From: Paracoccaceae bacterium
Lineage (GTDB): Bacteria; Pseudomonadota; Alphaproteobacteria; Rhodobacterales; Rhodobacteraceae
NCBI GenBank assembly: GCA_020425125.1
Contig: JAGQRV010000002.1
Span: 69,783-133,782 of the forward strand
DNA: 64,000 nt
Direction of reading: 5' to 3'
Shown one piece after another: positions 1 through 64,000 of this stretch. Each line of letters starts with the position of its first letter. Within the stretch, counting starts at the first letter, position 1. The position numbers and the translations under genes were made by a program. Below the pieces are notes generated by a model. That model did no database searches. It saw nothing but the letters and a program-made list of their open reading frames with translations, and was not told the origin of the DNA.

Positions 1-344
1 CGGTTCGCGTCGTCGCGACGCCGTCCGACGCGGACACCGCCAATCCGGCCTATTTCTGGCCCGAGGGATACCTTTACGTCGCCTTCTGCCTCAATGTGCG
101 CGGCCTTGTCCTCGAGCACGATTTCCAGGAGGAGCAGCATCGTCGCTCCGATCTTCAGGACACCCGGACCTGGTGGAGCTTCAAGGAAAACGTGGGCGAG
201 GACCCCTCGCGCGCCATTGCGTTCCTGGAATATTTTGCCGGGGAGGACCCGGACTGGGCGATGCCCGATCTCTTCCGCACCGGACGCGTCCGCCAGATCG
301 CCGGACGCTTCTACACCGAAGAACTTGTCAGGCTGTCGGACTGA
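1..344 (+). CDS. Hypothetical protein, C-terminal part (5' end outside window)
   Basis: An open frame enters the window (first full codon at position 3) and stops with TGA at 342-344, giving the last 113 or so residues of a protein. An internal GTG at 96 could serve as a start, but the frame is open and coding-like before it (for example the stretch YFWPEGYLYVAF), so I treat the gene as truncated by the window edge. The visible part is rich in acidic and aromatic residues and has no signal peptide or membrane segment. I do not recognise the family. The next gene follows on the same strand after about 120 bp. Confidence 0.55.
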   Translation, partial: VRVVATPSDADTANPAYFWPEGYLYVAFCLNVRGLVLEHDFQEEQHRRSDLQDTRTWWSFKENVGEDPSRAIAFLEYFAGEDPDWAMPDLFRTGRVRQIAGRFYTEELVRLSD

Positions 345-465
345 CCGGGGCGCGTGATCGGTCATCGGCCGCCGTCGGGCCCGGATCAAGTGGGGTGGCA
401 AATAGGCGGTGTTGCGTCCACGGCCATCGCCGCGCAGGGGCCAGCGCGCCCGAGACGCACCTGTC

Positions 466-1188
466 ATGATCAGCCGCCGACAGGCTGTCATCGCCCTGGG
501 CGTCGGGATCATGGTGGTCGCGGGACTGCCCAGAGTGGTCGAGACACTCCGAACAAATCCCAAGCTGCGTCCAGACCCCGACGTTCCCGGCTTTCGTCGT
601 CTCGAAAACGGCGCGATCACGCCCAGCCTGCCCCTGGCCGGGATAGGCGCCAACGATGCAGGGATCATGCCTGCCCCGCTCACGGATCTCTGTCACGCTC
701 TTTTCGACGCGCCCCGTGACCCGGATCGCTTGCCGATCGCCGTCTTCACCGACGTCAACTGCCCCTATTGCCGTCTCATGGAGCCCTGGCTTGCAGGGCT
801 TTCCCCGGATACCGTCGCCCTGACCTGGCACGATTTGCCGCTTCTTGGCGCGGGATCAACGGCCGCCGCGCGCGCGATCGCAGCGGCCGAGGCCCAGGAC
901 GCCGGGCCTGCCATGCGCGACCGGCTGCACCGAACCCGCTTCCTTGCCGACACCGCCTATGTCGAGGCGATCGCGTCAGGACTCGGGCTCGATCCTGTCC
1001 GGCTTCTTTCCGACATGGACAGCGCCACCACCGACGACCGCATCGCGCGGACACTGGGCCTTGCCATGCGTCTCGGACTGCCGGGAACGCCCGCGCTGGT
1101 GGTGGGCGACATCATTGCCGTCGGAGCCCTCAGTCGGAGCGATCTCGCGGCGCTGATCCGTGCGGCGCATCCGCCTGAGTGCCATTGA
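466..1188 (+). CDS. DsbA-family thioredoxin-fold protein, exported or membrane-anchored
   Basis: This 240-residue protein probably acts as a thiol:disulfide oxidoreductase or isomerase in the periplasm. Residues 1-22 (MISRRQAVIALGVG...) form a basic plus hydrophobic segment. Its twin arginine would also fit a Tat-type signal. A CPYC redox motif lies at residues 99-102 within FTDVNCPYCRLMEPW, and a cis-proline-type TPALVVGD stretch lies near the C-terminus; both are typical of the DsbA/thioredoxin-like fold. The frame is open upstream to 409, but the ATG at 466 directly precedes the signal-like segment and is the better start. No partner such as DsbB is in the window. The exact subfamily (DsbA, DsbG-like or a maturation factor) cannot be told. 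Confidence 0.82.
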   Translation: MISRRQAVIALGVGIMVVAGLPRVVETLRTNPKLRPDPDVPGFRRLENGAITPSLPLAGIGANDAGIMPAPLTDLCHALFDAPRDPDRLPIAVFTDVNCPYCRLMEPWLAGLSPDTVALTWHDLPLLGAGSTAAARAIAAAEAQDAGPAMRDRLHRTRFLADTAYVEAIASGLGLDPVRLLSDMDSATTDDRIARTLGLAMRLGLPGTPALVVGDIIAVGALSRSDLAALIRAAHPPECH

Positions 1189-1327
1189 GTGCTCCCGGTC
1201 CGGCGCATCCCCGCGGATTGCGCTTCGCCCCGCGCCATGTCAAAACCGCCCCGCCGGACGAGGATTGCCCGGGCCGCGACCGCGACCAGGCCGGACCCAG
1301 CATCCAGGACGGGACAGGGGCTTGACC

Positions 1328-1822
1328 ATGACCACATTCACCCCCGGCCCCGCGGCCGAGTTGGACCTGCGCCGGGCGCTCGGGACCTTCGCGACCGGAG
1401 TGACGGTCGTCACGACGATGGCACCGCACGGTCCCTGCGGCATTACTGCGAACAGCTTTTCCAGCGTGTCCCTCGATCCGCCGCTCGTCCTGTGGTCCGT
1501 AGGGCGCGAGTCCGACCGCTACGGCCTGTTCAGCTCGGCCCGATTCACCGCAATCCACGTCCTTGCCGAATCCCAGTACGGCCTTGCGCGACGCTTTGCC
1601 CGCAAGGGCAGCGATTTCGACGGGGTTGACTGGGAACTCGGAGCGGAACAGGTGCCGCTGCTTGAAGGTTGTCTCAGCCGTTTCGAGTGCGAACTCGCCG
1701 CGGACCACGAGGGCGGCGATCATCGGATTCTAATCTCCCGTGTCCATAGGGTCACCCTCGCCCCCGGCACGCCGCTGGTCTTCTCCGGCGGACACTTCGG
1801 CCGCTTCGCTACAGCCGTCTAG
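1328..1822 (+). CDS. Flavin reductase family protein
   Basis: This 164-residue protein resembles the FMN-binding flavin reductase domain (HpaC/RutF-type). That family reduces free FMN or FAD with NAD(P)H to feed two-component monooxygenases. Family hallmarks are visible: an N-terminal LRRALGTFATGVTVVTT segment, the GITANSFSSVSLDPPLVLWSV flavin-binding strand region (about residues 38-58), and a C-terminal PLVFSGGHFGRF segment. The length matches the family norm. The start is the ATG at 1328; the frame is open further upstream but lacks a convincing start. No monooxygenase partner is adjacent, so the substrate system is unknown. Confidence 0.85.
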   Translation: MTTFTPGPAAELDLRRALGTFATGVTVVTTMAPHGPCGITANSFSSVSLDPPLVLWSVGRESDRYGLFSSARFTAIHVLAESQYGLARRFARKGSDFDGVDWELGAEQVPLLEGCLSRFECELAADHEGGDHRILISRVHRVTLAPGTPLVFSGGHFGRFATAV

Positions 1823-1981
1823 GTCCCGCATTTCGAACCCGTCGAATTCTCCCGGTGGCAGGCCGGCCGATTAACTCTGCCGTACGGAATCCGATGGCGC
1901 TTGACGGCTCGCTAACCCCAGCGAAGGGACACTTGCCTCGTGTGGCGGACTTCGCTGCACTCTCATTCCGAGGCCGTGTCG

Positions 1982-2590
1982 ATGCTACCGAAACCACTGA
2001 TAGTCCTGCTCACCCTGGCGCTTGCTCTGGCCATGCACCCGGCGACGGCGCGGACGGTCAGCTACCAGGACTCCCATGGGAATTACAGAGATGGCGAGGA
2101 CCCGCGCAGGGACGACCGAACGTCCACGGATGACCACGACCGAGGCCGCGAGGTGGACGAGACCGATCACCGCCGCGACGAGCGCAGGTTCGACAGCTTT
2201 ATCGGAGACGCGGAGCGCCACGGCAACCGGTCCGAAGATCGCTCGCGGGAGTGGGACGAACGGACTGGCGGTGGAACAGGTCGCTCAGAGCGGCCGGGTC
2301 GAAACCGATGGGACCACGACGATTTCTCCTACCAGAGAGGCAGCGAAACCCGGCGCGGCGATCAGGTCCGATATGTCATGGGACATCACCCCGGATCAGA
2401 GCACGGTTATTACGAACGCGACCCAAAATCTCGGCACGGGGCCGACCATGGGCCGTCAGGCCTGACAGGATCGAACCGGCCGGCCGCATCGGTATCGCAG
2501 GTGCCGCTGCCGGGGACGTTGCCGCTGGCGCTGACCGGAATGGGCGCAATCGCCTTCCTGCTCCGCCACAGGCGGACGCAGAGGTCATGA
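1982..2590 (+). CDS. VPLPA-CTERM sorting-domain protein, highly charged
   Basis: This 202-residue protein has an N-terminal signal peptide (residues 1-24, MLPKPLIVLLTLALALAM...). A long, very hydrophilic middle (residues 25-165) is dominated by Asp, Arg, His, Glu and Gly. The C-terminus has a VPLPG motif at 174-178, a hydrophobic helix and a basic end (LLRHRR). This tripartite tail matches the VPLPA-CTERM sorting signal, a PEP-CTERM-like tag that exosortase-type systems process at the cell surface. The ATG at 1982 starts the signal peptide, and the 14 upstream in-frame residues do not look coding. The charged body matches no enzyme family I know. A second protein with the same tail follows immediately. 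Confidence 0.75.
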   Translation: MLPKPLIVLLTLALALAMHPATARTVSYQDSHGNYRDGEDPRRDDRTSTDDHDRGREVDETDHRRDERRFDSFIGDAERHGNRSEDRSREWDERTGGGTGRSERPGRNRWDHDDFSYQRGSETRRGDQVRYVMGHHPGSEHGYYERDPKSRHGADHGPSGLTGSNRPAASVSQVPLPGTLPLALTGMGAIAFLLRHRRTQRS

Positions 2591-2606
2591 TGCCGACAAT
2601 CCTAAC

Positions 2607-2645
2607 GAATTCAAAGGATCAATTAATCTCCCTATGATTGAATTC
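2607..2645. repeat. Inverted repeat between the two VPLPA-CTERM genes
   Basis: Two perfect 8-bp arms, GAATTCAA (2607-2614) and TTGAATTC (2638-2645), flank a 23-bp AT-rich spacer. The element lies in an unusually AT-rich 122-bp gap just upstream of the second VPLPA-CTERM gene. It could be an operator or an RNA hairpin, but no known binding motif was recognised. Confidence 0.35.
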
Positions 2646-2712
2646 ATCCACGCCTACACATAAGTCCATTGCGTGCCGAGGTGGCCGCCACCCTTCCAAG
2701 TCGAGTAGTCCC

Positions 2713-3318
2713 ATGACCCTGAGACCGGTTTTGTCCTGCCTTGCCGCTGCCCTTGCCATTGCGCTGGCGCTGCCAGCGATGGCCGCAACGGTCAACGAAG
2801 CCGACGCCGGACACGGCGACTTCGGCAACAATCCGAACCAGGCCGCGGTCTTCGGCATGGGAACCGATCTTGTGACCGGAACCCAAAAGACAAATGGGGA
2901 CAAGGACTATCTGACTTTCGAGGCCTTCGCGTCGGGGGCTGAGGCGATCGATTTCGTCTTCACCAATCCCGGCGGCACCTGGGGCGGCTTCAATTTCCGC
3001 CTGAAGGCGGACCCGTTCAAGAATTCCAACGACTGGAATCAGCTGCTCTATTCGGCCTCTGTCGATGGAGTCACCGACAGCACGCCGAAAACGATCAGCT
3101 ACGTCCTGAACGGCTATACCGGACCGCTTCACGTTGCCATCGACTTCTTCAATGCCGATTACCGGAACGGCGGCGGGCTGGTCTACAACATCACGACCCG
3201 GTACGCTGCGCCGTCTCCTGCACCTTCGCCATCGGCTGTCCCGCTTCCCGCCACGCTTCCGCTGGCTCTGGCCGGCCTTGCGGCGGTCGGCCTTGTGCGG
3301 CGCTTGCGCCGCAGCTGA
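2713..3318 (+). CDS. VPLPA-CTERM sorting-domain protein
   Basis: This 201-residue secreted protein has a clear signal peptide (residues 1-25, ending PAMAA). A beta-rich middle contains Asn/Gly/Asp segments (residues 26-163). A short Pro/Ser/Ala linker leads to a C-terminal VPLPA motif (176-180), a hydrophobic stretch and RRLRRS. The tail is a near-textbook VPLPA-CTERM signal for exosortase-type sorting. The chosen ATG at 2713 begins the signal peptide; the 25 residues in frame before it are not signal-like. The body resembles other secreted PEP-CTERM-type proteins of unknown role. No exosortase gene is in the window, so the processing enzyme must be elsewhere. Confidence 0.8.
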   Translation: MTLRPVLSCLAAALAIALALPAMAATVNEADAGHGDFGNNPNQAAVFGMGTDLVTGTQKTNGDKDYLTFEAFASGAEAIDFVFTNPGGTWGGFNFRLKADPFKNSNDWNQLLYSASVDGVTDSTPKTISYVLNGYTGPLHVAIDFFNADYRNGGGLVYNITTRYAAPSPAPSPSAVPLPATLPLALAGLAAVGLVRRLRRS

Positions 3319-3628
3319 CAGGCATCAGACGGGTTCGGTCAGCGACCCCGCGCCGGTGGCGCCATCGCCATTCGCAGGGCAAGGTCAAAAATTCCGCTTG
3401 TTCTTGGCATCTTGCGCAGACCCGACTGTCGCTGGCTATCGCCCCAAGGCGCCGCGATGGTGTCGGCGTGCGGCCGCGCCCGCCCGCGTAACGCCCCGGC
3501 GTCAACTTTTTTCGCACTTGCAGCAAAACACCTCTTGAATTGCTGCACTGCAGCATTCATATGTCGGTCACCGGGCAGACACGCCCGAACGGAAACCGAA
3601 TCCAAATCCTGAACGAGGAGCTTCAGAC
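3319..3628. other. Intergenic region upstream of the phasin gene
   Basis: This 310-bp stretch has no convincing gene; the short ORFs in it lack start signals and show no family features. It holds the phasin promoter region, a 15-bp PhaR-type palindrome at 3541-3555, and an AGGAG ribosome-binding site at 3616-3620, eight bases before the phasin ATG. Confidence 0.6.
3541..3555. promoter_or_regulatory. Putative PhaR operator (CTGC-N3-GCAG)
   Basis: TGCTGCACTGCAGCA is a perfect palindrome (7 + 1 + 7) whose core, CTGC-ACT-GCAG at 3543-3553, matches the CTGC-N3-GCAG site described for PhaR repressors in Rhodobacter/Paracoccus-type bacteria. It lies 74 bp before the phasin start codon. PhaR represses phasin synthesis until PHB granules appear. 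No phaR gene is in the window. Confidence 0.7.
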
Positions 3629-4078
3629 ATGGCCAAAGCCCAAGACTTCACCGCCATCTTCAAAGACCTGCCCTTCTCCTTCCCGGTGGACGAAGCCGCC
3701 GCCAAGGACGCCTGGAACAAGACTGCGAAGTTCAACGAGCAGTTCGCCAGCATCGCGCTGGACGCCGCCAACAAGGCCGGCGCCGTCTCCGAAAAAGCCG
3801 CCGCCGCGACCCTCGAGGGCCTGCGCGCCGTTTCGAAGGCCCGCCCCGAAGCGAAGGACTATCTGAGCGCCGTCGTCGAGTTCGGCAACGCCCAGACCGC
3901 TCTGGTTCGCGAAAGCGTCGAAACGCTCACCGAGGCCCTGAAGCAGGCTCAGACCGAAGCCACCGAGCTTCTGGTTTCGACCAGCAAGCAGGCCGCAGAA
4001 GACCTGAACAAGACCGCTTCCAAAGCCCAGACCAAGGTTACCGCCGCGGTCAAGAAGGCTGCCGAAGCCGCCGCCTGA
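3629..4078 (+). CDS. phaP: Phasin family protein
   Basis: This 149-residue alanine- and lysine-rich, almost wholly helical amphipathic protein fits phasins, which coat polyhydroxyalkanoate granules and control their size and number. The segment FNEQFASIALDAANKAGAVS and the later helical repeats (AVVEFGNAQTALVRESVETL) are typical of the phasin domain. The Ala/Lys-rich C-terminus (KVTAAVKKAAEAAA) is also common in the family. The start is fixed by AGGAG eight bases upstream. A PhaR-type palindrome lies 74 bp upstream and a strong terminator follows within about 45 bp, so the gene looks monocistronic. The PHB synthase genes are not in this window. Confidence 0.9.
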   Translation: MAKAQDFTAIFKDLPFSFPVDEAAAKDAWNKTAKFNEQFASIALDAANKAGAVSEKAAAATLEGLRAVSKARPEAKDYLSAVVEFGNAQTALVRESVETLTEALKQAQTEATELLVSTSKQAAEDLNKTASKAQTKVTAAVKKAAEAAA

Positions 4079-4122
4079 GGCAGGACTGGCAAAGGCGATC
4101 ACTCCCCCCCAGCGATCGCCTC

Positions 4123-4154
4123 AAGGGGCAGGCCCTCCGGCCTGCCCCTTTCTT
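4123..4154 (+). terminator. Rho-independent terminator after phaP
   Basis: A perfect 12-bp stem (AAGGGGCAGGCC at 4123-4134 with its complement at 4139-4150) with a 4-nt loop is followed by TCTTTG. A second GC-rich inverted repeat (GGCGATC / GATCGCC, about 4094-4120) lies just before it. Confidence 0.85.
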
Positions 4155-4625
4155 TGTGTCCGGAGCGATGCAAGGCTTGCGATGTCGCCGATCAGGTCGG
4201 CCGATCCAGCCTGAAAACCGGCCCTCCCACGCGACATTGCGCGGAAGTGCAGACTTCTGTTAGCGCTATGCTTTTGCGCCGGAATTTTCCGTTCGCGGGG
4301 AAGATTCCGGCGTCCGGCGCTTATGTCACACCATTAGGGGGGACCACGTTCGCGACCTCCTGCGGTAATAAAGTTGCAACCGGGCCATCCGAGAGGCGCG
4401 CAAGCGTCGGAAACCTTTGAGTAAAGACATCGACGGTGAAGACGATTAACTGATTTTCCGCACCCCGGAAAACGTCTTCACAGAAAATGCCTTCCTTATT
4501 CATAGGTTATTCCGCGTTTTGCACGGCGTGGTATTGTATCGGCGGGACATCCGGTGCCGGCTCCGTGAGGTAGAAACGCCCCGCGGACTCGGGTTGGAGG
4601 ATAGGATTTCGATGGGAGGACTCAG
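4155..4625. other. Intergenic region upstream of acsA with an inverted repeat
   Basis: No gene is convincing in this 471-bp gap. It contains an inverted repeat with perfect 9-bp arms (CGCCGGAAT at 4277-4285, ATTCCGGCG at 4304-4312) and an 18-bp spacer. An AT-richer stretch at about 4340-4500 probably carries the acsA promoter. A strong GGGAGGA ribosome-binding site (4614-4620) lies five bases before the acsA ATG. I did not find a motif that names the regulator. Confidence 0.45.
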
Positions 4626-6590
4626 ATGACGAGCCAGAGCCAGGACAATGCCACCTATGCGCCGAGCGCCGATTTCGTCGCCAACGCGCATGTTGACGCC
4701 GCGAAATACGACGAACTTTATGCCGCATCGATCGCCGATCCGGAGGCTTTCTGGGGCGAACAGGGCAAGATCCTCGAATGGATCAAGCCCTACACCAAGG
4801 TAAAGAGCACCGACTTCACGATGGGTTCGGTCTCTGTGAAGTGGTTCGAGGACGGCACGCTCAACGTCTGCCACAACTGCGTTGACCGTCACCTAGCGAC
4901 CCGCGGCGATCAGACCGCGATCATTTTCGAGCCGGACGATCCGAACGAACCGGCCAAGCACATCACCTACAAGACGCTGCACCACGAAGTCGGCAAGATG
5001 GCCGCCGTGCTGGAAAAGCTTGGCGTCCGCAAAGGCGACCGGGTCATCATCTACCTCCCGATGATTCCTGAAGCCGCCTATGCGATGCTGGCCTGCACGC
5101 GGATCGGCGCGATCCATTCCATCGTCTTCGCCGGCTTCTCACCCGATGCGCTGGCGGCCCGCGTGAACGGCTGCGACGCCAAGGTCGTGATCACGGCCGA
5201 CGAAGCGCCCCGTGGCGGACGCAAGACCCCGCTGAAGACCAATGCCGACCAGGCGCTTCTGCACTGCAAGGACTCGGTGAAGCTGCTCGTGGTCAAGCGG
5301 ACCGGCGGACAGACCACCTGGGTCGAAGGCCGCGATTACGACTACAGCGAACTTCGCAACGACGTCAGCCACATCGTCCGCGCGGTCGAGATGAACGCCG
5401 AGGATCCGCTGTTCATCCTCTACACCTCGGGCTCCACCGGCCAGCCGAAGGGCGTCGTGCACACGACGGGCGGCTATCTGGTCTATGCGGCACTGACCCA
5501 TAAGGTGGTCTTCGACTATCATGACGGCGACGTCTTCTGGTGCACCGCGGATGTCGGCTGGGTGACCGGCCACAGCTACATCGTCTACGGCCCCCTCGCC
5601 AACGGCGCCACGACCATCATGTTCGAAGGTGTGCCGACCTATCCGGATGCCGGACGGTTCTGGGCTGTCTGCGAAAAGCACAAGGTCAACCAGTTCTACA
5701 CCGCGCCCACCGCGATCCGCGCGCTGATGGGCAAGGGTCCGGAATTCGTCGACAAGTACGATCTGAGCAGCCTCAAGCTTCTTGGCACGGTCGGCGAGCC
5801 GATTAACCCGGAAGCCTGGAACTGGTACAACGACCATGTCGGCAAGGGCACCTGCCCGATCGTCGACACCTGGTGGCAGACCGAAACCGGCGGGCACCTG
5901 CTGACGCCGCTGCCCGGCGCCCACGCCGCCAAGCCCGGGGCCGCAATGAAGCCGTTCTTCGGCGTGCTGCCGGTGGTCCTCGACCCGCAATCGGGCGAGG
6001 AAATCAACGAGACCGCGACCGAAGGCGTGCTGGCAATCAAGGACAGCTGGCCCGCCCAGATGCGCACCGTCTGGGGCGACCACGAGCGCTTCGAGAAGAC
6101 CTATTTCGAACAGTACAAGGGCTACTACTTCTCGGGCGACGGCTGCCGCCGCGATGCCGATGGCGACTACTGGATCACCGGCCGGGTCGATGACGTGATC
6201 AACGTGTCGGGACACCGGATGGGTACGGCAGAGGTGGAAAGCGCGCTCGTGGCACATGCCAAGGTCGCCGAAGCCGCCGTCGTCGGTTATCCGCACAACG
6301 TGAAGGGTCAGGGCATCTATTGCTACGTCACCCTGATGGCGGACGTGGAGCCCACAGAGGAGTTGCGCAAGGAACTGCGTGACTGGGTGCGCACGGAGAT
6401 CGGCCCGATCGCCAGCCCGGACCTGATCCAGTGGGCGCCCGGCCTTCCGAAGACTCGCTCGGGCAAGATCATGCGGCGCATCCTGCGCAAGATCGCCGAA
6501 AACGACTTCGGCAGCCTCGGCGACACCTCGACGCTGGCAGAGCCGGCAGTGGTCGACGATCTGATCGAAAACCGGATGAACCGGGGCTGA
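4626..6590 (+). CDS. acsA: Acetyl-CoA synthetase (AMP-forming)
   Basis: This 654-residue cytoplasmic enzyme converts acetate, ATP and CoA to acetyl-CoA, AMP and PPi. The adenylate-forming signature [11 protein letters not shown] begins at residue 266. The tail motif [13 protein letters not shown] places the lysine that is acetylated in homologues at residue 614. The length (about 650) and the N-terminal segment [18 protein letters not shown] are characteristic of Acs rather than other acyl-CoA ligases. A GGGAGGA ribosome-binding site supports the ATG at 4626. Adenylate kinase starts within about 22 bp downstream, a sensible partner because it recycles the AMP made here. The long upstream region suggests its own regulated promoter. 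Confidence 0.97.
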
Positions 6591-6612
6591 GCGGATGCAC
6601 GGAGCAACTGAC

Positions 6613-7284
6613 GTGACCACGACACCCGCCGTCCTGATCCTTCTCGGCCCCCCAGGGGCCGGCAAGGGCACACAGGCCCGGATGCTCGAAGAGAAGTTCG
6701 GCCTCGTTCAACTGTCCACCGGCGATCTGCTGCGCGCGGCGGTGGCTGCCGGGACCGAAGCGGGCAAGAAGGCCAAGGCCGTGATGGAGGCAGGCGCGCT
6801 CGTCTCGGACGACATCGTCCTGGCCATCCTGCGCGACCGCATGGCCGAGCCCGATGTCGCCAAGGGGGTCATCCTCGACGGATTTCCGCGGACCGCGGCG
6901 CAGGCAAGCGCGCTTGACAGTCTGCTGGCCGAAAGCGGCCAGAAGATCAACGCGGCGATCTCTCTCGAGGTCGAGGACGACGCCATGGTGGAGCGGGTTT
7001 CAGGCCGCTATACCTGCGCCGAATGCGGCGAGGGCTACCACGACACCTTCAAGGTGCCCGAAAAGGCCGGCGTCTGCGACAAGTGCGGCAGTACCGAGTT
7101 CAAGCGCCGCGCCGACGACAATGCCGAAACGGTCCGCTCCCGGCTGGAGGCGTACCATGCCCAGACCGCCCCGCTGATCGACTACTACGCCGCGAAGGGC
7201 GTTCTCAAGCGGATCGACGCGATGGGCGAAATCGAAGCCGTCGCGGCGGCCCTCGACTCGATCGTCAAGGCCAGCACGGCCTGA
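6613..7284 (+). CDS. adk: Adenylate kinase
   Basis: This protein (about 223 residues) interconverts ATP + AMP and 2 ADP. It has the P-loop GPPGAGKGT near the N-terminus, the AMP-binding STGDLLRAAV segment and the DGFPRTAAQA motif. The long-form LID domain carries a Cys4 zinc-type site (CAEC and CDKC). I prefer the GTG at 6613, which has GGAG at 6601-6604 and leaves eight residues before the core fold. An in-frame ATG at 6595 would add six residues and start 4 bp after the acsA stop. The tight spacing suggests co-transcription with acsA, which produces AMP. Two GC-rich inverted repeats follow the gene. Confidence 0.95.
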   Translation: MTTTPAVLILLGPPGAGKGTQARMLEEKFGLVQLSTGDLLRAAVAAGTEAGKKAKAVMEAGALVSDDIVLAILRDRMAEPDVAKGVILDGFPRTAAQASALDSLLAESGQKINAAISLEVEDDAMVERVSGRYTCAECGEGYHDTFKVPEKAGVCDKCGSTEFKRRADDNAETVRSRLEAYHAQTAPLIDYYAAKGVLKRIDAMGEIEAVAAALDSIVKASTA

Positions 7285-7290
7285 CTCGAA

Positions 7291-7312
7291 CCGGCGCCCG
7301 AAGCGGCGCCGG
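7291..7312 (+). terminator. GC-rich hairpin after adk (weak terminator candidate)
   Basis: CCGGCGCC (7291-7298) and GGCGCCGG (7305-7312) form an 8-bp stem with a 6-nt loop, seven bases after the adk stop. There is no T tract, so intrinsic termination is uncertain. Confidence 0.35.
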
Positions 7313-7331
7313 CCCCAAACCCAAACATTCG

Positions 7332-7377
7332 CCTCGCCGACCTTAACCCGGGCCATCCTGGCCCGGGACCGGCGAGG
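7332..7377 (+). other. Large two-part hairpin between adk and the DUF4212 gene
   Basis: An outer 8-bp stem (CCTCGCCG 7332-7339 with CGGCGAGG 7370-7377) encloses an inner 9-bp stem (CCCGGGCCA 7347-7355 with TGGCCCGGG 7359-7367) closed by a 3-nt loop. The structure ends 25 bp before the next start codon. It could end the adk transcript or structure the leader of the next gene. Confidence 0.4.
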
Positions 7378-7402
7378 TGTGTCGAGCCCGGGAGAAACCG
7401 CC

Positions 7403-7765
7403 ATGGCGGACAAATCCTCGCATGAAGCTCACTGCAAGGCCCATCTACGCATCCTGAGGACCTGCCTTCTCGCCTGGTTCGTTGCCGCGCTCGGCATCAG
7501 CCTGCTCGTCGCGCCGTTCCTGACCGGATTGCAGTTGTTCCACATCGACATCGGACATTGGCTGGCGCAGCAAGGTCCCGCTCTTGCCTTCTTCGTCCTG
7601 ATCCTCGTCTACGCCTGGCGCATCTCTCTGATCGGCAGAACACGCGTCCGGCGGCGCGCCCGATACCGCGCAATGAGGATCCGGCAGATGTTCAGGCCGG
7701 TCCGCCAGGACCATGTCGCAGCCGCCCAACGAGTCCGGACGGAAAGAAGCGCACGCACAAGATGA
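7403..7765 (+). CDS. DUF4212 small symporter subunit with aberrant C-terminus
   Basis: Residues 14-73 match the DUF4212 family, the small two-helix partner of sodium:solute (acetate-type) symporters. Two hydrophobic helices (about 20-42 and 58-72) flank a FHIDIGHWLAQQGPALAFF segment that ends in YAWRI. Family members normally stop 10-20 residues after this point. Here the frame runs on for about 45 strongly basic residues and overlaps the end of the convergent livM gene by 74 bp. The large symporter subunit that should follow is absent. I infer that the 3' end and the partner were lost by rearrangement at the junction with the liv operon. The location downstream of acsA fits an ancestral acetate-uptake role. 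Confidence 0.6.
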   Translation: MADKSSHEAHCKAHLRILRTCLLAWFVAALGISLLVAPFLTGLQLFHIDIGHWLAQQGPALAFFVLILVYAWRISLIGRTRVRRRARYRAMRIRQMFRPVRQDHVAAAQRVRTERSARTR

Positions 7766-8819
7766 ACGCGAGTCCGAGCCAGAGCAGCCAGCGGTCAGGA
7801 TCGAACAGCCGGTCGAGAACCGGGATTCCGAGATCGGACGCTCCGGCCAGGATGTCCTGCAAATAGGTCTGCGCCAGGACAAGAAACACGGCCCCCGCCA
7901 CAGGCCCCCAGATCGTCCCCATCCCGCCGATCACGACCATCAGCAGAATGTCGATCATGATGTCGAAACTCAGCGTGGTGTCCGGGCCCACATAGCGCAG
8001 CCAGACCGCATAGAGCGCCCCGGCCAGTGCCGCAAATGCCGCCGAGATGATCGTTGCCGCGACACGGTACCGGACCACCGAATACCCGACGGCCTCTGCC
8101 CGCAGGTCATTCTCGCGGATGGCCTGCAGGACCCGCCCGAACGGCGCATTGACGATCCGCAACATGGCGAGCACCAGCACCAGCGACCCTCCCAGGACGA
8201 GGTAGTAGGAGATGATCTTGCCGCTGATCCGCATTCCTCCCAGCGACAGCACCTCGGCTCCGCCCGCGCCTCTCGAAGCCAGAAGCCGCGGCAGCGAAAT
8301 CTCGATCTGCGGCAGCCGGCCCCAGGTTTCTGCCGCCGTCAGGGCGCGTGGGATCCGGTAGGTCAGACCATCCTCTCCGCCCGTCAGCGCCGGCAGTTGC
8401 GAGACGAGAACCGCAAAGGCGGAAGCCACCGCAAGGGTGATCATCGCGAAGAAGATTGCCCGGACTCGCAGCGAGAAGAGCCCGATCAGCGCCGCCAGCA
8501 GCGCCGCGACGGCCATTCCCGCCAGCGTGCCCGCGCCGAGGGCGGTGAAGCTCCGGCCGACATGAAGCGACGCCAGCGCCACCCCGTAGGCGCCGATGCC
8601 GAAGAACATTGTATGCGCGAAGCTGACGATTCCGGCATAGCCGAGGATCAGATCGTAGCTCGCCGCAAGCACTGCGAAGACGCAGATCCGAGCCGCCGTA
8701 TCCAGCGCGCGGCTGCCCTCGAACAGGAACGGAGCGAGTGCAAGGACGGCCAGAAGCAGCGCGAACAGGACCGCCAGAATGCGCGATCCTGGCCGGTCGC
8801 CGGAAAGGATGCGAACCAT
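7692..8819 (-). CDS. livM: Branched-chain amino acid-type ABC transporter permease (LivM)
   Basis: This 375-residue polytopic inner-membrane permease belongs to the LivHM family. Hydrophobic segments run from residue 12 to the C-terminus. The family segment ILGYAGIVSFAHTMFFGIGAYG (residues about 58-79) is clear, as is the cytoplasmic coupling region NAPFGRVLQAIRENDLRAEAVG. It is the last gene of a five-gene minus-strand operon (livK-livG-livF-livH-livM), and its start lies 1 bp after the livH stop. Its 3' end overlaps the convergent DUF4212 gene by 74 bp. The true substrate may be amino acids, amides or related compounds; sequence alone does not decide this. Confidence 0.9.
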   Translation of the reverse strand: MVRILSGDRPGSRILAVLFALLLAVLALAPFLFEGSRALDTAARICVFAVLAASYDLILGYAGIVSFAHTMFFGIGAYGVALASLHVGRSFTALGAGTLAGMAVAALLAALIGLFSLRVRAIFFAMITLAVASAFAVLVSQLPALTGGEDGLTYRIPRALTAAETWGRLPQIEISLPRLLASRGAGGAEVLSLGGMRISGKIISYYLVLGGSLVLVLAMLRIVNAPFGRVLQAIRENDLRAEAVGYSVVRYRVAATIISAAFAALAGALYAVWLRYVGPDTTLSFDIMIDILLMVVIGGMGTIWGPVAGAVFLVLAQTYLQDILAGASDLGIPVLDRLFDPDRWLLWLGLAFILCVRFFPSGLVGRLRHGPGGPA

Positions 8820-8820
8820 C

Positions 8821-9942
8821 CTAACGCAACCGCGATGCCGGCATCATGCCGCTCGGTCGCCACATGAGGACCGCCACCATCAGTGAAATGGTTGAAATCA
8901 GAGCGAGCTTGGGCGCCAGAAAGGCAACGTAGTTCTGGGTCAGACCGACAAGAAGCGCCGCGAGAAAACACCCTTCGACCGACCCGAGCCCGCCGATGAT
9001 CACAACGATGAAGACCAGCACCAGAAGCTCGGCCCCCATCTGCGCGGTGACATGCTCCTGATAGAGCGCCCACATCAGCCCGCCGAGACCGGCCAGCGCC
9101 GACCCGGCCATAAAGACCGCGACGAAGACGCGACTCAGGCGGTATCCCAGCGCCTCGACCATCTCGCAGTTCTCGACGCCCGCGCGGACGATCAGCCCGA
9201 TCCGCGTCCGGCGCAACACCAGAGACATCGACGCAAAGACGACGAGGCCCAGCCCGACTGCGACCAGCCGGTATTGCTCGAGCGCCGCACCGCCCCAGGT
9301 CAGCACGCCCTTCAGCATCTGCGGCCTGGCAAGGAAGATCTCCGATGGCCCCCAAAGGACCCGGAGCAGTTCCTCGATCACGATGAGCCCCCCCATGGTC
9401 ACGAGGATCTGCTTCAGATGCGCCCCATAGGCCGGACGAACGATCACCCGCTCGAAGCCCCAGCCCAACACGCCGGCCGCAACCGTTGCAGCCAGCGCCG
9501 CAAGCCCGACAGCGGCAAGATTGAGCGCGAGGTCGGGCGTCCGCGTCCAGCCGGGCAGCGCCGCCAGAACGCTGACACCGACGAACGCCCCGAGCGAGAT
9601 GAAGGCGCCGTGTCCGAAATTGATCACGTCCATCAATCCGAACACCAGGGTCAGTCCCGAAGCCATGATGAAGAACATCATCCCCATGGCGAGACCGGCG
9701 AGGGAAAGTGTGAGCCACGTCGGAAAGACGGACCCGAAAGCACTCCAGAGCGCCGTGGCGGCATTCGCGTCCGTTATCGCAGCAGGTCCCGCGGGCAACT
9801 CGGAAAGCGCCATGCCGATCCAGCCGACGAGCGCCACAAGCGGCACCAGGCCCGCCGGAATGAACGGTGCGATGCGTGCCGCAACACCTTCCGCCTCGAA
9901 GCGCGGGAGATGCACGGGAGCCTGCGGCCCGCCCGCGCTCAC
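8821..9942 (-). CDS. livH: Branched-chain amino acid-type ABC transporter permease (LivH)
   Basis: This 373-residue LivH-family permease has the signature GLTLVFGLMDVINFGHGAFI (starting near residue 98) followed by multiple membrane helices. The typical LivH starts close to that motif and has about 290 residues. This protein has roughly 80 extra N-terminal residues, including an additional hydrophobic segment (IPAGLVPLVALVGWIGMAL). The GTG start at 9942 overlaps the livF stop codon, which supports the long form and translational coupling. It would pair with LivM to form the membrane channel of the importer. Confidence 0.88.
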   Translation of the reverse strand: MSAGGPQAPVHLPRFEAEGVAARIAPFIPAGLVPLVALVGWIGMALSELPAGPAAITDANAATALWSAFGSVFPTWLTLSLAGLAMGMMFFIMASGLTLVFGLMDVINFGHGAFISLGAFVGVSVLAALPGWTRTPDLALNLAAVGLAALAATVAAGVLGWGFERVIVRPAYGAHLKQILVTMGGLIVIEELLRVLWGPSEIFLARPQMLKGVLTWGGAALEQYRLVAVGLGLVVFASMSLVLRRTRIGLIVRAGVENCEMVEALGYRLSRVFVAVFMAGSALAGLGGLMWALYQEHVTAQMGAELLVLVFIVVIIGGLGSVEGCFLAALLVGLTQNYVAFLAPKLALISTISLMVAVLMWRPSGMMPASRLR

Positions 9943-11138
9943 GTCCGCTCCAGATCGAACCCGAGAAGCCGCGCCTGCAGATCTGGATCGTCGGCGATGG
10001 CCGTCATAGAACCGCTCCAGGCGACCCTGCCGTCATCCAGCACCACGCATCGGTCACCGAGTTCGCGGGCGACGGCGAAGTTCTGTTCGACAAGCAGGAC
10101 GGCCGCGCCCTGAAGCTTCAGGTCCCGGATTGCCTTGACGAGCGTGGCCATGATGGCCGGTGCAAGGCCCTTTGTCGGTTCGTCGATTAGGTAAAGCCGC
10201 CGCCGCTCCACCATGGCGCGGGCGACCGCAAGCATCTGCTTCTGCCCGCCCGAGAGGGTTCCCGCAGGAGCGTTCCAGAAGGTCCGGAGCGCCGGGAAGA
10301 CACTGAAGAGCCAGTCAAGCCGGTCGGCCGGGATCGGACCGGAGCGCGCGGCGAGGATCATGTTTTCCGCCACCGACAGGGAGCCGAAGATGCCCATGTC
10401 CTCGGGGACGTAGCCGAGCCCGGCGCGGGCGATCCGGTGCGCCGGCCAACCGGAGATATCTTCTCCGTCGAACCGGATGTGGCCTGATCTTGGCTGCCGG
10501 AGTCCCATGATCGTCCTGAGGGTCGTTGTCTTCCCGGCGCCGTTCCGACCCAGGAGCATGGTCACGCCCCGCACCGGAACGTCGAAGCTCACGTCGTCGA
10601 GAATGTGATAGGGCCCGATATCGGTCGACACCCCCGCAAGCGACAGAAGCACCGGCGCGGCGGACGGCCGATCCACTGTCGCAGAAGACGTGGCAGGAAC
10701 GGCCGGACGAAGGAGCGGACGCTCGGCTTCCAATGGCGTGGCGGAGGATGCCTCCGCCGCCAAATCCGGGTTCGAAGATCCGGGCCAGTCGCCGCCGTCA
10801 GGTGGCGCATAGAGCTGATCCGGCATCAGGATCAGCCGCTGTCCCGCCGGCGCCGCGGATCGAACCGGTTCCGCATCCGTCTTGGGTGCATCGGCCTCGT
10901 GCGCCGTCAGGTCCTGCCCCCGGTCCTCCGCCCGAGGGGCCGGACCGGCAGGACCGGCCGGGCGGTCGTCTGCGGGCGGACTGCCCGACGCATGTCCGGG
11001 GCCGCGCGGCGCTGCCAACGGCGGCGGCTCGTCGGCGACCTTTGGGGCGACACCGCCCGCGCGCATCCGCGCCGTCTCCATCGCTCGTGCAAGCCGGTCG
11101 ACCCGGAGCCGAACCTTGTCGTTGTCGTCTTCAGGCAT
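9939..11138 (-). CDS. livF: ABC transporter ATP-binding protein (LivF) with long N-terminal extension
   Basis: This 399-residue protein has a C-terminal LivF-type ATPase (residues about 163-399). It contains Walker A GRNGAGKT at 197-204, the signature LSGGQKQ, Walker B LYLIDEPTKGLAP and a C-terminal LLGFDLERT tail. Residues 1-162 form a Pro/Ala/Asp-rich, probably disordered region unlike any LivF I know. The start ATG at 11138 overlaps the livG stop by 8 bp, and no other gene occupies this stretch, so the extension is probably translated. A GTG at 10652 would give a standard 237-residue LivF, leaving an odd 480-bp gap. The protein energises the LivHM importer together with LivG. Confidence 0.85.
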   Translation of the reverse strand: MPEDDNDKVRLRVDRLARAMETARMRAGGVAPKVADEPPPLAAPRGPGHASGSPPADDRPAGPAGPAPRAEDRGQDLTAHEADAPKTDAEPVRSAAPAGQRLILMPDQLYAPPDGGDWPGSSNPDLAAEASSATPLEAERPLLRPAVPATSSATVDRPSAAPVLLSLAGVSTDIGPYHILDDVSFDVPVRGVTMLLGRNGAGKTTTLRTIMGLRQPRSGHIRFDGEDISGWPAHRIARAGLGYVPEDMGIFGSLSVAENMILAARSGPIPADRLDWLFSVFPALRTFWNAPAGTLSGGQKQMLAVARAMVERRRLYLIDEPTKGLAPAIMATLVKAIRDLKLQGAAVLLVEQNFAVARELGDRCVVLDDGRVAWSGSMTAIADDPDLQARLLGFDLERT

Positions 11139-11895
11139 CGGCAAGGCTCCGTCCAAGATAGGCGTCGCGCACCACGTCAGCGGCCATGACCTCGGCCGGT
11201 GTGCCGTCGGCGGCGAGCGCACCGTTGTGCAGCACGATGATGCGGTCGGCGAGGCGCCGGACCACCCCCATCCGGTGCTCCACCAGCAACACGCACCGCG
11301 TGGCATCCCTGCGGATGTCTTCGATCAGTCGCAGGATCGCCGGGGCCGCATCCGCCGACATGCCTGCGGTCGGCTCATCGAAGAGAAAGACCCGCGGCTC
11401 CAGCGCGATGAGCAGACCGACCTCGAGCTTGCGCTGGTCACCGTGGGACAGTTCACCAGCGAGCCGTCCGGAAAGGTGCCGCAACTGGACCTGGTCGAGC
11501 ACCGCCCGTGCGGCGTCGGCCATGGCGTGGTCGGCATCGGCCAGCGCGAACAGACGCGCCCCCTTGCGCTGGCGGGCCTGAACGGCGAGGCGCACATTCT
11601 CGAAGACGCTGAGCCCGGGAAAGAGGCTGGTGAGCTGAAATGCACGCCCCAGCCCGCGTCGCGTACGCGCGGCCATGGGCAGGCGGGTGATGTCCTGCCC
11701 GTCCAGCAGAATCTGGCCCTGCGTGGCGTGAACCCGCCCCGAGATCGCATTGAAGTAGGTGGTCTTCCCGGCGCCGTTCGGCCCCACGATGGCGGTCAGT
11801 TCTCCGGCCCGGAAACGGCAGCTGACCGCGTCCACCGCCACGTGCCCGCCGAAGCGGACGGTGAGAGAGCGGGTTTCAAGCGCGGGTTCGGCCAT
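11131..11895 (-). CDS. livG: ABC transporter ATP-binding protein (LivG)
   Basis: This 254-residue LivG-type ATPase has Walker A GPNGAGKT, the LivG-specific segment GLGRAFQLTSLFPGLSVFENV, Walker B VFLFDEPTAGMS and a C-terminal BCA_ABC_TP-like tail ending VVRDAYLG. The signature motif reads LSHGDQRKLEVG, as is normal for this family. It lies 36 bp downstream of the binding-protein gene and overlaps livF by 8 bp, so the operon is tightly packed. Together with LivF it forms the cytoplasmic ATPase pair of the importer. Confidence 0.93.
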   Translation of the reverse strand: MAEPALETRSLTVRFGGHVAVDAVSCRFRAGELTAIVGPNGAGKTTYFNAISGRVHATQGQILLDGQDITRLPMAARTRRGLGRAFQLTSLFPGLSVFENVRLAVQARQRKGARLFALADADHAMADAARAVLDQVQLRHLSGRLAGELSHGDQRKLEVGLLIALEPRVFLFDEPTAGMSADAAPAILRLIEDIRRDATRCVLLVEHRMGVVRRLADRIIVLHNGALAADGTPAEVMAADVVRDAYLGRSLADA

Positions 11896-11931
11896 GCTCA
11901 GGCGCGGCTCCGCCCGGCAGCACGCGCCCGC

Positions 11932-13101
11932 TCAATTGCGGATCGGCACCGGCATGTCGTCAATGCCGAGTTCGCGCACAAGAACCGGAATACCCCATTC
12001 GACATCTGGATCCACCTTGATCCTGAAATGATACATGGACTGTAGTGCCTGATGATCTTCGGGACGGAACCGCATCAGCCCTTTCGGCGTCTGCCATTCC
12101 ATCCCCTCCATTGCCCCGATCAGCGCCTCGCTGTCGGTCGACCCCGCGGCGCGGATCGCCTCGACCGCGGCGATGCCCGCCGCCATACCGCCGGCGGTAA
12201 AGAAATCGGGCGGCGTCCCGAAGCGCGCCAGATGTTCCTTTACCAGCCAGTCGTTCACCGGGTTCTGCGGAATCTCGTAGTAGTAGTAGGTCGCCCCCTC
12301 CATCCCGGGGAGGTCCCTGTAGGCCGCCAGCGCCGCCAGGATGTTCCCGCCCGTGGCGATCTCGATTCCATAGCGCTCGGGCTCCATGGCATTGATCTTG
12401 CCCATCGGATTGCCGCCGCCCGCCCAGATGATGAAAAGCTTCTTCTCGCCGTCCACGTCCTTCATGGCGTTGAAGATCCGCTGGGCGGCGGCGGTGAAGT
12501 CGGTCGTGTCGGTCGGAACGTATTCCTCGTGAACCAGATCGGCCCCGGTTTCCTCCAGCGCTTCGCGAAACGCGGCCACGCCGTCGCGTCCGAAGGCGTA
12601 ATCCTGCGCCAGCGTCGCCACCTTCACCCCGTCGCCGCCGATAGCCACTGCATTGGCGATGGCATCCTGGCTGGAATTTCGGGCGGTGCGGAAGATGTAC
12701 CGGTTCCAGTTCGCGCCGGTGATCGAATCCGCTACGGCAGGTTCGACGATCAGCACCTTTTCGTAGTCCTCGGCTACCGGCAGCATCGCAAGCGCCACCC
12801 CGGAACTGACTGGGCCGACCGCCAAATCGGCCTCGTCATCGCCGAAGGCCTCTTCAAGCATGGCGCGTCCTGTCGCCGGGTCGAGCCGGGTATCCTTCTC
12901 GATCACGACAATCGGCTCGTCATCGATCGCCATGGTCCCGTGCGTGGCATATTCGAGCCCCATCATCAGCCCGGTATGGGACTGCGCCGCATACGCCTCC
13001 AGCGCGCCGGTCTTTCCGTAGACATGCGCGATCGTGATGTCGGCCGCGGTCTGGCTCGCGACAACACACGCCGCGAACCCCGGAAGGAGGCTCAGCTTCA
13101 T
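11932..13101 (-). CDS. livK: Branched-chain amino acid-type ABC transporter substrate-binding protein
   Basis: This 389-residue periplasmic type I binding protein has a short signal peptide (residues 1-20, MKLSLLPGFAACVVASQTAA). It is followed by the family pattern ITIAHVYGKTGALEAYA and later DFTAAAQRIFNAMKDVDGEKKLFIIW. It captures the ligand for the LivHM-GF importer encoded just downstream. The ligand is not predictable. The sequence is a diverged relative of LivK, closer to the proteins annotated as generic amino acid/amide binding. It is the first gene of the operon. It is divergent from the O-acetylhomoserine sulfhydrylase gene, with 175 bp between the starts that must hold both promoters. 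Confidence 0.87.
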   Translation of the reverse strand: MKLSLLPGFAACVVASQTAADITIAHVYGKTGALEAYAAQSHTGLMMGLEYATHGTMAIDDEPIVVIEKDTRLDPATGRAMLEEAFGDDEADLAVGPVSSGVALAMLPVAEDYEKVLIVEPAVADSITGANWNRYIFRTARNSSQDAIANAVAIGGDGVKVATLAQDYAFGRDGVAAFREALEETGADLVHEEYVPTDTTDFTAAAQRIFNAMKDVDGEKKLFIIWAGGGNPMGKINAMEPERYGIEIATGGNILAALAAYRDLPGMEGATYYYYEIPQNPVNDWLVKEHLARFGTPPDFFTAGGMAAGIAAVEAIRAAGSTDSEALIGAMEGMEWQTPKGLMRFRPEDHQALQSMYHFRIKVDPDVEWGIPVLVRELGIDDMPVPIRN

Positions 13102-13276
13102 TCGTTAACTCCCTGAATTGCGGCCATTCAGGCTCTGCTACCCTCAAGGTGGAGCGTAGTGCTCCGCCCGCCACCATTCAACCGGAAATATGTGTCTTCG
13201 GCACGCGACAGTGCGCTTCTTGCCGGGCTCCGGCGGCTCGCCTATTGCTGGCCCGACAAACACAAGGGAGGGTTCA

Positions 13277-14569
13277 ATGTCCGACGGCCCCGTTTACGGC
13301 TTCGACACGCTGCAGGTTCATGCCGGGTCGCGCCCCGATCCGGCGACCGGCGCCCGGCAGACGCCGATCTACCAGACCACCGCCTATGTCTTCCGCGACG
13401 CCGATCACGCGGCGGCCCTGTTCAATCTGCAGGAAGTCGGCTTCATCTATTCGCGCCTGACCAATCCGACCGTTGCCGTGCTGCAGGAGCGGATCGCCAC
13501 GCTTGAGGGCGGTGTCGGTGCGGTCTGCTGCTCCTCCGGGCATGCGGCCCAGATCATGGCGCTGTTCCCGCTGATGGGGCCGGGGCTCAATATCGTCGCG
13601 TCGACGCGACTCTACGGCGGCACCGTTACCCAGTTCACCCAAACGATCCGCCGCTTCGGCTGGAAGGCCACCTTTGTCGATACCGACGACCTCGACGCGG
13701 TCCGCGGCGCGATCGACGAGAACACGCGGGCGATCTTCTGCGAATCCATTGCCAATCCGGGCGGATACATTACCGATCTCGACGCCATGGCTCGGATCGC
13801 CGACGACGCCGGCATTCCGCTGATCGTCGACAACACGTCGGCCACGCCCTATCTCTGCCGCCCGATCGAACAAGGCGCCACCATCGTCGTCCATTCGACC
13901 ACCAAGTACCTGACCGGAAACGGCACCGTGACCGGCGGCGCCATCGTCGATTCCGGCAAGTTCGACTGGTCGGCCTCGGACAAGTTTCCGTCGCTCAGCA
14001 CACCCGAGCCCGCCTATCACGGGCTGAAGTTCCACGAAACCTTCGGGCCGCTGGCCTTCACCTTCCATGGCATCGCCATCGGGCTGCGCGATCTCGGGAT
14101 GACGATGAACCCGCAGGGTGCGCATTACACCCTCCTTGGCATCGAAACCCTGAGCCTGCGGATGCAGCGCCACGTGGAGAATGCGATCAAGGTGGCTAGC
14201 TGGCTCGAACGCGACCCGCGCGTCGAATACGTGACCTATGCCGGCCTGCCCTCATCGCCCTATCACGACCGTGTCGCACGGGTCTGCCCGCACGGGGCCG
14301 GCGCGATCTTCACGTTTGCGGTCAACGGCGGCTACGAAGCCTGCGTGAAGCTCGTCAACGCCGTCAACCTGTTCAGCCATGTCGCCAACCTGGGTGACGC
14401 GAGGTCGCTGATCATCCACTCCGCCTCAACCACCCATCGCCAGCTGACGCCCGAGCAGCAGACGGCGGCAGGAGCAGCCCCGAATGTGGTCCGGCTGTCG
14501 ATCGGGATCGAGGATGCCGACGACCTGATTGCCGATCTGGACCAGGCGCTGGCCGCCGCCACCGCCTAA
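13277..14569 (+). CDS. metY: O-acetylhomoserine sulfhydrylase (aminocarboxypropyltransferase)
   Basis: This 430-residue PLP enzyme of the Cys/Met metabolism family probably makes homocysteine from O-acetylhomoserine and sulfide (or methionine from methanethiol). The PLP-binding region VVHSTTKYLTGNG holds the lysine, and the N-terminal FDTLQVHAGSRPDPATGARQTPIYQTTAYVF block (about residues 7-38) is diagnostic for the O-acetylhomoserine branch. The C-terminal HSASTTHRQLTPEQQ is also typical. A strong GGGAGGG ribosome-binding site at 13266-13272 fixes the ATG at 13277; 29 in-frame upstream residues are not coding-like. It stands alone, convergent with a SIMPL-domain gene. Confidence 0.92.
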   Translation: MSDGPVYGFDTLQVHAGSRPDPATGARQTPIYQTTAYVFRDADHAAALFNLQEVGFIYSRLTNPTVAVLQERIATLEGGVGAVCCSSGHAAQIMALFPLMGPGLNIVASTRLYGGTVTQFTQTIRRFGWKATFVDTDDLDAVRGAIDENTRAIFCESIANPGGYITDLDAMARIADDAGIPLIVDNTSATPYLCRPIEQGATIVVHSTTKYLTGNGTVTGGAIVDSGKFDWSASDKFPSLSTPEPAYHGLKFHETFGPLAFTFHGIAIGLRDLGMTMNPQGAHYTLLGIETLSLRMQRHVENAIKVASWLERDPRVEYVTYAGLPSSPYHDRVARVCPHGAGAIFTFAVNGGYEACVKLVNAVNLFSHVANLGDARSLIIHSASTTHRQLTPEQQTAAGAAPNVVRLSIGIEDADDLIADLDQALAAATA

Positions 14570-14576
14570 CCGGGCA

Positions 14577-15269
14577 TCAGTCGCCGAGCGCCAGAACCAC
14601 CGTAACCCGTTCGGTGACCGCGACCAAGCCCTCGGCGATCGGTACGCCGCTGCCCGCCGCCGCGGCGCGCATCATCACCACCGGCCCGGGTGCGGCCCCG
14701 TTTTCGGTGATCGAGATCACCGCGCCAAGGGTGACGCCGGCCGCCTCGGCATAGAGCTTCGCCTTGGCCAGCGCATCGGCCACGGCGTCCCGGCGTGCAT
14801 CGTCCTCGGCCGATTTCGGATCGGTCAGGCCGAATGTCACGCCCTGAAGTTCGTTCGCACCGGAACTGACCAGCGTGTCCAAGAGTCCGCCGAGACCGGC
14901 AATGTCGTGGGATTTCAATGCGACTATCGTCCTCGCCTCGAATTCCGGCGCGGGCGGTGGCCCCTCCTCGGGACGCGGCGCATAGACCGTACCGAGATTG
15001 AGTCCTTCGGTCTGAACGTCCGTGTCCGCGATCCCAGCCGCCGTGACGGCATCCATCACCTGCTGCATCGCATCGGACATGCCGGTAACTGCCGCGCGGG
15101 CGCTGTCCGCGCGAACCGCCACACCAAGGCGCACGGTTGCAAGATCGGGCGCGGCGGCCACTTGGCCCTCTCCCGTAACGGTGATCGTGCGCTCTGCAGC
15201 GCTGGCCGGCACAAACCCGAAGGCCAGCGTCCAAAGCACCGCGAACAGGGCCAAAAATCGCGTCGGCAT
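14577..15269 (-). CDS. SIMPL (DUF541) domain periplasmic protein
   Basis: This 230-residue protein has a signal peptide (residues 1-24, ending ASAA) and a SIMPL/DUF541 domain. The domain shows in RTITVTGEGQVAAAPDLATV near the N-terminus, in the DVQTEGLNLGTVY segment, and in a C-terminal conserved A-K-A...A (DAVADALAKAKLYAEAAGVTLG) block followed by a beta-rich end. Family members (E. coli YggE-like) are periplasmic and are linked to oxidative stress tolerance, but have no firm biochemical role. The gene ends 7 bp from the convergent metY stop and is divergent from the pilus-like gene. Confidence 0.85.
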   Translation of the reverse strand: MPTRFLALFAVLWTLAFGFVPASAAERTITVTGEGQVAAAPDLATVRLGVAVRADSARAAVTGMSDAMQQVMDAVTAAGIADTDVQTEGLNLGTVYAPRPEEGPPPAPEFEARTIVALKSHDIAGLGGLLDTLVSSGANELQGVTFGLTDPKSAEDDARRDAVADALAKAKLYAEAAGVTLGAVISITENGAAPGPVVMMRAAAAGSGVPIAEGLVAVTERVTVVLALGD

Positions 15270-15383
15270 CTGGGATTCCGTCCTTTCTGTTGTGGGTTTT
15301 CTCTATCTATGCCGCAAGATCATGCTAGAATAGCGCAAAACCAGAAATCACCCGATTTGGGCCGAGGCAGCCCGGGCAGCGAC

Positions 15384-17555
15384 ATGACCGCCATCTTTGC
15401 TCTGGACTTGACGGACGCGTCTGCAGATTTGTTCTGCCTGAACGACGGCAGGTGGCGTCCGGCTGGATCGGTAGGGCTTCCCGACGACAATTTCGGTGCG
15501 CGGCTTCTGGATCTGATGGCTTCCAGCGACGCCCCTCAACGCGCTCAGGTTGCGGTCGCCCTTCCTGCCGAGGAAGTCGTTCTGCTGCTGGAGCCTGCAG
15601 ACCATGAAGACGCCGCAACCGCCGCGGAGCGCGCCTACGCGGCGCTGCGCCGTGACGGGCGGGTCGATCCCGAGGTCTGTCGGGTCGATTGGCGGCAGGA
15701 CGAAACCGGTCTTTCGATTGCGGCCGCTCCCCTGGCCACATTGCGCGAGGCCGAGGCCTATCTGCGTGCACTCGGACTCGACCCCCTGGGCTGCGCGGCG
15801 CCGCACCGGCCCGAGGCCTTTCCTGACACCGCATGGTTCGGCCTGACCGATGCGCTGACCGAGCCCGACCGCCGGGCATCCCGGCCGGACTTTCTTCCCC
15901 TGCCCATGCCGAACGCGGACGCAGTGGCTCCAGAGGCAGCGGGGTCGTCTGTTGGCGCCGGCTCGGGCCGGACGGGCATCGTGATCGTTCCCGACCTTCC
16001 GGAGAGACGGCAAGCCGGGCCGGAACTGACGGCACGCGCCCGTGCGCTTGCCAGCCGCGCAGCCGGATCACTTGCGCGGCGGGGCGATGACCGCGCCATC
16101 CCATCGCGTCAAGGAGCCGGAAGGATTGCAGCCGGCACTCCGGCCAGCGGATCATCGCGTCTTTCCTTACCGAGGAGCTGGGCCGGGCGCAGTGTTGTCC
16201 TGACGATTTGTCTGGCACTGGGGCTCGGCGCCGCGGCGCTCTGGCCAAAAGGAGAGCCGGATGCCGAGGTCGACGCGGATATCGTCGACATCGCCTCCGC
16301 CGATGCGGAACTCGACAGTGCAGCACCAGCAGACGGTGGCGATTCCTGGGCAGGCGACGATGCCGACGCCGCAGCGGCCGAGTGGGCCGATCTCGGAACC
16401 TCGGACACCGACAGCACCGACGCGACACAGGCCGATTCAGCGACCGGCGCCATGACCGAGTCCGATCTGGCCGCCGCTGTCTTCACACCGTCGATGACAC
16501 TGGCCGCCCCCGAAGTGCCGACCCTCCTGGCGGCACTGGCCTATCCTGGGCTGGATCCGGCCTTCCGGACCGATGCACTTGCACTGTCCGACCGGGCGTC
16601 GCGGCCTGCCGGAGCGGCCCCTCCAACCGGGCTGACCGTGCCGGTCGCGCCCGGTGGCACGTTTGTCCTTGACGAGAACGGGCTGGTCCGGCCGCGCCCC
16701 GATGGCGCCCTGTCGCCGGAAGGCTACCGGATCTTTGCAGGCCATCCTCCCGCCCATGTCAGGCCGCGACCGGAGCATATCGAGACCGCACCCCGCCTGA
16801 TCGTGATCTTCGACCGCCGCACGCTGGCCGCCAACGATCCACTGCGCCGCGCAAACCCGCGCCAGCGCCCGGCTGGGCTTGGCGAACGGTATGAACGCGC
16901 ACAGCTGGGCGGCAAGACCGCAACCGAACTGTCTGGACTGGCACCGCGCGCGCGGCCCGCCTCGGCGCAGGAACGCCCGGAGCCGTCGCCACCCTCCGCA
17001 CTTGCCGTCGCCGAAGCGCCGCGGCCCAAGGTCCGCACCGAGGACGCGCTTGCCGCCTTCGCGGTTGCTCGCGTCACCGTGCCCGCCACCCTGTTCACCG
17101 CCGCGCCTGACGCGGCACCGGTCGCCGCTCCGCGCACAGTCAAGAGCATTGCCACGCCCAAGCGGATTCAGACCGCCGCCGTGGCACCCGCGAAGCCTGC
17201 CCCGGCGCCGAAGACCTCAGCTCCGGCCAAGACCGCTGCTCCGGCAAAAACCGCCGCAGCCCGGACGGCACCGGTCGCTCCGGCACCGACCGGCGCATCC
17301 CAGAAAGCCAGCCCCAAACGCGTGCAGGACACGGCGACGTCCGACGGCATGATCAACCTGTCGCAGGTGAACCTTCTCGGCACCTATGGATCGAGCGCCG
17401 ATGCCCGCGCGATCGTCCGTCTGCCCAATGGCCGCGTGGTCAATCTGGCGGTCGGCGACAGCTTCGACGGCGGCCGGGTCGCCTCGATCACCAGCGGACG
17501 GCTCTACTACGTGAAGCGCGGCCGGACGCTGAGCCTCGAGATGCCACGCGGCTGA
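15384..17555 (+). CDS. Bitopic membrane protein: PilM/GspL-like N-domain, PilP/GspC-like C-domain
   Basis: This 723-residue protein has a cytoplasmic N-terminal domain (about 1-190) beginning TAIFALDLTDASADLFCL, which looks like the actin-like fold start of PilM/GspL. A variable linker follows, then one membrane helix (about 270-288, VVLTICLALGLGAAALW). A long, low-complexity Ala/Pro/Thr/Lys-rich periplasmic region follows that. The last 68 residues (656-723, VNLLGTYGSSADARAIVRL ... VGDSFDGGRV) resemble the PilP/GspC homology-region fold. No other pilus or type II secretion gene is nearby. An upstream in-frame ATG at 15309 is possible; I prefer 15384 because it begins the folded domain. The function is unknown, and the domain calls are from pattern recognition only. 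Confidence 0.6.
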   Translation: MTAIFALDLTDASADLFCLNDGRWRPAGSVGLPDDNFGARLLDLMASSDAPQRAQVAVALPAEEVVLLLEPADHEDAATAAERAYAALRRDGRVDPEVCRVDWRQDETGLSIAAAPLATLREAEAYLRALGLDPLGCAAPHRPEAFPDTAWFGLTDALTEPDRRASRPDFLPLPMPNADAVAPEAAGSSVGAGSGRTGIVIVPDLPERRQAGPELTARARALASRAAGSLARRGDDRAIPSRQGAGRIAAGTPASGSSRLSLPRSWAGRSVVLTICLALGLGAAALWPKGEPDAEVDADIVDIASADAELDSAAPADGGDSWAGDDADAAAAEWADLGTSDTDSTDATQADSATGAMTESDLAAAVFTPSMTLAAPEVPTLLAALAYPGLDPAFRTDALALSDRASRPAGAAPPTGLTVPVAPGGTFVLDENGLVRPRPDGALSPEGYRIFAGHPPAHVRPRPEHIETAPRLIVIFDRRTLAANDPLRRANPRQRPAGLGERYERAQLGGKTATELSGLAPRARPASAQERPEPSPPSALAVAEAPRPKVRTEDALAAFAVARVTVPATLFTAAPDAAPVAAPRTVKSIATPKRIQTAAVAPAKPAPAPKTSAPAKTAAPAKTAAARTAPVAPAPTGASQKASPKRVQDTATSDGMINLSQVNLLGTYGSSADARAIVRLPNGRVVNLAVGDSFDGGRVASITSGRLYYVKRGRTLSLEMPRG

Positions 17556-17714
17556 GATCCGCGCAGGATTGCCCAAGCTTCGGGCGTCCGGACAGCGGAA
17601 GCGTTTCCGCAGTCCGGGCACTCCCGCAGGTCGCGGGCGAGACTTGTTCCCCGGCCCCGCCTTCGGCTAGGCACGGGCACGAAGGGGCGGCGCCACCCGC
17701 CGAATGGAGAGCGG

Positions 17715-19649
<1,935 letters not shown>

Positions 19650-19652
19650 CAC

Positions 19653-20672
19653 TCAGGCGCCGCTGACCCCCGCTTCGGCGAAGGTCGCCATCCCCGAGAG
19701 GCAGGCCACGGCACCCTTCAGAACGCCGATGGCCAGCACCCCGCCGCTGCCCTCGCCAAGCCGCATGTCCAGCGCCAGCAACGGGGTCTTGCCGAGTGCC
19801 GCCAGCAGCCGGCCGTGACCGGCCTCTGCCGAGACATGCCCCGCCCAGGCATGGTCGAGCGCGCCGGGACGCGCGGCATGCAGAACCGCTGCTGCCGAGC
19901 TGCAGATGAAGCCGTCAAGCAGGACCGGGATGGACAGGTGCCGCGCCCGCAGGATCGCGCCGGTCATCGCCGCGATCTCGCGCCCGCCCAGCCGACGCAG
20001 TGCCTCGAACGGATCGCGGGCAGCCTCCGGATGGCGCGCCAGCCCAGCCGCCACGATGCCGGTCTTGGCCACAAGCGCAGCATCGTCCAGCCCCGTCCCG
20101 CGCCCCGTCCAATCGGCCGCCTCGCCGCCAAAGAGCGCCAGAGCGATCGCCGCGGCCGCGGTCGTGTTTCCGATCCCCATTTCGCCCACGACAAGCAGAT
20201 CGGCATCGCGGTCGACCGCCTGCCATCCCGTTGCGATGGCCGCGCACAGCTCATCCTCGGTCATTGCGGGCGCCTCGGTGAAGTCCGCGGTCGGCCGATC
20301 GAGAGACAGCGCGTGAACGTCCAGACGGGCATCGAACGTACGCGCCAACTGGTTGATCGCGGCCCCGCCAGCTTGAAAATTCGCTACCATCTGCGCCGTC
20401 ACCTCGGCCGGGAAGGCCGAGACTCCGCGCGCGGCCACACCGTGATTCCCGGCAAAGACCAGCGCCTGGGGATTGGTCACCTCGGGACGCGCCGTGCCGC
20501 GCCAGCCGGCATACCAGATCGCCAGATCCTCGAGCCGGCCGAGGGCGGCGGGCGGCTTGGTCAGCTGGGCGTTCCGATCCCGCGCGGCATCGAGCCCCGC
20601 GCGGTCAGGTTCGGGCAGACCGACCAGCGCGGCGCGCACCGCGTCAAGCGCGGGAAACGGGTGAACGGTCAT
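19653..20672 (-). CDS. cobT: Nicotinate-nucleotide--dimethylbenzimidazole phosphoribosyltransferase
   Basis: This 339-residue enzyme activates 5,6-dimethylbenzimidazole to alpha-ribazole phosphate, the lower ligand of cobalamin. Recognisable family segments are [45 protein letters not shown] and [11 protein letters not shown], the last with the conserved catalytic glutamate. The ATG at 20672 gives the family length; the 57 upstream in-frame residues are unlike CobT. It is divergent from cobS, with only 73 bp between starts, so the two genes share a promoter region. I saw no cobalamin riboswitch in that short gap. Confidence 0.95.
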
Positions 20673-20745
20673 CGGAGCCTCATTGCTGTCGTTGCCATCT
20701 TCGGGCGGCGACGCTACCGCAAGCCCAGCCGGAAGGAAACGTCCC

Positions 20746-21525
20746 ATGATCGAACGTCGGAAGCCCCTCGTGCCCTTGTTCGACCTCGCGGCCGCGTTCG
20801 GACTTCTCACCCGCCTGCCGCTGCCCCGGGCAGTCACGGGCACGGGCGCCGGGCGCGGCGCTGCGACAGCATGGGCCTATCCCCTGGTCGGCGCAGCCGT
20901 CGGCGCGATCCAGGCCGGGGCCCTGACGGTGGCCGTGGCGGCAGGTCTCGGCGCCGGTCCGGCGGCAGCGCTGGCGCTGGCAACCGGGGTTCTGGTCACC
21001 GGCGCGCTGCACGAAGACGGGCTCGCCGACACAGCCGACGGCCTCTGGGGCGGCTGGGACGCCGCACGGCGCCTGGAGATCATGAAGGACAGCCGTATCG
21101 GCAGCTACGGCGTTCTGGCATTGGTCCTGGCCGCCCTCCTGATCTGGTCGGCCCTTACCGCCATTGCCGCGTCCGGCGCGATCTGGGCACCGCTCATCGC
21201 GACAGGTGCCGCCTCCCGCGCAGCACTCCTTCTCCCCTTTCACCTGCTGCCTCTGGCGCGCCCGGACGGGCTCGCCGCACGCACCGGACGGCCGGACCGC
21301 GCCACGCTGATCTGGGGATGGGCGGTTGCCACGGCGATCGCGATCGCCTGCCTCGGGGTTCATGGCCTCACGGTGCTGGCTGCGGCGGGACTATCCGGAC
21401 TGGTGGTCGCCCAGATCGCACGCATGAAGATCGGCGGACAAACCGGCGATATTCTTGGAGCAACCCAGAAGGTTGCCGAGATCATCGTACTCCTGTCGCT
21501 CGCGGCGACAGGAACGCCAGACTAG
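20746..21525 (+). CDS. cobS: Adenosylcobinamide-GDP ribazoletransferase (cobalamin synthase)
   Basis: This 259-residue integral membrane enzyme joins adenosylcobinamide-GDP with alpha-ribazole (phosphate), the last assembly step of cobalamin synthesis. The diagnostic segments are [10 protein letters not shown] at the N-terminus, [19 protein letters not shown] with its acidic metal-binding residues, and [18 protein letters not shown] at 20731-20737 supports the ATG at 20746. It is divergent from cobT, whose product supplies its substrate. It is followed by a hairpin that also serves the convergent carD gene. Confidence 0.95.
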
Positions 21526-21536
21526 CCCGGCGGCGC

Positions 21537-21569
21537 AAAAGAAAAGGGCCGCGCCTTTCGGCACGGCCC
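21537..21569 (-). terminator. Rho-independent terminator after carD
   Basis: On the minus strand a 10-bp stem (one G-U pair) with a GAAA tetraloop (21546-21569) is followed by TTTTCTTTT at 21545-21537. It lies between the convergent carD and cobS stops and may also weakly stop cobS transcripts. Confidence 0.85.
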
Positions 21570-21589
21570 GGAAACGGATTTCAACCTTC

Positions 21590-22099
21590 TCAGGCGGCGC
21601 GGCCCAGCAGAACCTCACCCACCGTCTTCTGCGCCTTGTGCTCGTCACTGCCGCTGACCGCCGCAACCTCGCGGGTCAGACGCTCCAGCGCCGCTTCGTA
21701 GAGCTGACGTTCCGAATAGCTCTGCTCACGCTGATCGTCCGCACGGTGCAGGTCGCGCACGACCTCCGCGATTGCGATCAGGTCGCCGGAATTGATCTTC
21801 TGCTCGTATTCTTGGGCCCGGCGCGACCACATCGCCTTCTTGATCTTCGCCTTGCCGCGCAGGATGTCCATAGCCTGGGAAATCACGTCGGGGCTCGACA
21901 GCGAGCGCATTCCGACATCCGCTGCCTTGCTGGTCGGCACCCGGAGCGTCATCTTGTCCTTCTCGAACGAGATCACGAACAATTCAAGCTTGATCCCTGC
22001 AATCTCCTGCTCCTCGATCGACACGATCTGACCGACTCCATGCGCCGGATAAACGACATAGTCATTGGCGCGGAACTCGGACGCTTTCGCTTGGCTCAT
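21590..22099 (-). CDS. carD: CarD family transcriptional regulator
   Basis: This 169-residue protein has an N-terminal Tudor-like RNA polymerase-interacting domain (residues about 8-65: FRANDYVVYPAHGVGQIVSIEEQEI). A helical DNA-binding C-domain follows, with the conserved W in KIKKAMWSRRAQEYEQKI. CarD binds the RNA polymerase beta subunit and stabilises open complexes at housekeeping promoters. The start ATG at 22099 directly precedes the conserved domain; 15 further residues upstream in frame are unlikely to be translated. The gene has its own strong terminator. The AT-rich 240-bp region upstream (to fdxA) probably holds its promoter. Confidence 0.93.
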   Translation of the reverse strand: MSQAKASEFRANDYVVYPAHGVGQIVSIEEQEIAGIKLELFVISFEKDKMTLRVPTSKAADVGMRSLSSPDVISQAMDILRGKAKIKKAMWSRRAQEYEQKINSGDLIAIAEVVRDLHRADDQREQSYSERQLYEAALERLTREVAAVSGSDEHKAQKTVGEVLLGRAA

Positions 22100-22337
22100 G
22101 TGGCTTTCTTCCTCGGTTTCCGTTGCCACCCCACCCGGCCCCACAGCCGGACGATAGGGGGCAAAAAAGAGACGTGCTCATGGCTTCCCATGAGACGCTC
22201 CCGGTTACGTATGCATCTTATGACGTCTGTATAACATAATTACACGCGCCGTGGAAGCTGATTGTCCGCTGCGTGCAATCCGCTGGACAATGCTATCCAC
22301 AGGAATCTTGACCGAGCCGCACCGGATCCGGCCGCGC

Positions 22338-22676
22338 TCAGCCGCCCTCGCCCGGCGCTTCCGAAAAATACTTGGCGAGCTTGTCGGCCTCGCCGTCATG
22401 CTTCTCGGCGTCGGGCAGCGGGTCCTTCTTGGTGTAGATCACCGGCCAGAGTTCGCTGTATTTCCGATTGAACTCGACCCATTCTTCCATGTCGGGTTCG
22501 GTATCGGGCCGGATCGCATCGGCCGGGCATTCCGGCTCGCAAACGCCGCAGTCGATGCACTCGTCCGGATGGATCACCAGCGCATTCTCGCCCTCATAGA
22601 AGCAGTCGACCGGGCAGACCTCGACGCAATCGGTGTACTTGCAGGCGATGCAGTTGTCGGTGACGACATAGGTCAT
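22338..22676 (-). CDS. fdxA: Seven-iron ferredoxin FdxA
   Basis: This 112-residue electron carrier begins [20 protein letters not shown]. The first cluster region is [14 protein letters not shown], the FdxA pattern that binds a [3Fe-4S] plus part of a [4Fe-4S] cluster, and the second is [12 protein letters not shown]. The acidic C-terminal tail ([19 protein letters not shown]) is typical of alphaproteobacterial FdxA. The gene sits 50 bp downstream of the S4-domain gene on the same strand. The redox partner is not evident from the context. Confidence 0.95.
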
Positions 22677-22725
22677 GGTCGGGCCTCGAAGCGTTGACGG
22701 GCCTTACCTATTCCGCAGCGCAGGA

Positions 22726-23118
22726 TCATTCAAGCGGACCTTGCCGGGAAAGCCGGCCCTGGCGCCGCGCGTCGCGATCGGGACGCCCCCGCAGGGGCTG
22801 AGGCGCGCCAGGCGACGGCTCGGACGGCGGCGTCAGATCGTCATAGAGCTGGCGGGCCTCTTCGGCTGGGCCGCGGCGGCTGCCGAGTGCCAGAACCCGG
22901 ACGACGCGCACGTCCCTTTCCTGAACGAACGTGAGGGTGTCGCCGACACGGACCGTCTGCGACGGTTTTACCGCACGCTGCCCGTTGATCCGCAGATGCC
23001 CGGCCTCCACGATTGCGGCTGCGCGGCTGCGCGACTTGAAAAACCGGGCCTGCCACAGCCACTTGTCGGCCCGAAGTCCAGGTTTGGCCGTGTTCGCCCC
23101 GTCGTCAGGACTTGGCAC
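22726..23118 (-). CDS. RNA-binding S4 domain protein (HslR-like)
   Basis: This 130-residue protein has an S4 RNA-binding domain at about residues 16-65 (LRADKWLWQARFFKSRSRAA ... GHLRINGQRAVKPSQTVRVGD), as in Hsp15/HslR, which binds stalled 50S-tRNA-peptide complexes. The Arg/Pro-rich C-terminus is probably unstructured. Its start overlaps the end of the SUV3-like helicase gene by 14 bp, so the two RNA-related genes are likely translated together. Confidence 0.88.
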   Translation of the reverse strand: MPSPDDGANTAKPGLRADKWLWQARFFKSRSRAAAIVEAGHLRINGQRAVKPSQTVRVGDTLTFVQERDVRVVRVLALGSRRGPAEEARQLYDDLTPPSEPSPGAPQPLRGRPDRDARRQGRLSRQGPLE

Positions 23119-26032
23119 GCAGACCCATCAGCGCCGCAGCGAAGGGGTTGTCGGGATCGATTGGCTTCTCGTGCCGGGGCGGGCGGGCGGCGAAGGTCTT
23201 CGGACCTTCGTCGTGCACGGGCCGCTTGCCCTTGTGCTTCCCGGCCCCGGGCTTGCCGCCCTGCGATTTCCCCTGGGTCTTGCCCGAAAATTTGCCGCGG
23301 CGCTCGCCGTCCCGCTTCTGGCCCGCATCCGCACGCGGCGCGCGTCGGCGCGGCGCCCAGACGAAGGTATAGAAGACCTCCGTTTCAGCCGCCTCGTCCG
23401 ATCCGGCTTCCGGCACATCGGACACTTCCGTCACGGCAACGTCCGTCCCGGCCTCGGCGACGCGATCCTCCGTCGGTGCTTCGGCTGCAAGAGCGGTCTC
23501 GGGCTCCATCGCCTCCGTCACGGAATCCTGTTCCGACGCCTCCGCGACGGCCTCCGACGGCCCGGCGACTGCGGATTCCGGCACATCAACCGAGTTGTCG
23601 TCAGTCGCGTCCCGCGTCTCGGCCGCAGCAACCGACTCTGCGGCGGCTATCGGACGGCGCTTGGCCCGTTCGCCCCGCTCCGCACGATAGCCGAGACCCT
23701 GCATCAGATCGGCGAACTGCTCCAGAGTCATGCCGGTGATCGACAGCATGTCTGGCGTCGCCTCAAATCCGCTCCGGCTGTCCTTGGCGCGCAGCAAGTC
23801 GGCCAGCCGCTCCAGCATGTCGATGCGGATCGACCGTGCCCCCGCCGCACGATAGCCCGCCATCGCATCGTAGCCGTCCGGGACGTCCTTCGCCGTGGGC
23901 ACGGTCACCAGTCCCGGAGGCGGGCTTTCGGGAAACTCGTCCAGCCCCCGTGCCAGCGCCCACAGCACCAGACGCAGCCGGGTCGGCGCGGGTTTGAGCA
24001 GGAGCGGCATGAAGACAGTGAACTGTCCGAACCGGATACCGTGCTTGCGCAATGCGCCGCGGGCTTCCTGATCCAGCGCCTTCACGTCCTGCGCCACGGC
24101 ATCGCGCGGCAGCACGCCATTCGCTTCGACCAGACGGAACGCGAATCCGCGCGCCAGCCCGATCAGGGTCTCGTCGTTCCGCAATGCGATCAGCGGCTCG
24201 AACAGCGTCGCGATCTTGCGGTCGATGAAATGCTGAAGGCGGCGCTCCACCTTCTGCGCGACCTCGCTGCCCGCCTCGTCGTCGACGAAGGCCTGGACCT
24301 TCGGCGCCAGCACGTCTGCACCCGCGACGAGCTTGCCTACGGCCGTGTCGCCCCACATCAGGCCGCCCTGCTCTGTGAAGTCGATCTCGGTGTCGGGCGA
24401 GTTGTAGAACCTGTCCGCCCGCAAGTGGAAATGCGGCGCGAGCGCCTGCAGGCTGGCCTGACGAAGGGTCCGGGCCTCGTCCGGACTCGCGGCCTTGTCC
24501 TGGATGAACCGGAAGCCGTCGAGACGGCCGACAAACTGCCCCTCGACGCTGACTTCGCCCTTGTCGTTCACTTCAGCCACAAGGCTCTCCTTCTGCTTCA
24601 ACCGGCGCAGCAGAACCGAGGTGCGCCGGTCAACAAATCGCTGGGTCAGTCCGGCGTGAAGCGCGTCCGACAGGCGGTCTTCTACAGCCCGCGTGACTTC
24701 ACGCCAATGGCTTTCATCGTCCAGCCAGCCCTGCCGCTGCGCCACGTAAGTCCAGGTGCGGATATACGCGAGTCGCTTGGACAGCGCGTCGATATCTCCG
24801 TCGGTCCGGTCGATCCGGCTTACCTGCCGCTCCATCCACTCGGCCGGGATGCGCCCGCCATCGTGGAGGAAGCCGAAGATCGCCTCCAGAAGCCCGGTAT
24901 GCTCGCTCTGGCTGATGCCGCGGAAGTCGGGAATGCGGCAGACATCCCACAGAAGCCGCACATCCGCCGGCCTGCCGAGCCGGTCCCGGACGCTCGCCAT
25001 CTCGACCAGCGCCTTCAGCGCCAGCAGATCGTCACTGTCGCGCGTCCGGGTCAGCCAGTCGTTGCCGGTCTGTGCCTCGAGCGACCGGATCAGATGTCCG
25101 GCAGTCCCGAAATCGAGCTTGGCATTGCGCCATTGCAGCTTCTTTACCGGCGCAAAGCGGTTCTCGGTGATCGCCAGTGCGAGATCGTCGGGAAGCGGAC
25201 GCGCCTCGCCGGTCACGCCGAAAGTGCCGTCCTGGGTGTGGCGCCCGGCCCGGCCGGCGATTTGCGCCAGCTCGTTTGGCTGAAGATGGCGGATTCGGCG
25301 CCCGTCGAACTTCGACAGGCCCGAAAACGCCACATGCCGGATGTCGAGGTTCAGCCCCATTCCGATCGCATCGGTGGCAACCAGGTAGTCGACCTCTCCG
25401 TTCTGATACAGATCCACCTGCGCGTTGCGGGTTCGGGGGCTGAGTGCGCCCATGACCACCGCCGCACCGCCCTTCTGACGGCGCAGAAGCTCGGCGATGG
25501 CGTACACGCTTTCGACGGAGAAGCCGACAATGGCCGAACGCGGGGGCATCCGGCTCAGCTTCCTGGCGCCGAGGTAGGTCAGGTCGGACATCCGCTCGCG
25601 GTGCCGGAACAGCACGCCCGGCACCAGGGCCGCGATCGCACTGCGCATCGTGTCCGCGCCCAGAAACATTGTCTCGTGCGTGCCACGGGCCCGCAAAAGG
25701 CGATCGGTGAAGACATGGCCCCGCTCGGGGTCGGCGCAAAGCTGAATTTCGTCCACGGCAAGAAAATCCGTGGCCATGCTGTCGGGCATCGCCTCGACGG
25801 TACAGACCCAGTATTTCGCGGTATCCGGAACGATGCGCTCCTCCCCGGTGACCAGAGCGACCACGCCAGGGCCGCGCGCCGCGCAAATCCGGTCGTAAAC
25901 CTCGCGCGCCAGAAGGCGCAGCGGCAGGCCGATGATCCCGGTCCGATGCGCCAGCATCCGGTCGATCGCATAATGGGTCTTGCCGGTATTGGTGGGGCCC
26001 AGAACCGCTTCGATGCGCCCGTCTCCAGGCAT
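23105..26032 (-). CDS. SUV3-like DExH RNA helicase
   Basis: This 975-residue superfamily 2 helicase is related to mitochondrial SUV3 (MgpS-type in bacteria). Walker A GPTNTGKT lies at about residues 12-19, with the DEIQ box in LAVDEIQL. The second RecA domain has ATDAIGMGLNLDIRH and QIAGRAGRHTQDG (motif VI). The C-terminal 250 residues are first acidic and Ala/Glu/Val-rich, then basic (RRRAPRADAGQKRDGERRG...), a probably disordered nucleic-acid-binding tail. The mitochondrial homologue unwinds RNA for degradation. The gene is followed by an overlapping S4 RNA-binding gene, which supports an RNA role. Confidence 0.9.
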   Translation of the reverse strand: MPGDGRIEAVLGPTNTGKTHYAIDRMLAHRTGIIGLPLRLLAREVYDRICAARGPGVVALVTGEERIVPDTAKYWVCTVEAMPDSMATDFLAVDEIQLCADPERGHVFTDRLLRARGTHETMFLGADTMRSAIAALVPGVLFRHRERMSDLTYLGARKLSRMPPRSAIVGFSVESVYAIAELLRRQKGGAAVVMGALSPRTRNAQVDLYQNGEVDYLVATDAIGMGLNLDIRHVAFSGLSKFDGRRIRHLQPNELAQIAGRAGRHTQDGTFGVTGEARPLPDDLALAITENRFAPVKKLQWRNAKLDFGTAGHLIRSLEAQTGNDWLTRTRDSDDLLALKALVEMASVRDRLGRPADVRLLWDVCRIPDFRGISQSEHTGLLEAIFGFLHDGGRIPAEWMERQVSRIDRTDGDIDALSKRLAYIRTWTYVAQRQGWLDDESHWREVTRAVEDRLSDALHAGLTQRFVDRRTSVLLRRLKQKESLVAEVNDKGEVSVEGQFVGRLDGFRFIQDKAASPDEARTLRQASLQALAPHFHLRADRFYNSPDTEIDFTEQGGLMWGDTAVGKLVAGADVLAPKVQAFVDDEAGSEVAQKVERRLQHFIDRKIATLFEPLIALRNDETLIGLARGFAFRLVEANGVLPRDAVAQDVKALDQEARGALRKHGIRFGQFTVFMPLLLKPAPTRLRLVLWALARGLDEFPESPPPGLVTVPTAKDVPDGYDAMAGYRAAGARSIRIDMLERLADLLRAKDSRSGFEATPDMLSITGMTLEQFADLMQGLGYRAERGERAKRRPIAAAESVAAAETRDATDDNSVDVPESAVAGPSEAVAEASEQDSVTEAMEPETALAAEAPTEDRVAEAGTDVAVTEVSDVPEAGSDEAAETEVFYTFVWAPRRRAPRADAGQKRDGERRGKFSGKTQGKSQGGKPGAGKHKGKRPVHDEGPKTFAARPPRHEKPIDPDNPFAAALMGLRAKS

Positions 26033-26085
26033 GGCTCCCCCTGACTTCTTCCGCCCGGGCTGCCCCGCGCGGCACGCACGCGCAC

Positions 26086-26646
26086 TCAGAGCGCGGTATC
26101 GCCCAGTTCACGCTCCAGCCGCTCGATGGCCTCTATAACGTCGGGCCGGTGCGGATGTATAGCCGCGACTGCACGATAGGTGCTGAGCGCCTCGGTGGGA
26201 TGACCCAGATCCTCGAGGATCAAGCCCAGACCGGTCATCGCCCCGAAATGCCGCGGATTGAGCGCGAGCGTGGTGCGGATGTCGTCCAGTGCCGGCCCGT
26301 AGAGATTAAGCTGATAATAGGCCGTGGCGCGCCCGTTATAGCCCTCGGCGAAATCCGGATAATGGTCGATCAGCGCCGAGAAGTGCTCCACCGCCACGCT
26401 CGGGTCGCCCGCGTTCAGCGCCTTCCTGCCCCGTTCCAGCAGCAAATCGGCGGATGCCGAGCCGGATTTCGACCATTCCTGCCAGATCTCCTGTTCCACC
26501 TCCTGCCAGTTTGCCAACGAGGGCTCGCGAAGCTTGTCGAAAAGCTGGTCAAGGTCGTCCGCCTGCGCCCACACACTTCCGGAAATCCATACTCCAGACA
26601 GAACAGCCGCGACGGCAAGTTTGAATCGGCGGTACCCTCTTTGCAT
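26086..26646 (-). CDS. TPR-repeat protein, exported
   Basis: This 186-residue protein has an N-terminal signal sequence (MQRGYRRFKLAVAAVLSGVWISGSVWAQ). At least two to three tetratricopeptide repeats follow (DLLLERGRKALNAGDPSVAVEHFSALIDHYP, then GYNGRATAYYQLNLYGPALDDI, then GLGLILEDLGHPTEALSTYRAV). It is probably a periplasmic protein-protein adaptor of unknown partner. The ATG at 26646 is chosen because it begins the signal peptide; the long frame upstream of it is antisense to the neighbouring SCP2 and hydrolase genes. It is divergent from the SCP2 gene (66 bp). Confidence 0.85.
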   Translation of the reverse strand: MQRGYRRFKLAVAAVLSGVWISGSVWAQADDLDQLFDKLREPSLANWQEVEQEIWQEWSKSGSASADLLLERGRKALNAGDPSVAVEHFSALIDHYPDFAEGYNGRATAYYQLNLYGPALDDIRTTLALNPRHFGAMTGLGLILEDLGHPTEALSTYRAVAAIHPHRPDVIEAIERLERELGDTAL

Positions 26647-26712
26647 ATGGCCGAAGATAGCCGATTTCGGAGCGGCGGCGAGACCCGCCGTGCCCGAAAG
26701 AAGGAGAAAACC

Positions 26713-27000
26713 GTGAGTGACGTGATTTCCATCGCCGTAGCCAAGCTGAGCGAGAAACTTGGGACCGGTTTCGACGGCACCGCCCGCTTCGACATCGAAG
26801 GCGAAGGATCGGTCTATGTGGACGGAGCCGGCGTGCGTGCTTCGGATGAGGAAGCCGACGTGGTCATATCGGCCGATGCCGACACCTTCCGCTCCATCAT
26901 CGAAGGCGATCTCGACCCGACTTCGGCCTTCATGAGCGGCCGGCTCAAGATCGACGGCGACATGGGCCAGGCAATGAAGCTGGGCTCGGCGCTGGCGTGA
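26713..27000 (+). CDS. SCP2 sterol-binding domain protein
   Basis: This 95-residue, single-domain SCP2-like protein (SDVISIAVAKLSEKLGTGFDG ... FMSGRLKIDGDMGQAMKL) has the lipid-binding fold used by sterol carrier protein 2 and by small bacterial relatives. The GTG at 26713 with AAGGAG at 26701-26706 gives a compact protein of family length; an ATG at 26647 in frame would add 22 residues. The stop overlaps the GTG start of the following alpha/beta hydrolase (GTGA). The two may form a lipid-handling pair. Confidence 0.85.
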   Translation: MSDVISIAVAKLSEKLGTGFDGTARFDIEGEGSVYVDGAGVRASDEEADVVISADADTFRSIIEGDLDPTSAFMSGRLKIDGDMGQAMKLGSALA

Positions 27001-27935
27001 AACTCGACCCCGCCCCCTTCCACCACCAGAGCGCCCGGGCCGCCGCGACGGCGCGCGCCTATTGGGCGCATGCGGCGGACGGGGTGCGGTTGCGGGTGGG
27101 GCACCTTTCCGACGGGCCATGCGGCACGGTGCTGCTGCTGCCCGGCCGGACCGAATACCTGGAAAAATACGGCGAGGCGGCGCGCGAGTTCGCCGCCCGC
27201 GGCTTCGGCGTCGTGGCGCTGGACTATCGTGGCCAGGGGCTGGCCGACCGTCTGCTGCCGGACCAGACCGTTGGGCACGTGGAGCACTTCTCGGACTATC
27301 AGCTCGACGCGCGCGTGCTCGTCGCCTTCGCGGAGGCCGCCGATCTGCCGCGGCCCTGGTTCGGGCTTGGGCATTCGCTGGGCGGAGCGATCCTGCTGCG
27401 GGCGCTGATCTCGGGAATGCCGGTGTCGGCCGCCGTGTTTTCCGCCCCGATGTGGCGCATCAACATGGCCGGGATGCTCTATCCCGTGGCCTGGCTGCTG
27501 GGCTGGATCGCCCATGCCACACAGATGGACGGGTGGGTGACGCCCGGCACGTCCCGCCGCACCTATGTACGCGAGGCAGATCCGGGCGACAACCTGCTGA
27601 CCAGCGATCCCGACATGATCCTGTTCATGCGCGGTCATCTCGAAGCGGTGGACGGGCTCGACCTGGGCGGCCCGTCGGTGCCGTGGCTTTACCGTGCGAT
27701 GGTCGAGTGCCGCAGCTTCCGCCGGATCCGGTCGCTGCCGGTCCCCTCGCTGACCTTCGCGCCCAGCGAAGACCGGATTGTGCGCACCGATGCGATGTAC
27801 GAATTGGTGAAGCGCTGGCCCAATGCGCAGATTCGGAATGTCGACGACGGCCGCCACGAAACCATGATGGAAACCCCCGCCCGCCGGCGCCGCTTCTTCG
27901 ACGAAAGCGCCGCCTTCTTCGACGCGCACCGCTAG
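26997..27935 (+). CDS. pldB: Alpha/beta hydrolase, lysophospholipase-like
   Basis: This 312-residue hydrolase resembles PldB-type lysophospholipases or monoacylglycerol lipases. The oxyanion and lid region ALDYRGQGLADRL is followed by the nucleophile elbow GLGHSLGGA (catalytic Ser), a late Asp in APSEDRIV and a His in DDGRHETMMETP. No signal peptide is seen, so it is probably cytoplasmic or membrane-associated. The GTG start overlaps the SCP2 stop, and its end overlaps the convergent Anbu stop by 4 bp. The lipid substrate is inferred from the family and its neighbour. Confidence 0.87.
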   Translation: MKLDPAPFHHQSARAAATARAYWAHAADGVRLRVGHLSDGPCGTVLLLPGRTEYLEKYGEAAREFAARGFGVVALDYRGQGLADRLLPDQTVGHVEHFSDYQLDARVLVAFAEAADLPRPWFGLGHSLGGAILLRALISGMPVSAAVFSAPMWRINMAGMLYPVAWLLGWIAHATQMDGWVTPGTSRRTYVREADPGDNLLTSDPDMILFMRGHLEAVDGLDLGGPSVPWLYRAMVECRSFRRIRSLPVPSLTFAPSEDRIVRTDAMYELVKRWPNAQIRNVDDGRHETMMETPARRRRFFDESAAFFDAHR

Positions 27936-28678
27936 TCGTTTGCGGGCGGCTCGACCACGATCTGCGAAAATCCGTCACGCAGCGCCTTGCTCCAGGCCAG
28001 GCTCATCGCCGCGAAGACCGGATCGCCATTCTCGATCCTGCGGTATTCGCTGAGCCGGCAATCGTCGTAGCGCACAATTGCAAGATCGAGCGGCATCCCT
28101 ACGGAAAGATTGGATCTCAGCGTCGAATCCATCGACAGCAGAACGGCCTTCTTGGCGTCCGAAATCGACGTGTCGAGCGACACCACCCGGTCGAGAATGG
28201 GCTTGCCGTACTTGTGTTCGCCGATCTGCAGGAACGGCGTGTCCGCCGTGGCCTCGATATGGTTGCCCTCGGGATAGATCAGGAACAGGCGCATCGCGCC
28301 GCCGCGCCGCTGCCCACCGAGGATCACGCTCGCGGTTCCGCGCGCCTGGCTGTTGCGGCTGAGCTTCTCCGAAATGTCCTCGGCTACCCGGGCCAGTTCG
28401 GCGCCGACGATCTCGGCCACGTCGAGCATCGTCCGCGCCTTCATGATCGAGGTCTCTTCGGTTGCGTCGTCGTCGTCGATCGCCTCCTGCAGCTTGGCCA
28501 TGGTGGTCTGGGTGACCGACAGGCTGCCGGCGGTGAGGATCACGATGACGCGCTCGCCCGGATTCTCGAAGACATACATCTTCTTGTACACCGAGATGTT
28601 GTCGAGCCCGGCATTGGTCCGGGTATCGCTCAGCATCACGATGCCTTCTTTCAGCAGAAGGCCGACGCAGTAGGTCAT
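27932..28678 (-). CDS. Anbu, proteasome-type peptidase
   Basis: This 248-residue protein of the Anbu family is an ancestral proteasome beta-type Ntn hydrolase. It begins MTYCVGLLLKEGIVMLSDTR, so removal of Met exposes the Thr nucleophile, with the conserved Asp in SDTRTNAG and Lys in VYKKMYVF. Choosing the ATG at 28678 instead of 28687 is essential because only it puts Thr at position 2. It is the last gene of a four-gene minus-strand cluster (ATP-grasp, alpha-E, transglutaminase, Anbu) known in many proteobacteria. The native substrate is unknown. Confidence 0.93.
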   Translation of the reverse strand: MTYCVGLLLKEGIVMLSDTRTNAGLDNISVYKKMYVFENPGERVIVILTAGSLSVTQTTMAKLQEAIDDDDATEETSIMKARTMLDVAEIVGAELARVAEDISEKLSRNSQARGTASVILGGQRRGGAMRLFLIYPEGNHIEATADTPFLQIGEHKYGKPILDRVVSLDTSISDAKKAVLLSMDSTLRSNLSVGMPLDLAIVRYDDCRLSEYRRIENGDPVFAAMSLAWSKALRDGFSQIVVEPPAND

Positions 28679-28719
28679 CGTACTCACCCGGGCGGACGAA
28701 AGGAAACGGCGCGCCCGAT

Positions 28720-29562
28720 CTATTGCTGAATCGCCTCCACCGCAACTGCCACCTCAAGCTCTTCTCCGCCGCGCCCCAATGCCAGACCGCGGATCGGCGC
28801 GCCGTCGAAGGCGTCGAACCCCGAGCACAGCCGGATATAGCGGTCATCCGGGCAGCAGGAATTGGCGGCGTCGAATCCGACCCAGCCAAGACCGTCGACA
28901 TGGATCTCGACCCAGGCATGGCTGGCCTGCGCGCCGACCCGGACCGCCTCGGCATGGAGGGCGTCGGCATCGCCCGCAAAAAGGTAGCCGGTCACGTAGC
29001 GGGCGGGCATCTCGACGATCCGCGCCATCGCGATCAGGGCGTGGGCATGGTCCTGGCACACACCCGCCCCACCGGCGAGGGCCTCGGCGGCGGTCGTGTG
29101 CGCATCGGTCGCATCCGGCGTATAGGCGATCGCCTCGGCGACGGCCGCCGACAGCGCATGGGCCCGGTCGAGCTCGGCCGATTCGGCGAACTCGGCCACG
29201 GAGTCCCTTGCCAGCTCCTCCAGGGCGACATCCACCCGCGTCGCGCGGGTCGACCGGAGATAGGCCATCGGCGGCACCTTTTCGCGGTGCCCGCGCAGGA
29301 CCCCGGCCAGGTCGGTGGTCTGGACCGTCCCCCGGACCTCGACGGTCACGCTGTCCACCGGCCCCTCGACGCGGACCGTACAGGTCTCGTCGCCCGCCCC
29401 GTCGCGGAACTCGGCGCCGCGGACGCCGCTCTCGGTCGTCACCGACCAGTCAAGCACCTGCTGCCCGTCGAAGACGGACGGCTGCAGACGCTGACTTTGC
29501 AGGACCGCCCGCGGCGGCTCGTCGTAGCGGTAGATGGTCTTGTGCAGGACCGCGAGCTTCAT
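28720..29562 (-). CDS. Transglutaminase-like cysteine peptidase family protein
   Basis: This 280-residue protein has an N-terminal beta domain (KLAVLHKTIYRYDEPPRAVL), then the transglutaminase-like core. The catalytic Cys is in GGAGVCQDHAHALIAMAR, the His in ASHAWVEIHVDGLGW and the Asp in FDAANSC. The family includes peptidases and amide-forming or amide-cleaving enzymes. Its ATG overlaps the stop of the alpha-E gene (ATGA), and the Anbu gene begins 41 bp downstream. In this cluster it is proposed to act on the peptide tag made by the ATP-grasp/alpha-E pair, but this is untested. Confidence 0.92.
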   Translation of the reverse strand: MKLAVLHKTIYRYDEPPRAVLQSQRLQPSVFDGQQVLDWSVTTESGVRGAEFRDGAGDETCTVRVEGPVDSVTVEVRGTVQTTDLAGVLRGHREKVPPMAYLRSTRATRVDVALEELARDSVAEFAESAELDRAHALSAAVAEAIAYTPDATDAHTTAAEALAGGAGVCQDHAHALIAMARIVEMPARYVTGYLFAGDADALHAEAVRVGAQASHAWVEIHVDGLGWVGFDAANSCCPDDRYIRLCSGFDAFDGAPIRGLALGRGGEELEVAVAVEAIQQ

Positions 29563-30512
29563 GCCATGGCTCCGATCAGATATGTGTCGCTGACGCGCCG
29601 GCCCAGATCCGCCACCTTGCCCTTGAAGTCCTCAAGGAACTCGTGGAGCCCGCGATCGAAGATGTCGGTCGTGCGCGTCTCGATCAGTTCGGCCAGCAAC
29701 CCGCGCGCAGCGGATTGCACGTCCGTGGAGCGGTGATGGCCGTGTGAAAGCCGGTCGAGATGATCGTTGACCCCCTGCACCGCCGCCCTCAACGACCGCG
29801 GACAGGCCGGATTCAGGATCAACAGATCGACGATCTTGGTCGCCGTCACCTCGCCACCATAGGCCCAGTGGAAGGCCCGATGCATCTGCATCCCCCTCAG
29901 CAGCGTCTGCCACTGCACATTGTCGAGCCCCGAGCCGACGAAACCTGCATCGGGCAGCAGGACATAATATTTCACGTCGAGGAACCGGGAGGTGTTGTCG
30001 GCGCGCTCCAGATGGGCACCGACATGGATGAAATCATAGCCTTCGTTCCTGAGCAGCGTGGTCTGGATCGCCCCCGCCACCAACGCGTTCTGGCGCGCCG
30101 TCCACTCGGTGAGCTGGGTGATGCCAAGCTCGCTCCGCGGGGTGCGCTCAAGCTCGCGCAACTCCTGGAAGGCCCCGTTCAGCGCATCCCAGACCGGACC
30201 GGTCAGCGCAGTGCGCACGATCCGCGCATTCTCGCGCGAGGCGGCGATGCACGATGCGACCGAGGACGCGTTCTCGCGGTCGAAGAACAGGTGGCTGACC
30301 ACGTTGCGCTCCACCGCCTCGCCATATTTCTTCTCGAATCCGGCATAGCTGCCGCTGGCCTGCAGGATCGGCTCCCATTCGCTTCGGTATCCGTCGGCCG
30401 TGTCGGGGATCAGGTTCATCCGCGCGCCCACATGGATGAGGCGTGCCATGGTCTCGGCCCGCTCCATGTAGCGGCCCAGCCAGAAGAGGTTGTCGGCGGT
30501 CCGGCTCAGCAT
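29559..30512 (-). CDS. Alpha-E domain protein (DUF403)
   Basis: This 317-residue all-helical protein starts MLSRTADNLFWLGRYMERAE, the hallmark of the alpha-E superfamily. The DFIHVGAHLERADNTSRFLDVKY and MHRAFHWAYGGEVTATKIVDLL segments also fit. Alpha-E proteins nearly always accompany circularly permuted ATP-grasp ligases and are thought to be their partners. The gene starts 7 bp after the ATP-grasp stop and overlaps the transglutaminase gene downstream by 4 bp. Confidence 0.93.
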   Translation of the reverse strand: MLSRTADNLFWLGRYMERAETMARLIHVGARMNLIPDTADGYRSEWEPILQASGSYAGFEKKYGEAVERNVVSHLFFDRENASSVASCIAASRENARIVRTALTGPVWDALNGAFQELRELERTPRSELGITQLTEWTARQNALVAGAIQTTLLRNEGYDFIHVGAHLERADNTSRFLDVKYYVLLPDAGFVGSGLDNVQWQTLLRGMQMHRAFHWAYGGEVTATKIVDLLILNPACPRSLRAAVQGVNDHLDRLSHGHHRSTDVQSAARGLLAELIETRTTDIFDRGLHEFLEDFKGKVADLGRRVSDTYLIGAMA

Positions 30513-30519
30513 GTCGTCC

Positions 30520-31935
30520 TCACTCCGCCAATACCCAGGTGTCCTTGACGCCGCCGCCCTGCGACGAGTTCACCACGAGCGACCCTTCCTTCAAGGCGAC
30601 CCGCGTCAGCCCTCCCGGTACCAGCTCGACGCTCTCTCCGACGAGGCAATAGGGGCGCAGGTCGACGTGGCGGGGCGCGATCCCCTCGGCGACGAAGGTC
30701 GGGCAGGTCGACAGCGCCAGGGTCGGCTGCGCGATGTAGTTCTGCGGGTTCTCCTCGATCCGCAACCGGAAGTTCTCCAGCTCGCTCTGGGTCGCCCGCG
30801 GCCCGATCAGCATGCCGTACCCGCCAGAGCCATGCACCTCCTTGACCACGAGATCCTTCAGGTTGGCCAGCACATGTCGGCAATCGTCCGACTTGGCGCA
30901 TTGCCATGTCGGCACGTTGTGCAGGATCGGCTCCTCGCCCAGATAGAACCGCACCATTTCCGGCACGAAGGTATAGATCGCCTTGTCGTCGGCGACGCCC
31001 GCCCCGGGCGCCGAGGCGATGGCGATCCCGCCCGATCGGTAGACATTCATCAGCCCGGGCACACCCAGCATGCTGTCGGGACGGAAGCAGAGCGGGTCGA
31101 GGAAGGAATCGTCGATCCGGCGATAGATCACGTCGACCCGCTGGGGACCCCGGGTCGTGCGCATGTAGCAGAAATCGCCCTCGACATAGAGGTCCTGCCC
31201 CTCGACGAGTTCCACCCCCATCATGTCGGCCAGGAACGAGTGCTCGTAATAGGCCGAGTTGAAATGTCCGGGCGTCAGGATGACCACGTTCGGCTCGCCG
31301 TCGCATTTCGCCGGGGCGACCGACGCCAGCGTCCTCCGCAGCACTTCGGGATAGCTCTCGACCGGCTCGATCCGGTTCTCGCGGAACAGGCTCGGGAACA
31401 TCCGCATCATGATCTCGCGGTTCTCAAGCATGTAGGACACGCCCGACGGCGTCCGGCAATTGTCCTCGAGCACGAAGAACTCGTCCGGACCGGTACGCAC
31501 CAGATCGATGCCGACAATGTGGCTGTAGACCGATTTCGGCGGCTTGATCCCCACCACGGCCTTTTCGAACGCCTCGTTGCGGTAGACGAGCCGCGCCGGG
31601 ATCCGGCCCGCCTTCACGATCTCGCCGCGATCGTAGACATCCGTCAGGAAAGCGTTCAGCGCCCGCGCCCGCTGCTTGATGCCGCGTGCGAGCCGTGCCC
31701 ATTCCCGATTCGTGAAGACACGCGGGAACATGTCGAAGGGGATCAGGCGATCCGGATCGCCGCCTTCGCCGTAGACCGCAAAGGTGATCCCGATCCGCCG
31801 GAACAGCGCCTCGGCCTCGGCCTGCTTCAGGTTGCGCAATTCGACCGGCATGTTCCGCTGCCAGGATTCGAGCCCCTGGTAAGGGACCCGGATTTCTTCG
31901 CCTTCGTACATTTCGTTGAAGTAAGTCACTGCCAT
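30520..31935 (-). CDS. Circularly permuted ATP-grasp protein (type 2)
   Basis: This 471-residue ATP-grasp family ligase begins MAVTYFNEMYEGEEIRVPYQ. Its body matches the DUF404/DUF407-type circularly permuted ATP-grasp (RPDSMLGVPGLMNVYRSGGIAIASAPGAGVADDKA; HGSGGYGMLIGP; LSTCPTF). It is predicted to form peptide-like bonds. It leads the Anbu cluster, and the 400-bp region upstream should hold the promoter. The substrate is unknown. GGGAGAA lies about 12 bases before the ATG on the minus strand. Confidence 0.93.
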   Translation of the reverse strand: MAVTYFNEMYEGEEIRVPYQGLESWQRNMPVELRNLKQAEAEALFRRIGITFAVYGEGGDPDRLIPFDMFPRVFTNREWARLARGIKQRARALNAFLTDVYDRGEIVKAGRIPARLVYRNEAFEKAVVGIKPPKSVYSHIVGIDLVRTGPDEFFVLEDNCRTPSGVSYMLENREIMMRMFPSLFRENRIEPVESYPEVLRRTLASVAPAKCDGEPNVVILTPGHFNSAYYEHSFLADMMGVELVEGQDLYVEGDFCYMRTTRGPQRVDVIYRRIDDSFLDPLCFRPDSMLGVPGLMNVYRSGGIAIASAPGAGVADDKAIYTFVPEMVRFYLGEEPILHNVPTWQCAKSDDCRHVLANLKDLVVKEVHGSGGYGMLIGPRATQSELENFRLRIEENPQNYIAQPTLALSTCPTFVAEGIAPRHVDLRPYCLVGESVELVPGGLTRVALKEGSLVVNSSQGGGVKDTWVLAE

Positions 31936-32370
31936 CTGGCTTGCCTGTTCTCCCGGCTACGGCCTCTGACTCGCATGCGTCGTTAACGGAGGAAAGAGTG
32001 CATGGCCCTCAAAGGCAATCCCCCCACGGGCTACTGGCACATTCCCTGCGCCAAGTGCCGAATTTTTAGGCGCGGCTTGGCCATCCCCCGACGGCACCGC
32101 GCGTCGGCACCGGTCTCCCCGGTCATGATGGCACATTCGCCGCGCCCCGCAAACCGGCCGTCTGCCCCATCGTCGGCCGTCCAAATCAACCGTCGGAATG
32201 TCTCTGGGGTAACGTCCGGCATCTGTCCCGCGGCCTCACCGGCAGACACGAGACCAGATCGCAACATATCGTGTTAGCGCCACCGGTCACCGTTGAGCGC
32301 TTCGCTGCAACGCGGCATCATCGGTGCGGACGAGTAAACCGCCCGTATGATTCGCACCAAGGAGAGCCTG
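31936..32370. other. Intergenic region between the Anbu cluster and the GH32/68-like gene
   Basis: This 435-bp gap is bounded by divergent genes. No RNA gene is recognised. A 91-codon plus-strand ORF (32002-32277) with GGAGGA upstream and a CAKC motif, and a 78-codon minus-strand ORF (32031-32267), overlap each other. Neither has known family features, and third-position base use is mixed in the second half, so I do not call either as a gene. The promoters of both flanking units probably lie here. Confidence 0.4.
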
Positions 32371-33345
32371 ATGGTCCTGGCATTGCCCGACAAATGGATC
32401 TGGGACAGCTGGTACGCCCATGACGGCGCCCGCTGGCATTGCTTCCACCTTCAGGCCGACCGCGCGCTGGGTGACCCCGAGCTTCGTCACTGGAGCATGA
32501 GCCAGGGCCACGCGGTCAGTACCGACCTGACGACCTGGGAGCATCTGGGGACCGGTTTCGCCCCCGCGCAGGAACCGGCCTGGGACGACTTCACGACCTG
32601 GACCGGGTCCGTCGTCTGCGACGACGACGCGATCTGGCACCTCTTCTACACCGGCACCTGCCGCGCCGAGAAGGGAATGTACCAGCGCGTCGGTCACGCC
32701 ACCTCCATCGATCTTCACAACTGGTGCCGGGTCGGCGACGGACTTTGTCTCGATCTGACAGGACCGAACGCCGCGGCCTATGAAGCGCGGCATCAGGTCG
32801 GCTTCTGGCCCGACCGGGCGATGCGCGACCCTTTCGTGATGCGCGATCCGGACGGGCCCGGGTGGCTGATGGTCTTCACCGCACGCGCACCTGGCATCGC
32901 GGAAGCCAACGCCGGCGGTGCCATCGGGCTGGCCACATCGCCAGACCTGATGACCTGGACGCTTGAGCCCCCGGTCTTCACCGGCGCTTTCGGACAGCTC
33001 GAAGTGCCGCAGATCTTTCATCACGCAGGGCGCTGGTACTGCCTCTTCTGCACCGCCGAGAACCATTTCTCGCGCGCGCAGGCGACGGCGACGCCGGGCG
33101 GTCCGGTCACCGGGTCGCACTATCTGATCGGCGACGGACCGCGCGGCCCCTGGCGGGTGGCTCCGGGCGCATTTCTTGACGGCGGCCTGCCCTGCCCGCG
33201 CTATGCCGCGCGGATCGTCGAGACGGCGGACGGGCTGAACATCATCGGCTTCGCCGACCGGCCGCAGGGCGAATTCGTCGGCGAACTGACCGACCCCGAT
33301 CCGGTGATCGCGGGCGATGACGGGCTCCTGCGCGTGCTCAGGTAG
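32371..33345 (+). CDS. Glycoside hydrolase-like five-bladed propeller protein (GH32/GH68-type)
   Basis: This 324-residue protein has the clan GH-J pattern. An N-terminal Asp-rich blade (LPDKWIWDSWYAHDGARWHC, Asp at 12 and 18) is followed by WTGSVVCDDDAIWHLFYTG, an RDP motif at residues 152-154 (MRDPFVMRD), and Glu-211 in LEVPQIF. These are the positions of the nucleophile, transition-state stabiliser and acid/base. It lacks a signal peptide, so it may act inside the cell. AAGGAG (32359-32364) supports the ATG at 32371 over the ATG at 32347. It stands alone, convergent with mfd. The substrate (sucrose, fructan or another sugar) is not inferable, and a GH43-like alternative is possible. Confidence 0.75.
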   Translation: MVLALPDKWIWDSWYAHDGARWHCFHLQADRALGDPELRHWSMSQGHAVSTDLTTWEHLGTGFAPAQEPAWDDFTTWTGSVVCDDDAIWHLFYTGTCRAEKGMYQRVGHATSIDLHNWCRVGDGLCLDLTGPNAAAYEARHQVGFWPDRAMRDPFVMRDPDGPGWLMVFTARAPGIAEANAGGAIGLATSPDLMTWTLEPPVFTGAFGQLEVPQIFHHAGRWYCLFCTAENHFSRAQATATPGGPVTGSHYLIGDGPRGPWRVAPGAFLDGGLPCPRYAARIVETADGLNIIGFADRPQGEFVGELTDPDPVIAGDDGLLRVLR

Positions 33346-33357
33346 ACCGCGGCGGCT

Positions 33358-36300
33358 TCAGGCCGCCGCCTCGACCGCCAGATCGCGGGCAATCGCGAAG
33401 GCGCCGCGGATGCGGTCGGCCTCCTTGGTCCAGTCGCGGCGCACGATGATCCTGTTGTCCTTGACCTTGGCGAGACCGTCCTGCGCCTGCACGAACCGCA
33501 CCAGCCCTGCGGGCGAGCCGAACTTGTCATTGTGGAACTGGATCGTCGCCCCTTTCGGCCCGGCATCCAGCCGGGCGATCCCGGCCCGCTTGCATTCGGC
33601 CTTGATGCGCACCACCAGCAGAAGCGAATTGACCTCTTTCGGCAATTTCCCGAACCGGTCGATCAGTTCGGCGGCGAAGCCTTCGAGTTCCACCTTCGTG
33701 GTCAGCGCGCTGAGCCGCCGATACAGCCCCAGCCGCACGTCTAGGTCGGGCACGTAGTCCTCGGGGATGAGAACCGGCACGCCCAGATTGATCTGCGGCG
33801 CCCATTGCCCGTCATCGTCGGTGACGCCCTCCATCTCGCCGGAGCGGATCTTGGCCACCGCCTCTTCCAGCATCTGCTGGTAAAGCTCGTAGCCGACCTC
33901 GCGCATCTGTCCCGACTGCTCCTCGCCCAGAAGGTTCCCGGCGCCGCGGATATCCAGATCCTGGCTTGCCAATGTGAAGCCGGCGCCCAGACTGTCGAGA
34001 CTGCCGAGCACCCTCAGCCGCTTCTCCGCGGCGGGTGTCAACGGCGTCCGCGGCTTGGTAGTCAGATAGGCGTAGGCGCGGGTCTTCGACCGGCCCACAC
34101 GGCCGCGGATCTGGTAAAGCTGAGCGAGCCCGAACATGTCGGCACGGTGGACGACCATCGTGTTGGCGGTCGGAATGTCGAGCCCGGACTCGACGATGGT
34201 CGTCGCGACCAGAACGTCGAACTTGCCGTCGTAAAAGGCGTTCATCCGGTCGTCGAGTTCGCCCGCGGCCATCTGGCCATGGGCGATGACATAGCTCACC
34301 TCGGGCACCTGATCGTGCAGGAAGCTCTCGATCTCCGGCAGGTCGGCGATGCGGGGCACCACGAAGAAGCTCTGCCCGCCGCGGTAATGCTCGCGCAGCA
34401 GCGCTTCGCGCAGGGTCACGCTGTCAAACTCGCTGACATAAGTGCGGATCGCCAGCCGGTCGACCGGGGGCGTGCCGATGATCGACAGGTCCCGCACGCC
34501 CGACAGGCTGAGCTGCAGCGTGCGCGGGATCGGCGTCGCGGTCAGCGTCAGCACATGGATGTCGGTACGCAGCTGCTTCAGCCGCTCCTTGTGGGCGACG
34601 CCGAAGCGCTGTTCCTCGTCGATGACGAGAAGGCCGAGGCTGCGGAACTTCACCCCCTTGGCAAGCACGGCGTGGGTGCCGACGACGATATCGACCGTCC
34701 CGTCGGCCAGCCCCGCGCGCGTGGCCGCCGCTTCCTTCGCCGAAACGAAGCGCGACAGGGCGCGCACGTCCACCGGAAAGCCGCGGAAGCGCTCGCGGAA
34801 GCTCTGGGCGTGCTGGCGGGCCAGCAGCGTCGTCGGCGCGATCACCGCGACCTGTACGCCCGAAAGGGCCGCAACGAAAGCGGCGCGCATCGCGACCTCG
34901 GTCTTGCCGAAGCCGACGTCGCCACAGATCAGCCGGTCCATCGGCCGGCCCGATTCCATGTCCGCCAGCGTTTCCTCAATGGCCGAAAGCTGGTCGTCGG
35001 TCTCCTGATAGGGGAACCGCGCGCAGAAGGCGTCCCACATCCCGTCGGGCGGCGCCATCACCGGGGCGTGGCGCAGGGCGCGCTCGGCCGCAGTGCGGAT
35101 CAGCCGTTCGGCGATCTCGCGGATCCGCTCCTTCAGCTTTGCCTTCTTGGCCTGCCAGGCGCCGCCGCCCAGCTTGTCGAGAAGCCCGTCCTCATGCCCG
35201 AAGCGGCTGAGCAGTTCGATGTTCTCGACCGGCAGGTAGAGCCGGTCGCCGCCGGCATATTCCAGCGCCACGCATTCATGCGCGGCCCCCATCGCGCTGA
35301 TGACCTCGAGCCCGGTGAAACGGCCGACGCCGTGCTCCACATGCACCACCAGATCGCCAGGACTCAGGCTCTGCGCTTCGGTCAGGAAGTTCTCGGCCCG
35401 ACGCTTGCGCTTCGGCGCCCGGATCAGGCGGTCGCCAAGCACGTCCTGCTCGGCGATGACCGACAGTCCCTTGGCGGTGAACCCCTGCTCCAGCCCCCAG
35501 ATCGCTAGGTGGACCCCGCCGGCCGCATCGGGAACATCGCGGAACGACTTGATATCTCTCGCGCCGGCCAGACCTTCGTCTTCCAGAAGCCCCTTCAGCC
35601 GCTCCCGCGCGCCCTCGGAATAGCTCGCCACGATCACCGCGCGGGATCGCCGCTCCGCCTGAATGTGATCCGCCAATGCCTTGAAGATATTGACGTCCTG
35701 CGCCTGCCGCTCGGGCGCGAAATTGCGCCCGATCCGCCCGCCCGCATCCGACGTACCGGGGCCAGAGCCCTCCGCGAAGGGGTGGAACTGGACCACGCGG
35801 CGCCCCGCCACCGCCGCCTCCCAGCCGGCCTCGTCGAGATAGAGCAGCCCCGGGGGGCATGGCTTGTAGACGCTGTCGATGCGCGCCTTCGCCCCCATCG
35901 CCTCGCGCCGGGCTTCGTATTGGTCGAGGATTCCGTCCCAGCGCGCCACCCGCGCCGGTCCCGTCTGGTCGTCAAGGCTCACCGGGGCGCCCGGCAGGTA
36001 GTCGAAGACCGTCTCGAGGTCCTGGTGGAAGAACGGCAGCCAGTGCTCCATCCCCTGGTGCTTGCGCCCGGCGCTGACCGCCTCGTAAAGCGGATCGTCG
36101 CGTCCCGCGGCACCGAATTCCGCGCGATAGTTCTGCCGGAACCGGGTGATCGCCGCCTCGTCCAGGATCACCTCGGAAACCGGCGCCAGTTCCACCGCTG
36201 CAAGCTTGTCCGTGGTCCGCTGACTAGCCGCGTCGAAGCGGCGCGCGCCGTCGAGCACGTCCCCGAACAGGTCGAGCCGCACCGGCCCGCCCTCGCCCGG

Positions 36301-36804
36301 CGGAAAGATGTCGATGATCCCACCCCGGACCGAATAGTCGCCCGGCTCGGTCACCGTCGGGCTCTGGACGAAGCCCATCCGCACCAGGAAGGCCCGCAGG
36401 CCAGCCTCGTCGATCCGGTCCCCGACGCGCGCCACGAAGGCCGCGTCGCGCAGCACCGACCGTGCCGGGATCTTCTGCGCTGCGGCGTTGAGCGTGGTCA
36501 GCAGCACGTACCGCGACGGCGCGCCCTGGACCAGCGCCGCCAGCGTCGCCATCCGCGCCGCCGAGATGTCCGGGTTCGGCGACACCCGGTCGAACGGCAG
36601 ACAATCCCAGGCCGGGAAGACCAGAACCGGGACCTCGGGCGCGAAGAAGGCCAGCGCCGCACGCATCGACTCGAGCCGCTTGTCGTCCCGCGCCACATGG
36701 ATGACCGGACCCGCGGCCGCGTCGAGCGCATCGAGCACGAGCCGCGCGTCAAATCCCTCGGGCGCACCGCCGATGGTCACGTTCTGGGTTCTGGGATCGT
36801 TCAT
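33358..36804 (-). CDS. mfd: Transcription-repair coupling factor Mfd
   Basis: This 1148-residue Mfd recognises stalled RNA polymerase, removes it and recruits UvrA. Visible parts are the UvrB-like N-domain (residues about 5-350), the RNA polymerase-interaction domain (LSPGDLVVHVEHGVGRFTGL), helicase motifs including Walker A GDVGFGKTEVAMRAAF, DEEQRFG, VATTIVESGLDIP and QIRGRVGRS, and the C-terminal TRCF domain. The start at 36804 removes 20 upstream residues with no family likeness. Length and order are normal. It converges on the GH32/68-like gene, with a short GC hairpin (33349-33369) at the junction. Confidence 0.97.
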   Translation of the reverse strand: MNDPRTQNVTIGGAPEGFDARLVLDALDAAAGPVIHVARDDKRLESMRAALAFFAPEVPVLVFPAWDCLPFDRVSPNPDISAARMATLAALVQGAPSRYVLLTTLNAAAQKIPARSVLRDAAFVARVGDRIDEAGLRAFLVRMGFVQSPTVTEPGDYSVRGGIIDIFPPGEGGPVRLDLFGDVLDGARRFDAASQRTTDKLAAVELAPVSEVILDEAAITRFRQNYRAEFGAAGRDDPLYEAVSAGRKHQGMEHWLPFFHQDLETVFDYLPGAPVSLDDQTGPARVARWDGILDQYEARREAMGAKARIDSVYKPCPPGLLYLDEAGWEAAVAGRRVVQFHPFAEGSGPGTSDAGGRIGRNFAPERQAQDVNIFKALADHIQAERRSRAVIVASYSEGARERLKGLLEDEGLAGARDIKSFRDVPDAAGGVHLAIWGLEQGFTAKGLSVIAEQDVLGDRLIRAPKRKRRAENFLTEAQSLSPGDLVVHVEHGVGRFTGLEVISAMGAAHECVALEYAGGDRLYLPVENIELLSRFGHEDGLLDKLGGGAWQAKKAKLKERIREIAERLIRTAAERALRHAPVMAPPDGMWDAFCARFPYQETDDQLSAIEETLADMESGRPMDRLICGDVGFGKTEVAMRAAFVAALSGVQVAVIAPTTLLARQHAQSFRERFRGFPVDVRALSRFVSAKEAAATRAGLADGTVDIVVGTHAVLAKGVKFRSLGLLVIDEEQRFGVAHKERLKQLRTDIHVLTLTATPIPRTLQLSLSGVRDLSIIGTPPVDRLAIRTYVSEFDSVTLREALLREHYRGGQSFFVVPRIADLPEIESFLHDQVPEVSYVIAHGQMAAGELDDRMNAFYDGKFDVLVATTIVESGLDIPTANTMVVHRADMFGLAQLYQIRGRVGRSKTRAYAYLTTKPRTPLTPAAEKRLRVLGSLDSLGAGFTLASQDLDIRGAGNLLGEEQSGQMREVGYELYQQMLEEAVAKIRSGEMEGVTDDDGQWAPQINLGVPVLIPEDYVPDLDVRLGLYRRLSALTTKVELEGFAAELIDRFGKLPKEVNSLLLVVRIKAECKRAGIARLDAGPKGATIQFHNDKFGSPAGLVRFVQAQDGLAKVKDNRIIVRRDWTKEADRIRGAFAIARDLAVEAAA

Positions 36805-36870
36805 CGCTGCCTCGGCCGGCCGGAAGACGGGCCCGACCCCTACAGGCCCCGCCGCCGGTGTCAAGCGACG

Positions 36871-37383
36871 CTAGAGCGCGTGCTGGGCGAGGTTGTAGCC
36901 CATGCCCCAGACCGCGCTCAGAAAGACCGCTGGCAGCACCACGACCTGCACCTGGCGCCTGAGCCGCAGATGGGCGCGCACCAGCGCGTCGTCCGACGGC
37001 ATGGCCGCATCCATCCGGGCCGCCGTGCGCGCCACCAGAAGCCGTACCAGCGCATAGGGCGCCAGCAGCAGGAAGACCGCCTGGGCGAATTCGACGAAAT
37101 ACAGATAGGCGGCCAGACCGCAGGCGGTCAGCGCGCAGGACCAGAACGCCACCCGCCAGGCGCCGAGCGCGCGTGCGACGTCGCGTTCATGGCGGACGCG
37201 GATCGCAGTCAGCCGGGCTAGGTCGTCGGCGGCCTCTGGACTGCCCCGGCGGGCGCGGTGGATCAGCTCCGCCGGCACGCCCATCGGCGCATGCATCACC
37301 CGGGTCCAGACCACACCCAGCATCAGCCAATACCACACATCGGAAAACGACCGCAGGTCGATGAACTGAAAGATCGTGGTCAA
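36871..37383 (-). CDS. Small polytopic membrane protein, unknown function
   Basis: This 170-residue protein has four likely membrane helices (about 14-33, 76-97, 100-119 and 145-166). A charged cytoplasmic-type loop lies between the first two (RARRGSPEAADDLARLTAIRVRHERD). Similar proteins in Rhodobacteraceae carry vague names; I do not recognise a function. It lies 66 bp upstream of mfd on the same strand and is divergent from hemB. The codon use resembles the neighbouring core genes. Confidence 0.75.
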   Translation of the reverse strand: MTTIFQFIDLRSFSDVWYWLMLGVVWTRVMHAPMGVPAELIHRARRGSPEAADDLARLTAIRVRHERDVARALGAWRVAFWSCALTACGLAAYLYFVEFAQAVFLLLAPYALVRLLVARTAARMDAAMPSDDALVRAHLRLRRQVQVVVLPAVFLSAVWGMGYNLAQHAL

Positions 37384-37498
37384 ATTTCGTTCCGTCCGAT
37401 TTCCCGCGCCCTCCAGCTAGCGGGTTTCCCGGCTCTTGCCCAGCCCCCCGGATGGGGGCAGAACCGGGGCCAGCGCGTCAGCCCGGAGGAATGCAAGA

Positions 37499-38503
37499 AT
37501 GACCGAGGACCACGCCCTGCACTTGCGCCACCGCCCCCGCCGGCTCCGGCGCAGCGCGGCGATCCGGGCGCTCGTCTGCGAGGCGCGGCTCACCGCAGCC
37601 GACCTGATCTGGCCGATCTTCCTGCGCGACGGCGAGAACCTGGCCGAACCCGTGCCGTCGATGCCCGGCGTGAACCGGCTCAGCATCGACCGCGCGGTTG
37701 ACGCCGCCCGCGAGGCGGCCGGTCTGGGCATTCCGGCGATGTGCCTCTTTCCCTATACCGACCCGAAGCTCAAGACCGATGCCTGCGAGGAGGCCTGGAA
37801 CCCGGACAACCTGTCGAACCAGGCGATCCGGGCGATCAAGGCGGCGGTCCCGGATATTGCAGTGATGACCGACGTGGCGCTCGATCCCTACAACGCGAAC
37901 GGGCATGACGGCATCGTCCGCGGCGGCATCGTCGTCAACGACGAAAGCGTCGCCGCACTGGTCCGGATGGCGCTGGCCCAGGCCGAAGCCGGGGCCGACA
38001 TCCTTGGCCCCTCGGACATGATGGACGGCCGGATCGGGCAGATGCGCGACGCGCTTGAGGCGACGGGGCATACCGACGTGGCGATCATGAGCTACGCGGC
38101 CAAGTACGCCTCCGCCTATTACGGTCCGTTCCGCGACGCGGTCGGGGCGTCGGGCGCGCTCAAGGGCGACAAGAAGACCTACCAGATGGATCCCGGCAAC
38201 GGTGCCGAGGCGCTGGCCATGATCGCCCGCGATCTCGACGAAGGCGCCGACATGGTGATGGTGAAGCCCGGCCTTCCCTATCTCGACATTTGCCGGCGGG
38301 TGCACGAGACGTTTCAGGTTCCGACCTTCGCCTACCAGGTCTCGGGCGAATACGCGATGATCGAAGCCGCCGCGGCCAACGGCTGGATCGACGGCGAGAA
38401 GATCATGATCGAGAGCCTGACCTCCTTCAAGCGGGCGGGTTGCGCCGGGATTCTGACCTATTTCGCGCCGCGCGCCGCCCGGCTCCTCGCCGAAACCGGC
38501 TGA
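37499..38503 (+). CDS. hemB: Delta-aminolevulinic acid dehydratase (porphobilinogen synthase)
   Basis: This 334-residue enzyme condenses two 5-aminolevulinate molecules to porphobilinogen in tetrapyrrole synthesis. Catalytic lysine contexts are MSYAAKYASAYYGPFRDAVG and MVKPGLPYLD, and the metal and active-site region VMTDVALDPYNANGHDG is the Mg-dependent (no Cys cluster) type found in alphaproteobacteria. GGAGGA at 37485-37490 supports the ATG at 37499. A competing ATG at 37491 would encode only MQE before a stop. Confidence 0.97.
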   Translation: MTEDHALHLRHRPRRLRRSAAIRALVCEARLTAADLIWPIFLRDGENLAEPVPSMPGVNRLSIDRAVDAAREAAGLGIPAMCLFPYTDPKLKTDACEEAWNPDNLSNQAIRAIKAAVPDIAVMTDVALDPYNANGHDGIVRGGIVVNDESVAALVRMALAQAEAGADILGPSDMMDGRIGQMRDALEATGHTDVAIMSYAAKYASAYYGPFRDAVGASGALKGDKKTYQMDPGNGAEALAMIARDLDEGADMVMVKPGLPYLDICRRVHETFQVPTFAYQVSGEYAMIEAAAANGWIDGEKIMIESLTSFKRAGCAGILTYFAPRAARLLAETG

Positions 38504-38619
38504 CGGTTGCGCCGCGGTGCGACAGGAACCGTGACACCCGCTCACGACGGCGTTAGACTGCAGGCCAGACGCCGGCAAGGCGCGAACCGGGCCGAAAGCC
38601 CCAGCAAGAGGCAACGAGC

Positions 38620-39168
38620 ATGATGCAATTCACCCGGCGCGGTGTGCTTCTCGGGACCACTGCGTTCCTTGCGGCCTGCAACAATTCGGTCGGCTCTCCG
38701 GCCGCCGCCACGATCGACCGGCGCGTCTCCAGCGCGCTCGACTTCATGTACCGGACCTATCCGGACACGATCCAGATCAAGAACAAGTCGGTGGGCATGC
38801 TGGTCATGCCGCTGATGGGCGAAGCCGCCTTCGTTTTCGGCGGCGCCTATGGCGAGGGCGCGCTGCAGATCGACGGCGTGACGGTGGACTACTATTCCGC
38901 CACCCAGGCATCGGTCGGCTTCCAGCTCGGCGCCCAGTCCTATGCCTACGTGCTGTTCTTCATGACCCCCGAGGCGCTCAGGAAGTTCCGCACCTCGCCG
39001 GGCTGGGCGGCGGGCACGGCGGCGGAGTTCACCGGCGGCCAGACCGGCGCGGCCGTCGCGGCCAGCACCGCGACCAAGGACGCGGTGATCGCCTTCCTCT
39101 TCGCGCAGCAGGGCCTGATGGCGGGCGCCACCATCGAAGGCACGAAATATACCCGGATCGTGCGCTGA
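38620..39168 (+). CDS. SYLF-domain lipoprotein, Tat-like signal
   Basis: This 182-residue protein has an N-terminal MMQFTRRGVLLGTTAFLAAC. The twin arginine suggests Tat export, and the AAC at residues 18-20 fits a lipobox, giving a lipid-modified Cys-20. The mature part matches SYLF/YSC84-type lipid-binding proteins (IKNKSVGMLVMPLMGEAAFVFGGAYGEGAL ... DYYSATQASVGFQLGAQ). The function of bacterial members is poorly known. It lies between hemB and a penicillin acylase homologue on the same strand. Confidence 0.82.
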   Translation: MMQFTRRGVLLGTTAFLAACNNSVGSPAAATIDRRVSSALDFMYRTYPDTIQIKNKSVGMLVMPLMGEAAFVFGGAYGEGALQIDGVTVDYYSATQASVGFQLGAQSYAYVLFFMTPEALRKFRTSPGWAAGTAAEFTGGQTGAAVAASTATKDAVIAFLFAQQGLMAGATIEGTKYTRIVR

Positions 39169-39250
39169 GGACCGGCTCTGAGCGCAGGGAGTTCCGGATG
39201 AGCGACGCGTGCGGCGCCCGGCCGGGTCTGGATCAGGACGAACACAGCAC

Positions 39251-41731
39251 ATGATCGCCGCGTTCCGCTGGCTGATGCGCCTGACCGTGGCGCTCTTGGT
39301 CCTTGCCGCGATCGGGCTCGGACTGGTCTGGTATCTCGCGACCCGCTCGATCCCCGACTACGACGCCAGCTACGACGTCGCCGGCATTACCGCGCCGGTG
39401 CGGATCGTGCGTGACACCGCGAACGTGCCGCACATCTTTGGAAAGACCGACGCCGACAGCTTCTTCGGGCTCGGCTTCGTCCATGCCCAGGACCGGCTCT
39501 GGCAGATGACCCTGCTCCGCCGCACCGCCCAGGGCCGGCTGTCCGAGCTGTTCGGCAGCCGCACGGTGAAGATCGACGAGGTGATGCGCCGGCTCGACCT
39601 CTACCGCCTCGCGATCCGTTCCTACGCCGCGCAGGACGACGCGACGAAAGCCGCGCTCGACGCCTATGCCGCGGGCGTCAACGCCTGGATCGCGCAGGTC
39701 AACAAGGACGCGCTGGGACGCGGCGCGCCCGAATTCTTCCTGTTCGATCCGGCGATCGCGCCGTGGCAGGCCGCCGACTCGATCGCGATCATCAAGCTCA
39801 TGGGCGTGCGGCTTTCTTCGCAGCTTGATGCCGAAGTGCTGCGCGCGCGGACCGCACTTGCCGTGCCGCCGGAGCGGCTTCTCGACATCCTGCCGGACGA
39901 TCCGACGAGCGGGATCGCGGCGCTGCCGAAGCTCGGCTGGCTCGACAACCTTCCCCGGCCCTCCGTACAGGCGGCGCAGGACGACACCTGGCGCGACGAC
40001 CCGCTCTCGCCCATTCCGCATGCGCCGTTCGGCGGCGCCTCGAACGCCTGGGCGGCGGGTCCCAGCCGCACCACCAGCGGCGGCACGCTGCTTGCCAACG
40101 ATCCCCATCTGGGCTTCACCGCGCCGTCGATCTGGTATCTCGCCCGGATCGAGCTTGCCGGGACCGGTGGCGTCATCGGCGGCACCATCCCGGGCCTGCC
40201 GCTGGTCCTGTCGGGGCGGAACGCGCATCTGGGCTGGGGCCTGACTACGGCCTATCTCGACGATCTCGACATCTACATCGAGAAGCTCGATCCCGCCGAC
40301 CCCAACGCCTACCTCACGCCTGCAGGCGACTACCGCCACTTCCGCGAGGAACCGGCGGTGATCCGGATCAAGGACGCCGAACCGGAAAGCCTCACGTTGA
40401 AATGGACCGACCGCGGCCCGGTCCTGCCCGGCGACGTGTTCGGCCTGGGCAGCGTCACCCCGCCCGGCCATGTCGCCTCGATCGGCTGGACGCTGCTCGA
40501 CGCCGACGACACCTCGATATCCGCAGCGATGGCGCTGATGCGCTCGACCAGCGTCGATGCCGGCCTCGCGGCGATGGAGCGCCAGATCGCCCCGGCACAG
40601 AACCTCGTCCTCGTGGACAGCGACAACATCGCCCTGCAACTCGTTGGCAAGATGCCGAAACGCTCGCCGTTGCATCAGACCTACGGGCGCCTTCCCAGCC
40701 CCGGATGGCGGGCCGAGAACCAGTGGCAGGGAATGTACGACTACGCCGAAAACCCGCGCTTCGTGAACCCGGAGGGAGGCATCCTCGGCAATACCAACAA
40801 CAAGCTCATCGACCGCCCCTTTCCCGAGAACGTCAGCTTCCACTGGGGCGACACGGAACGGATCATGCGCTGGCGCAAGCTGATGCAGGACCGCGCCGTG
40901 CACAGCCGCGACAGCTTTGTCGAGGCGCAGCTTGACACCGTCAGCCCGGCCGCCCGCACGCTGCTGCCGCTGATCGGCAAGGATCTGTGGTTCACCGGCG
41001 AGGCCGCGCCCGAAGGCACCCCGGCCCGGCGCCGGCGCGAGGCGCTCGACATGCTGGCGAACTGGAACGGCGAGATGAACGAGCACATGGCCGAACCGCT
41101 GATCTACGCCGTCTGGCTGCGTGCCCTGCAGAAGCGGCTGATCGAAGACGACCTCGGCGGCCCGCTGGCGGCGGAGTTTTCCCATATCGACCCGGTCTTC
41201 CTTGAACGGGTCTTCCGCAATGTCGACGGCGCGGCGGCCTGGTGCGACGTGAAGCAGACCGAGATGGTCGAAACATGCGCCGAGATGTCCAGCCGGGCGC
41301 TCGACGATGCGCTTCTGTGGATCGACGAAAGCTACGGCGGAACGCTGGCCGGTCTGCAATGGGGCCTCGCCCATATCGCGATGCAGGATCACGAGGTTCT
41401 GGGGGGACTTCCGGGCCTCGGCTGGATCGTCAACATCCGCCAGCCCACCGGCGGCGGCGACTTCACCCTGATGCGCGGCCTCACCTCGGGCAAGGACCCG
41501 CACCCGTTCCGCAACGTCCACGGCGCGGGCTATCGCGGGGTCTACGACATGGCCGATCCCGACGGATCGCTGTTCATCATCTCGACCGGCCAGTCCGGCC
41601 ATCCGCTGTCACGGTTCTACGACAATCTCAGCGAATTGTGGCGCCGCGGCGAATACATCCCCATGTCGCTCGATCCGGCCCTGGCCGAGGCCGGTGCGAC
41701 CGGAATCACCACCCTTACACCTGCGCCCTGA
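39251..41731 (+). CDS. Penicillin acylase family protein (Ntn hydrolase)
   Basis: This 826-residue exported Ntn hydrolase has an N-terminal signal or anchor helix (MIAAFRWLMRLTVALLVLAAI). An alpha region follows, with VAGITAPVRIVRDTANVPHIFGKT and GFVHAQDRLWQM. The autoprocessing site GGASNAWAA puts the nucleophile Ser at residue 264 as the new N-terminus of the beta subunit. Asn in GGILGNTNNK and related beta-chain segments are also typical. Relatives include penicillin G acylases and AHL acylases, so the substrate may be an amide or a quorum-sensing lactone. ATG 39251 begins the signal helix. Confidence 0.9.
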   Translation: MIAAFRWLMRLTVALLVLAAIGLGLVWYLATRSIPDYDASYDVAGITAPVRIVRDTANVPHIFGKTDADSFFGLGFVHAQDRLWQMTLLRRTAQGRLSELFGSRTVKIDEVMRRLDLYRLAIRSYAAQDDATKAALDAYAAGVNAWIAQVNKDALGRGAPEFFLFDPAIAPWQAADSIAIIKLMGVRLSSQLDAEVLRARTALAVPPERLLDILPDDPTSGIAALPKLGWLDNLPRPSVQAAQDDTWRDDPLSPIPHAPFGGASNAWAAGPSRTTSGGTLLANDPHLGFTAPSIWYLARIELAGTGGVIGGTIPGLPLVLSGRNAHLGWGLTTAYLDDLDIYIEKLDPADPNAYLTPAGDYRHFREEPAVIRIKDAEPESLTLKWTDRGPVLPGDVFGLGSVTPPGHVASIGWTLLDADDTSISAAMALMRSTSVDAGLAAMERQIAPAQNLVLVDSDNIALQLVGKMPKRSPLHQTYGRLPSPGWRAENQWQGMYDYAENPRFVNPEGGILGNTNNKLIDRPFPENVSFHWGDTERIMRWRKLMQDRAVHSRDSFVEAQLDTVSPAARTLLPLIGKDLWFTGEAAPEGTPARRRREALDMLANWNGEMNEHMAEPLIYAVWLRALQKRLIEDDLGGPLAAEFSHIDPVFLERVFRNVDGAAAWCDVKQTEMVETCAEMSSRALDDALLWIDESYGGTLAGLQWGLAHIAMQDHEVLGGLPGLGWIVNIRQPTGGGDFTLMRGLTSGKDPHPFRNVHGAGYRGVYDMADPDGSLFIISTGQSGHPLSRFYDNLSELWRRGEYIPMSLDPALAEAGATGITTLTPAP

Positions 41732-41739
41732 GGCGCGCC

Positions 41740-42978
41740 CTAGAGGTCGCGAAACCGCGCCCGCTGACGGTCGGTCCAGCGCACCTGGAGCGTGTAGCCG
41801 CTGTCGTCCTGGGTCTCGCCGGTGATCACGTCCTGCTCGAACAGCCAGGCCCGGCGTCGCCCGTCGGCGAAGTCCAGATGCAGGACCTGCTCGCTCACCG
41901 GCTCCGACAGCCGCACCGCGACATCCGCCAGAAGTCCCGGCAGCCCGTCGCCGGTCAGCGCCGAGACCAGATGCACGTCCGGGTTGCGTTCCGCCTGCGC
42001 GGCCAGCGCGGCGCGCGCCTCTGGGGCCAGGCGGTCGCTCTTGTTCCAGACCTCGATCTGCGGCGTGTCCTTGCCGACGCCCAGATCCTCGAGGATCTCG
42101 TGCACATCCTCGGCCTGCGCCGCGGTCTCGGGATCGGAAATGTCCCGCACATGCAGGATCAGGTCGGCCGAAAGCACTTCTTCAAGGGTTGCACGGAAGG
42201 CCGCGACAAGCTGGGTCGGCAGCGCGCTGATGAACCCCACCGTGTCCGACAGGATGACCCGCGGGCCGTCCGGAAGGTCCACCGCCCGCATAGTCGGGTC
42301 GAGCGTCGCGAACAGCATGTCCTGCGCCAGCACCTCGGCGCCGGTCAGCCGGTTGAACAGGGTCGACTTCCCGGCATTGGTATAGCCGACCAGCGCAACC
42401 ACCGGGAACGGCACCTTGGCCCGCGCCTCGCGGTGCAGCTCGCGGGTCTTCACCACCTTGTCGAGCTGACGACGCAGCCGGGTGATCTCCTGGTCGATGG
42501 CCCGCCGGTCGGCCTCGATCTGGGTTTCCCCCGGACCGCCGACGAAGCCCAGACCGCCCCGCTGGCGTTCGAGGTGGGTCCAGGCCCGGACCAGCCGGGT
42601 GCGCTGATAGCTCAGCGCTGCCATCTCGACCTGCAGTACGCCCTCGCGCGTCCGGGCGCGGTTCGAAAAGATCTCGAGGATCAGCCCGGTCCGGTCGAGG
42701 ATCTTGACCTTCCAGTCGCGTTCCAGGTTGCGCTGCTGCACCGGGCTCAGGGGCCCGTCGACCAGCACCAGCTCGATCTCGTTCTCGGCGAAGCGCTCCT
42801 TCAACTCCCCGACCTTGCCGGGGCCGAACAGCGTCGCGGGACGCGGGGTGGCCACCCGCACCAGTTCGCCCCCCGCCACGTCGAGATCGGGCAGCGCCCC
42901 GGCCAGTGCCACCGCCTCTTCCAAGGCAAACGCCGGCGATCGGCGGGTGCCGCTGCCGGACAGGTCGGGATGCAACAC
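41740..42978 (-). CDS. hflX: GTPase HflX
   Basis: This 412-residue ribosome-associated GTPase has an N-terminal HflX domain (ATLFGPGKVGELKERFAEN), the GGPGETQIEADRRAID motif, the G1 loop VALVGYTNAGKST, and DTVGFI and NKSD nucleotide motifs. It splits or rescues stalled ribosomes in homologues. The only good start in the frame is the GTG at 42978; the residues just upstream (RAW before VLHPD) also look conserved, so a start inside the end of hfq is possible. It follows hfq by 41 bp on the same strand, as in many alphaproteobacteria. Confidence 0.95.
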   Translation of the reverse strand: MLHPDLSGSGTRRSPAFALEEAVALAGALPDLDVAGGELVRVATPRPATLFGPGKVGELKERFAENEIELVLVDGPLSPVQQRNLERDWKVKILDRTGLILEIFSNRARTREGVLQVEMAALSYQRTRLVRAWTHLERQRGGLGFVGGPGETQIEADRRAIDQEITRLRRQLDKVVKTRELHREARAKVPFPVVALVGYTNAGKSTLFNRLTGAEVLAQDMLFATLDPTMRAVDLPDGPRVILSDTVGFISALPTQLVAAFRATLEEVLSADLILHVRDISDPETAAQAEDVHEILEDLGVGKDTPQIEVWNKSDRLAPEARAALAAQAERNPDVHLVSALTGDGLPGLLADVAVRLSEPVSEQVLHLDFADGRRRAWLFEQDVITGETQDDSGYTLQVRWTDRQRARFRDL

Positions 42979-43019
42979 CCAGGCCCGCGTCGGGGCCCGG
43001 TCGCGGAGGATCGGATCGC

Positions 43020-43253
43020 TCAGTCGTCGCCCTCGTACAGCGTGATCGCCTGACTCGGCATAATGGTCGAAATGGCGTGCTTGTAGACCAGCTGCGACTG
43101 CCCGTCGCGGCGCAACAGAACGCAGAAATTGTCGAACCAGGTAATCACGCCCTGCAGCTTGACGCCGTTGATGAGGAAAATCGTGACGGGAACCTTTGTT
43201 TTCCTGACATGGTTCAGGAATGCGTCTTGGAGATTCTGGCGGTCAGTAGCCAT
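43020..43253 (-). CDS. hfq: RNA chaperone Hfq
   Basis: This 77-residue Sm-like RNA chaperone has [20 protein letters not shown] (Sm1 region) and [10 protein letters not shown] (Sm2). It forms hexamers that pair small RNAs with mRNAs. The ATG at 43253 is chosen; 14 more residues upstream in frame are not Hfq-like. It lies between trkH and hflX. A possible terminator at 43309-43330 before it suggests it has its own promoter. Confidence 0.98.
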
Positions 43254-43308
43254 TTGCGAAACCTTTTTTGTTCTTGGCCCGTCCTCAGGCCCCATTCAAT
43301 CGCGGTTT

Positions 43309-43330
43309 GAAAATGGGCGCAAGAGCGCCC
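43309..43330 (-). terminator. Possible terminator between trkH and hfq
   Basis: On the minus strand GGGCGC-TCTT-GCGCCC (43330-43315) is followed by ATTTTC. The stem is short (6 bp) and the T run is brief, so this may be partial termination within the ntr-trk-hfq block. Confidence 0.45.
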
Positions 43331-43411
43331 CGAGACCAGAGTCCGGCATAAAATCGCCGCAATCACTTCGCACCTGCAGCATTTCTGCACCGACCTGCGC
43401 GTACGGTCCGG

Positions 43412-45004
43412 TCAGCCGCGCCAGAAGGCCGGGTTCAGCAGCGCGATGAAGGCCAGAGTTTCCAGCCGCCCCAGCACCATCGACACGCACAGGATCATCT
43501 GTGCGAGCGGATCGAGCAACCCCAGAGCGATCGGCTGGTCACCGCCGACGCTGGCCAGCTGCCCGGTTGTCGTCAGCCCGGCGACGGCGAGAATCATCGA
43601 GGTCTCGAAATCCACCCCGGCCAGCGACAGCGCCAGCATGATCGCCGTCAGGGACAACGCGAAGATCATGAAGTAAAGCCAGGCGATATAGGCGGAATTC
43701 GATCCGAACCGGCGGCTTCGGTGTCCCGGACTCGCCACCAGATGCGGATGCAGAAGCCGCGCCGTCTCGAACCGGCCGTGTTTGTAGAGCACATAGACGC
43801 GCAGCAGCTTCACCCCGCCTGCCGTGGTGGCAACACCGCCGCCGATCATCGCCAGGCCCAGGAGGATCAGGCCCGGCGTGGTCATCCCCGACCAGGTGCG
43901 CGCCAGATCCCAGTCGGCCGAGATGAACCCGGTGGTGGTCAGGAACGACATCGCCATGAAGATCGCCCCCCACAACCCTTGCGCCGAATCGGTGCTGCCC
44001 ATCGGCACCTGGACGTCGATCACCGCGATCCAGTGATGCAGGAAGATCACCGCCGGCGTCACCGCCAGAAGCACGGCGGCCAGCCTGAGCTCGGGATCCT
44101 GCCACCAGCGGCGCGTCAGCGGCACCGGAATATCGCGGGCGAAGGTGATCCGGGCCAGCGCGAAGATCATGAAGAAGAACAGGACCACCTCGTCCCAGCG
44201 CCCGGCCTCGCCGTCCGACAGGCTCGCTAGGGGGGTGATCCCGCTCGACGACAGTGCGGACATGGCGTGGCAGGCCGAGATGAAGGGCGTCTCGCCGACC
44301 GCCAGCAGGCTGAGCCAGGCGGCCAGCGTCAGCCCGCCATAGACCGGCGCCAGATCGCGGGTGAAGCGCAGTACGCGCCGCATCGGATGCTGGGTGAAGG
44401 CGGCGATCCCCGGCGCCCGGCCCTTGTCGGAGCGGATCGCCACCAGAACGACCTCGAACCCGCCCAGACGCAGCGGTGCAAGGATGGCAATGGCCGCGAC
44501 CCAGATGATGAACCCGCCATACCAGCCGACCGTCGCACGCCACAGATGGATCGCGGGCGGCACGTCGCGGGGCAGGTCGAACACCGTCGCTCCGGTCGAG
44601 GTCAGGCTCGACACCATCTCGAAATACGCGTTGTGGAAGCTGAGACCCGGCATCGCCTCGTGCACCGGCAGGGCCAGCATCGCCGGCAGCAGCAGATAGG
44701 TCGCCGCCAGCGACAGCAGCATCCCGCGCGCCGGATTGCCCCGGCCCATCGTCACGACCGACAGGCCGACGAACAGGATCAGCACCGAAAACAGGATCGC
44801 GCCATAGAGGAACGGGCGTGCGGTATCGTCGTCGCCGGTGACGCCGGCAAAGACCGCCGGCACCAGCATCAGCGCGGCGCCCATCCAGGCGGTGACCACG
44901 AAAAGCGGCAGCCGGTCGATCCAGCGGGCGCGCGGCCCGGTGCTGTGTACGCTAGAAGTAGTCAATCGCGACCTGCAGCAGACGTTCGATCTCGGGCACG
45001 GCAT
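43412..45004 (-). CDS. trkH: Trk potassium uptake system membrane subunit TrkH
   Basis: This 530-residue (or shorter) potassium channel-like transporter has four selectivity-filter loops, visible as SLTSTGATVF, ALSSSGITPL, FLTTTGFISA and GLTTTGQLAS. It works with the cytoplasmic regulator TrkA, encoded immediately upstream. The ATG at 45004 overlaps the trkA end by 53 bp. A TTG at 44965 would start closer to the first membrane helix, and the choice is uncertain. It is part of the minus-strand ntr-trk block. Confidence 0.92.
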   Translation of the reverse strand: MPCPRSNVCCRSRLTTSSVHSTGPRARWIDRLPLFVVTAWMGAALMLVPAVFAGVTGDDDTARPFLYGAILFSVLILFVGLSVVTMGRGNPARGMLLSLAATYLLLPAMLALPVHEAMPGLSFHNAYFEMVSSLTSTGATVFDLPRDVPPAIHLWRATVGWYGGFIIWVAAIAILAPLRLGGFEVVLVAIRSDKGRAPGIAAFTQHPMRRVLRFTRDLAPVYGGLTLAAWLSLLAVGETPFISACHAMSALSSSGITPLASLSDGEAGRWDEVVLFFFMIFALARITFARDIPVPLTRRWWQDPELRLAAVLLAVTPAVIFLHHWIAVIDVQVPMGSTDSAQGLWGAIFMAMSFLTTTGFISADWDLARTWSGMTTPGLILLGLAMIGGGVATTAGGVKLLRVYVLYKHGRFETARLLHPHLVASPGHRSRRFGSNSAYIAWLYFMIFALSLTAIMLALSLAGVDFETSMILAVAGLTTTGQLASVGGDQPIALGLLDPLAQMILCVSMVLGRLETLAFIALLNPAFWRG

Positions 45005-46328
45005 CGGACAAGGCGAAGAAGGTGACGATGTCGCCCTCCTCGATCCGCGTCCCGCCGGTCGGGATCAGCACCTTGCCGGATTTCTTCATCGGCCCCATCC
45101 GCACACCCTCGGGCAGGTCGATCTCGCGCACGAAGCTGCCGGCCAGCTGCGCGGTCTTCAGCACCTGCGCCTCCATCACCTCGGCCTCGCCGTCGCCCAG
45201 CGAATAGACGCCGCGGACCCGCCCGTGGCGGACATGGCGCAGGATCGACGACACCGTGGTGGCGCGGGGATTGATGTAGGTGTCGATGTTGAGCGGGCCG
45301 AGCAGCGGGATCAGCGCCGGATCGTTGATCAGGCTGACCGCCATCGGGCAGCCCAGCGACTTGGCCCGCACTGCGGCCAGAAGGTTGGTCTTGTCGTCGT
45401 CGGTCAGCGCCAGGATCGCATCCGCCCCGGTGATGTTCGCCTCGGCCAGGAGGTCCGCGCTCAGCCCGTCGCCGTGGAGCACGATGGTCCGCTCCAGCGC
45501 CTCGGCAGCGTGTTCGGCCGCGGCGCGGCTACGCTCGATCACCTTGACGCGGACCCGGCCCGGCCCGCTCTCCAGCGCGCGGGCCACCGACAGACCGACA
45601 TTGCCGGCGCCGACGATCACCACGCGCGACTGGCGCTGCGTCGTCTTGCCGAAGATCTCCAGCGTGCGGTCCATATCATCCGTGTGCGAGAACACATAGA
45701 CCGCATCCCCGGCGAAGAGCTGGTCGTTCGCGCCGGGCGCAAACACAGTCCCCTCGCGGCGCACCCCGACGACGATGGCGCGGAGCGTCGAGAACAGGTC
45801 GGTCAGCTGCCGAAGCGGCGTGTTCAGGACCGGGCAATCCTCGGCGAGCATCACCCCCATGAGCTGCGCCTCGTCGTCGAGGAAGCTTTCGATGTCGAAG
45901 GTCGCAGGCGCCGCCAGGCGCTGCAGCGCCGCTTCGGCGACCTCGCGCTCGGGGCTGATCACCACGTCGATCGGCAGGTGTTCGCGCCGGTAGAGATCCG
46001 CATGGATCGCGGTGAGATAGCTCTGCGCGCGCAGCCGCGCGATCTTGCGCTGCACGCCGAAGACCGAATGGGCCACCTGGCAGGTCACCATGTTGACCTC
46101 GTCGGCGTGGGTCGCCGCGATGATCATGTCGGCGTCCTCGGCGCCGGCGCGTTCCAGCACGTCTGGGTACGAGGCGAAGCCCGCCACCCCCTTCACGTCG
46201 AGCTGGTCGGTGGCGCGGCGCACCAGATCCTCGTTGCTGTCGACGATGGTGACGTCGTTGCGTTCGCCCGACAGGTGGCGCGCGATCTGCCAGCCGACCT
46301 GACCGGCGCCACAGATGATGATCTTCAT
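44952..46328 (-). CDS. trkA: Trk potassium transport regulator TrkA
   Basis: This 458-residue peripheral regulator has two RCK modules. The first begins MKIIICGAGQVGWQIARHL (NAD-binding GxGxxG), and the second is VVIVGAGNVGLSVARALE near residue 230. Each is followed by a TrkA-C domain. It gates TrkH in response to nucleotide. It lies 32 bp after ntrX and overlaps trkH, an arrangement reported in Rhodobacter-type genomes, where nitrogen regulators precede trkA. Confidence 0.96.
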   Translation of the reverse strand: MKIIICGAGQVGWQIARHLSGERNDVTIVDSNEDLVRRATDQLDVKGVAGFASYPDVLERAGAEDADMIIAATHADEVNMVTCQVAHSVFGVQRKIARLRAQSYLTAIHADLYRREHLPIDVVISPEREVAEAALQRLAAPATFDIESFLDDEAQLMGVMLAEDCPVLNTPLRQLTDLFSTLRAIVVGVRREGTVFAPGANDQLFAGDAVYVFSHTDDMDRTLEIFGKTTQRQSRVVIVGAGNVGLSVARALESGPGRVRVKVIERSRAAAEHAAEALERTIVLHGDGLSADLLAEANITGADAILALTDDDKTNLLAAVRAKSLGCPMAVSLINDPALIPLLGPLNIDTYINPRATTVSSILRHVRHGRVRGVYSLGDGEAEVMEAQVLKTAQLAGSFVREIDLPEGVRMGPMKKSGKVLIPTGGTRIEEGDIVTFFALSDAVPEIERLLQVAIDYF

Positions 46329-46360
46329 CGGCTAGTGCTCCTGCCGGCGCCGCATCCGGA

Positions 46361-47767
46361 TCAGATGTCGTCCGAATCGTCGAACATCGCGACCCGGGCC
46401 CCGGCCCTGGTCGCGGTCACGACATTCAGCGATTTGAGCTTTCGGTGCAATGCCGAGCGTTCCATCCCGACGAAGCTCGCGGTGCGCGAGATGTTGCCGC
46501 CGAAGCGGTTGATCTGGGTCAGCAGATACTCCCGCTCGAACAGTTCGCGCGCCTCGCGCAGCGGCAGCCGCGCGATCGCCGCCGACAACACCATGCGGTC
46601 GCCGTCGCCGCTCGCGGGCTCGCTCGCCGGCAGCTCGCGGGCCTCGATCTCGCCGCTGTCGGGGCCGAGGATCAGCACTCGCTCGATGACGTTCCGGAGC
46701 TGGCGGATGTTGCCCGGCCACTGCATCGATTGCAGCGTCGCCGCTGCCTCCTCGCTCAGGAGACGGTCCGGCAGGCCGTCGGTCTTGTTGAATTGCGAGA
46801 TCAGGTGCGCAGCGATCTCGGGGATGTCCGAGCGGCGCTCCTCCAGCCCCGGCACGTCCACCGGCACCACGGCCAGCCGGTGATAGAGCTCCTGCCGGAA
46901 CTGCCCCGCCTCCACCGCATCCTCCAGGTCGCGCGCGGTCCCCGACACGATCCGCACGTTCACCCGCACCTGGCCGGCGCCGCCGACGCGCTGGAACTGC
47001 TGGTCGACCAGCACGCGCAGAACCCGCGCCTGGGTGTCGGACGGCAGGTCGCCGACCTCGTCCAGATAGAGCGTGCCCTGGTCGGCCTGCTCCAGCAGCC
47101 CCGGCTCCACCTGCTGGCCGGCCGATTCGCGCCCGAACAGAAGATGTTCCATCCGGTCGGGCGAGACCGAGGCGCAGTTGAGGGTGACGAAGGCGGCGTC
47201 CGCGCGCGTCGAATGGCTGTGGATGAACCGCGCCGCCATCTCCTTGCCCGATCCCGGCGCGCCCCGCAGCAGCACGCGACTGTTGGTCTTGGCGACCTTC
47301 TCGAGCTGGCTCTTGAGGAAGCGGAACGGCGCGCTCGATCCCACAAGTTCGCCGGTCGCCACCTCGGCGCGCCGCAGTTCGGTATTCTCCCGCCGCAGCC
47401 GCGACGTCTCCATCGCGCGGCGGATCACCACCAGAAGCTGGTCGATGTTGAACGGCTTCTCGATGAAGTCGTAGGCCCCCTGCTTGATCGCCGCGACCGC
47501 GATCTCGATATTGCCGTGGCCCGAGATGATCACCACCGGCACCTCGGGATGCTCCCGCTTGACCTTCTTCAGGATGTCGATCCCGTCGAGCTTGCTGTCC
47601 TTCAGCCAGATGTCGAGGATCACCAGATTGGGCAGCGCCTCCTCGAGCGCCGCGACACATTCCTCCGAGGTGCCCGCCTTTCGGGTGGTGAACCCCTCGT
47701 CCTCCAGGATGTCCGAAATCAGTTCACGAATATCGCGTTCGTCATCAACAATCAGGATATCGCTCAT
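46361..47767 (-). CDS. ntrX: Nitrogen-regulation response regulator NtrX, lacking GAFTGA
   Basis: This 468-residue response regulator has a receiver domain (phospho-acceptor Asp-52 in VILDIWLKDSK), an AAA+ domain with Walker A GAPGSGKE and Walker B GTLYLDEVGD, and a C-terminal Fis-type helix-turn-helix (ISRTASFVGMERSALHRKLKS). The loop that should read GAFTGA in sigma-54 activators is absent: after LLFGRESAGQQVEP the sequence goes straight to GLLEQADQGT. It is therefore unlikely to activate sigma-54 and may act on sigma-70 or as a repressor. Its partner kinase gene ntrY lies 30 bp upstream. Confidence 0.95.
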   Translation of the reverse strand: MSDILIVDDERDIRELISDILEDEGFTTRKAGTSEECVAALEEALPNLVILDIWLKDSKLDGIDILKKVKREHPEVPVVIISGHGNIEIAVAAIKQGAYDFIEKPFNIDQLLVVIRRAMETSRLRRENTELRRAEVATGELVGSSAPFRFLKSQLEKVAKTNSRVLLRGAPGSGKEMAARFIHSHSTRADAAFVTLNCASVSPDRMEHLLFGRESAGQQVEPGLLEQADQGTLYLDEVGDLPSDTQARVLRVLVDQQFQRVGGAGQVRVNVRIVSGTARDLEDAVEAGQFRQELYHRLAVVPVDVPGLEERRSDIPEIAAHLISQFNKTDGLPDRLLSEEAAATLQSMQWPGNIRQLRNVIERVLILGPDSGEIEARELPASEPASGDGDRMVLSAAIARLPLREARELFEREYLLTQINRFGGNISRTASFVGMERSALHRKLKSLNVVTATRAGARVAMFDDSDDI

Positions 47768-47797
47768 GTCTTTTGCCCGTTCTCGTTTGTCTTGCGG

Positions 47798-50041
47798 TCA
47801 TTCCGCCGCGCGTGGCTGCTCTGCCGTGGCCGGCGGCAGCGTCACCACCACGCGCGCGCCCCGATGTCCATCCGGATCGAGCGGCGCGGCGTCTTCCAGC
47901 CGGATCCGGCCGCCATGCTCCTCGATGATCTTCTTCACGATCGACAGGCCCAGCCCGGTGCCGCGGTCCCGCGTGGTTACATAGGGCTCGAACAGCTTTG
48001 CGCGATCCGGCGGAAAGCCGGGGCCGTTGTCGTCCACCGTCAGGCGGATCACCTGCGGCCGCTGTTCGAGCCGCACCATCACCTTCGGCACGAAATCCGG
48101 TCCGACGCCCTCGCCCCGGCTCTGCGCCGCCTCGACCGCGTTCTTCACCAGGTTGATGACCGCCTGCGACAGCAGCGTCGCATCCACGTCGGCAATCACC
48201 GGCCCGTCCGGCAGACGGCTCTCCACCACCACGTCCGGCGTTCCCGTCGCCTGCAGGAACACCGCGTCGGCGACCAGTTTCGCGACGTCCTGACGCGCCT
48301 GCTCGGGCTCCGGCATCCGGGCGAATTTCGAGAATTCGTCGACGATCCGGCGCAGGTCGTTGGTCTGGCGCACGATCACGTCGGTCAGCTGGTCGAGCTT
48401 CTCGGCCTCGCTGCCGGCCGCCTCGCGGAACTTGCGCTTGATGCGCTCGGCAGACAGCTGGATCGGCGTCAGCGGGTTCTTGATCTCGTGGGCGATGCGG
48501 CGGGCGACGTCGCCCCAGGCCGCCATGCGCTGCGCCGCCACCAGGTCGGTCACGTCGTCGAAGGCGACCACGAAACCCTCCAGCGCGCCTTCCTCGCCCG
48601 CCCGCATCGCCATCCTGACCAGCAGGATGTCCTGCACGCCGCCCCGGCTGACCCGGACCTCCTTCTGCACGCTGTCGGCATGGTCCTGGCGCACCCGCTC
48701 CAGAAGCGGGGCGAATTCAGGCACCAGCGCCACCATCGGCTGCCCGGCCACCGGCGCGTCATCGAGCGACAGGAGCCGGGTCCCGGAGCGGTTGATGAAG
48801 TCCACCCGCCCCTCGGCGTCGAGCCCCATCACGCCCGCCGTCACCGAAGACAGCACCGAATCGAACAGCCGGCGCCGCTCCTCGACCTGGCGGTTGGTAT
48901 CCAGAAGCGACTGCCGCTGGCGCCGGAGCTGGCGGATCATCTGGTTGAAGGCCCTGCCCAGCACCGCGATCTCGTCGTCGCCCTTCTCTTCGCGCACGCG
49001 CACGTCGAGATCGCCGTCGCCGACCCGCTGCGCCGCCGCCGCGAGCCGCCCCACCGGCCGCGCCAGCCGCTCGGCGAACCACAGCCCAAGCCAGATCGCC
49101 GCGAGGATCAGCATCACCGCGAAGCCGAGATAGAGCAGCCCGAATTCGAACAGCATCCGGCCGCGCTCGCGTTCGAGCTGCTGGTAGAACAGCGCTGTCT
49201 CTTCGGCATCGCCCAGAAGGTTCATCAGGTCGCCGTTCACCGACCGCGACACCAGCAGATATCGGTCGCCGAAGGCGTTGAGCGCAACCAGCGCGCGCAG
49301 CTCGTTGTTGCTCCAGTCCGGGATCACCACCACCTGGCCGGTATGCGCCTTCTCGATCTCGGGGGTCGTCGGCGCTTCGTAGTCGAACAGATAGGACCGC
49401 TCGCCCCGCGCCCGGATCGCCGCCGTCCCGTCGATCACGTAGGCTTCCTTCAGGCCGCGCTGGATCTGCACCTGGCCCTGCGCCAGCAGCACCCGGAAAT
49501 CGCCGTCGGTCATCAGGAAGCTGTCATTGCTCTGGGCGTTCAGGAAATTTGCCAGCGCCCGGACATCCTCGCTCAGGTCGCTTTCCTGTTCGGCGGCATA
49601 GGCCTTGGCCGCGGCCAGGGACGCGCCGATGACCTCACGCACCCGCTCCGAGAACCAGCCTTCAAGCCCGACGCTCAGCGTCAGGCCGGCGAAGACCGCG
49701 ACCAGGACCGTCGGCACCAGCGCCACCACCGCGAAGATCGCGGTCAGCCGCAGGTGCAGCCGCGATCCGGCCGATTTCGCGCGCCGCGCTGCCACCATCC
49801 CCATGATCCGGAACAGCACCAGCGTCGCCAGCACGAGGATGTAGACGAGGTCGCTCAGCAGCACCAGCCGCAGCGACATGGTCGAGACGTTCACCACCAC
49901 CGGGCCGAGCACCAGGAAGGTGGCGACGACCAGGACCGGACCCAGAATCCCGAGCGCCAGCGCGCCCAGAGTCTGCACCCGCCGCTGGCGGCCGAGATCT
50001 GCGAGGAAGTTCCAGGTCGCCCGACCCAGCGGTTTCTGCAT
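47798..50041 (-). CDS. ntrY: Sensor histidine kinase NtrY
   Basis: This 747-residue membrane kinase has four N-terminal hydrophobic segments (within residues 25-140 and about 285-310) enclosing a periplasmic region. It then has a HAMP domain, a PAS domain (FDSVLSSVTAGVMGLDAEGR), the histidine phospho-site in [20 protein letters not shown], and an ATPase domain (DNGPGFPP, RGTGLGLSIVKKI). It senses an unknown periplasmic or redox cue and phosphorylates NtrX. It starts 78 bp after the ntrC stop. Confidence 0.96.
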   Translation of the reverse strand: MQKPLGRATWNFLADLGRQRRVQTLGALALGILGPVLVVATFLVLGPVVVNVSTMSLRLVLLSDLVYILVLATLVLFRIMGMVAARRAKSAGSRLHLRLTAIFAVVALVPTVLVAVFAGLTLSVGLEGWFSERVREVIGASLAAAKAYAAEQESDLSEDVRALANFLNAQSNDSFLMTDGDFRVLLAQGQVQIQRGLKEAYVIDGTAAIRARGERSYLFDYEAPTTPEIEKAHTGQVVVIPDWSNNELRALVALNAFGDRYLLVSRSVNGDLMNLLGDAEETALFYQQLERERGRMLFEFGLLYLGFAVMLILAAIWLGLWFAERLARPVGRLAAAAQRVGDGDLDVRVREEKGDDEIAVLGRAFNQMIRQLRRQRQSLLDTNRQVEERRRLFDSVLSSVTAGVMGLDAEGRVDFINRSGTRLLSLDDAPVAGQPMVALVPEFAPLLERVRQDHADSVQKEVRVSRGGVQDILLVRMAMRAGEEGALEGFVVAFDDVTDLVAAQRMAAWGDVARRIAHEIKNPLTPIQLSAERIKRKFREAAGSEAEKLDQLTDVIVRQTNDLRRIVDEFSKFARMPEPEQARQDVAKLVADAVFLQATGTPDVVVESRLPDGPVIADVDATLLSQAVINLVKNAVEAAQSRGEGVGPDFVPKVMVRLEQRPQVIRLTVDDNGPGFPPDRAKLFEPYVTTRDRGTGLGLSIVKKIIEEHGGRIRLEDAAPLDPDGHRGARVVVTLPPATAEQPRAAE

Positions 50042-50119
50042 GAGGACCCCTAGCGATCATGCCAGCCCGCCCCCTCCTCCCCGGGGGCTGCGGTCGGGTG
50101 GCAACGCCCTGTGGCCCGT

Positions 50120-51484
50120 TTACATCAACTTTCGGCGGCGTGTCACGCGGATATCCAGATCGGTGATCTTCTTGCGCAAGGTATTGCGATTGATCCCGAG
50201 AAGATCGGCGCATTTGGCCTGGTTTCCCCCCGTGGCGTCCAGCGCGATCTCGATCAGCGGCGTCTCCACCTCGCGCAGGATGCGCTGGTACAGCCCGGGC
50301 GGCGGCAGCACCCCGCCATGGAGATCGAAATAACGCCGCAGATGCGCCCCCACCGACGCCGACAGCCGGTCCGAATCCGGCCGCCCGTTCAACGGCTCCA
50401 TCGCCGGCTGGTTGCCCAGCACATGCGCCACGTCGGCCTTGGTGATCTCGTCCTCGGGGCTCGTCACCACCAGACGGCGCACGGTGTTCTCCAGCTGCCG
50501 GACGTTGCCCGGCCAGCTATAGGCGCGGATCATCTCCAGCGCATCGTTCGAGAACCGACGCGCCGGGCCACCCTCGCGCTCGGAGCGCGCCAGGAAATGC
50601 TCGGCCAGGAGCGGGATGTCGTCCACCCGCTCGCGCAGCGCCGGCACTGCGATGGTCACGCCGCCCAGGCGGTAATAGAGATCCTGGCGGAACGCGCCGC
50701 CCTCGATCCGGCTGCCCAGATCGCTCTGCGAGGTCGCCATGATGCGCGGCGCGGAATCGGCGAAATTGTCGAACATGCGCACGATCCGCGCCTGCGCATC
50801 CTGGTCGAAATCGCCCACCTCGTCGAACAGGATCGACCCGCCACGCGCCCGCGCCGCCAGATTGGCCGGCCCGTCGGCGCCGGCCAGATCGGCTGCCGAG
50901 GCGACCACGAACGGCATCGTCCTGCGGTCCGAGAAATCGTGGATCGCCCGCGCGATCAGCGACTTGCCGGTGCCGCTTTCACCGGTGATCATCACCGACA
51001 GCTCGGTGTTCATCACCCGCGCCACCAGCCGGTAGAGCGCCTGCATCGCCGGGGTGCGGCCGACCAGCGGCAATTCGTCCGACCGCTCGGCCACCTGGGC
51101 CCGCGGCGCCGGCGCCCGTCGCTTGACCTCAAGGGCGCGGGCCGCGCGCTTCATCAGGTCCGGCAGGTCGAACGGCTTCGGCAGGTAGTCGAAGGCATCC
51201 GCTTCGGCGGCCTGGATCGCGGTCATGATCGTGTTCTGCGCCGAGATCACGATCACCGGCAGGCCGGGGCGTTCCTTCGAGATCTGCGGCAGCGTGTCGA
51301 GCCCGTTGCCGTCGGGCATGATCACGTCCGAGATCACCAGGTCGCCCTTGCCCTCCTGCACCCAGCGCATCAGCGTCATCAGCGACGAGGTCGCATGCAC
51401 CTTGCATCCGGCGCGGGTCAGCGCCTGGGTCAGCACGGTGCGGATCGTTCGGTCGTCGTCGGCAACAAGAATAGTGCCGTCCAT
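50120..51484 (-). CDS. ntrC: Nitrogen-regulation response regulator NtrC, lacking GAFTGA
   Basis: This 454-residue nitrogen regulator has a receiver (Asp-53 in [12 protein letters not shown]), an AAA+ domain with Walker [10 protein letters not shown] and Walker [12 protein letters not shown], and a Fis-type C-terminal helix-turn-helix ([19 protein letters not shown]). The sigma-54 contact loop GAFTGA is missing: the segment [20 protein letters not shown] bridges the gap. R. capsulatus NtrC likewise lacks this loop and activates sigma-70 polymerase. The ATG at 51484 overlaps the ntrB stop, so translation is coupled. Confidence 0.96.
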
Positions 51485-52569
51485 CAGAAGTCCTCCGTGG
51501 CGTCTTTCGGGGCTACGGGCAACGAGATCCGGAAGACCGTGCGCCCCGGCACGCTTTCCACACCGATCCATCCGTCGTGTTCGGAAATGATCTTGGACAC
51601 CAGCGCGAGCCCCAGCCCGGTGCCGTTCTCGCGGCCCGACACGAACGGGTCGAAGATGTTGTCGGCAATCTCGGGCGGCAGGCCCGGACCGTCATCGATG
51701 ATCTCGACCTGCAGCGGCAGCGTCGCGCCCGTGCCGTCCTGGCGCCGCAGCCGCAGCGCGAGGTCATAGAAGGTCCGGATCCGGATCACCCCGCCGGATT
51801 TCGGATCCGCGGCTTCGGCGGCGTTCTTCATCAGGTTCTGGAACACCTGCAACATCTGGTCCCCGTCGACATAGGTCGGCGGCAGCGACGGGTCGTAATC
51901 CTCGACGATCCGCATCTTCGCCGCCACGCCGAGGGCCGCCGACTTGCGCGCCCGGTCGAGAAGATCGTGGATGTTCACCGCCTTCTTTACCGGCGGGCGG
52001 AGATTGCCGAACTGCTCCACCTGGTCGAGCAGCTTGGTGATCCGCCGCGCCTCGCCGACGATCAGGTCGGTCAGCTCGCGGTCGTCGCCTGACAGCCCCA
52101 TCGCCAGAAGCTGCGCCGCCCCGGTGATTCCGGCCAGCGGGTTCTTGATCTCGTGCGCCAGCATCTCGGCCATGCCGATGGCCGATTTCGCCGCCGACTT
52201 GACCATGTTGGCGCGGTCCATCCGGTCGGCGATCTGGCGCGGCTCGAACAGCACGATCACCCGGCCCGAATCGTCCGCCACCGGGCCGATCTGGATGTTG
52301 CACTGGATCGGCGGGCGCTGGCCGCTGCCCACATCCACGTCGTTGATGAACAGCCCCGCCCGGTCGCGGCGCACCCGCGCGAAGGCTTCCTCCAGCGGCG
52401 CGTCGATCATCAGCTTGTCCCAGACCGGCTTGCCCCTGAGCTGCTTCGACGAGGTGACCAGGAACGCCTCGCCCGCCGGGGTGATGTCGGCGATGGTGTC
52501 GTCCGCGTTCAGAAGCACCGCCGGCACCGGCAGCGATGCCCAGAGAATATCCCCCCAATCGCCGGTCAT
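51484..52569 (-). CDS. ntrB: Nitrogen-regulation sensor kinase NtrB
   Basis: This 361-residue soluble kinase has an N-terminal PAS domain ([21 protein letters not shown]), the H-box [19 protein letters not shown], and ATPase motifs [19 protein letters not shown] and GTGLGLALV. It phosphorylates or dephosphorylates NtrC under PII control. The ATG at 52569 overlaps the dusB stop by 4 bp; the long frame upstream is an antisense-free shadow of dusB and is rejected. Confidence 0.96.
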
Positions 52570-53705
52570 GCCGCGACCGCCTTCGCCGCATCGGCGGACC
52601 CGGATACGCCATCCGGTCCCCGCCGGTCGTCCGGCCCCGGCCCGTCCAGCGCCAGCAGCAGAAGCGCCCGCACCTGCGCCGGACCCGATGCGGTCAGCAC
52701 CTCGCGGCGCAGAGACGGCGCCGTTCCGGCCGTGTCCATGTACCAGCCGAGATGCTTGCGCGCGACTCGCGCCCCCAGCATCGCGCCGTAGAAGCCCAGC
52801 ATCTCCTCGTAATGGCCCAGCACCATCTCGGCGAAGTCCCGGCCGCGCGGACGCGCCGGGGCGGGCCGTCCCGCGAGCGCCGCGGCGATCTCGGCCAGAA
52901 TCCACGGCCGGCCCTGCGCGCCCCGTCCCACCATCACGCCCGCCGCGCCGCTTTGGCGCAGCGCGCGGCGCGCCTCGGCGGGCCCGGCGATGTCGCCGTT
53001 CGCCACCACCGGAATGTCCAGCGCGTTGGCCGGCGCCGCGATCGCCTGCCAGTCGGCCCGCCCGGTATAGAACTGGCAGCGGGTGCGGCCGTGCACGGTC
53101 AGCATGGCGATCCCCTCGGCCGCCGCGCGGCGTGCCAGGTCGGCGACATTGCGGCTGTCCGCGTCCCAGCCCAGACGGCATTTCAGCGTCACCGGCACCC
53201 GCACCGCCCCGATCACCGCGGCGATGATACCCAGCGCCTGGTCGAGGTCCCGCATCAGCGCCGACCCGGCCAGGCCGCCGGTCACCTTCTTCGCCGGGCA
53301 GCCCATGTTGATGTCGATGATCGCGGCCCCCTCCGCCTCGACCCGCCGGGCCGCCTCGGCCATCAGGTCGGGGTCGCGGCCGGCCAGCTGCACTGCGGTG
53401 GGCACGGCGCCCGCGCCAAGCGCCGCGCGGTCCCGGGCCGAGGCGCGGTCGGTCAGGTATTCCCGCGTCGCCACCATCTCGCTGACGACCAGACCGGCGC
53501 CGAACCGCGCCACCAGACGCCGGAACGGCAGGTCGGTGATCCCCGCCATCGGAGCCAGGAGAACCGGCATCTCAAGTGTCCTGTCTGCCAAGCGAATGGT
53601 CAACTGCCCAATCCTTACGCGGAATTGTCTCCCGGAATTACCGGGGGAGTAATCTGTTATCAAACCGGCGCGGCGGAAAGATCGCAGGGAAAACATCAAT
53701 TGCAC
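52566..53705 (-). CDS. dusB: tRNA-dihydrouridine synthase DusB (NifR3)
   Basis: This FMN enzyme reduces uridines in the tRNA D-loop. It has MPVLLAPMAGITDLPFRRLV, the catalytic Cys in DINMGCPAKKVTGG, and LTVHGRTRCQFYTG. As in Rhodobacter (where it is called nifR3) it leads the ntrB-ntrC operon and overlaps ntrB. The start is uncertain: the ATG at 53705 adds about 30 residues that do not resemble the family, and the conserved part starts near residue 34 (IGQLTIRLADRTLEMP). A start nearer 53600 is likely. The 90-bp divergent region to ispDF holds both promoters. Confidence 0.93.
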   Translation of the reverse strand: MQLMFSLRSFRRAGLITDYSPGNSGRQFRVRIGQLTIRLADRTLEMPVLLAPMAGITDLPFRRLVARFGAGLVVSEMVATREYLTDRASARDRAALGAGAVPTAVQLAGRDPDLMAEAARRVEAEGAAIIDINMGCPAKKVTGGLAGSALMRDLDQALGIIAAVIGAVRVPVTLKCRLGWDADSRNVADLARRAAAEGIAMLTVHGRTRCQFYTGRADWQAIAAPANALDIPVVANGDIAGPAEARRALRQSGAAGVMVGRGAQGRPWILAEIAAALAGRPAPARPRGRDFAEMVLGHYEEMLGFYGAMLGARVARKHLGWYMDTAGTAPSLRREVLTASGPAQVRALLLLALDGPGPDDRRGPDGVSGSADAAKAVAA

Positions 53706-53795
53706 AAAACTTGTGCATTCTCGGCGGGCCAGCGGATCGCATTGTCATCGCCGACAGCAAAGCGTAAACGCGGTTGATCGCAATCGGAAGGGGCC

Positions 53796-54953
53796 ATGAC
53801 CGTCGCCGCCGTCATTGTCGCCGCCGGCAGGGGCACCCGGGCCGGCGGGACCATACCAAAGCAATTTCAGATGCTTGACGGAGAGTCCGTGCTGATCCGC
53901 ACGATCCGGGCGCTGACCGCGCACCCGGAGGTGAATCACGTCGTGGTTGTGATCCACCCGGACGACCGCACCCGCGTCGAGGCCGCGATGAGCGCACCCG
54001 GCGCGCTGCCGGTCGACTGCGTTCCCGGCGGCGCCACGCGGGATGCCTCGGTGCGCGCCGGACTCGCCGTGCTGCCTCCCGAGATCGACCGCGTCCTGAT
54101 CCACGATGCCGCCCGCCCGCTGGTGACCACCGCCCTCGTCGAACGGGTGCTGCGCGCGCTCGACACGCTGCCGGGCGCGGCGCCGGCGCTCGCCATCTCC
54201 GACGCGCTCTGGCGCGGCGCCGAAGGCCGCGTCGCCGGCACCCAGGACCGCTCCGGCCTCTACCGCGCACAGACCCCGCAGGGCTTCCACCGTGCCGCCA
54301 TCGACGCCGCCCACGCCGTCCATCCCGGCAATGCTGCCGACGATGTCGAGGTCGCCCGCGCCCACGGCCTTGACGTCGCCATCGTCGACGGGGATGAGGA
54401 CAACATCAAGATCACGCTGCCGGGCGACTTCGCCCGCGCCGCCCGCATCCTGCGCCAGCGGAAGGAAACAGGGATGGACATCCGCCTCGGCAACGGCTTC
54501 GACGTGCATGCCTTCGCGCCCGGCGACGCGGTGATCCTCTGCGGCGTGCGGATCCCCCATGACCAGGCGCTCTTCGGCCATTCCGATGCCGACGTGGCGA
54601 TGCACGCGGTCACCGACGCGATCTACGGCGCGCTGGCCGACGGCGATATCGGCCAGCATTTCCCGCCTTCCGACCCGCAATGGAAGGGCGCCGAAAGCCA
54701 CATCTTCCTGCGCCACGCCGTATCCCGCGCCGCCGCCCGCGGCTACCGCGTCGGCAATGCCGACTGCACCATCGTCTGCGAGGCGCCGAAGATCGCCCCC
54801 CATGCCGCGGCGATGCGCGGCGTGATGGCCGAACTGCTGGCGGTTCCCGCGGACCGGGTCAGCGTGAAGGCGACGACGGCCGAGCAGCTCGGCTTCATCG
54901 GCCGGCGCGAAGGCATCGCCGCGCTCGCCTCCGTCACCCTGGTGGCGACATGA
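53796..54953 (+). CDS. ispDF: Bifunctional IspD/IspF (MEP pathway)
   Basis: This 385-residue fusion catalyses two steps of isoprenoid synthesis. Residues 1-226 are IspD (2-C-methyl-D-erythritol 4-phosphate cytidylyltransferase), with [19 protein letters not shown] and [11 protein letters not shown]. Residues 227-385 are IspF (MECDP synthase), with [22 protein letters not shown] and the C-terminal [17 protein letters not shown]. The fusion is common in alphaproteobacteria. Its stop overlaps the pgpA start (ATGA). It is divergent from dusB. Confidence 0.97.
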
Positions 54954-55450
54954 GGGCGTCGCGGCTGATCGCCACGGCAGGCGGCGTCGGCCTGCTGCGC
55001 CCGGCGCCCGGCACCTGGGGTTCGGCCGCGGCGATTCCGGTCGCCTGGCTGCTGCACGGGATCGGCGGCTTCGTGCTCCTGGCATCGGCGACGCTGCTGG
55101 TCACGCTGGTCGGCTGGTGGGCGGCGCGGGCCGAAGAGCGCGCCACCGGCAGCCACGACGCCTCCGAGATCGTCATCGACGAGGTCGCCGGGCAGTGGAT
55201 CGCGCTCTGGCCGCTCTCGCTCGGCCTCTCCCATGCCGGTGTCGGCCCGTGGCTCTTTCCCTGGCCGGGCTGGGTCGGCGCCTTCCTTGCCTTCCGGCTT
55301 CTCGACATCCGCAAGCCCGGCCCGGTCGGCTGGGCCGACCGCCAGCCCGGCGCGACCGGGGTGATGCTCGACGACCTGATCGCGGGCGTGCTCGCCGCGC
55401 TGCTGGTCGCGCTCGCCGCCTTCATCGCGCACGGGGTCATCGGGGTATGA
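54950..55450 (+). CDS. pgpA: Phosphatidylglycerophosphatase A
   Basis: This 166-residue inner-membrane phosphatase makes phosphatidylglycerol from its phosphate. PgpA motifs are [34 protein letters not shown] and [17 protein letters not shown], within several hydrophobic segments. The ATG overlaps the ispDF stop, and its own stop overlaps the cinA start (ATGA), so three genes are translationally coupled. Confidence 0.95.
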
Positions 55451-55920
55451 ATGCGGCGGCGCTGCTCGATATCGCCCGCGACAGGGGCGTCCTGCTGGCG
55501 ACGGCGGAAAGCTGCACCGGCGGGCTGATCGCCGCGGCGATCACCGACATTCCCGGCTCGTCGGACGTCTTCGACCGCGGCTTCGTCACCTATTCGAACG
55601 CCGCGAAAGAGGACATGCTCGGGGTCCGTCCCGACACCCTCGCCCGCTTCGGCGCCGTGTCCGAGCAGACCGCCCGCGAAATGGCCGAAGGCGCGCTGGC
55701 CCGCTCCCGCGCCACACTCGCCGTCTCGGTCACCGGCATCGCCGGGCCGGGCGGCGGCAGCCCCGAGAAGCCCGAAGGCCGGGTCTGCTTCGGCCTCGCC
55801 CAGCGGGGGGCGGCGACCGTCGCGGAAACCGTCGATTTCGGCGCCCTGGGCCGCGCCGCGGTGCGCCGGGCAACCGTCGCCCATGCGCTCGACCTGCTGG
55901 CGGGGCGGCTCGGCGGCTAG
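55447..55920 (+). CDS. cinA: CinA-family nicotinamide-nucleotide amidohydrolase (PncC)
   Basis: This 157-residue protein is the C-terminal CinA domain only. It has [51 protein letters not shown] and [20 protein letters not shown]. It deamidates nicotinamide mononucleotide in the NAD salvage cycle. Stand-alone PncC is normal in many proteobacteria. It is the third gene of the ispDF-pgpA-cinA operon, and its end overlaps the convergent COQ10-like gene by 4 bp. Confidence 0.93.
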
Positions 55921-56366
55921 GTCCCGTGCAACGCCCGCGCCCGGTCCTCGAACGCGCGCACGATCCGGTGCATCGCCTCGTTGAAGACGATCCCGATCAC
56001 GCCCTGCAGCACCCGGTTCTTGAACTCGAAATCGACGAAGAAATCGACATGGCAGCCGCCATCGTCGAGCGGCGCGAACTGCCAGCGCGACTTCAGGTAT
56101 TTGAACGGCCCGTCGAGATACTGGGTGTCGATCGACTTCTCCGCGGGATGCAGCGTCACCCGGCTGCCGAAGCGCTCGCGGAAGACCTTGAAGGAGATCA
56201 CCAGGTCGGCCTCGATCACCTCGGCCTCGCCCTCCCTGCGCCGCGACCGGATCCGCGCCGCCGCCGTCCAGGGCAGGAATTCGGGATAGCGCTCCACATC
56301 CGCCACCAGCGCGTACATCTCGTCCGCCCCATAGGGCAGGTCTCGGCTTTCGCGGTGGCTCGGCAT
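55917..56366 (-). CDS. COQ10/RatA-like START domain protein
   Basis: This 149-residue polyketide cyclase/START-domain protein matches the ubiquinone-binding COQ10/RatA group: [22 protein letters not shown] at the N-terminus and [22 protein letters not shown] near the C-terminus. Mitochondrial Coq10 assists ubiquinone transfer, while bacterial relatives are often annotated as RatA toxins; the COQ10 role is more likely in an alphaproteobacterium. It is divergent from the phosphoribosyltransferase gene, with palindromic bases in between. Confidence 0.88.
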
Positions 56367-56387
56367 GCCGGTTCCGGGCGGTCCTTT

Positions 56388-56405
56388 TGTCGCGCGACAG
56401 TCGCG
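56388..56405. repeat. Overlapping palindromes in the divergent promoter region
   Basis: TGTCGCGCGACA (56388-56399) is a perfect 12-bp palindrome. It overlaps a second one, CGCGAC-A-GTCGCG (56393-56405). Both lie between the COQ10-like start and the phosphoribosyltransferase start. No regulator is assigned. Confidence 0.35.
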
Positions 56406-56457
56406 GTGCGTATCGTAAACTCGGGGCCAAGATCAAGGGGCAGCCCGGAACGGATCC

Positions 56458-56994
56458 ATGACCGAACGCGCCTACGTCATCGACCGGATGATCACCGCCA
56501 AGGAAATCGCCGCCCGCATCGAACAGCTCGCGCGCGAGATCGAGGCGCATTTCACCGGGGTCGACAAGCTGGTGGTCGTCGGGCTGCTGCGCGGCTCGTT
56601 CATCTTCGTCGCCGATCTGGTGCGCGAGCTCGATCTCGACATCGAGGTCGATTTCATCGAGGCGTCGAGCTATGGCAACGCGATGCAATCGTCCCGGGAA
56701 GTGCGGATCCTGAAGGACCTGACCGGACAGATCGAAGGCCGCGACGTGCTTCTGGTCGAGGATCTGGTCGATACCGGCTTCACGCTCAGCCACATCGTCG
56801 CGCATCTGGCGGCCCGCAAGCCGGCCTCGCTGCGCTCCGTCGTGCTGCTCGACAAGCCCGCGCGGCGCGAGGTCGACTTCCGCGCCGACTGGACCGGCTT
56901 CGAGATCCCGGACGAATTCGTGGTCGGCTACGGCATCGACTACGCCCAGCGGAACCGCAACCTGCCCCATATCGGAAAGGTACGCTTCACCTGA
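56458..56994 (+). CDS. hpt: Hypoxanthine phosphoribosyltransferase
   Basis: This 178-residue purine salvage enzyme transfers phosphoribose from PRPP to hypoxanthine or guanine. The PRPP-binding motif [17 protein letters not shown] and the N-terminal [20 protein letters not shown] match HPRT; the C-terminal [20 protein letters not shown] is also diagnostic. The length is normal. It stands alone, divergent from the COQ10-like gene. Confidence 0.95.
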
Positions 56995-57088
56995 ATGCTC
57001 ACGCAGCCGTGACCGCTCCCGTCAAGGCTGCAGTTTGTCGGGCGCCGCTTCTGGTCTAGCCTCGCCCCATTGAAACCCGGAGGATCGC

Positions 57089-57550
57089 ATGCGCCTGTCT
57101 CAAGCAACCCTTTCTGCCGCCGTCATTTCGCTGCTGCCCGGCCTCGCACCGGCGCAGGATTATTCGTTCAACGTCGCGGCCCGGAAGGGCGAGATGGACC
57201 TGATGGCCATCAATACCGGCGTGCTCGGCAACATGGCCAAGGGCAAGACCCCCTATGACGCGGACGCCGCGACGGCCGCGGCGGCAAACCTCGTGACGAT
57301 CTCAAAGATCACCCAGGGCCTGCTCTGGCCCGAAGGGTCGAGTAACGCGGACATGCAGGACACCAAGGCGCTGCCGAAGATCTGGGAAAGTTACGACGAC
57401 TTCCTCGCCAAGTGGGACGCCAAGGCCAAGGCCGCCGAAGCACTGCTCGCCGTCGCCGGCGACGGGGTCGACGCGTTGGCCCCCGCGCTCGGCAAGCTCG
57501 GCGAGGCGTGCACCGCCTGCCACAAGGAATACCGCCAGCCCGACAAGTGA
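57089..57550 (+). CDS. Cytochrome c'
   Basis: This 153-residue periplasmic protein has a signal peptide (MRLSQATLSAAVISLLPGLAPAQ) and a C-terminal heme site CTACHKEYR, the standard location for cytochrome c'. The DYSFNVAARKGEMDLMAINT N-terminal helix and the four-helix bundle spacing fit. Cytochrome c' binds nitric oxide and is linked to NO tolerance. GGAGG lies about 7 bases before the ATG. A diheme cytochrome gene follows after 64 bp, probably in the same transcript. Confidence 0.93.
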   Translation: MRLSQATLSAAVISLLPGLAPAQDYSFNVAARKGEMDLMAINTGVLGNMAKGKTPYDADAATAAAANLVTISKITQGLLWPEGSSNADMQDTKALPKIWESYDDFLAKWDAKAKAAEALLAVAGDGVDALAPALGKLGEACTACHKEYRQPDK

Positions 57551-57614
57551 GCCGGCCGGTGAAGCCCCGTCCCGCACCCCCGTGCGGCGCTGAAAGCGGC
57601 AAGGAGATGCGCCG

Positions 57615-58517
57615 ATGATCCGTCTGCTGATGATCCTCGGCACCATTCTCGTGCTGGGGGCCGGCGCGGGCTACGTCCTGACCCGACCCCGGCCGCTGCC
57701 GCCGCCCGCGGTGGAGGGGCTGGTCGGCGACGCCGCCGCGGGCGAGCGCATCTTCTGGGCCGGCGGCTGCGCCTCGTGCCACGCCGCGCCCAAGGCCGAA
57801 GGCGATGCCCGCCTCGTGCTCTCGGGCGGGCAGCGTCTGGTCAGCCCCTTCGGCACCTTCGTGGTGCCGAACATCTCGCCCGACGCGCTGGACGGGATCG
57901 GCGGCTGGTCTCTGCTCGACTTCGCCACCGCGCTCAAGCGCGGCGTCGCGCCCTCGGGCGAAAACCTCTATCCCGCCTTCCCCTACACCACCTACACGCG
58001 GATGGAGATGCAGGACATCGCCGACCTCAAGGCGTTCATGGATACCCTGCCCCCGTCCGGGCGCGTGGACGAACCGCACGACCTGCCCTTCCCGTTCAAT
58101 CTTCGCGTCGCGCTCGGCCCCTGGAAGGCGCTGAACCTCGATCCGGACTGGGTGATCGCCAACCCGCCATCGGAGGCGGCGACAAAGGGGCGCTACCTGG
58201 TCGAGGCCCTGGGCCATTGCGCCGAATGCCACACGCCCCGCAACGCCATCGGCGGGCTCGACCTGGGCCGCTGGATGGGCGGCGCGCCGAACCCCGCCGG
58301 CAAGGGGCGGATCCCGAACATCACCCCCGCGGCGCTCGACTGGTCGGAAGAGGACATCGCCTATTACCTCAAGACCGGCTTCAAGCCCGATTTCGACTCC
58401 GCCGGCGGCGAGATGGCCGACGTGGTCGCCAACATGGCGCATCTCTCCGACGACGACCTCGCCGCCATCGCCGCCTACGTCAAGGCGCTGCCGCCCGTCG
58501 CGAACGGCGGGTCCTGA
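57615..58517 (+). CDS. Diheme cytochrome c, membrane-anchored
   Basis: This 300-residue protein has an N-terminal anchor helix (MIRLLMILGTILVLGAGAGYVL). Two heme c sites, CASCH (residues about 52-56) and CAECH (about 206-210), lie in two cytochrome c domains. The pattern resembles the cytochrome subunit of alcohol/aldehyde dehydrogenases and thiosulfate dehydrogenase-type electron carriers. It directly follows cytochrome c' and may pass electrons to it. No dehydrogenase gene is adjacent, so the donor is unknown. Confidence 0.9.
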   Translation: MIRLLMILGTILVLGAGAGYVLTRPRPLPPPAVEGLVGDAAAGERIFWAGGCASCHAAPKAEGDARLVLSGGQRLVSPFGTFVVPNISPDALDGIGGWSLLDFATALKRGVAPSGENLYPAFPYTTYTRMEMQDIADLKAFMDTLPPSGRVDEPHDLPFPFNLRVALGPWKALNLDPDWVIANPPSEAATKGRYLVEALGHCAECHTPRNAIGGLDLGRWMGGAPNPAGKGRIPNITPAALDWSEEDIAYYLKTGFKPDFDSAGGEMADVVANMAHLSDDDLAAIAAYVKALPPVANGGS

Positions 58518-58763
58518 GCCCCCGGATCCCGCGCGGCCGCCCCGGCGTTCACGCGGCGTCAATCCGCCCGGCACCGCAGCGTCCGTTCCGGAACCGGCCC
58601 GCAGATGCTAGCATGGCACCCGGCCCGGTTTCCTTCGGGCCGGGGTCGGCGGCGCGGCACGTCCCAGCGATGTGCCTCCGGCGGCCGCCGCAGAAAACTT
58701 CGTTTGTTCAATCCCTTTTCCTGCCCCGCACGGGGATGCCATTTTGCAAGCCCAGAGGATCCC

Positions 58764-59723
58764 ATGGATGGATTTGAGACCCTGACCGTCGCCCTGGCCC
58801 AGCTCGCCCCGGTCTGGCTGGACCGGCAGAGGACCACCGACAAGGTCTGCGACGCCATTTCCGAGGCCGCCGCACGGGGCGCCGCGCTGGTCGCCTTCGG
58901 CGAGGCGTTCCTGCCCGGCTACCCGTTCTGGCTGGAACGTACCGGCGGCGCGGCGTTCAACTCGCCCGACCAGAAGAACATGTACCGCCACTACCTCCAG
59001 CAGGCGGTCTCGATCGCGGACGGCGACCTCACGCCGGTCTGCCGGCAGGCGGCGCAGCACGGCATCAGCGTCATCCTCGGAACTGCGGAGCGCCCCGTCG
59101 ATCGCGGCGGGCACAGCATCTACTGCACCCTCGTCCATATCGACGCCCGCGGCGCGATTCCCTACACCCACCGCAAGCTGATGCCGACCTATGACGAGCG
59201 GCTGACCTGGGCGACGGGCGACGGCTACGGGCTGCGCACCCGCCGGCTCGGCGCCTTTACCCTGAGCGCCCTGAATTGCTGGGAAAACTGGATGCCGCTG
59301 ATCCGCGCGGCGCTCTATGCCCAGGGCGCCGACCTGCATGTCGCGCTCTGGCCGGGCGGGCAGCACATCACCCGCGACATCACCCGGTTCGTCGCCCAGG
59401 AGGGCCGCCTTTACGCGCTGTCGGTCTCCGGCCTGATGCGGCCCTCGGACTTTCCGCCGGACACGCCGATGCGCGATCTCATCCTGCGCGATGCGCCGGC
59501 CTGTCTTGCCGATGGCGGCACCTGCGCTGCCGGGCCCGACGGGCGCTGGATCCTGGAGCCGCAGGTGGGCAGCGAGGCCATTCACATCGTGACGCTGGAT
59601 CCGGCGCGGATCGCCGAGGAGCGGCAGAATTTCGACCCGGCCGGGCATTATTCCCGGCCCGACGTCGCCCGCGTGGAAATCGACCGCACCCGTCAGACCA
59701 TGGCGCGCTTCGTCGACGAATAG
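58764..59723 (+). CDS. Carbon-nitrogen hydrolase, nitrilase-like
   Basis: This 319-residue member of the nitrilase superfamily has a complete Glu-Lys-Cys triad: Glu-47 (AFGEAFLPGYPFW), Lys-138 (THRKLMPT) and Cys-172 (LNCWENWMPL). The GEAFLPGYP and CWEN signatures belong to the true nitrilase branch (with cyanide hydratase and related), so it may hydrolyse a nitrile to the acid. The ATG at 58764 starts the family domain; 53 upstream in-frame residues are rejected. It is a single gene between the cytochrome c pair and lipA. The substrate is unknown. Confidence 0.88.
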   Translation: MDGFETLTVALAQLAPVWLDRQRTTDKVCDAISEAAARGAALVAFGEAFLPGYPFWLERTGGAAFNSPDQKNMYRHYLQQAVSIADGDLTPVCRQAAQHGISVILGTAERPVDRGGHSIYCTLVHIDARGAIPYTHRKLMPTYDERLTWATGDGYGLRTRRLGAFTLSALNCWENWMPLIRAALYAQGADLHVALWPGGQHITRDITRFVAQEGRLYALSVSGLMRPSDFPPDTPMRDLILRDAPACLADGGTCAAGPDGRWILEPQVGSEAIHIVTLDPARIAEERQNFDPAGHYSRPDVARVEIDRTRQTMARFVDE

Positions 59724-59823
59724 GCCCCGCCCCCGCCACCGCCCTCCAGCCGCGGTCATGCCGCACCGATCGTCGGGCGGTCGCCGCGCGGCCCCGCTCC
59801 GGGACCGGCGCCGGGCCGCAGCT

Positions 59824-60777
59824 TCAGGCGGTGGAGCCGAGCCGGGCCAGGCGCGCTGCGCGCAGCCGCGCGAAATCGTCGCCCGCGTGATAGCTCGACC
59901 GCGTCAGCGGCGTCGCCGACACCATCAGGAAGCCCTTGCCGAAGGCGGTCTTTTCGTAGGCCGCGAATTCCTCGGGCGTGACGAACCGGTCCACCGCATG
60001 GTGTTTCGGCGTCGGCTGCAGGTACTGGCCAATGGTCAGGAAATCCACGTCCGCCGCGCGCAGGTCGTCCATCACCTGCTGCACCTCGGGACGCTTCTCG
60101 CCCAGCCCGACCATGATCCCGGACTTGGTGAAGATACCCGGATCGATCTCCTTCACCCGCTGCAGAAGCCGCAGCGAATGGAAATACCGCGCCCCGGGCC
60201 GCACCTCCAGATAGAGCCCAGGTACGGTCTCAAGATTGTGGTTGAAAACGTCCGGCCGCGCCGCGACCACCATCTCCAGCGCGTCGGGCGTGCATTTCAG
60301 GAAGTCCGGCGTCAGCACCTCGATCGTGGTCTCGGGGCTCCGGTGCCGCACCGCGCGGATGGTCTGGGCGAAATGCGCCGCCCCGCCATCGTCCAGATCG
60401 TCCCGGTCGACCGAGGTGATCACCACATGCTTCAGACCCAGCTTGGCCACTGCATCGGCGACGCGCCCCGGTTCGAACACGTCGAGCGCATCGGGCCGCC
60501 CGGTCGCCACGTTGCAGAAGGTGCAGCCGCGGGTGCAGATCTCGCCCATGATCATCATGGTGGCGTGGCCCTGGCTCCAGCACTCGCCCACATTGGGGCA
60601 GCCGGCCTCTTCGCAGACCGTCGCCAGCCGGTGCTCGCGCATGATCGCCGCGGTGGCGCGGTAGCCGTCGGAATTCGGCGCCTTCACGCGAATCCAAGCG
60701 GGTTTCTTCGGCTGGGCATTGTCCGGGCGATGGGCCTTTTCGGGGTGGCGCTGGCCGGGGATTTTCAGGTCGCGCAT
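59824..60777 (-). CDS. lipA: Lipoyl synthase LipA
   Basis: This 317-residue radical SAM enzyme inserts two sulfurs into the octanoyl group of lipoyl domains. The auxiliary cluster motif [12 protein letters not shown] (three Cys) and the radical SAM motif CTRGCTFC are both present, as is the [18 protein letters not shown] stretch. The Ser in the C-terminal [10 protein letters not shown] is the known ligand region. The gene is convergent with the nitrilase gene (100 bp). Its 186-bp divergent region to the peroxiredoxin gene contains an Irr-box-like palindrome. Confidence 0.97.
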
Positions 60778-60884
60778 GCAGATCTCCTCTTGCCGGCATC
60801 ATAGGCAAATGCCCGCCACTTGTCCTCTGCCAAAACCGCATGGCGGCCATGAGTGGCAAAACCACCGCGCAAGGCTTGCTCCCA

Positions 60885-60903
60885 GTTTAGAACGATTCTA
60901 AAC
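60885..60903. promoter_or_regulatory. Irr-box-like palindrome upstream of the peroxiredoxin gene
   Basis: GTTTAGAACGATTCTAAAC is a perfect palindrome (8 + 3 + 8). Its TTTAGAA-N3-TTCTAAA core matches the iron control element described for the Irr regulator of alphaproteobacteria. It lies 60 bp before the peroxiredoxin start and 107 bp before the lipA start, so it could control either gene. Confidence 0.55.
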
Positions 60904-60963
60904 CTTGCGTACCGCTGCGCCGCAGCATTCCCTTAACCCATGACCCAGCACGAGGAAAGCGCC

Positions 60964-61512
60964 ATGAAAGCCGGCCTGAAACTGCCCGACGTCACCTTCC
61001 AGACCCGCGTCCGCGACGACAGCCTCGGCGGCCCGAACCCCTACCGCTGGGAGCCGAAGACCACGGCGGACTATTTCGCCGGCAAGCGCGTGGTGCTGTT
61101 CGCCCTTCCGGGCGCCTTCACGCCGACCTGCTCCACCTACCAGCTGCCGGGCTACGAGAAGGGCTTCGACGACTTCGCCGCCCAGGGCATCGACGCGATC
61201 TACTGCCTGTCGGTCAACGACGCCTTCGTGATGAACAGATGGGCCGCGGCGCAGGGGCTGACCCACGTCCAGGTGATCCCCGACGGCTCGGCCGAGTTCA
61301 CCCGCCGGATGGGCATGCTGGTCGCCAAGGACAATCTCGGCTTCGGGGCCCGCTCCTGGCGCTATGCCGCGGTGGTCGATGACGGCGTGATCGAAGCCTG
61401 GTTCGAAGAGCCGGGCCTCTCGGACAACCATGCCGAGGACCCCTACGGCGTCTCCTCGCCCGAGACGGTCCTGGCCTATCTGCGCGAAGCGTCCCGGGCC
61501 AGCGCCGCCTGA
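60964..61512 (+). CDS. Peroxiredoxin (Prx5-like)
   Basis: This 182-residue thiol peroxidase has a peroxidatic Cys-56 in FALPGAFTPTCSTYQLPGYE and the TFQTRVRDDS N-terminal segment, typical of the Prx5/AhpE-like subgroup that uses glutathione or glutaredoxin. It removes hydrogen peroxide and organic peroxides. GAGGAAA (60952-60958) supports the ATG at 60964; the ATG at 60940 is less likely. An Irr-box-like palindrome upstream suggests iron or peroxide control. Confidence 0.93.
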   Translation: MKAGLKLPDVTFQTRVRDDSLGGPNPYRWEPKTTADYFAGKRVVLFALPGAFTPTCSTYQLPGYEKGFDDFAAQGIDAIYCLSVNDAFVMNRWAAAQGLTHVQVIPDGSAEFTRRMGMLVAKDNLGFGARSWRYAAVVDDGVIEAWFEEPGLSDNHAEDPYGVSSPETVLAYLREASRASAA

Positions 61513-61546
61513 TCCGGACCGCCCGGCCGGTCCCGCGCCGACGCCC

Positions 61547-61801
61547 TCACGCCGCCAGGCGCAGGTCGGGGGCGTGACCCGGCAGCTGCCGGCGCAGCAC
61601 ATAGGCGGGGATCTGGTCGCGGGTGATCCCGAACAGCGCCAGCTGCGCATCGCTCCGCGCATTCAGCTTCAGCGCCTCGCGCCGGCAGGCGCGGCGCATC
61701 GCGCCGGGATTGAATCCGAACCCGACACCGGCGAGGAACTCGTCGATGAGCGGGTCGATCGGCGGCACGAAGGCCAGGTTCAGATTGCCGTCACGGTCCA
61801 T
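61547..61801 (-). CDS. Small hypothetical protein
   Basis: This 84-residue, Arg/Ala/Leu-rich protein (MDRDGNLNLAFVPPIDPLID ... KLNARSDAQLALFGITRDQ) lacks a signal peptide. Its C-terminal half resembles small DUF1127-like proteins of Rhodobacterales, but I am not certain. The ATG at 61801 has GAGG about 7 bases before it; a longer frame upstream to 61930 contains no further evidence. It is convergent with the peroxiredoxin gene. Confidence 0.55.
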   Translation of the reverse strand: MDRDGNLNLAFVPPIDPLIDEFLAGVGFGFNPGAMRRACRREALKLNARSDAQLALFGITRDQIPAYVLRRQLPGHAPDLRLAA

Positions 61802-62074
61802 GGGAAACCTCGTCTCGATCGCACAGGTTTCCTCCCTGCCTGAAAAGCTAGGACCGGCAAGGTTAAGATCCAATGAGCATCGCCGCAGTGCAGCAATTTT
61901 TCGCCGCCTGCGGCATTGCCACAACATCAACGCGCAAGTCCCTGATATTCTGCGATCTCCGCTGGCCGCGCGGACGACCTCCCGCGCTCAGCCGAACCGG
62001 GGGTTGAGCCGCCGACCGCCCGCCGTTACCCTGACGCCACGGCATCTGGTCCGCCAGAAGGGGGACAACCGGCC

Positions 62075-62497
62075 ATGACCGAGGACGAGTACATCCGCTA
62101 CATCGCCGAGTTCAACGCCGCCTGCGCCGGCGACGGCACCGGCTTCGGCGCCTTCTTCGACCACTGGTACGCGCCGGACGCGGTGTTCGAATACATCCCC
62201 GCCGCGAAGAAGAACGCCGGCCGCGCCGCCGCAATCGGCTTCTGGGAAAGCGTCCACGCCATCATGCAGGAAACGATCCGGCCCCACACCGCCTTCGTCG
62301 CCTCGTCCACCACCGTCGCCTCCGAGGCGCCGATCGACTTCGTCTGCAAGCAGGACCTCGAATGGGTCGGCGTGCCGCACAAGAAGGGCACCAGCTTCCG
62401 GCTGCAGATGGGCGGCTTCTACCATCTCGACCCCGACGGACGGATCCGCTACGTCCGGGTCTATTCGGTCTACCACCCGGCCTATCAGGTCGCCTGA
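62075..62497 (+). CDS. NTF2-like (SnoaL-type) protein
   Basis: This 140-residue single-domain protein has the cone-shaped NTF2-like pattern: an N-terminal helix pair (EYIRYIAEFNAACAGD), the FFDHWYAPDAVFEYIP strand-helix segment, and beta strands at the end (MGGFYHLDPDGRIRYVRVYS). Such proteins are isomerases, cyclases, ring-hydroxylating dioxygenase small subunits or ligand binders. No partner gene is close, so no specific reaction can be given. Confidence 0.75.
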   Translation: MTEDEYIRYIAEFNAACAGDGTGFGAFFDHWYAPDAVFEYIPAAKKNAGRAAAIGFWESVHAIMQETIRPHTAFVASSTTVASEAPIDFVCKQDLEWVGVPHKKGTSFRLQMGGFYHLDPDGRIRYVRVYSVYHPAYQVA

Positions 62498-62574
62498 GAC
62501 TGCGGCGCCCGCGCCCTTGGCCCCGCGCGCAGCCTGAGGTAGCCTGAGGCGCCACCGGAAGGGAGCCGATCACC

Positions 62575-62715
62575 ATGCCCGACATCCGCGAGGCGCTGGT
62601 TGCGATCTGGGTCCGGCTGAACCCGCTTGAGCCGTCGCCGTATTTCCTGCTCAAGTTCATGGGGACCGCGATCCTGCTCTTCGTGATCGCCTTCCTGATC
62701 GGCCAGGGCGGCTGA
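62575..62715 (+). CDS. Small single-pass membrane protein
   Basis: This 46-residue ORF (MPDIREALVAIWVRLNPLEP then PYFLLKFMGTAILLFVIAFL) has a soluble amphipathic start and one C-terminal membrane helix. GGAAGGGAG about 8 bases before the ATG is a strong ribosome-binding site, and codon use is GC3-rich like its neighbours. It is too short for most gene finders. I do not recognise a family. It lies 77 bp after the NTF2-like gene and about 100 bp before the pentapeptide-repeat gene. Confidence 0.5.
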   Translation: MPDIREALVAIWVRLNPLEPSPYFLLKFMGTAILLFVIAFLIGQGG

Positions 62716-62812
62716 CCCGCCGCCCACTGCGCCCGCCTCCACAAAGCACTGGACAACCGTCGCGCGCGCCGGTGACACTCGCGGCCGAAGCCAATCCTTT
62801 CGGTCCAATGCC

Positions 62813-64000
62813 TTGAGCACGCTCGTTTCCACCGGCCCCGATGGCACGACCATCCACCTGCCGCCATTTCCGAACGGCACCGGCGCGGTGCTCTGGCTGA
62901 TCGCCTTCGGGCTGGCGCTGTTCCTTTTTCTCGCGGCGTTGAAAAACTTGCCCCGCCGCAGGGCTCTCCTCGACCTCGCCGGCCGGGTCTGGGAACGGAT
63001 CGTCAATCTCGGCCGGCGCTCTTACCTGTTGGTGCTGATTGCGTTGGGCCTCTTCCTCATGACATGGGCAATCGCAACCTATTTCTTCCGCATCCCCCCG
63101 CTGATCGGCGCCCTCCTGTCGCAACTCACCGCAGCGCTCTCGGGCACCGCGCGCGGCACCAGCACCCCCGACGACGTGCGCAGCTACGCCTATGCTTTCG
63201 CGGCGGTGGCAGGCTCGCTCGCCTTCCTCGCCACGGTGCCGTTCCAGCTCGCCCGCGTCTGGATCAACGAACGAAACGCCCGCAATGCCGAAGAGAACCT
63301 GACCACCGACCTTATCAACAAGGCGGTCGAAGGGCTGGGCGCCGAGAAGACGATCAAGCGGCGCGGCGAGGAAACCACCACCCCCAATATCGAGGTCCGC
63401 ATCGGCGCGATCTACCAGCTCGAACGAATCGCCCACAACCAGGCGCATTCCGGCACCGACCAGGGCGCCCGCGATCATATCCGCATCATGGAAATCCTCT
63501 GCGCCTATATCCGCGAGAACGCCCCGGCATCGAAGGCGGTCGATCTGAACATGGCGGAGTGGCCGGACTACCCTGAAAACCCGAGCGCCGAAGATCTCAA
63601 GTCGCGCGAGGATTGGCGCGAGGCACGGGCACGCGAACTGGACGAAAAGGTCGCGAAACTCCGCGCCGATCACACACCCCGCACCGACATCCAGACCGCG
63701 CTCACCGTGCTCGGCCGCCGCGACGCCGTGCAGATTGCCGTCGAACGAAACGCCACGCGCCCGGAAGACAGACAGGGCATCCGGCCGGAAAACAGACAGG
63801 GCTACCGCCTCGACCTGTGCGCCGCCTGCCTGCAAGCGGCCGACCTGTCCCATCACGATCTGGAACGGGCGGACCTCAGTGGGGCGCGGCTGGAGGGGGC
63901 GAACCTCTGCGAGGCGCGGCTGGAGCGTGCGGACCTCCGCGTGGCGCGGCTGGATTGGAAGAACATACGCGGGGCGCGGCTGGAGGGGGCGAACCTCCGC
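62813..64000 (+). CDS. Membrane-anchored pentapeptide-repeat protein (3' end outside window)
   Basis: An open frame of 396 codons runs to the window end without a stop. Three membrane helices are likely (residues about 25-43, 71-90 and 126-148). A soluble part has RIGAIYQLERIAHNQA and IMEILCAYIREN, a stretch that commonly precedes pentapeptide repeats. The repeats begin near residue 340, with pentapeptides such as ADLSG, ANLCE and ADLRV. The start is uncertain: TTG at 62813 keeps the first helix, while the first ATG (63058) would remove it. No clear ribosome-binding site is seen. The function is unknown; the helical repeat may mimic nucleic acid or anchor a complex. Confidence 0.7.
   Translation, partial: MSTLVSTGPDGTTIHLPPFPNGTGAVLWLIAFGLALFLFLAALKNLPRRRALLDLAGRVWERIVNLGRRSYLLVLIALGLFLMTWAIATYFFRIPPLIGALLSQLTAALSGTARGTSTPDDVRSYAYAFAAVAGSLAFLATVPFQLARVWINERNARNAEENLTTDLINKAVEGLGAEKTIKRRGEETTTPNIEVRIGAIYQLERIAHNQAHSGTDQGARDHIRIMEILCAYIRENAPASKAVDLNMAEWPDYPENPSAEDLKSREDWREARARELDEKVAKLRADHTPRTDIQTALTVLGRRDAVQIAVERNATRPEDRQGIRPENRQGYRLDLCAACLQAADLSHHDLERADLSGARLEGANLCEARLERADLRVARLDWKNIRGARLEGANLR
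63881..64000 (+). repeat. 30-bp tandem repeat coding for pentapeptide repeats
   Basis: Four 30-bp units start at 63881, 63911, 63941 and 63971. Each has a GGCGCGGCTGGA-type core and encodes two pentapeptides. The first and last units share 27 identical bases. The array continues beyond the window edge. Confidence 0.75.

Follow-up and report, generated by a model that had tools for sequence, protein, structure and literature searches.

A complete Anbu operon

The stretch of DNA analysed here (the window, 64,000 nucleotides from a Paracoccaceae bacterium) carries four genes at 27932-31935 on the minus strand, in the order ATP-grasp, Alpha-E, transglutaminase-like protein and Anbu (Table 1). From the ATP-grasp gene to Anbu the genes are separated by 7 nt, a 4-nt overlap and 41 nt (counted from the Anbu ATG), and from this spacing we infer that they are co-transcribed. 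All four reading frames are intact, and the coordinates given in an earlier note on this DNA proved exact. A convergent plus-strand gene (26997-27935) shares its last 4 nt with the 3' end of Anbu.

Table 1 Genes of the Anbu operon in the window
Gene product	Position	Strand	Length	Pfam match (E-value)	Remarks
ATP-grasp ligase, circularly permuted	30520..31935	-	471 aa	PF14403 (1.4e-165)	First in operon
Alpha-E protein	29559..30512	-	317 aa	PF04168 (4.7e-87)	
Transglutaminase-like cysteine enzyme	28720..29562	-	280 aa	PF01841 (1.4e-21), PF08379 (6e-15)	Cys169/His215/Asp231
Anbu, proteasome beta-like Ntn hydrolase	27932..28678	-	248 aa	PF00227 (5.6e-07)	Begins Met-Thr

The four identities proposed in that note agree with the Pfam matches and, for ATP-grasp and Anbu, with phmmer matches. 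The ATP-grasp protein aligned with 3n6x over residues 6-470 (phmmer E 2.4e-196); the name of that entry, 'putative glutathionylspermidine synthase', is its depositors' own, and the likeness to it is one of sequence alone. Anbu matched 5loy, 5nyj and 5nyf (2.4e-72, 1.7e-65 and 6.5e-65, respectively). The Alpha-E protein had no match at E<=1 among PDB sequences, and its AlphaFold model is all-helical (pLDDT 92.3, pTM 0.91). Residues E17, R24, R100, E169 and R170 of Alpha-E are invariant.

The ORF finder placed the start of Anbu at a GTG at 28687. The conserved start is the ATG at 28678, with Met kept in 64 of 66 sequences, so the numbering of the catalytic residue as Thr-2 is correct. Neither a frame disruption nor a loss of this start, either of which the note had named as a possible objection, is present. 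Its claim of intact catalytic residues also stands: the positions corresponding to Thr2, Asp18 and Lys33 of the window's Anbu are conserved in 65/66, 66/66 and 66/66 sequences, and those of the transglutaminase Cys, His and Asp in 85/86, 86/86 and 86/86, the latter alignment including the enzymes of Anbu-free sets.

Anbu is a member of the proteasome family that was named in 2008 and whose job has remained unsolved since (PMC5666114), and the four-gene operon has been described (PMC5666114; PMC6376114). The window matches the published operon in its four genes, in their order and in the catalytic residues, and we found no difference of kind. The cluster is thus almost certainly the orthologous Anbu operon, an ordinary member of a family already published and of little local novelty, in keeping with its earlier description as a known family with unsolved biology. 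The same gene order was found in 49 of 60 chosen neighbourhoods. Among 80 named loci, where contig ends truncate some clusters, it was found in 61. Genes in the neighbourhoods were called with a simple codon-usage script that missed some, such as the Anbu of L167, which was found by genome search. Two of the 49 contained one extra ORF inside the operon, encoding 191 aa with no Pfam match in L075 and a CMD family protein in L107; these inserts look sporadic.

Published work reports that Anbu assembles in other species as an open split ring, or lock-washer (PMC5666114; PMC6376114), that the Y. bercovieri ATP-grasp protein releases phosphate from ATP (PMC6376114) and that Anbu from Yersinia bercovieri, Hyphomicrobium and P. 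aeruginosa shows no activity on three standard proteasome substrates (PMC6376114). Support for the view that the system looks functional extends as far as the intact frames and conserved residues.

An ATP-grasp/Alpha-E core with Anbu as an apparent add-on

In a set of 299 genomes from the phylum, Anbu is encoded by 102, of which 101 also encode Alpha-E, whereas 55 of the 156 with Alpha-E lack Anbu. Anbu therefore looks like an add-on to an ATP-grasp/Alpha-E core. Across 55 complete clusters the four proteins have matching pairwise distances (r 0.81-0.93; the best of 500 permutations per pair reached 0.23).

The window's genome carries a second set without Anbu (at G000:C45), comprising a transglutaminase-DUF2126 fusion and an ATP-grasp-Alpha-E fusion. 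Neither this set nor the nitrogen link described below was visible to the author of the note, who had the window alone. The DUF2126 set (these two fusions and a transglutaminase) shares ATP-grasp, Alpha-E and transglutaminase domains with the Anbu operon but differs in lacking Anbu in this genome, in its additional DUF2126 domain, labelled 'putative amidoligase' in Pfam, and in the fusion of ATP-grasp to Alpha-E. By their description, the Burkholderia genes I35_5080-83 look related to this set (PMC5491218). All 84 genomes with DUF2126 encode Alpha-E, and among Alpha-E genomes Anbu and DUF2126 are independent of one another (p 0.31). In many other genomes the two sets are located together, and in some Anbu adjoins the DUF2126 fusion. 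Seven Anbu clusters had no transglutaminase of their own (the L131 cluster, which is not among them, has one). In four of these (L082, L086, L199 and L243) a transglutaminase-DUF2126 fusion lies next door, and in three (L200, L203 and L124) the genome gave no DUF2126 match. A strict rule that each cluster has either its own transglutaminase or a DUF2126 fusion was rejected on these last three, in a search that covered DUF2126 matches.

Genomic neighbourhood and nitrogen

Clustering of 783 neighbour proteins gave 11 families present in at least five loci. Within the window's group, synteny families included a Suv3-like helicase (10 loci) and an alpha/beta hydrolase (9 loci), both including the window and named from the window's own members, as well as oligopeptidase F (8 loci, not including the window), a TPR protein (7) and an SCP2 protein (6). 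The remainder included LysR (10 loci), histidine kinase (9), aldehyde dehydrogenase (6), SDR (5) and Peptidase_Mx (5, adjacent in 4). As these recurrent neighbours mostly reflect either gene order shared among close relatives or families that are widespread anyway, a conserved fifth gene was rejected.

Within the family, three clades have a urease operon directly next to the Anbu operon; each represents a genus and occupies a separately supported place in the ATP-grasp tree. In L168, ureG lies upstream of the Anbu operon on the same strand; in L166 it does so with an extra transglutaminase-like gene in between, and in L167 ureD is divergent from the operon. Within the L166 genus, five of nine species have ureG at the Anbu operon. 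Three genomes have urease and Anbu within 10 kb of each other, compared with 0.58 expected. This adjacency is rare: of the family's 139 Anbu genomes, 3 show it, and the 80 named loci include no case. More broadly, urease is encoded by 116 of these 139 genomes and by 38 of the 59 family genomes without Anbu (p 0.005, with genome size and descent ignored).

Published expression data bear on the same theme. PP_2685-2688, of which PP_2685 encodes Anbu and PP_2688 the ATP-grasp protein, are induced by nitrogen limitation in P. putida (PMC8050072; PMC7801951; PMC3325844), where the Anbu gene rose just 1.1-4.8-fold against 11-37-fold for the other three (PMC7801951), and a PP_2685 promoter construct is reported not to respond to nitrogen (PMC8050072). 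A DUF403/404/407/transglutaminase cluster of Burkholderia cenocepacia is NtrC-dependent (PMC5491218), and in marine metagenomes these domains are associated with domains of urea metabolism (PMC3597751). Under various conditions other than nitrogen limitation, expression of the Anbu operon was unchanged (PMC5666114). Together, the urease adjacency in a few relatives and the published expression data hint that the operon helps cells withstand a shortage of nitrogen.

Upstream regions were scanned for sigma-54, NtrC, FNR, Crp and NtcA patterns, using consensus forms, and nothing convincing appeared in the window's group. No sigma-54 (-24/-12) box was found upstream of the window's ATP-grasp gene. 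Among 53 upstream regions, sigma-54 patterns matched on the forward strand in 3 (L109, L117 and L121) and gave two reverse-strand matches (shuffle mean 0.33), with no forward and one reverse match among 61 named loci. With an untrained pattern, NtrC-type palindromes in the window's group numbered 0/20 (strict) and 4/20 (loose, 2.69 expected), and outside the family 1/13 (strict, 0.08 expected) and 5/13 (loose, 1.26 expected). The window locus itself thus shows no nitrogen signal, having neither a sigma-54 box nor a clear excess of NtrC palindromes, and its genome encodes urease on another contig (G000:C95).

Possible functions of the operon

The Pup-proteasome system combines a ligase with a proteasome-type hydrolase, as do the Anbu clusters. 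By analogy with it or with ubiquitin, ATP-grasp/Alpha-E could tag proteins, with the transglutaminase-like enzyme editing the tag and Anbu degrading or detagging, the tag perhaps being encoded elsewhere or not a protein. Such a scheme has been proposed (PMC6376114), and it fits the homology of Anbu to proteasome beta subunits and its intact Thr/Asp/Lys triad. Unlike the Pup-proteasome system, however, the clusters have no recurring adjacent tag gene, and a scan of the recurrent neighbour families turned up no AAA+ unfoldase. The search covered the neighbourhoods of 106 loci, and no small-ORF family occurred in more than three loci near the clusters (<=1.5 kb) or in more than two farther away, so the recurring tag gene that the earlier note had suggested looking for did not emerge. 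A terminal GGQ/GGE occurs in one small ORF close to the clusters and in one distant from them, which is no enrichment. A 78-aa ORF ending in Gln just upstream of the window's ATP-grasp gene (32031-32267, minus strand) is not conserved; it was rejected as a tag candidate because its best foreign E-value was 0.052 against the upstream regions of 52 other loci, a small set. Tagging and degradation, which the note had mentioned alongside peptide synthesis, thus gained no support and seems rather unlikely.

Slightly less unlikely, to our minds, is a pathway that makes one specific peptide-like metabolite for secretion or storage, with Anbu and the transglutaminase-like protein as maturation enzymes. 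The wider system has two ligase types, the circularly permuted ATP-grasp and the putative amidoligase DUF2126, and the two sets are located together in many genomes; against this, the 11 families include no dedicated exporter or additional biosynthetic gene that recurs next to the clusters, and an ABC-transporter ATPase family found within 5 kb in 14 loci is adjacent in just 3. Unspecific protein turnover in starvation, in which Anbu would be a bulk peptidase feeding nitrogen recovery and the other genes incidental, would suit the induction reported in nitrogen-limited P. putida (PMC3325844; PMC8050072). We regard it as improbable given the near-constant presence of Alpha-E in Anbu genomes, the matched distances of the four proteins and the lack of activity on standard peptide substrates in a published study (PMC6376114).

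The best reading, which we prefer to Pup-like tagging and hold tentatively, is an amide make-and-break cycle linked to nitrogen limitation with Anbu as an accessory, its chemistry proposed from the enzyme families. At the expense of ATP, the ATP-grasp enzyme with Alpha-E would couple an amine or an amino acid with the carboxylate of a peptide or small metabolite; the fusion of the two in one chain in the genome's second set is an observed support for their joint action. Amide bonds of this kind would next be transferred or hydrolysed by two enzymes, the transglutaminase-like protein with its catalytic cysteine and Anbu with its threonine. Running during nitrogen shortage together with urease and the uptake of urea, the cycle would help the cell to retain or regain amine nitrogen. 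On this view Anbu would serve as accessory hydrolase to a core of ATP-grasp and Alpha-E that is more widespread than itself, and would not be the hub of a general protein-degradation machine. A more specific version is doubtful: Anbu may be the amidase of this cycle, with ATP-grasp/Alpha-E conjugating an amine (for example urea-, polyamine- or amino-acid-derived) to a peptide-like carrier, Anbu and the transglutaminase-like enzyme releasing it, the operon placed against urease in some Rhodobacteraceae, and the transglutaminase-DUF2126 set forming a second branch. The adjacency to urease in three clades and the published induction under nitrogen limitation turn the question of an 'unknown substrate' into a focused test under nitrogen shortage.

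An intact operon in a known family

Four intact genes, all with clear Pfam matches, follow one another on the minus strand (table), in line with the earlier note, which had described a complete cluster for Anbu, a proteasome beta-like Ntn hydrolase. Its reading of intact catalytic residues was also borne out, with these positions conserved among 66 gathered relatives of Anbu (Thr in 65, Asp and Lys in all) and 86 of the transglutaminase (Cys in 85, His and Asp in all). Gene spacing (a gap of 7 nt, a 4-nt overlap and a gap of 41 nt) appears typical of one transcript. The window's cluster belongs to a known family, in which it is unexceptional. Downstream lies a helicase/hydrolase block common to relatives; on the other side, the GH32-like gene occupies the place near which oligopeptidase F is encoded on the opposite strand in eight relatives (adjoining in six).

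Alpha-E (PF04168) had no match at E ≤ 1 in a PDB sequence search. Its predicted structure is confident (pLDDT 92.3, pTM 0.91), and fold comparison of the model returned no recognised match. Invariant over 49 sequences are L2, E17, R24, R100, N112, G147, G165, E169, R170, L205 and P238.

Coordinates of the features discussed
Feature	Position	Strand	Description
Circularly permuted ATP-grasp	window, within 31935-27932	-	471 aa; clear Pfam match, PDB sequence match
Alpha-E	window, within 31935-27932	-	317 aa; clear Pfam match
Transglutaminase-like protein	window, within 31935-27932	-	280 aa; clear Pfam match, weak PDB sequence match (2.6e-10)
Anbu	window, ATG 28678 to 27932	-	248 aa; clear Pfam match, PDB sequence match
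Alpha/beta hydrolase	window, 26997-27935	+	convergent; Anbu ends 4 nt inside its end
GH32-like gene	window, 32347-33345		divergent from operon
Second set, window's genome	G000:C45 (L005:7019-13682)		transglutaminase; ATP-grasp-Alpha-E fusion, 875 aa; transglutaminase-DUF2126 fusion, 1110 aa
Anbu-urease locus	L168:4707-14566		ureG then ATP-grasp, same strand
Anbu-urease locus	L166:6608-17064		ureG, extra transglutaminase-like gene, ATP-grasp, same strand
Extra transglutaminase-like gene	L166:10611-11387		between ureG and ATP-grasp
Anbu-urease locus	L167:4670-13745		ureD divergent from ATP-grasp
Anbu without core, genome G290	L165:6035-6775		
Zinc-ribbon/Peptidase_Mx	L124:8409-9512		
Zinc-ribbon/Peptidase_Mx	L160:14719-15912		

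Anbu depends on the ATP-grasp/Alpha-E core

The nearest named Anbu relatives, from a search that may omit the window's own genome, were Rhodobacteraceae (best 75%, Pseudorhodobacter wandonensis, L195). Anbu occurs in 139 of 198 genomes of this family, mostly in two identity groups of roughly 61-74% and 40-56%, a split followed by all four genes in the fetched loci. In the ATP-grasp tree, 18 rows form a supported set that contains the window; a second supported set, of 25 rows, contains most of the other family members sampled, and rows from other families occur in both. Across 55 complete clusters, the four proteins agree in their pairwise distances (r 0.81-0.93, against a maximum of 0.23 among 500 permutations per protein pair). 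The Anbu operon moves as a unit.

A sample of 299 genomes from the phylum contained 102 with Anbu, 156 with Alpha-E and 84 with DUF2126. Only one Anbu genome (G290) had no Alpha-E match, and ATP-grasp was not matched there either; gene loss or a gap in the assembly may explain this. DUF2126 never occurred without Alpha-E (0 of 84), Anbu was missing from 33 genomes with Alpha-E plus DUF2126, and 22 more had only Alpha-E. Thus, by genome co-occurrence, Anbu depends on the ATP-grasp/Alpha-E core and not the reverse. Where Anbu stood alone, in 8 of 60 chosen neighbourhoods, seven of the genomes carried Alpha-E elsewhere (G380, G216, G291, G229, G399, G437 and G213) and in G140, the eighth, ATP-grasp was matched elsewhere. 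Anbu was also alone in 10 loci from named organisms, a count of loci, some ended by contig ends. Three genomes from a single family (loci L112, L118 and L122) have a solitary Anbu gene adjoining mutS. A zinc-ribbon/Peptidase_Mx family occurs in five loci with ATP-grasp/Alpha-E clusters, adjoining the cluster in four.

The second set in the window's genome has no Anbu in that stretch. Among 39 fetched DUF2126 neighbourhoods, a non-random set with 13 chosen for Anbu on the same contig, Anbu adjoins the transglutaminase-DUF2126 gene in 10 (L126-L130, L132-L136); others have the two kinds of ATP-grasp/Alpha-E gene grouped, without Anbu. The fusion and the adjacency argue for joint action of ATP-grasp and Alpha-E and for related chemistry in both sets.

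Nitrogen response and urease adjacency

Published reports connect these genes with nitrogen. In Pseudomonas putida on nitrate versus ammonium, PP_2685 (proteasome beta-like) rose by 4.4 and PP_2688 (ATP-grasp) by 4.0 log2 units; of four promoters used as nitrogen sensors, those of PP_2688 and urtA responded but those of PP_2685 and glnK did not (PMC8050072). Nitrogen limitation raised 24 genes in every strain, among them PP_2686-2688 (11 to 37-fold, ascribed to NtrB/NtrC), with PP_2685 up 1.1 to 4.8-fold (PMC7801951); nitrogen limitation also raised PP2685-2687 (PMC3325844). A Burkholderia cenocepacia DUF403/404/407/transglutaminase cluster is NtrC-dependent (PMC5491218), and urea-metabolism domains were associated with such domains in marine metagenomes (PMC3597751). 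Sigma-54-like boxes lie 5' of ATP-grasp in L109, L117 and L121, outside the window's family, and begin 59-85 nt before the estimated start; the scan also gave two reverse-strand matches.

Given this published link, urease was sought in the family sample and matched in 162 of 198 genomes (158 above the family's cut-off). Excluding eight matches with E of 1e-5 or worse, urease was present in 116 of 139 Anbu genomes versus 38 of 59 without Anbu (p = 0.005); counting them, 123 of 139 versus 39 of 59 (p = 0.0004), both with genome size and descent uncontrolled. Among the matches listed, compared by eye, Anbu and urease lay within 10 kb in at least three genomes, against 0.58 expected for random placement in 4 Mb (p = 0.02), and in a fourth (L169) about 15 kb apart.

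Three genera of the family have the Anbu operon immediately next to the urease operon, in two orientations (table), and the ATP-grasp tree gives each of these loci a separate, supported position. Within the genus of L166, five of nine genomes have ureG at that position; none was seen within 1.5 kb in the other four. A match similar to the extra transglutaminase-like gene of L166 lies 5' of ATP-grasp in L285, L287 and L288, with no urease match within 1.5 kb. Among the 20 listed of 109 matching papers in the open-licence literature, none has a title or abstract on an Anbu-urease link (Iyer 2009, the founding comparative paper, is outside that scope); we claim neither this adjacency nor the DUF2126 coupling as unpublished.

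A possible role in nitrogen economy

The ATP-grasp enzyme may create an amide bond on a peptide or other small molecule, which the transglutaminase-like enzyme and Anbu would hydrolyse or transfer, with nitrogen economy as the putative purpose. Against this proposal speak the rarity of the adjacency, the weaker Anbu-gene response in two reports, and the window locus, where neither a convincing regulatory site nor urease was found. Urease was found nowhere in the up to 10 kb covered at each of 80 named loci, and the urease match of the window's genome is on a different contig.

A search for a small tag gene near other cluster copies, as the earlier note had proposed, covered the neighbourhoods and yielded no recurring candidate: among 993 small ORFs (20-100 aa) close to the clusters in 106 loci, no family recurred in more than three loci, and among 1540 farther from the clusters, none in more than two. 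The window's 78-aa ORF upstream of ATP-grasp was rejected as a tag, as it was not found at that place in 52 other loci. The lead worth following is the connection of Anbu with nitrogen and urease in relatives.
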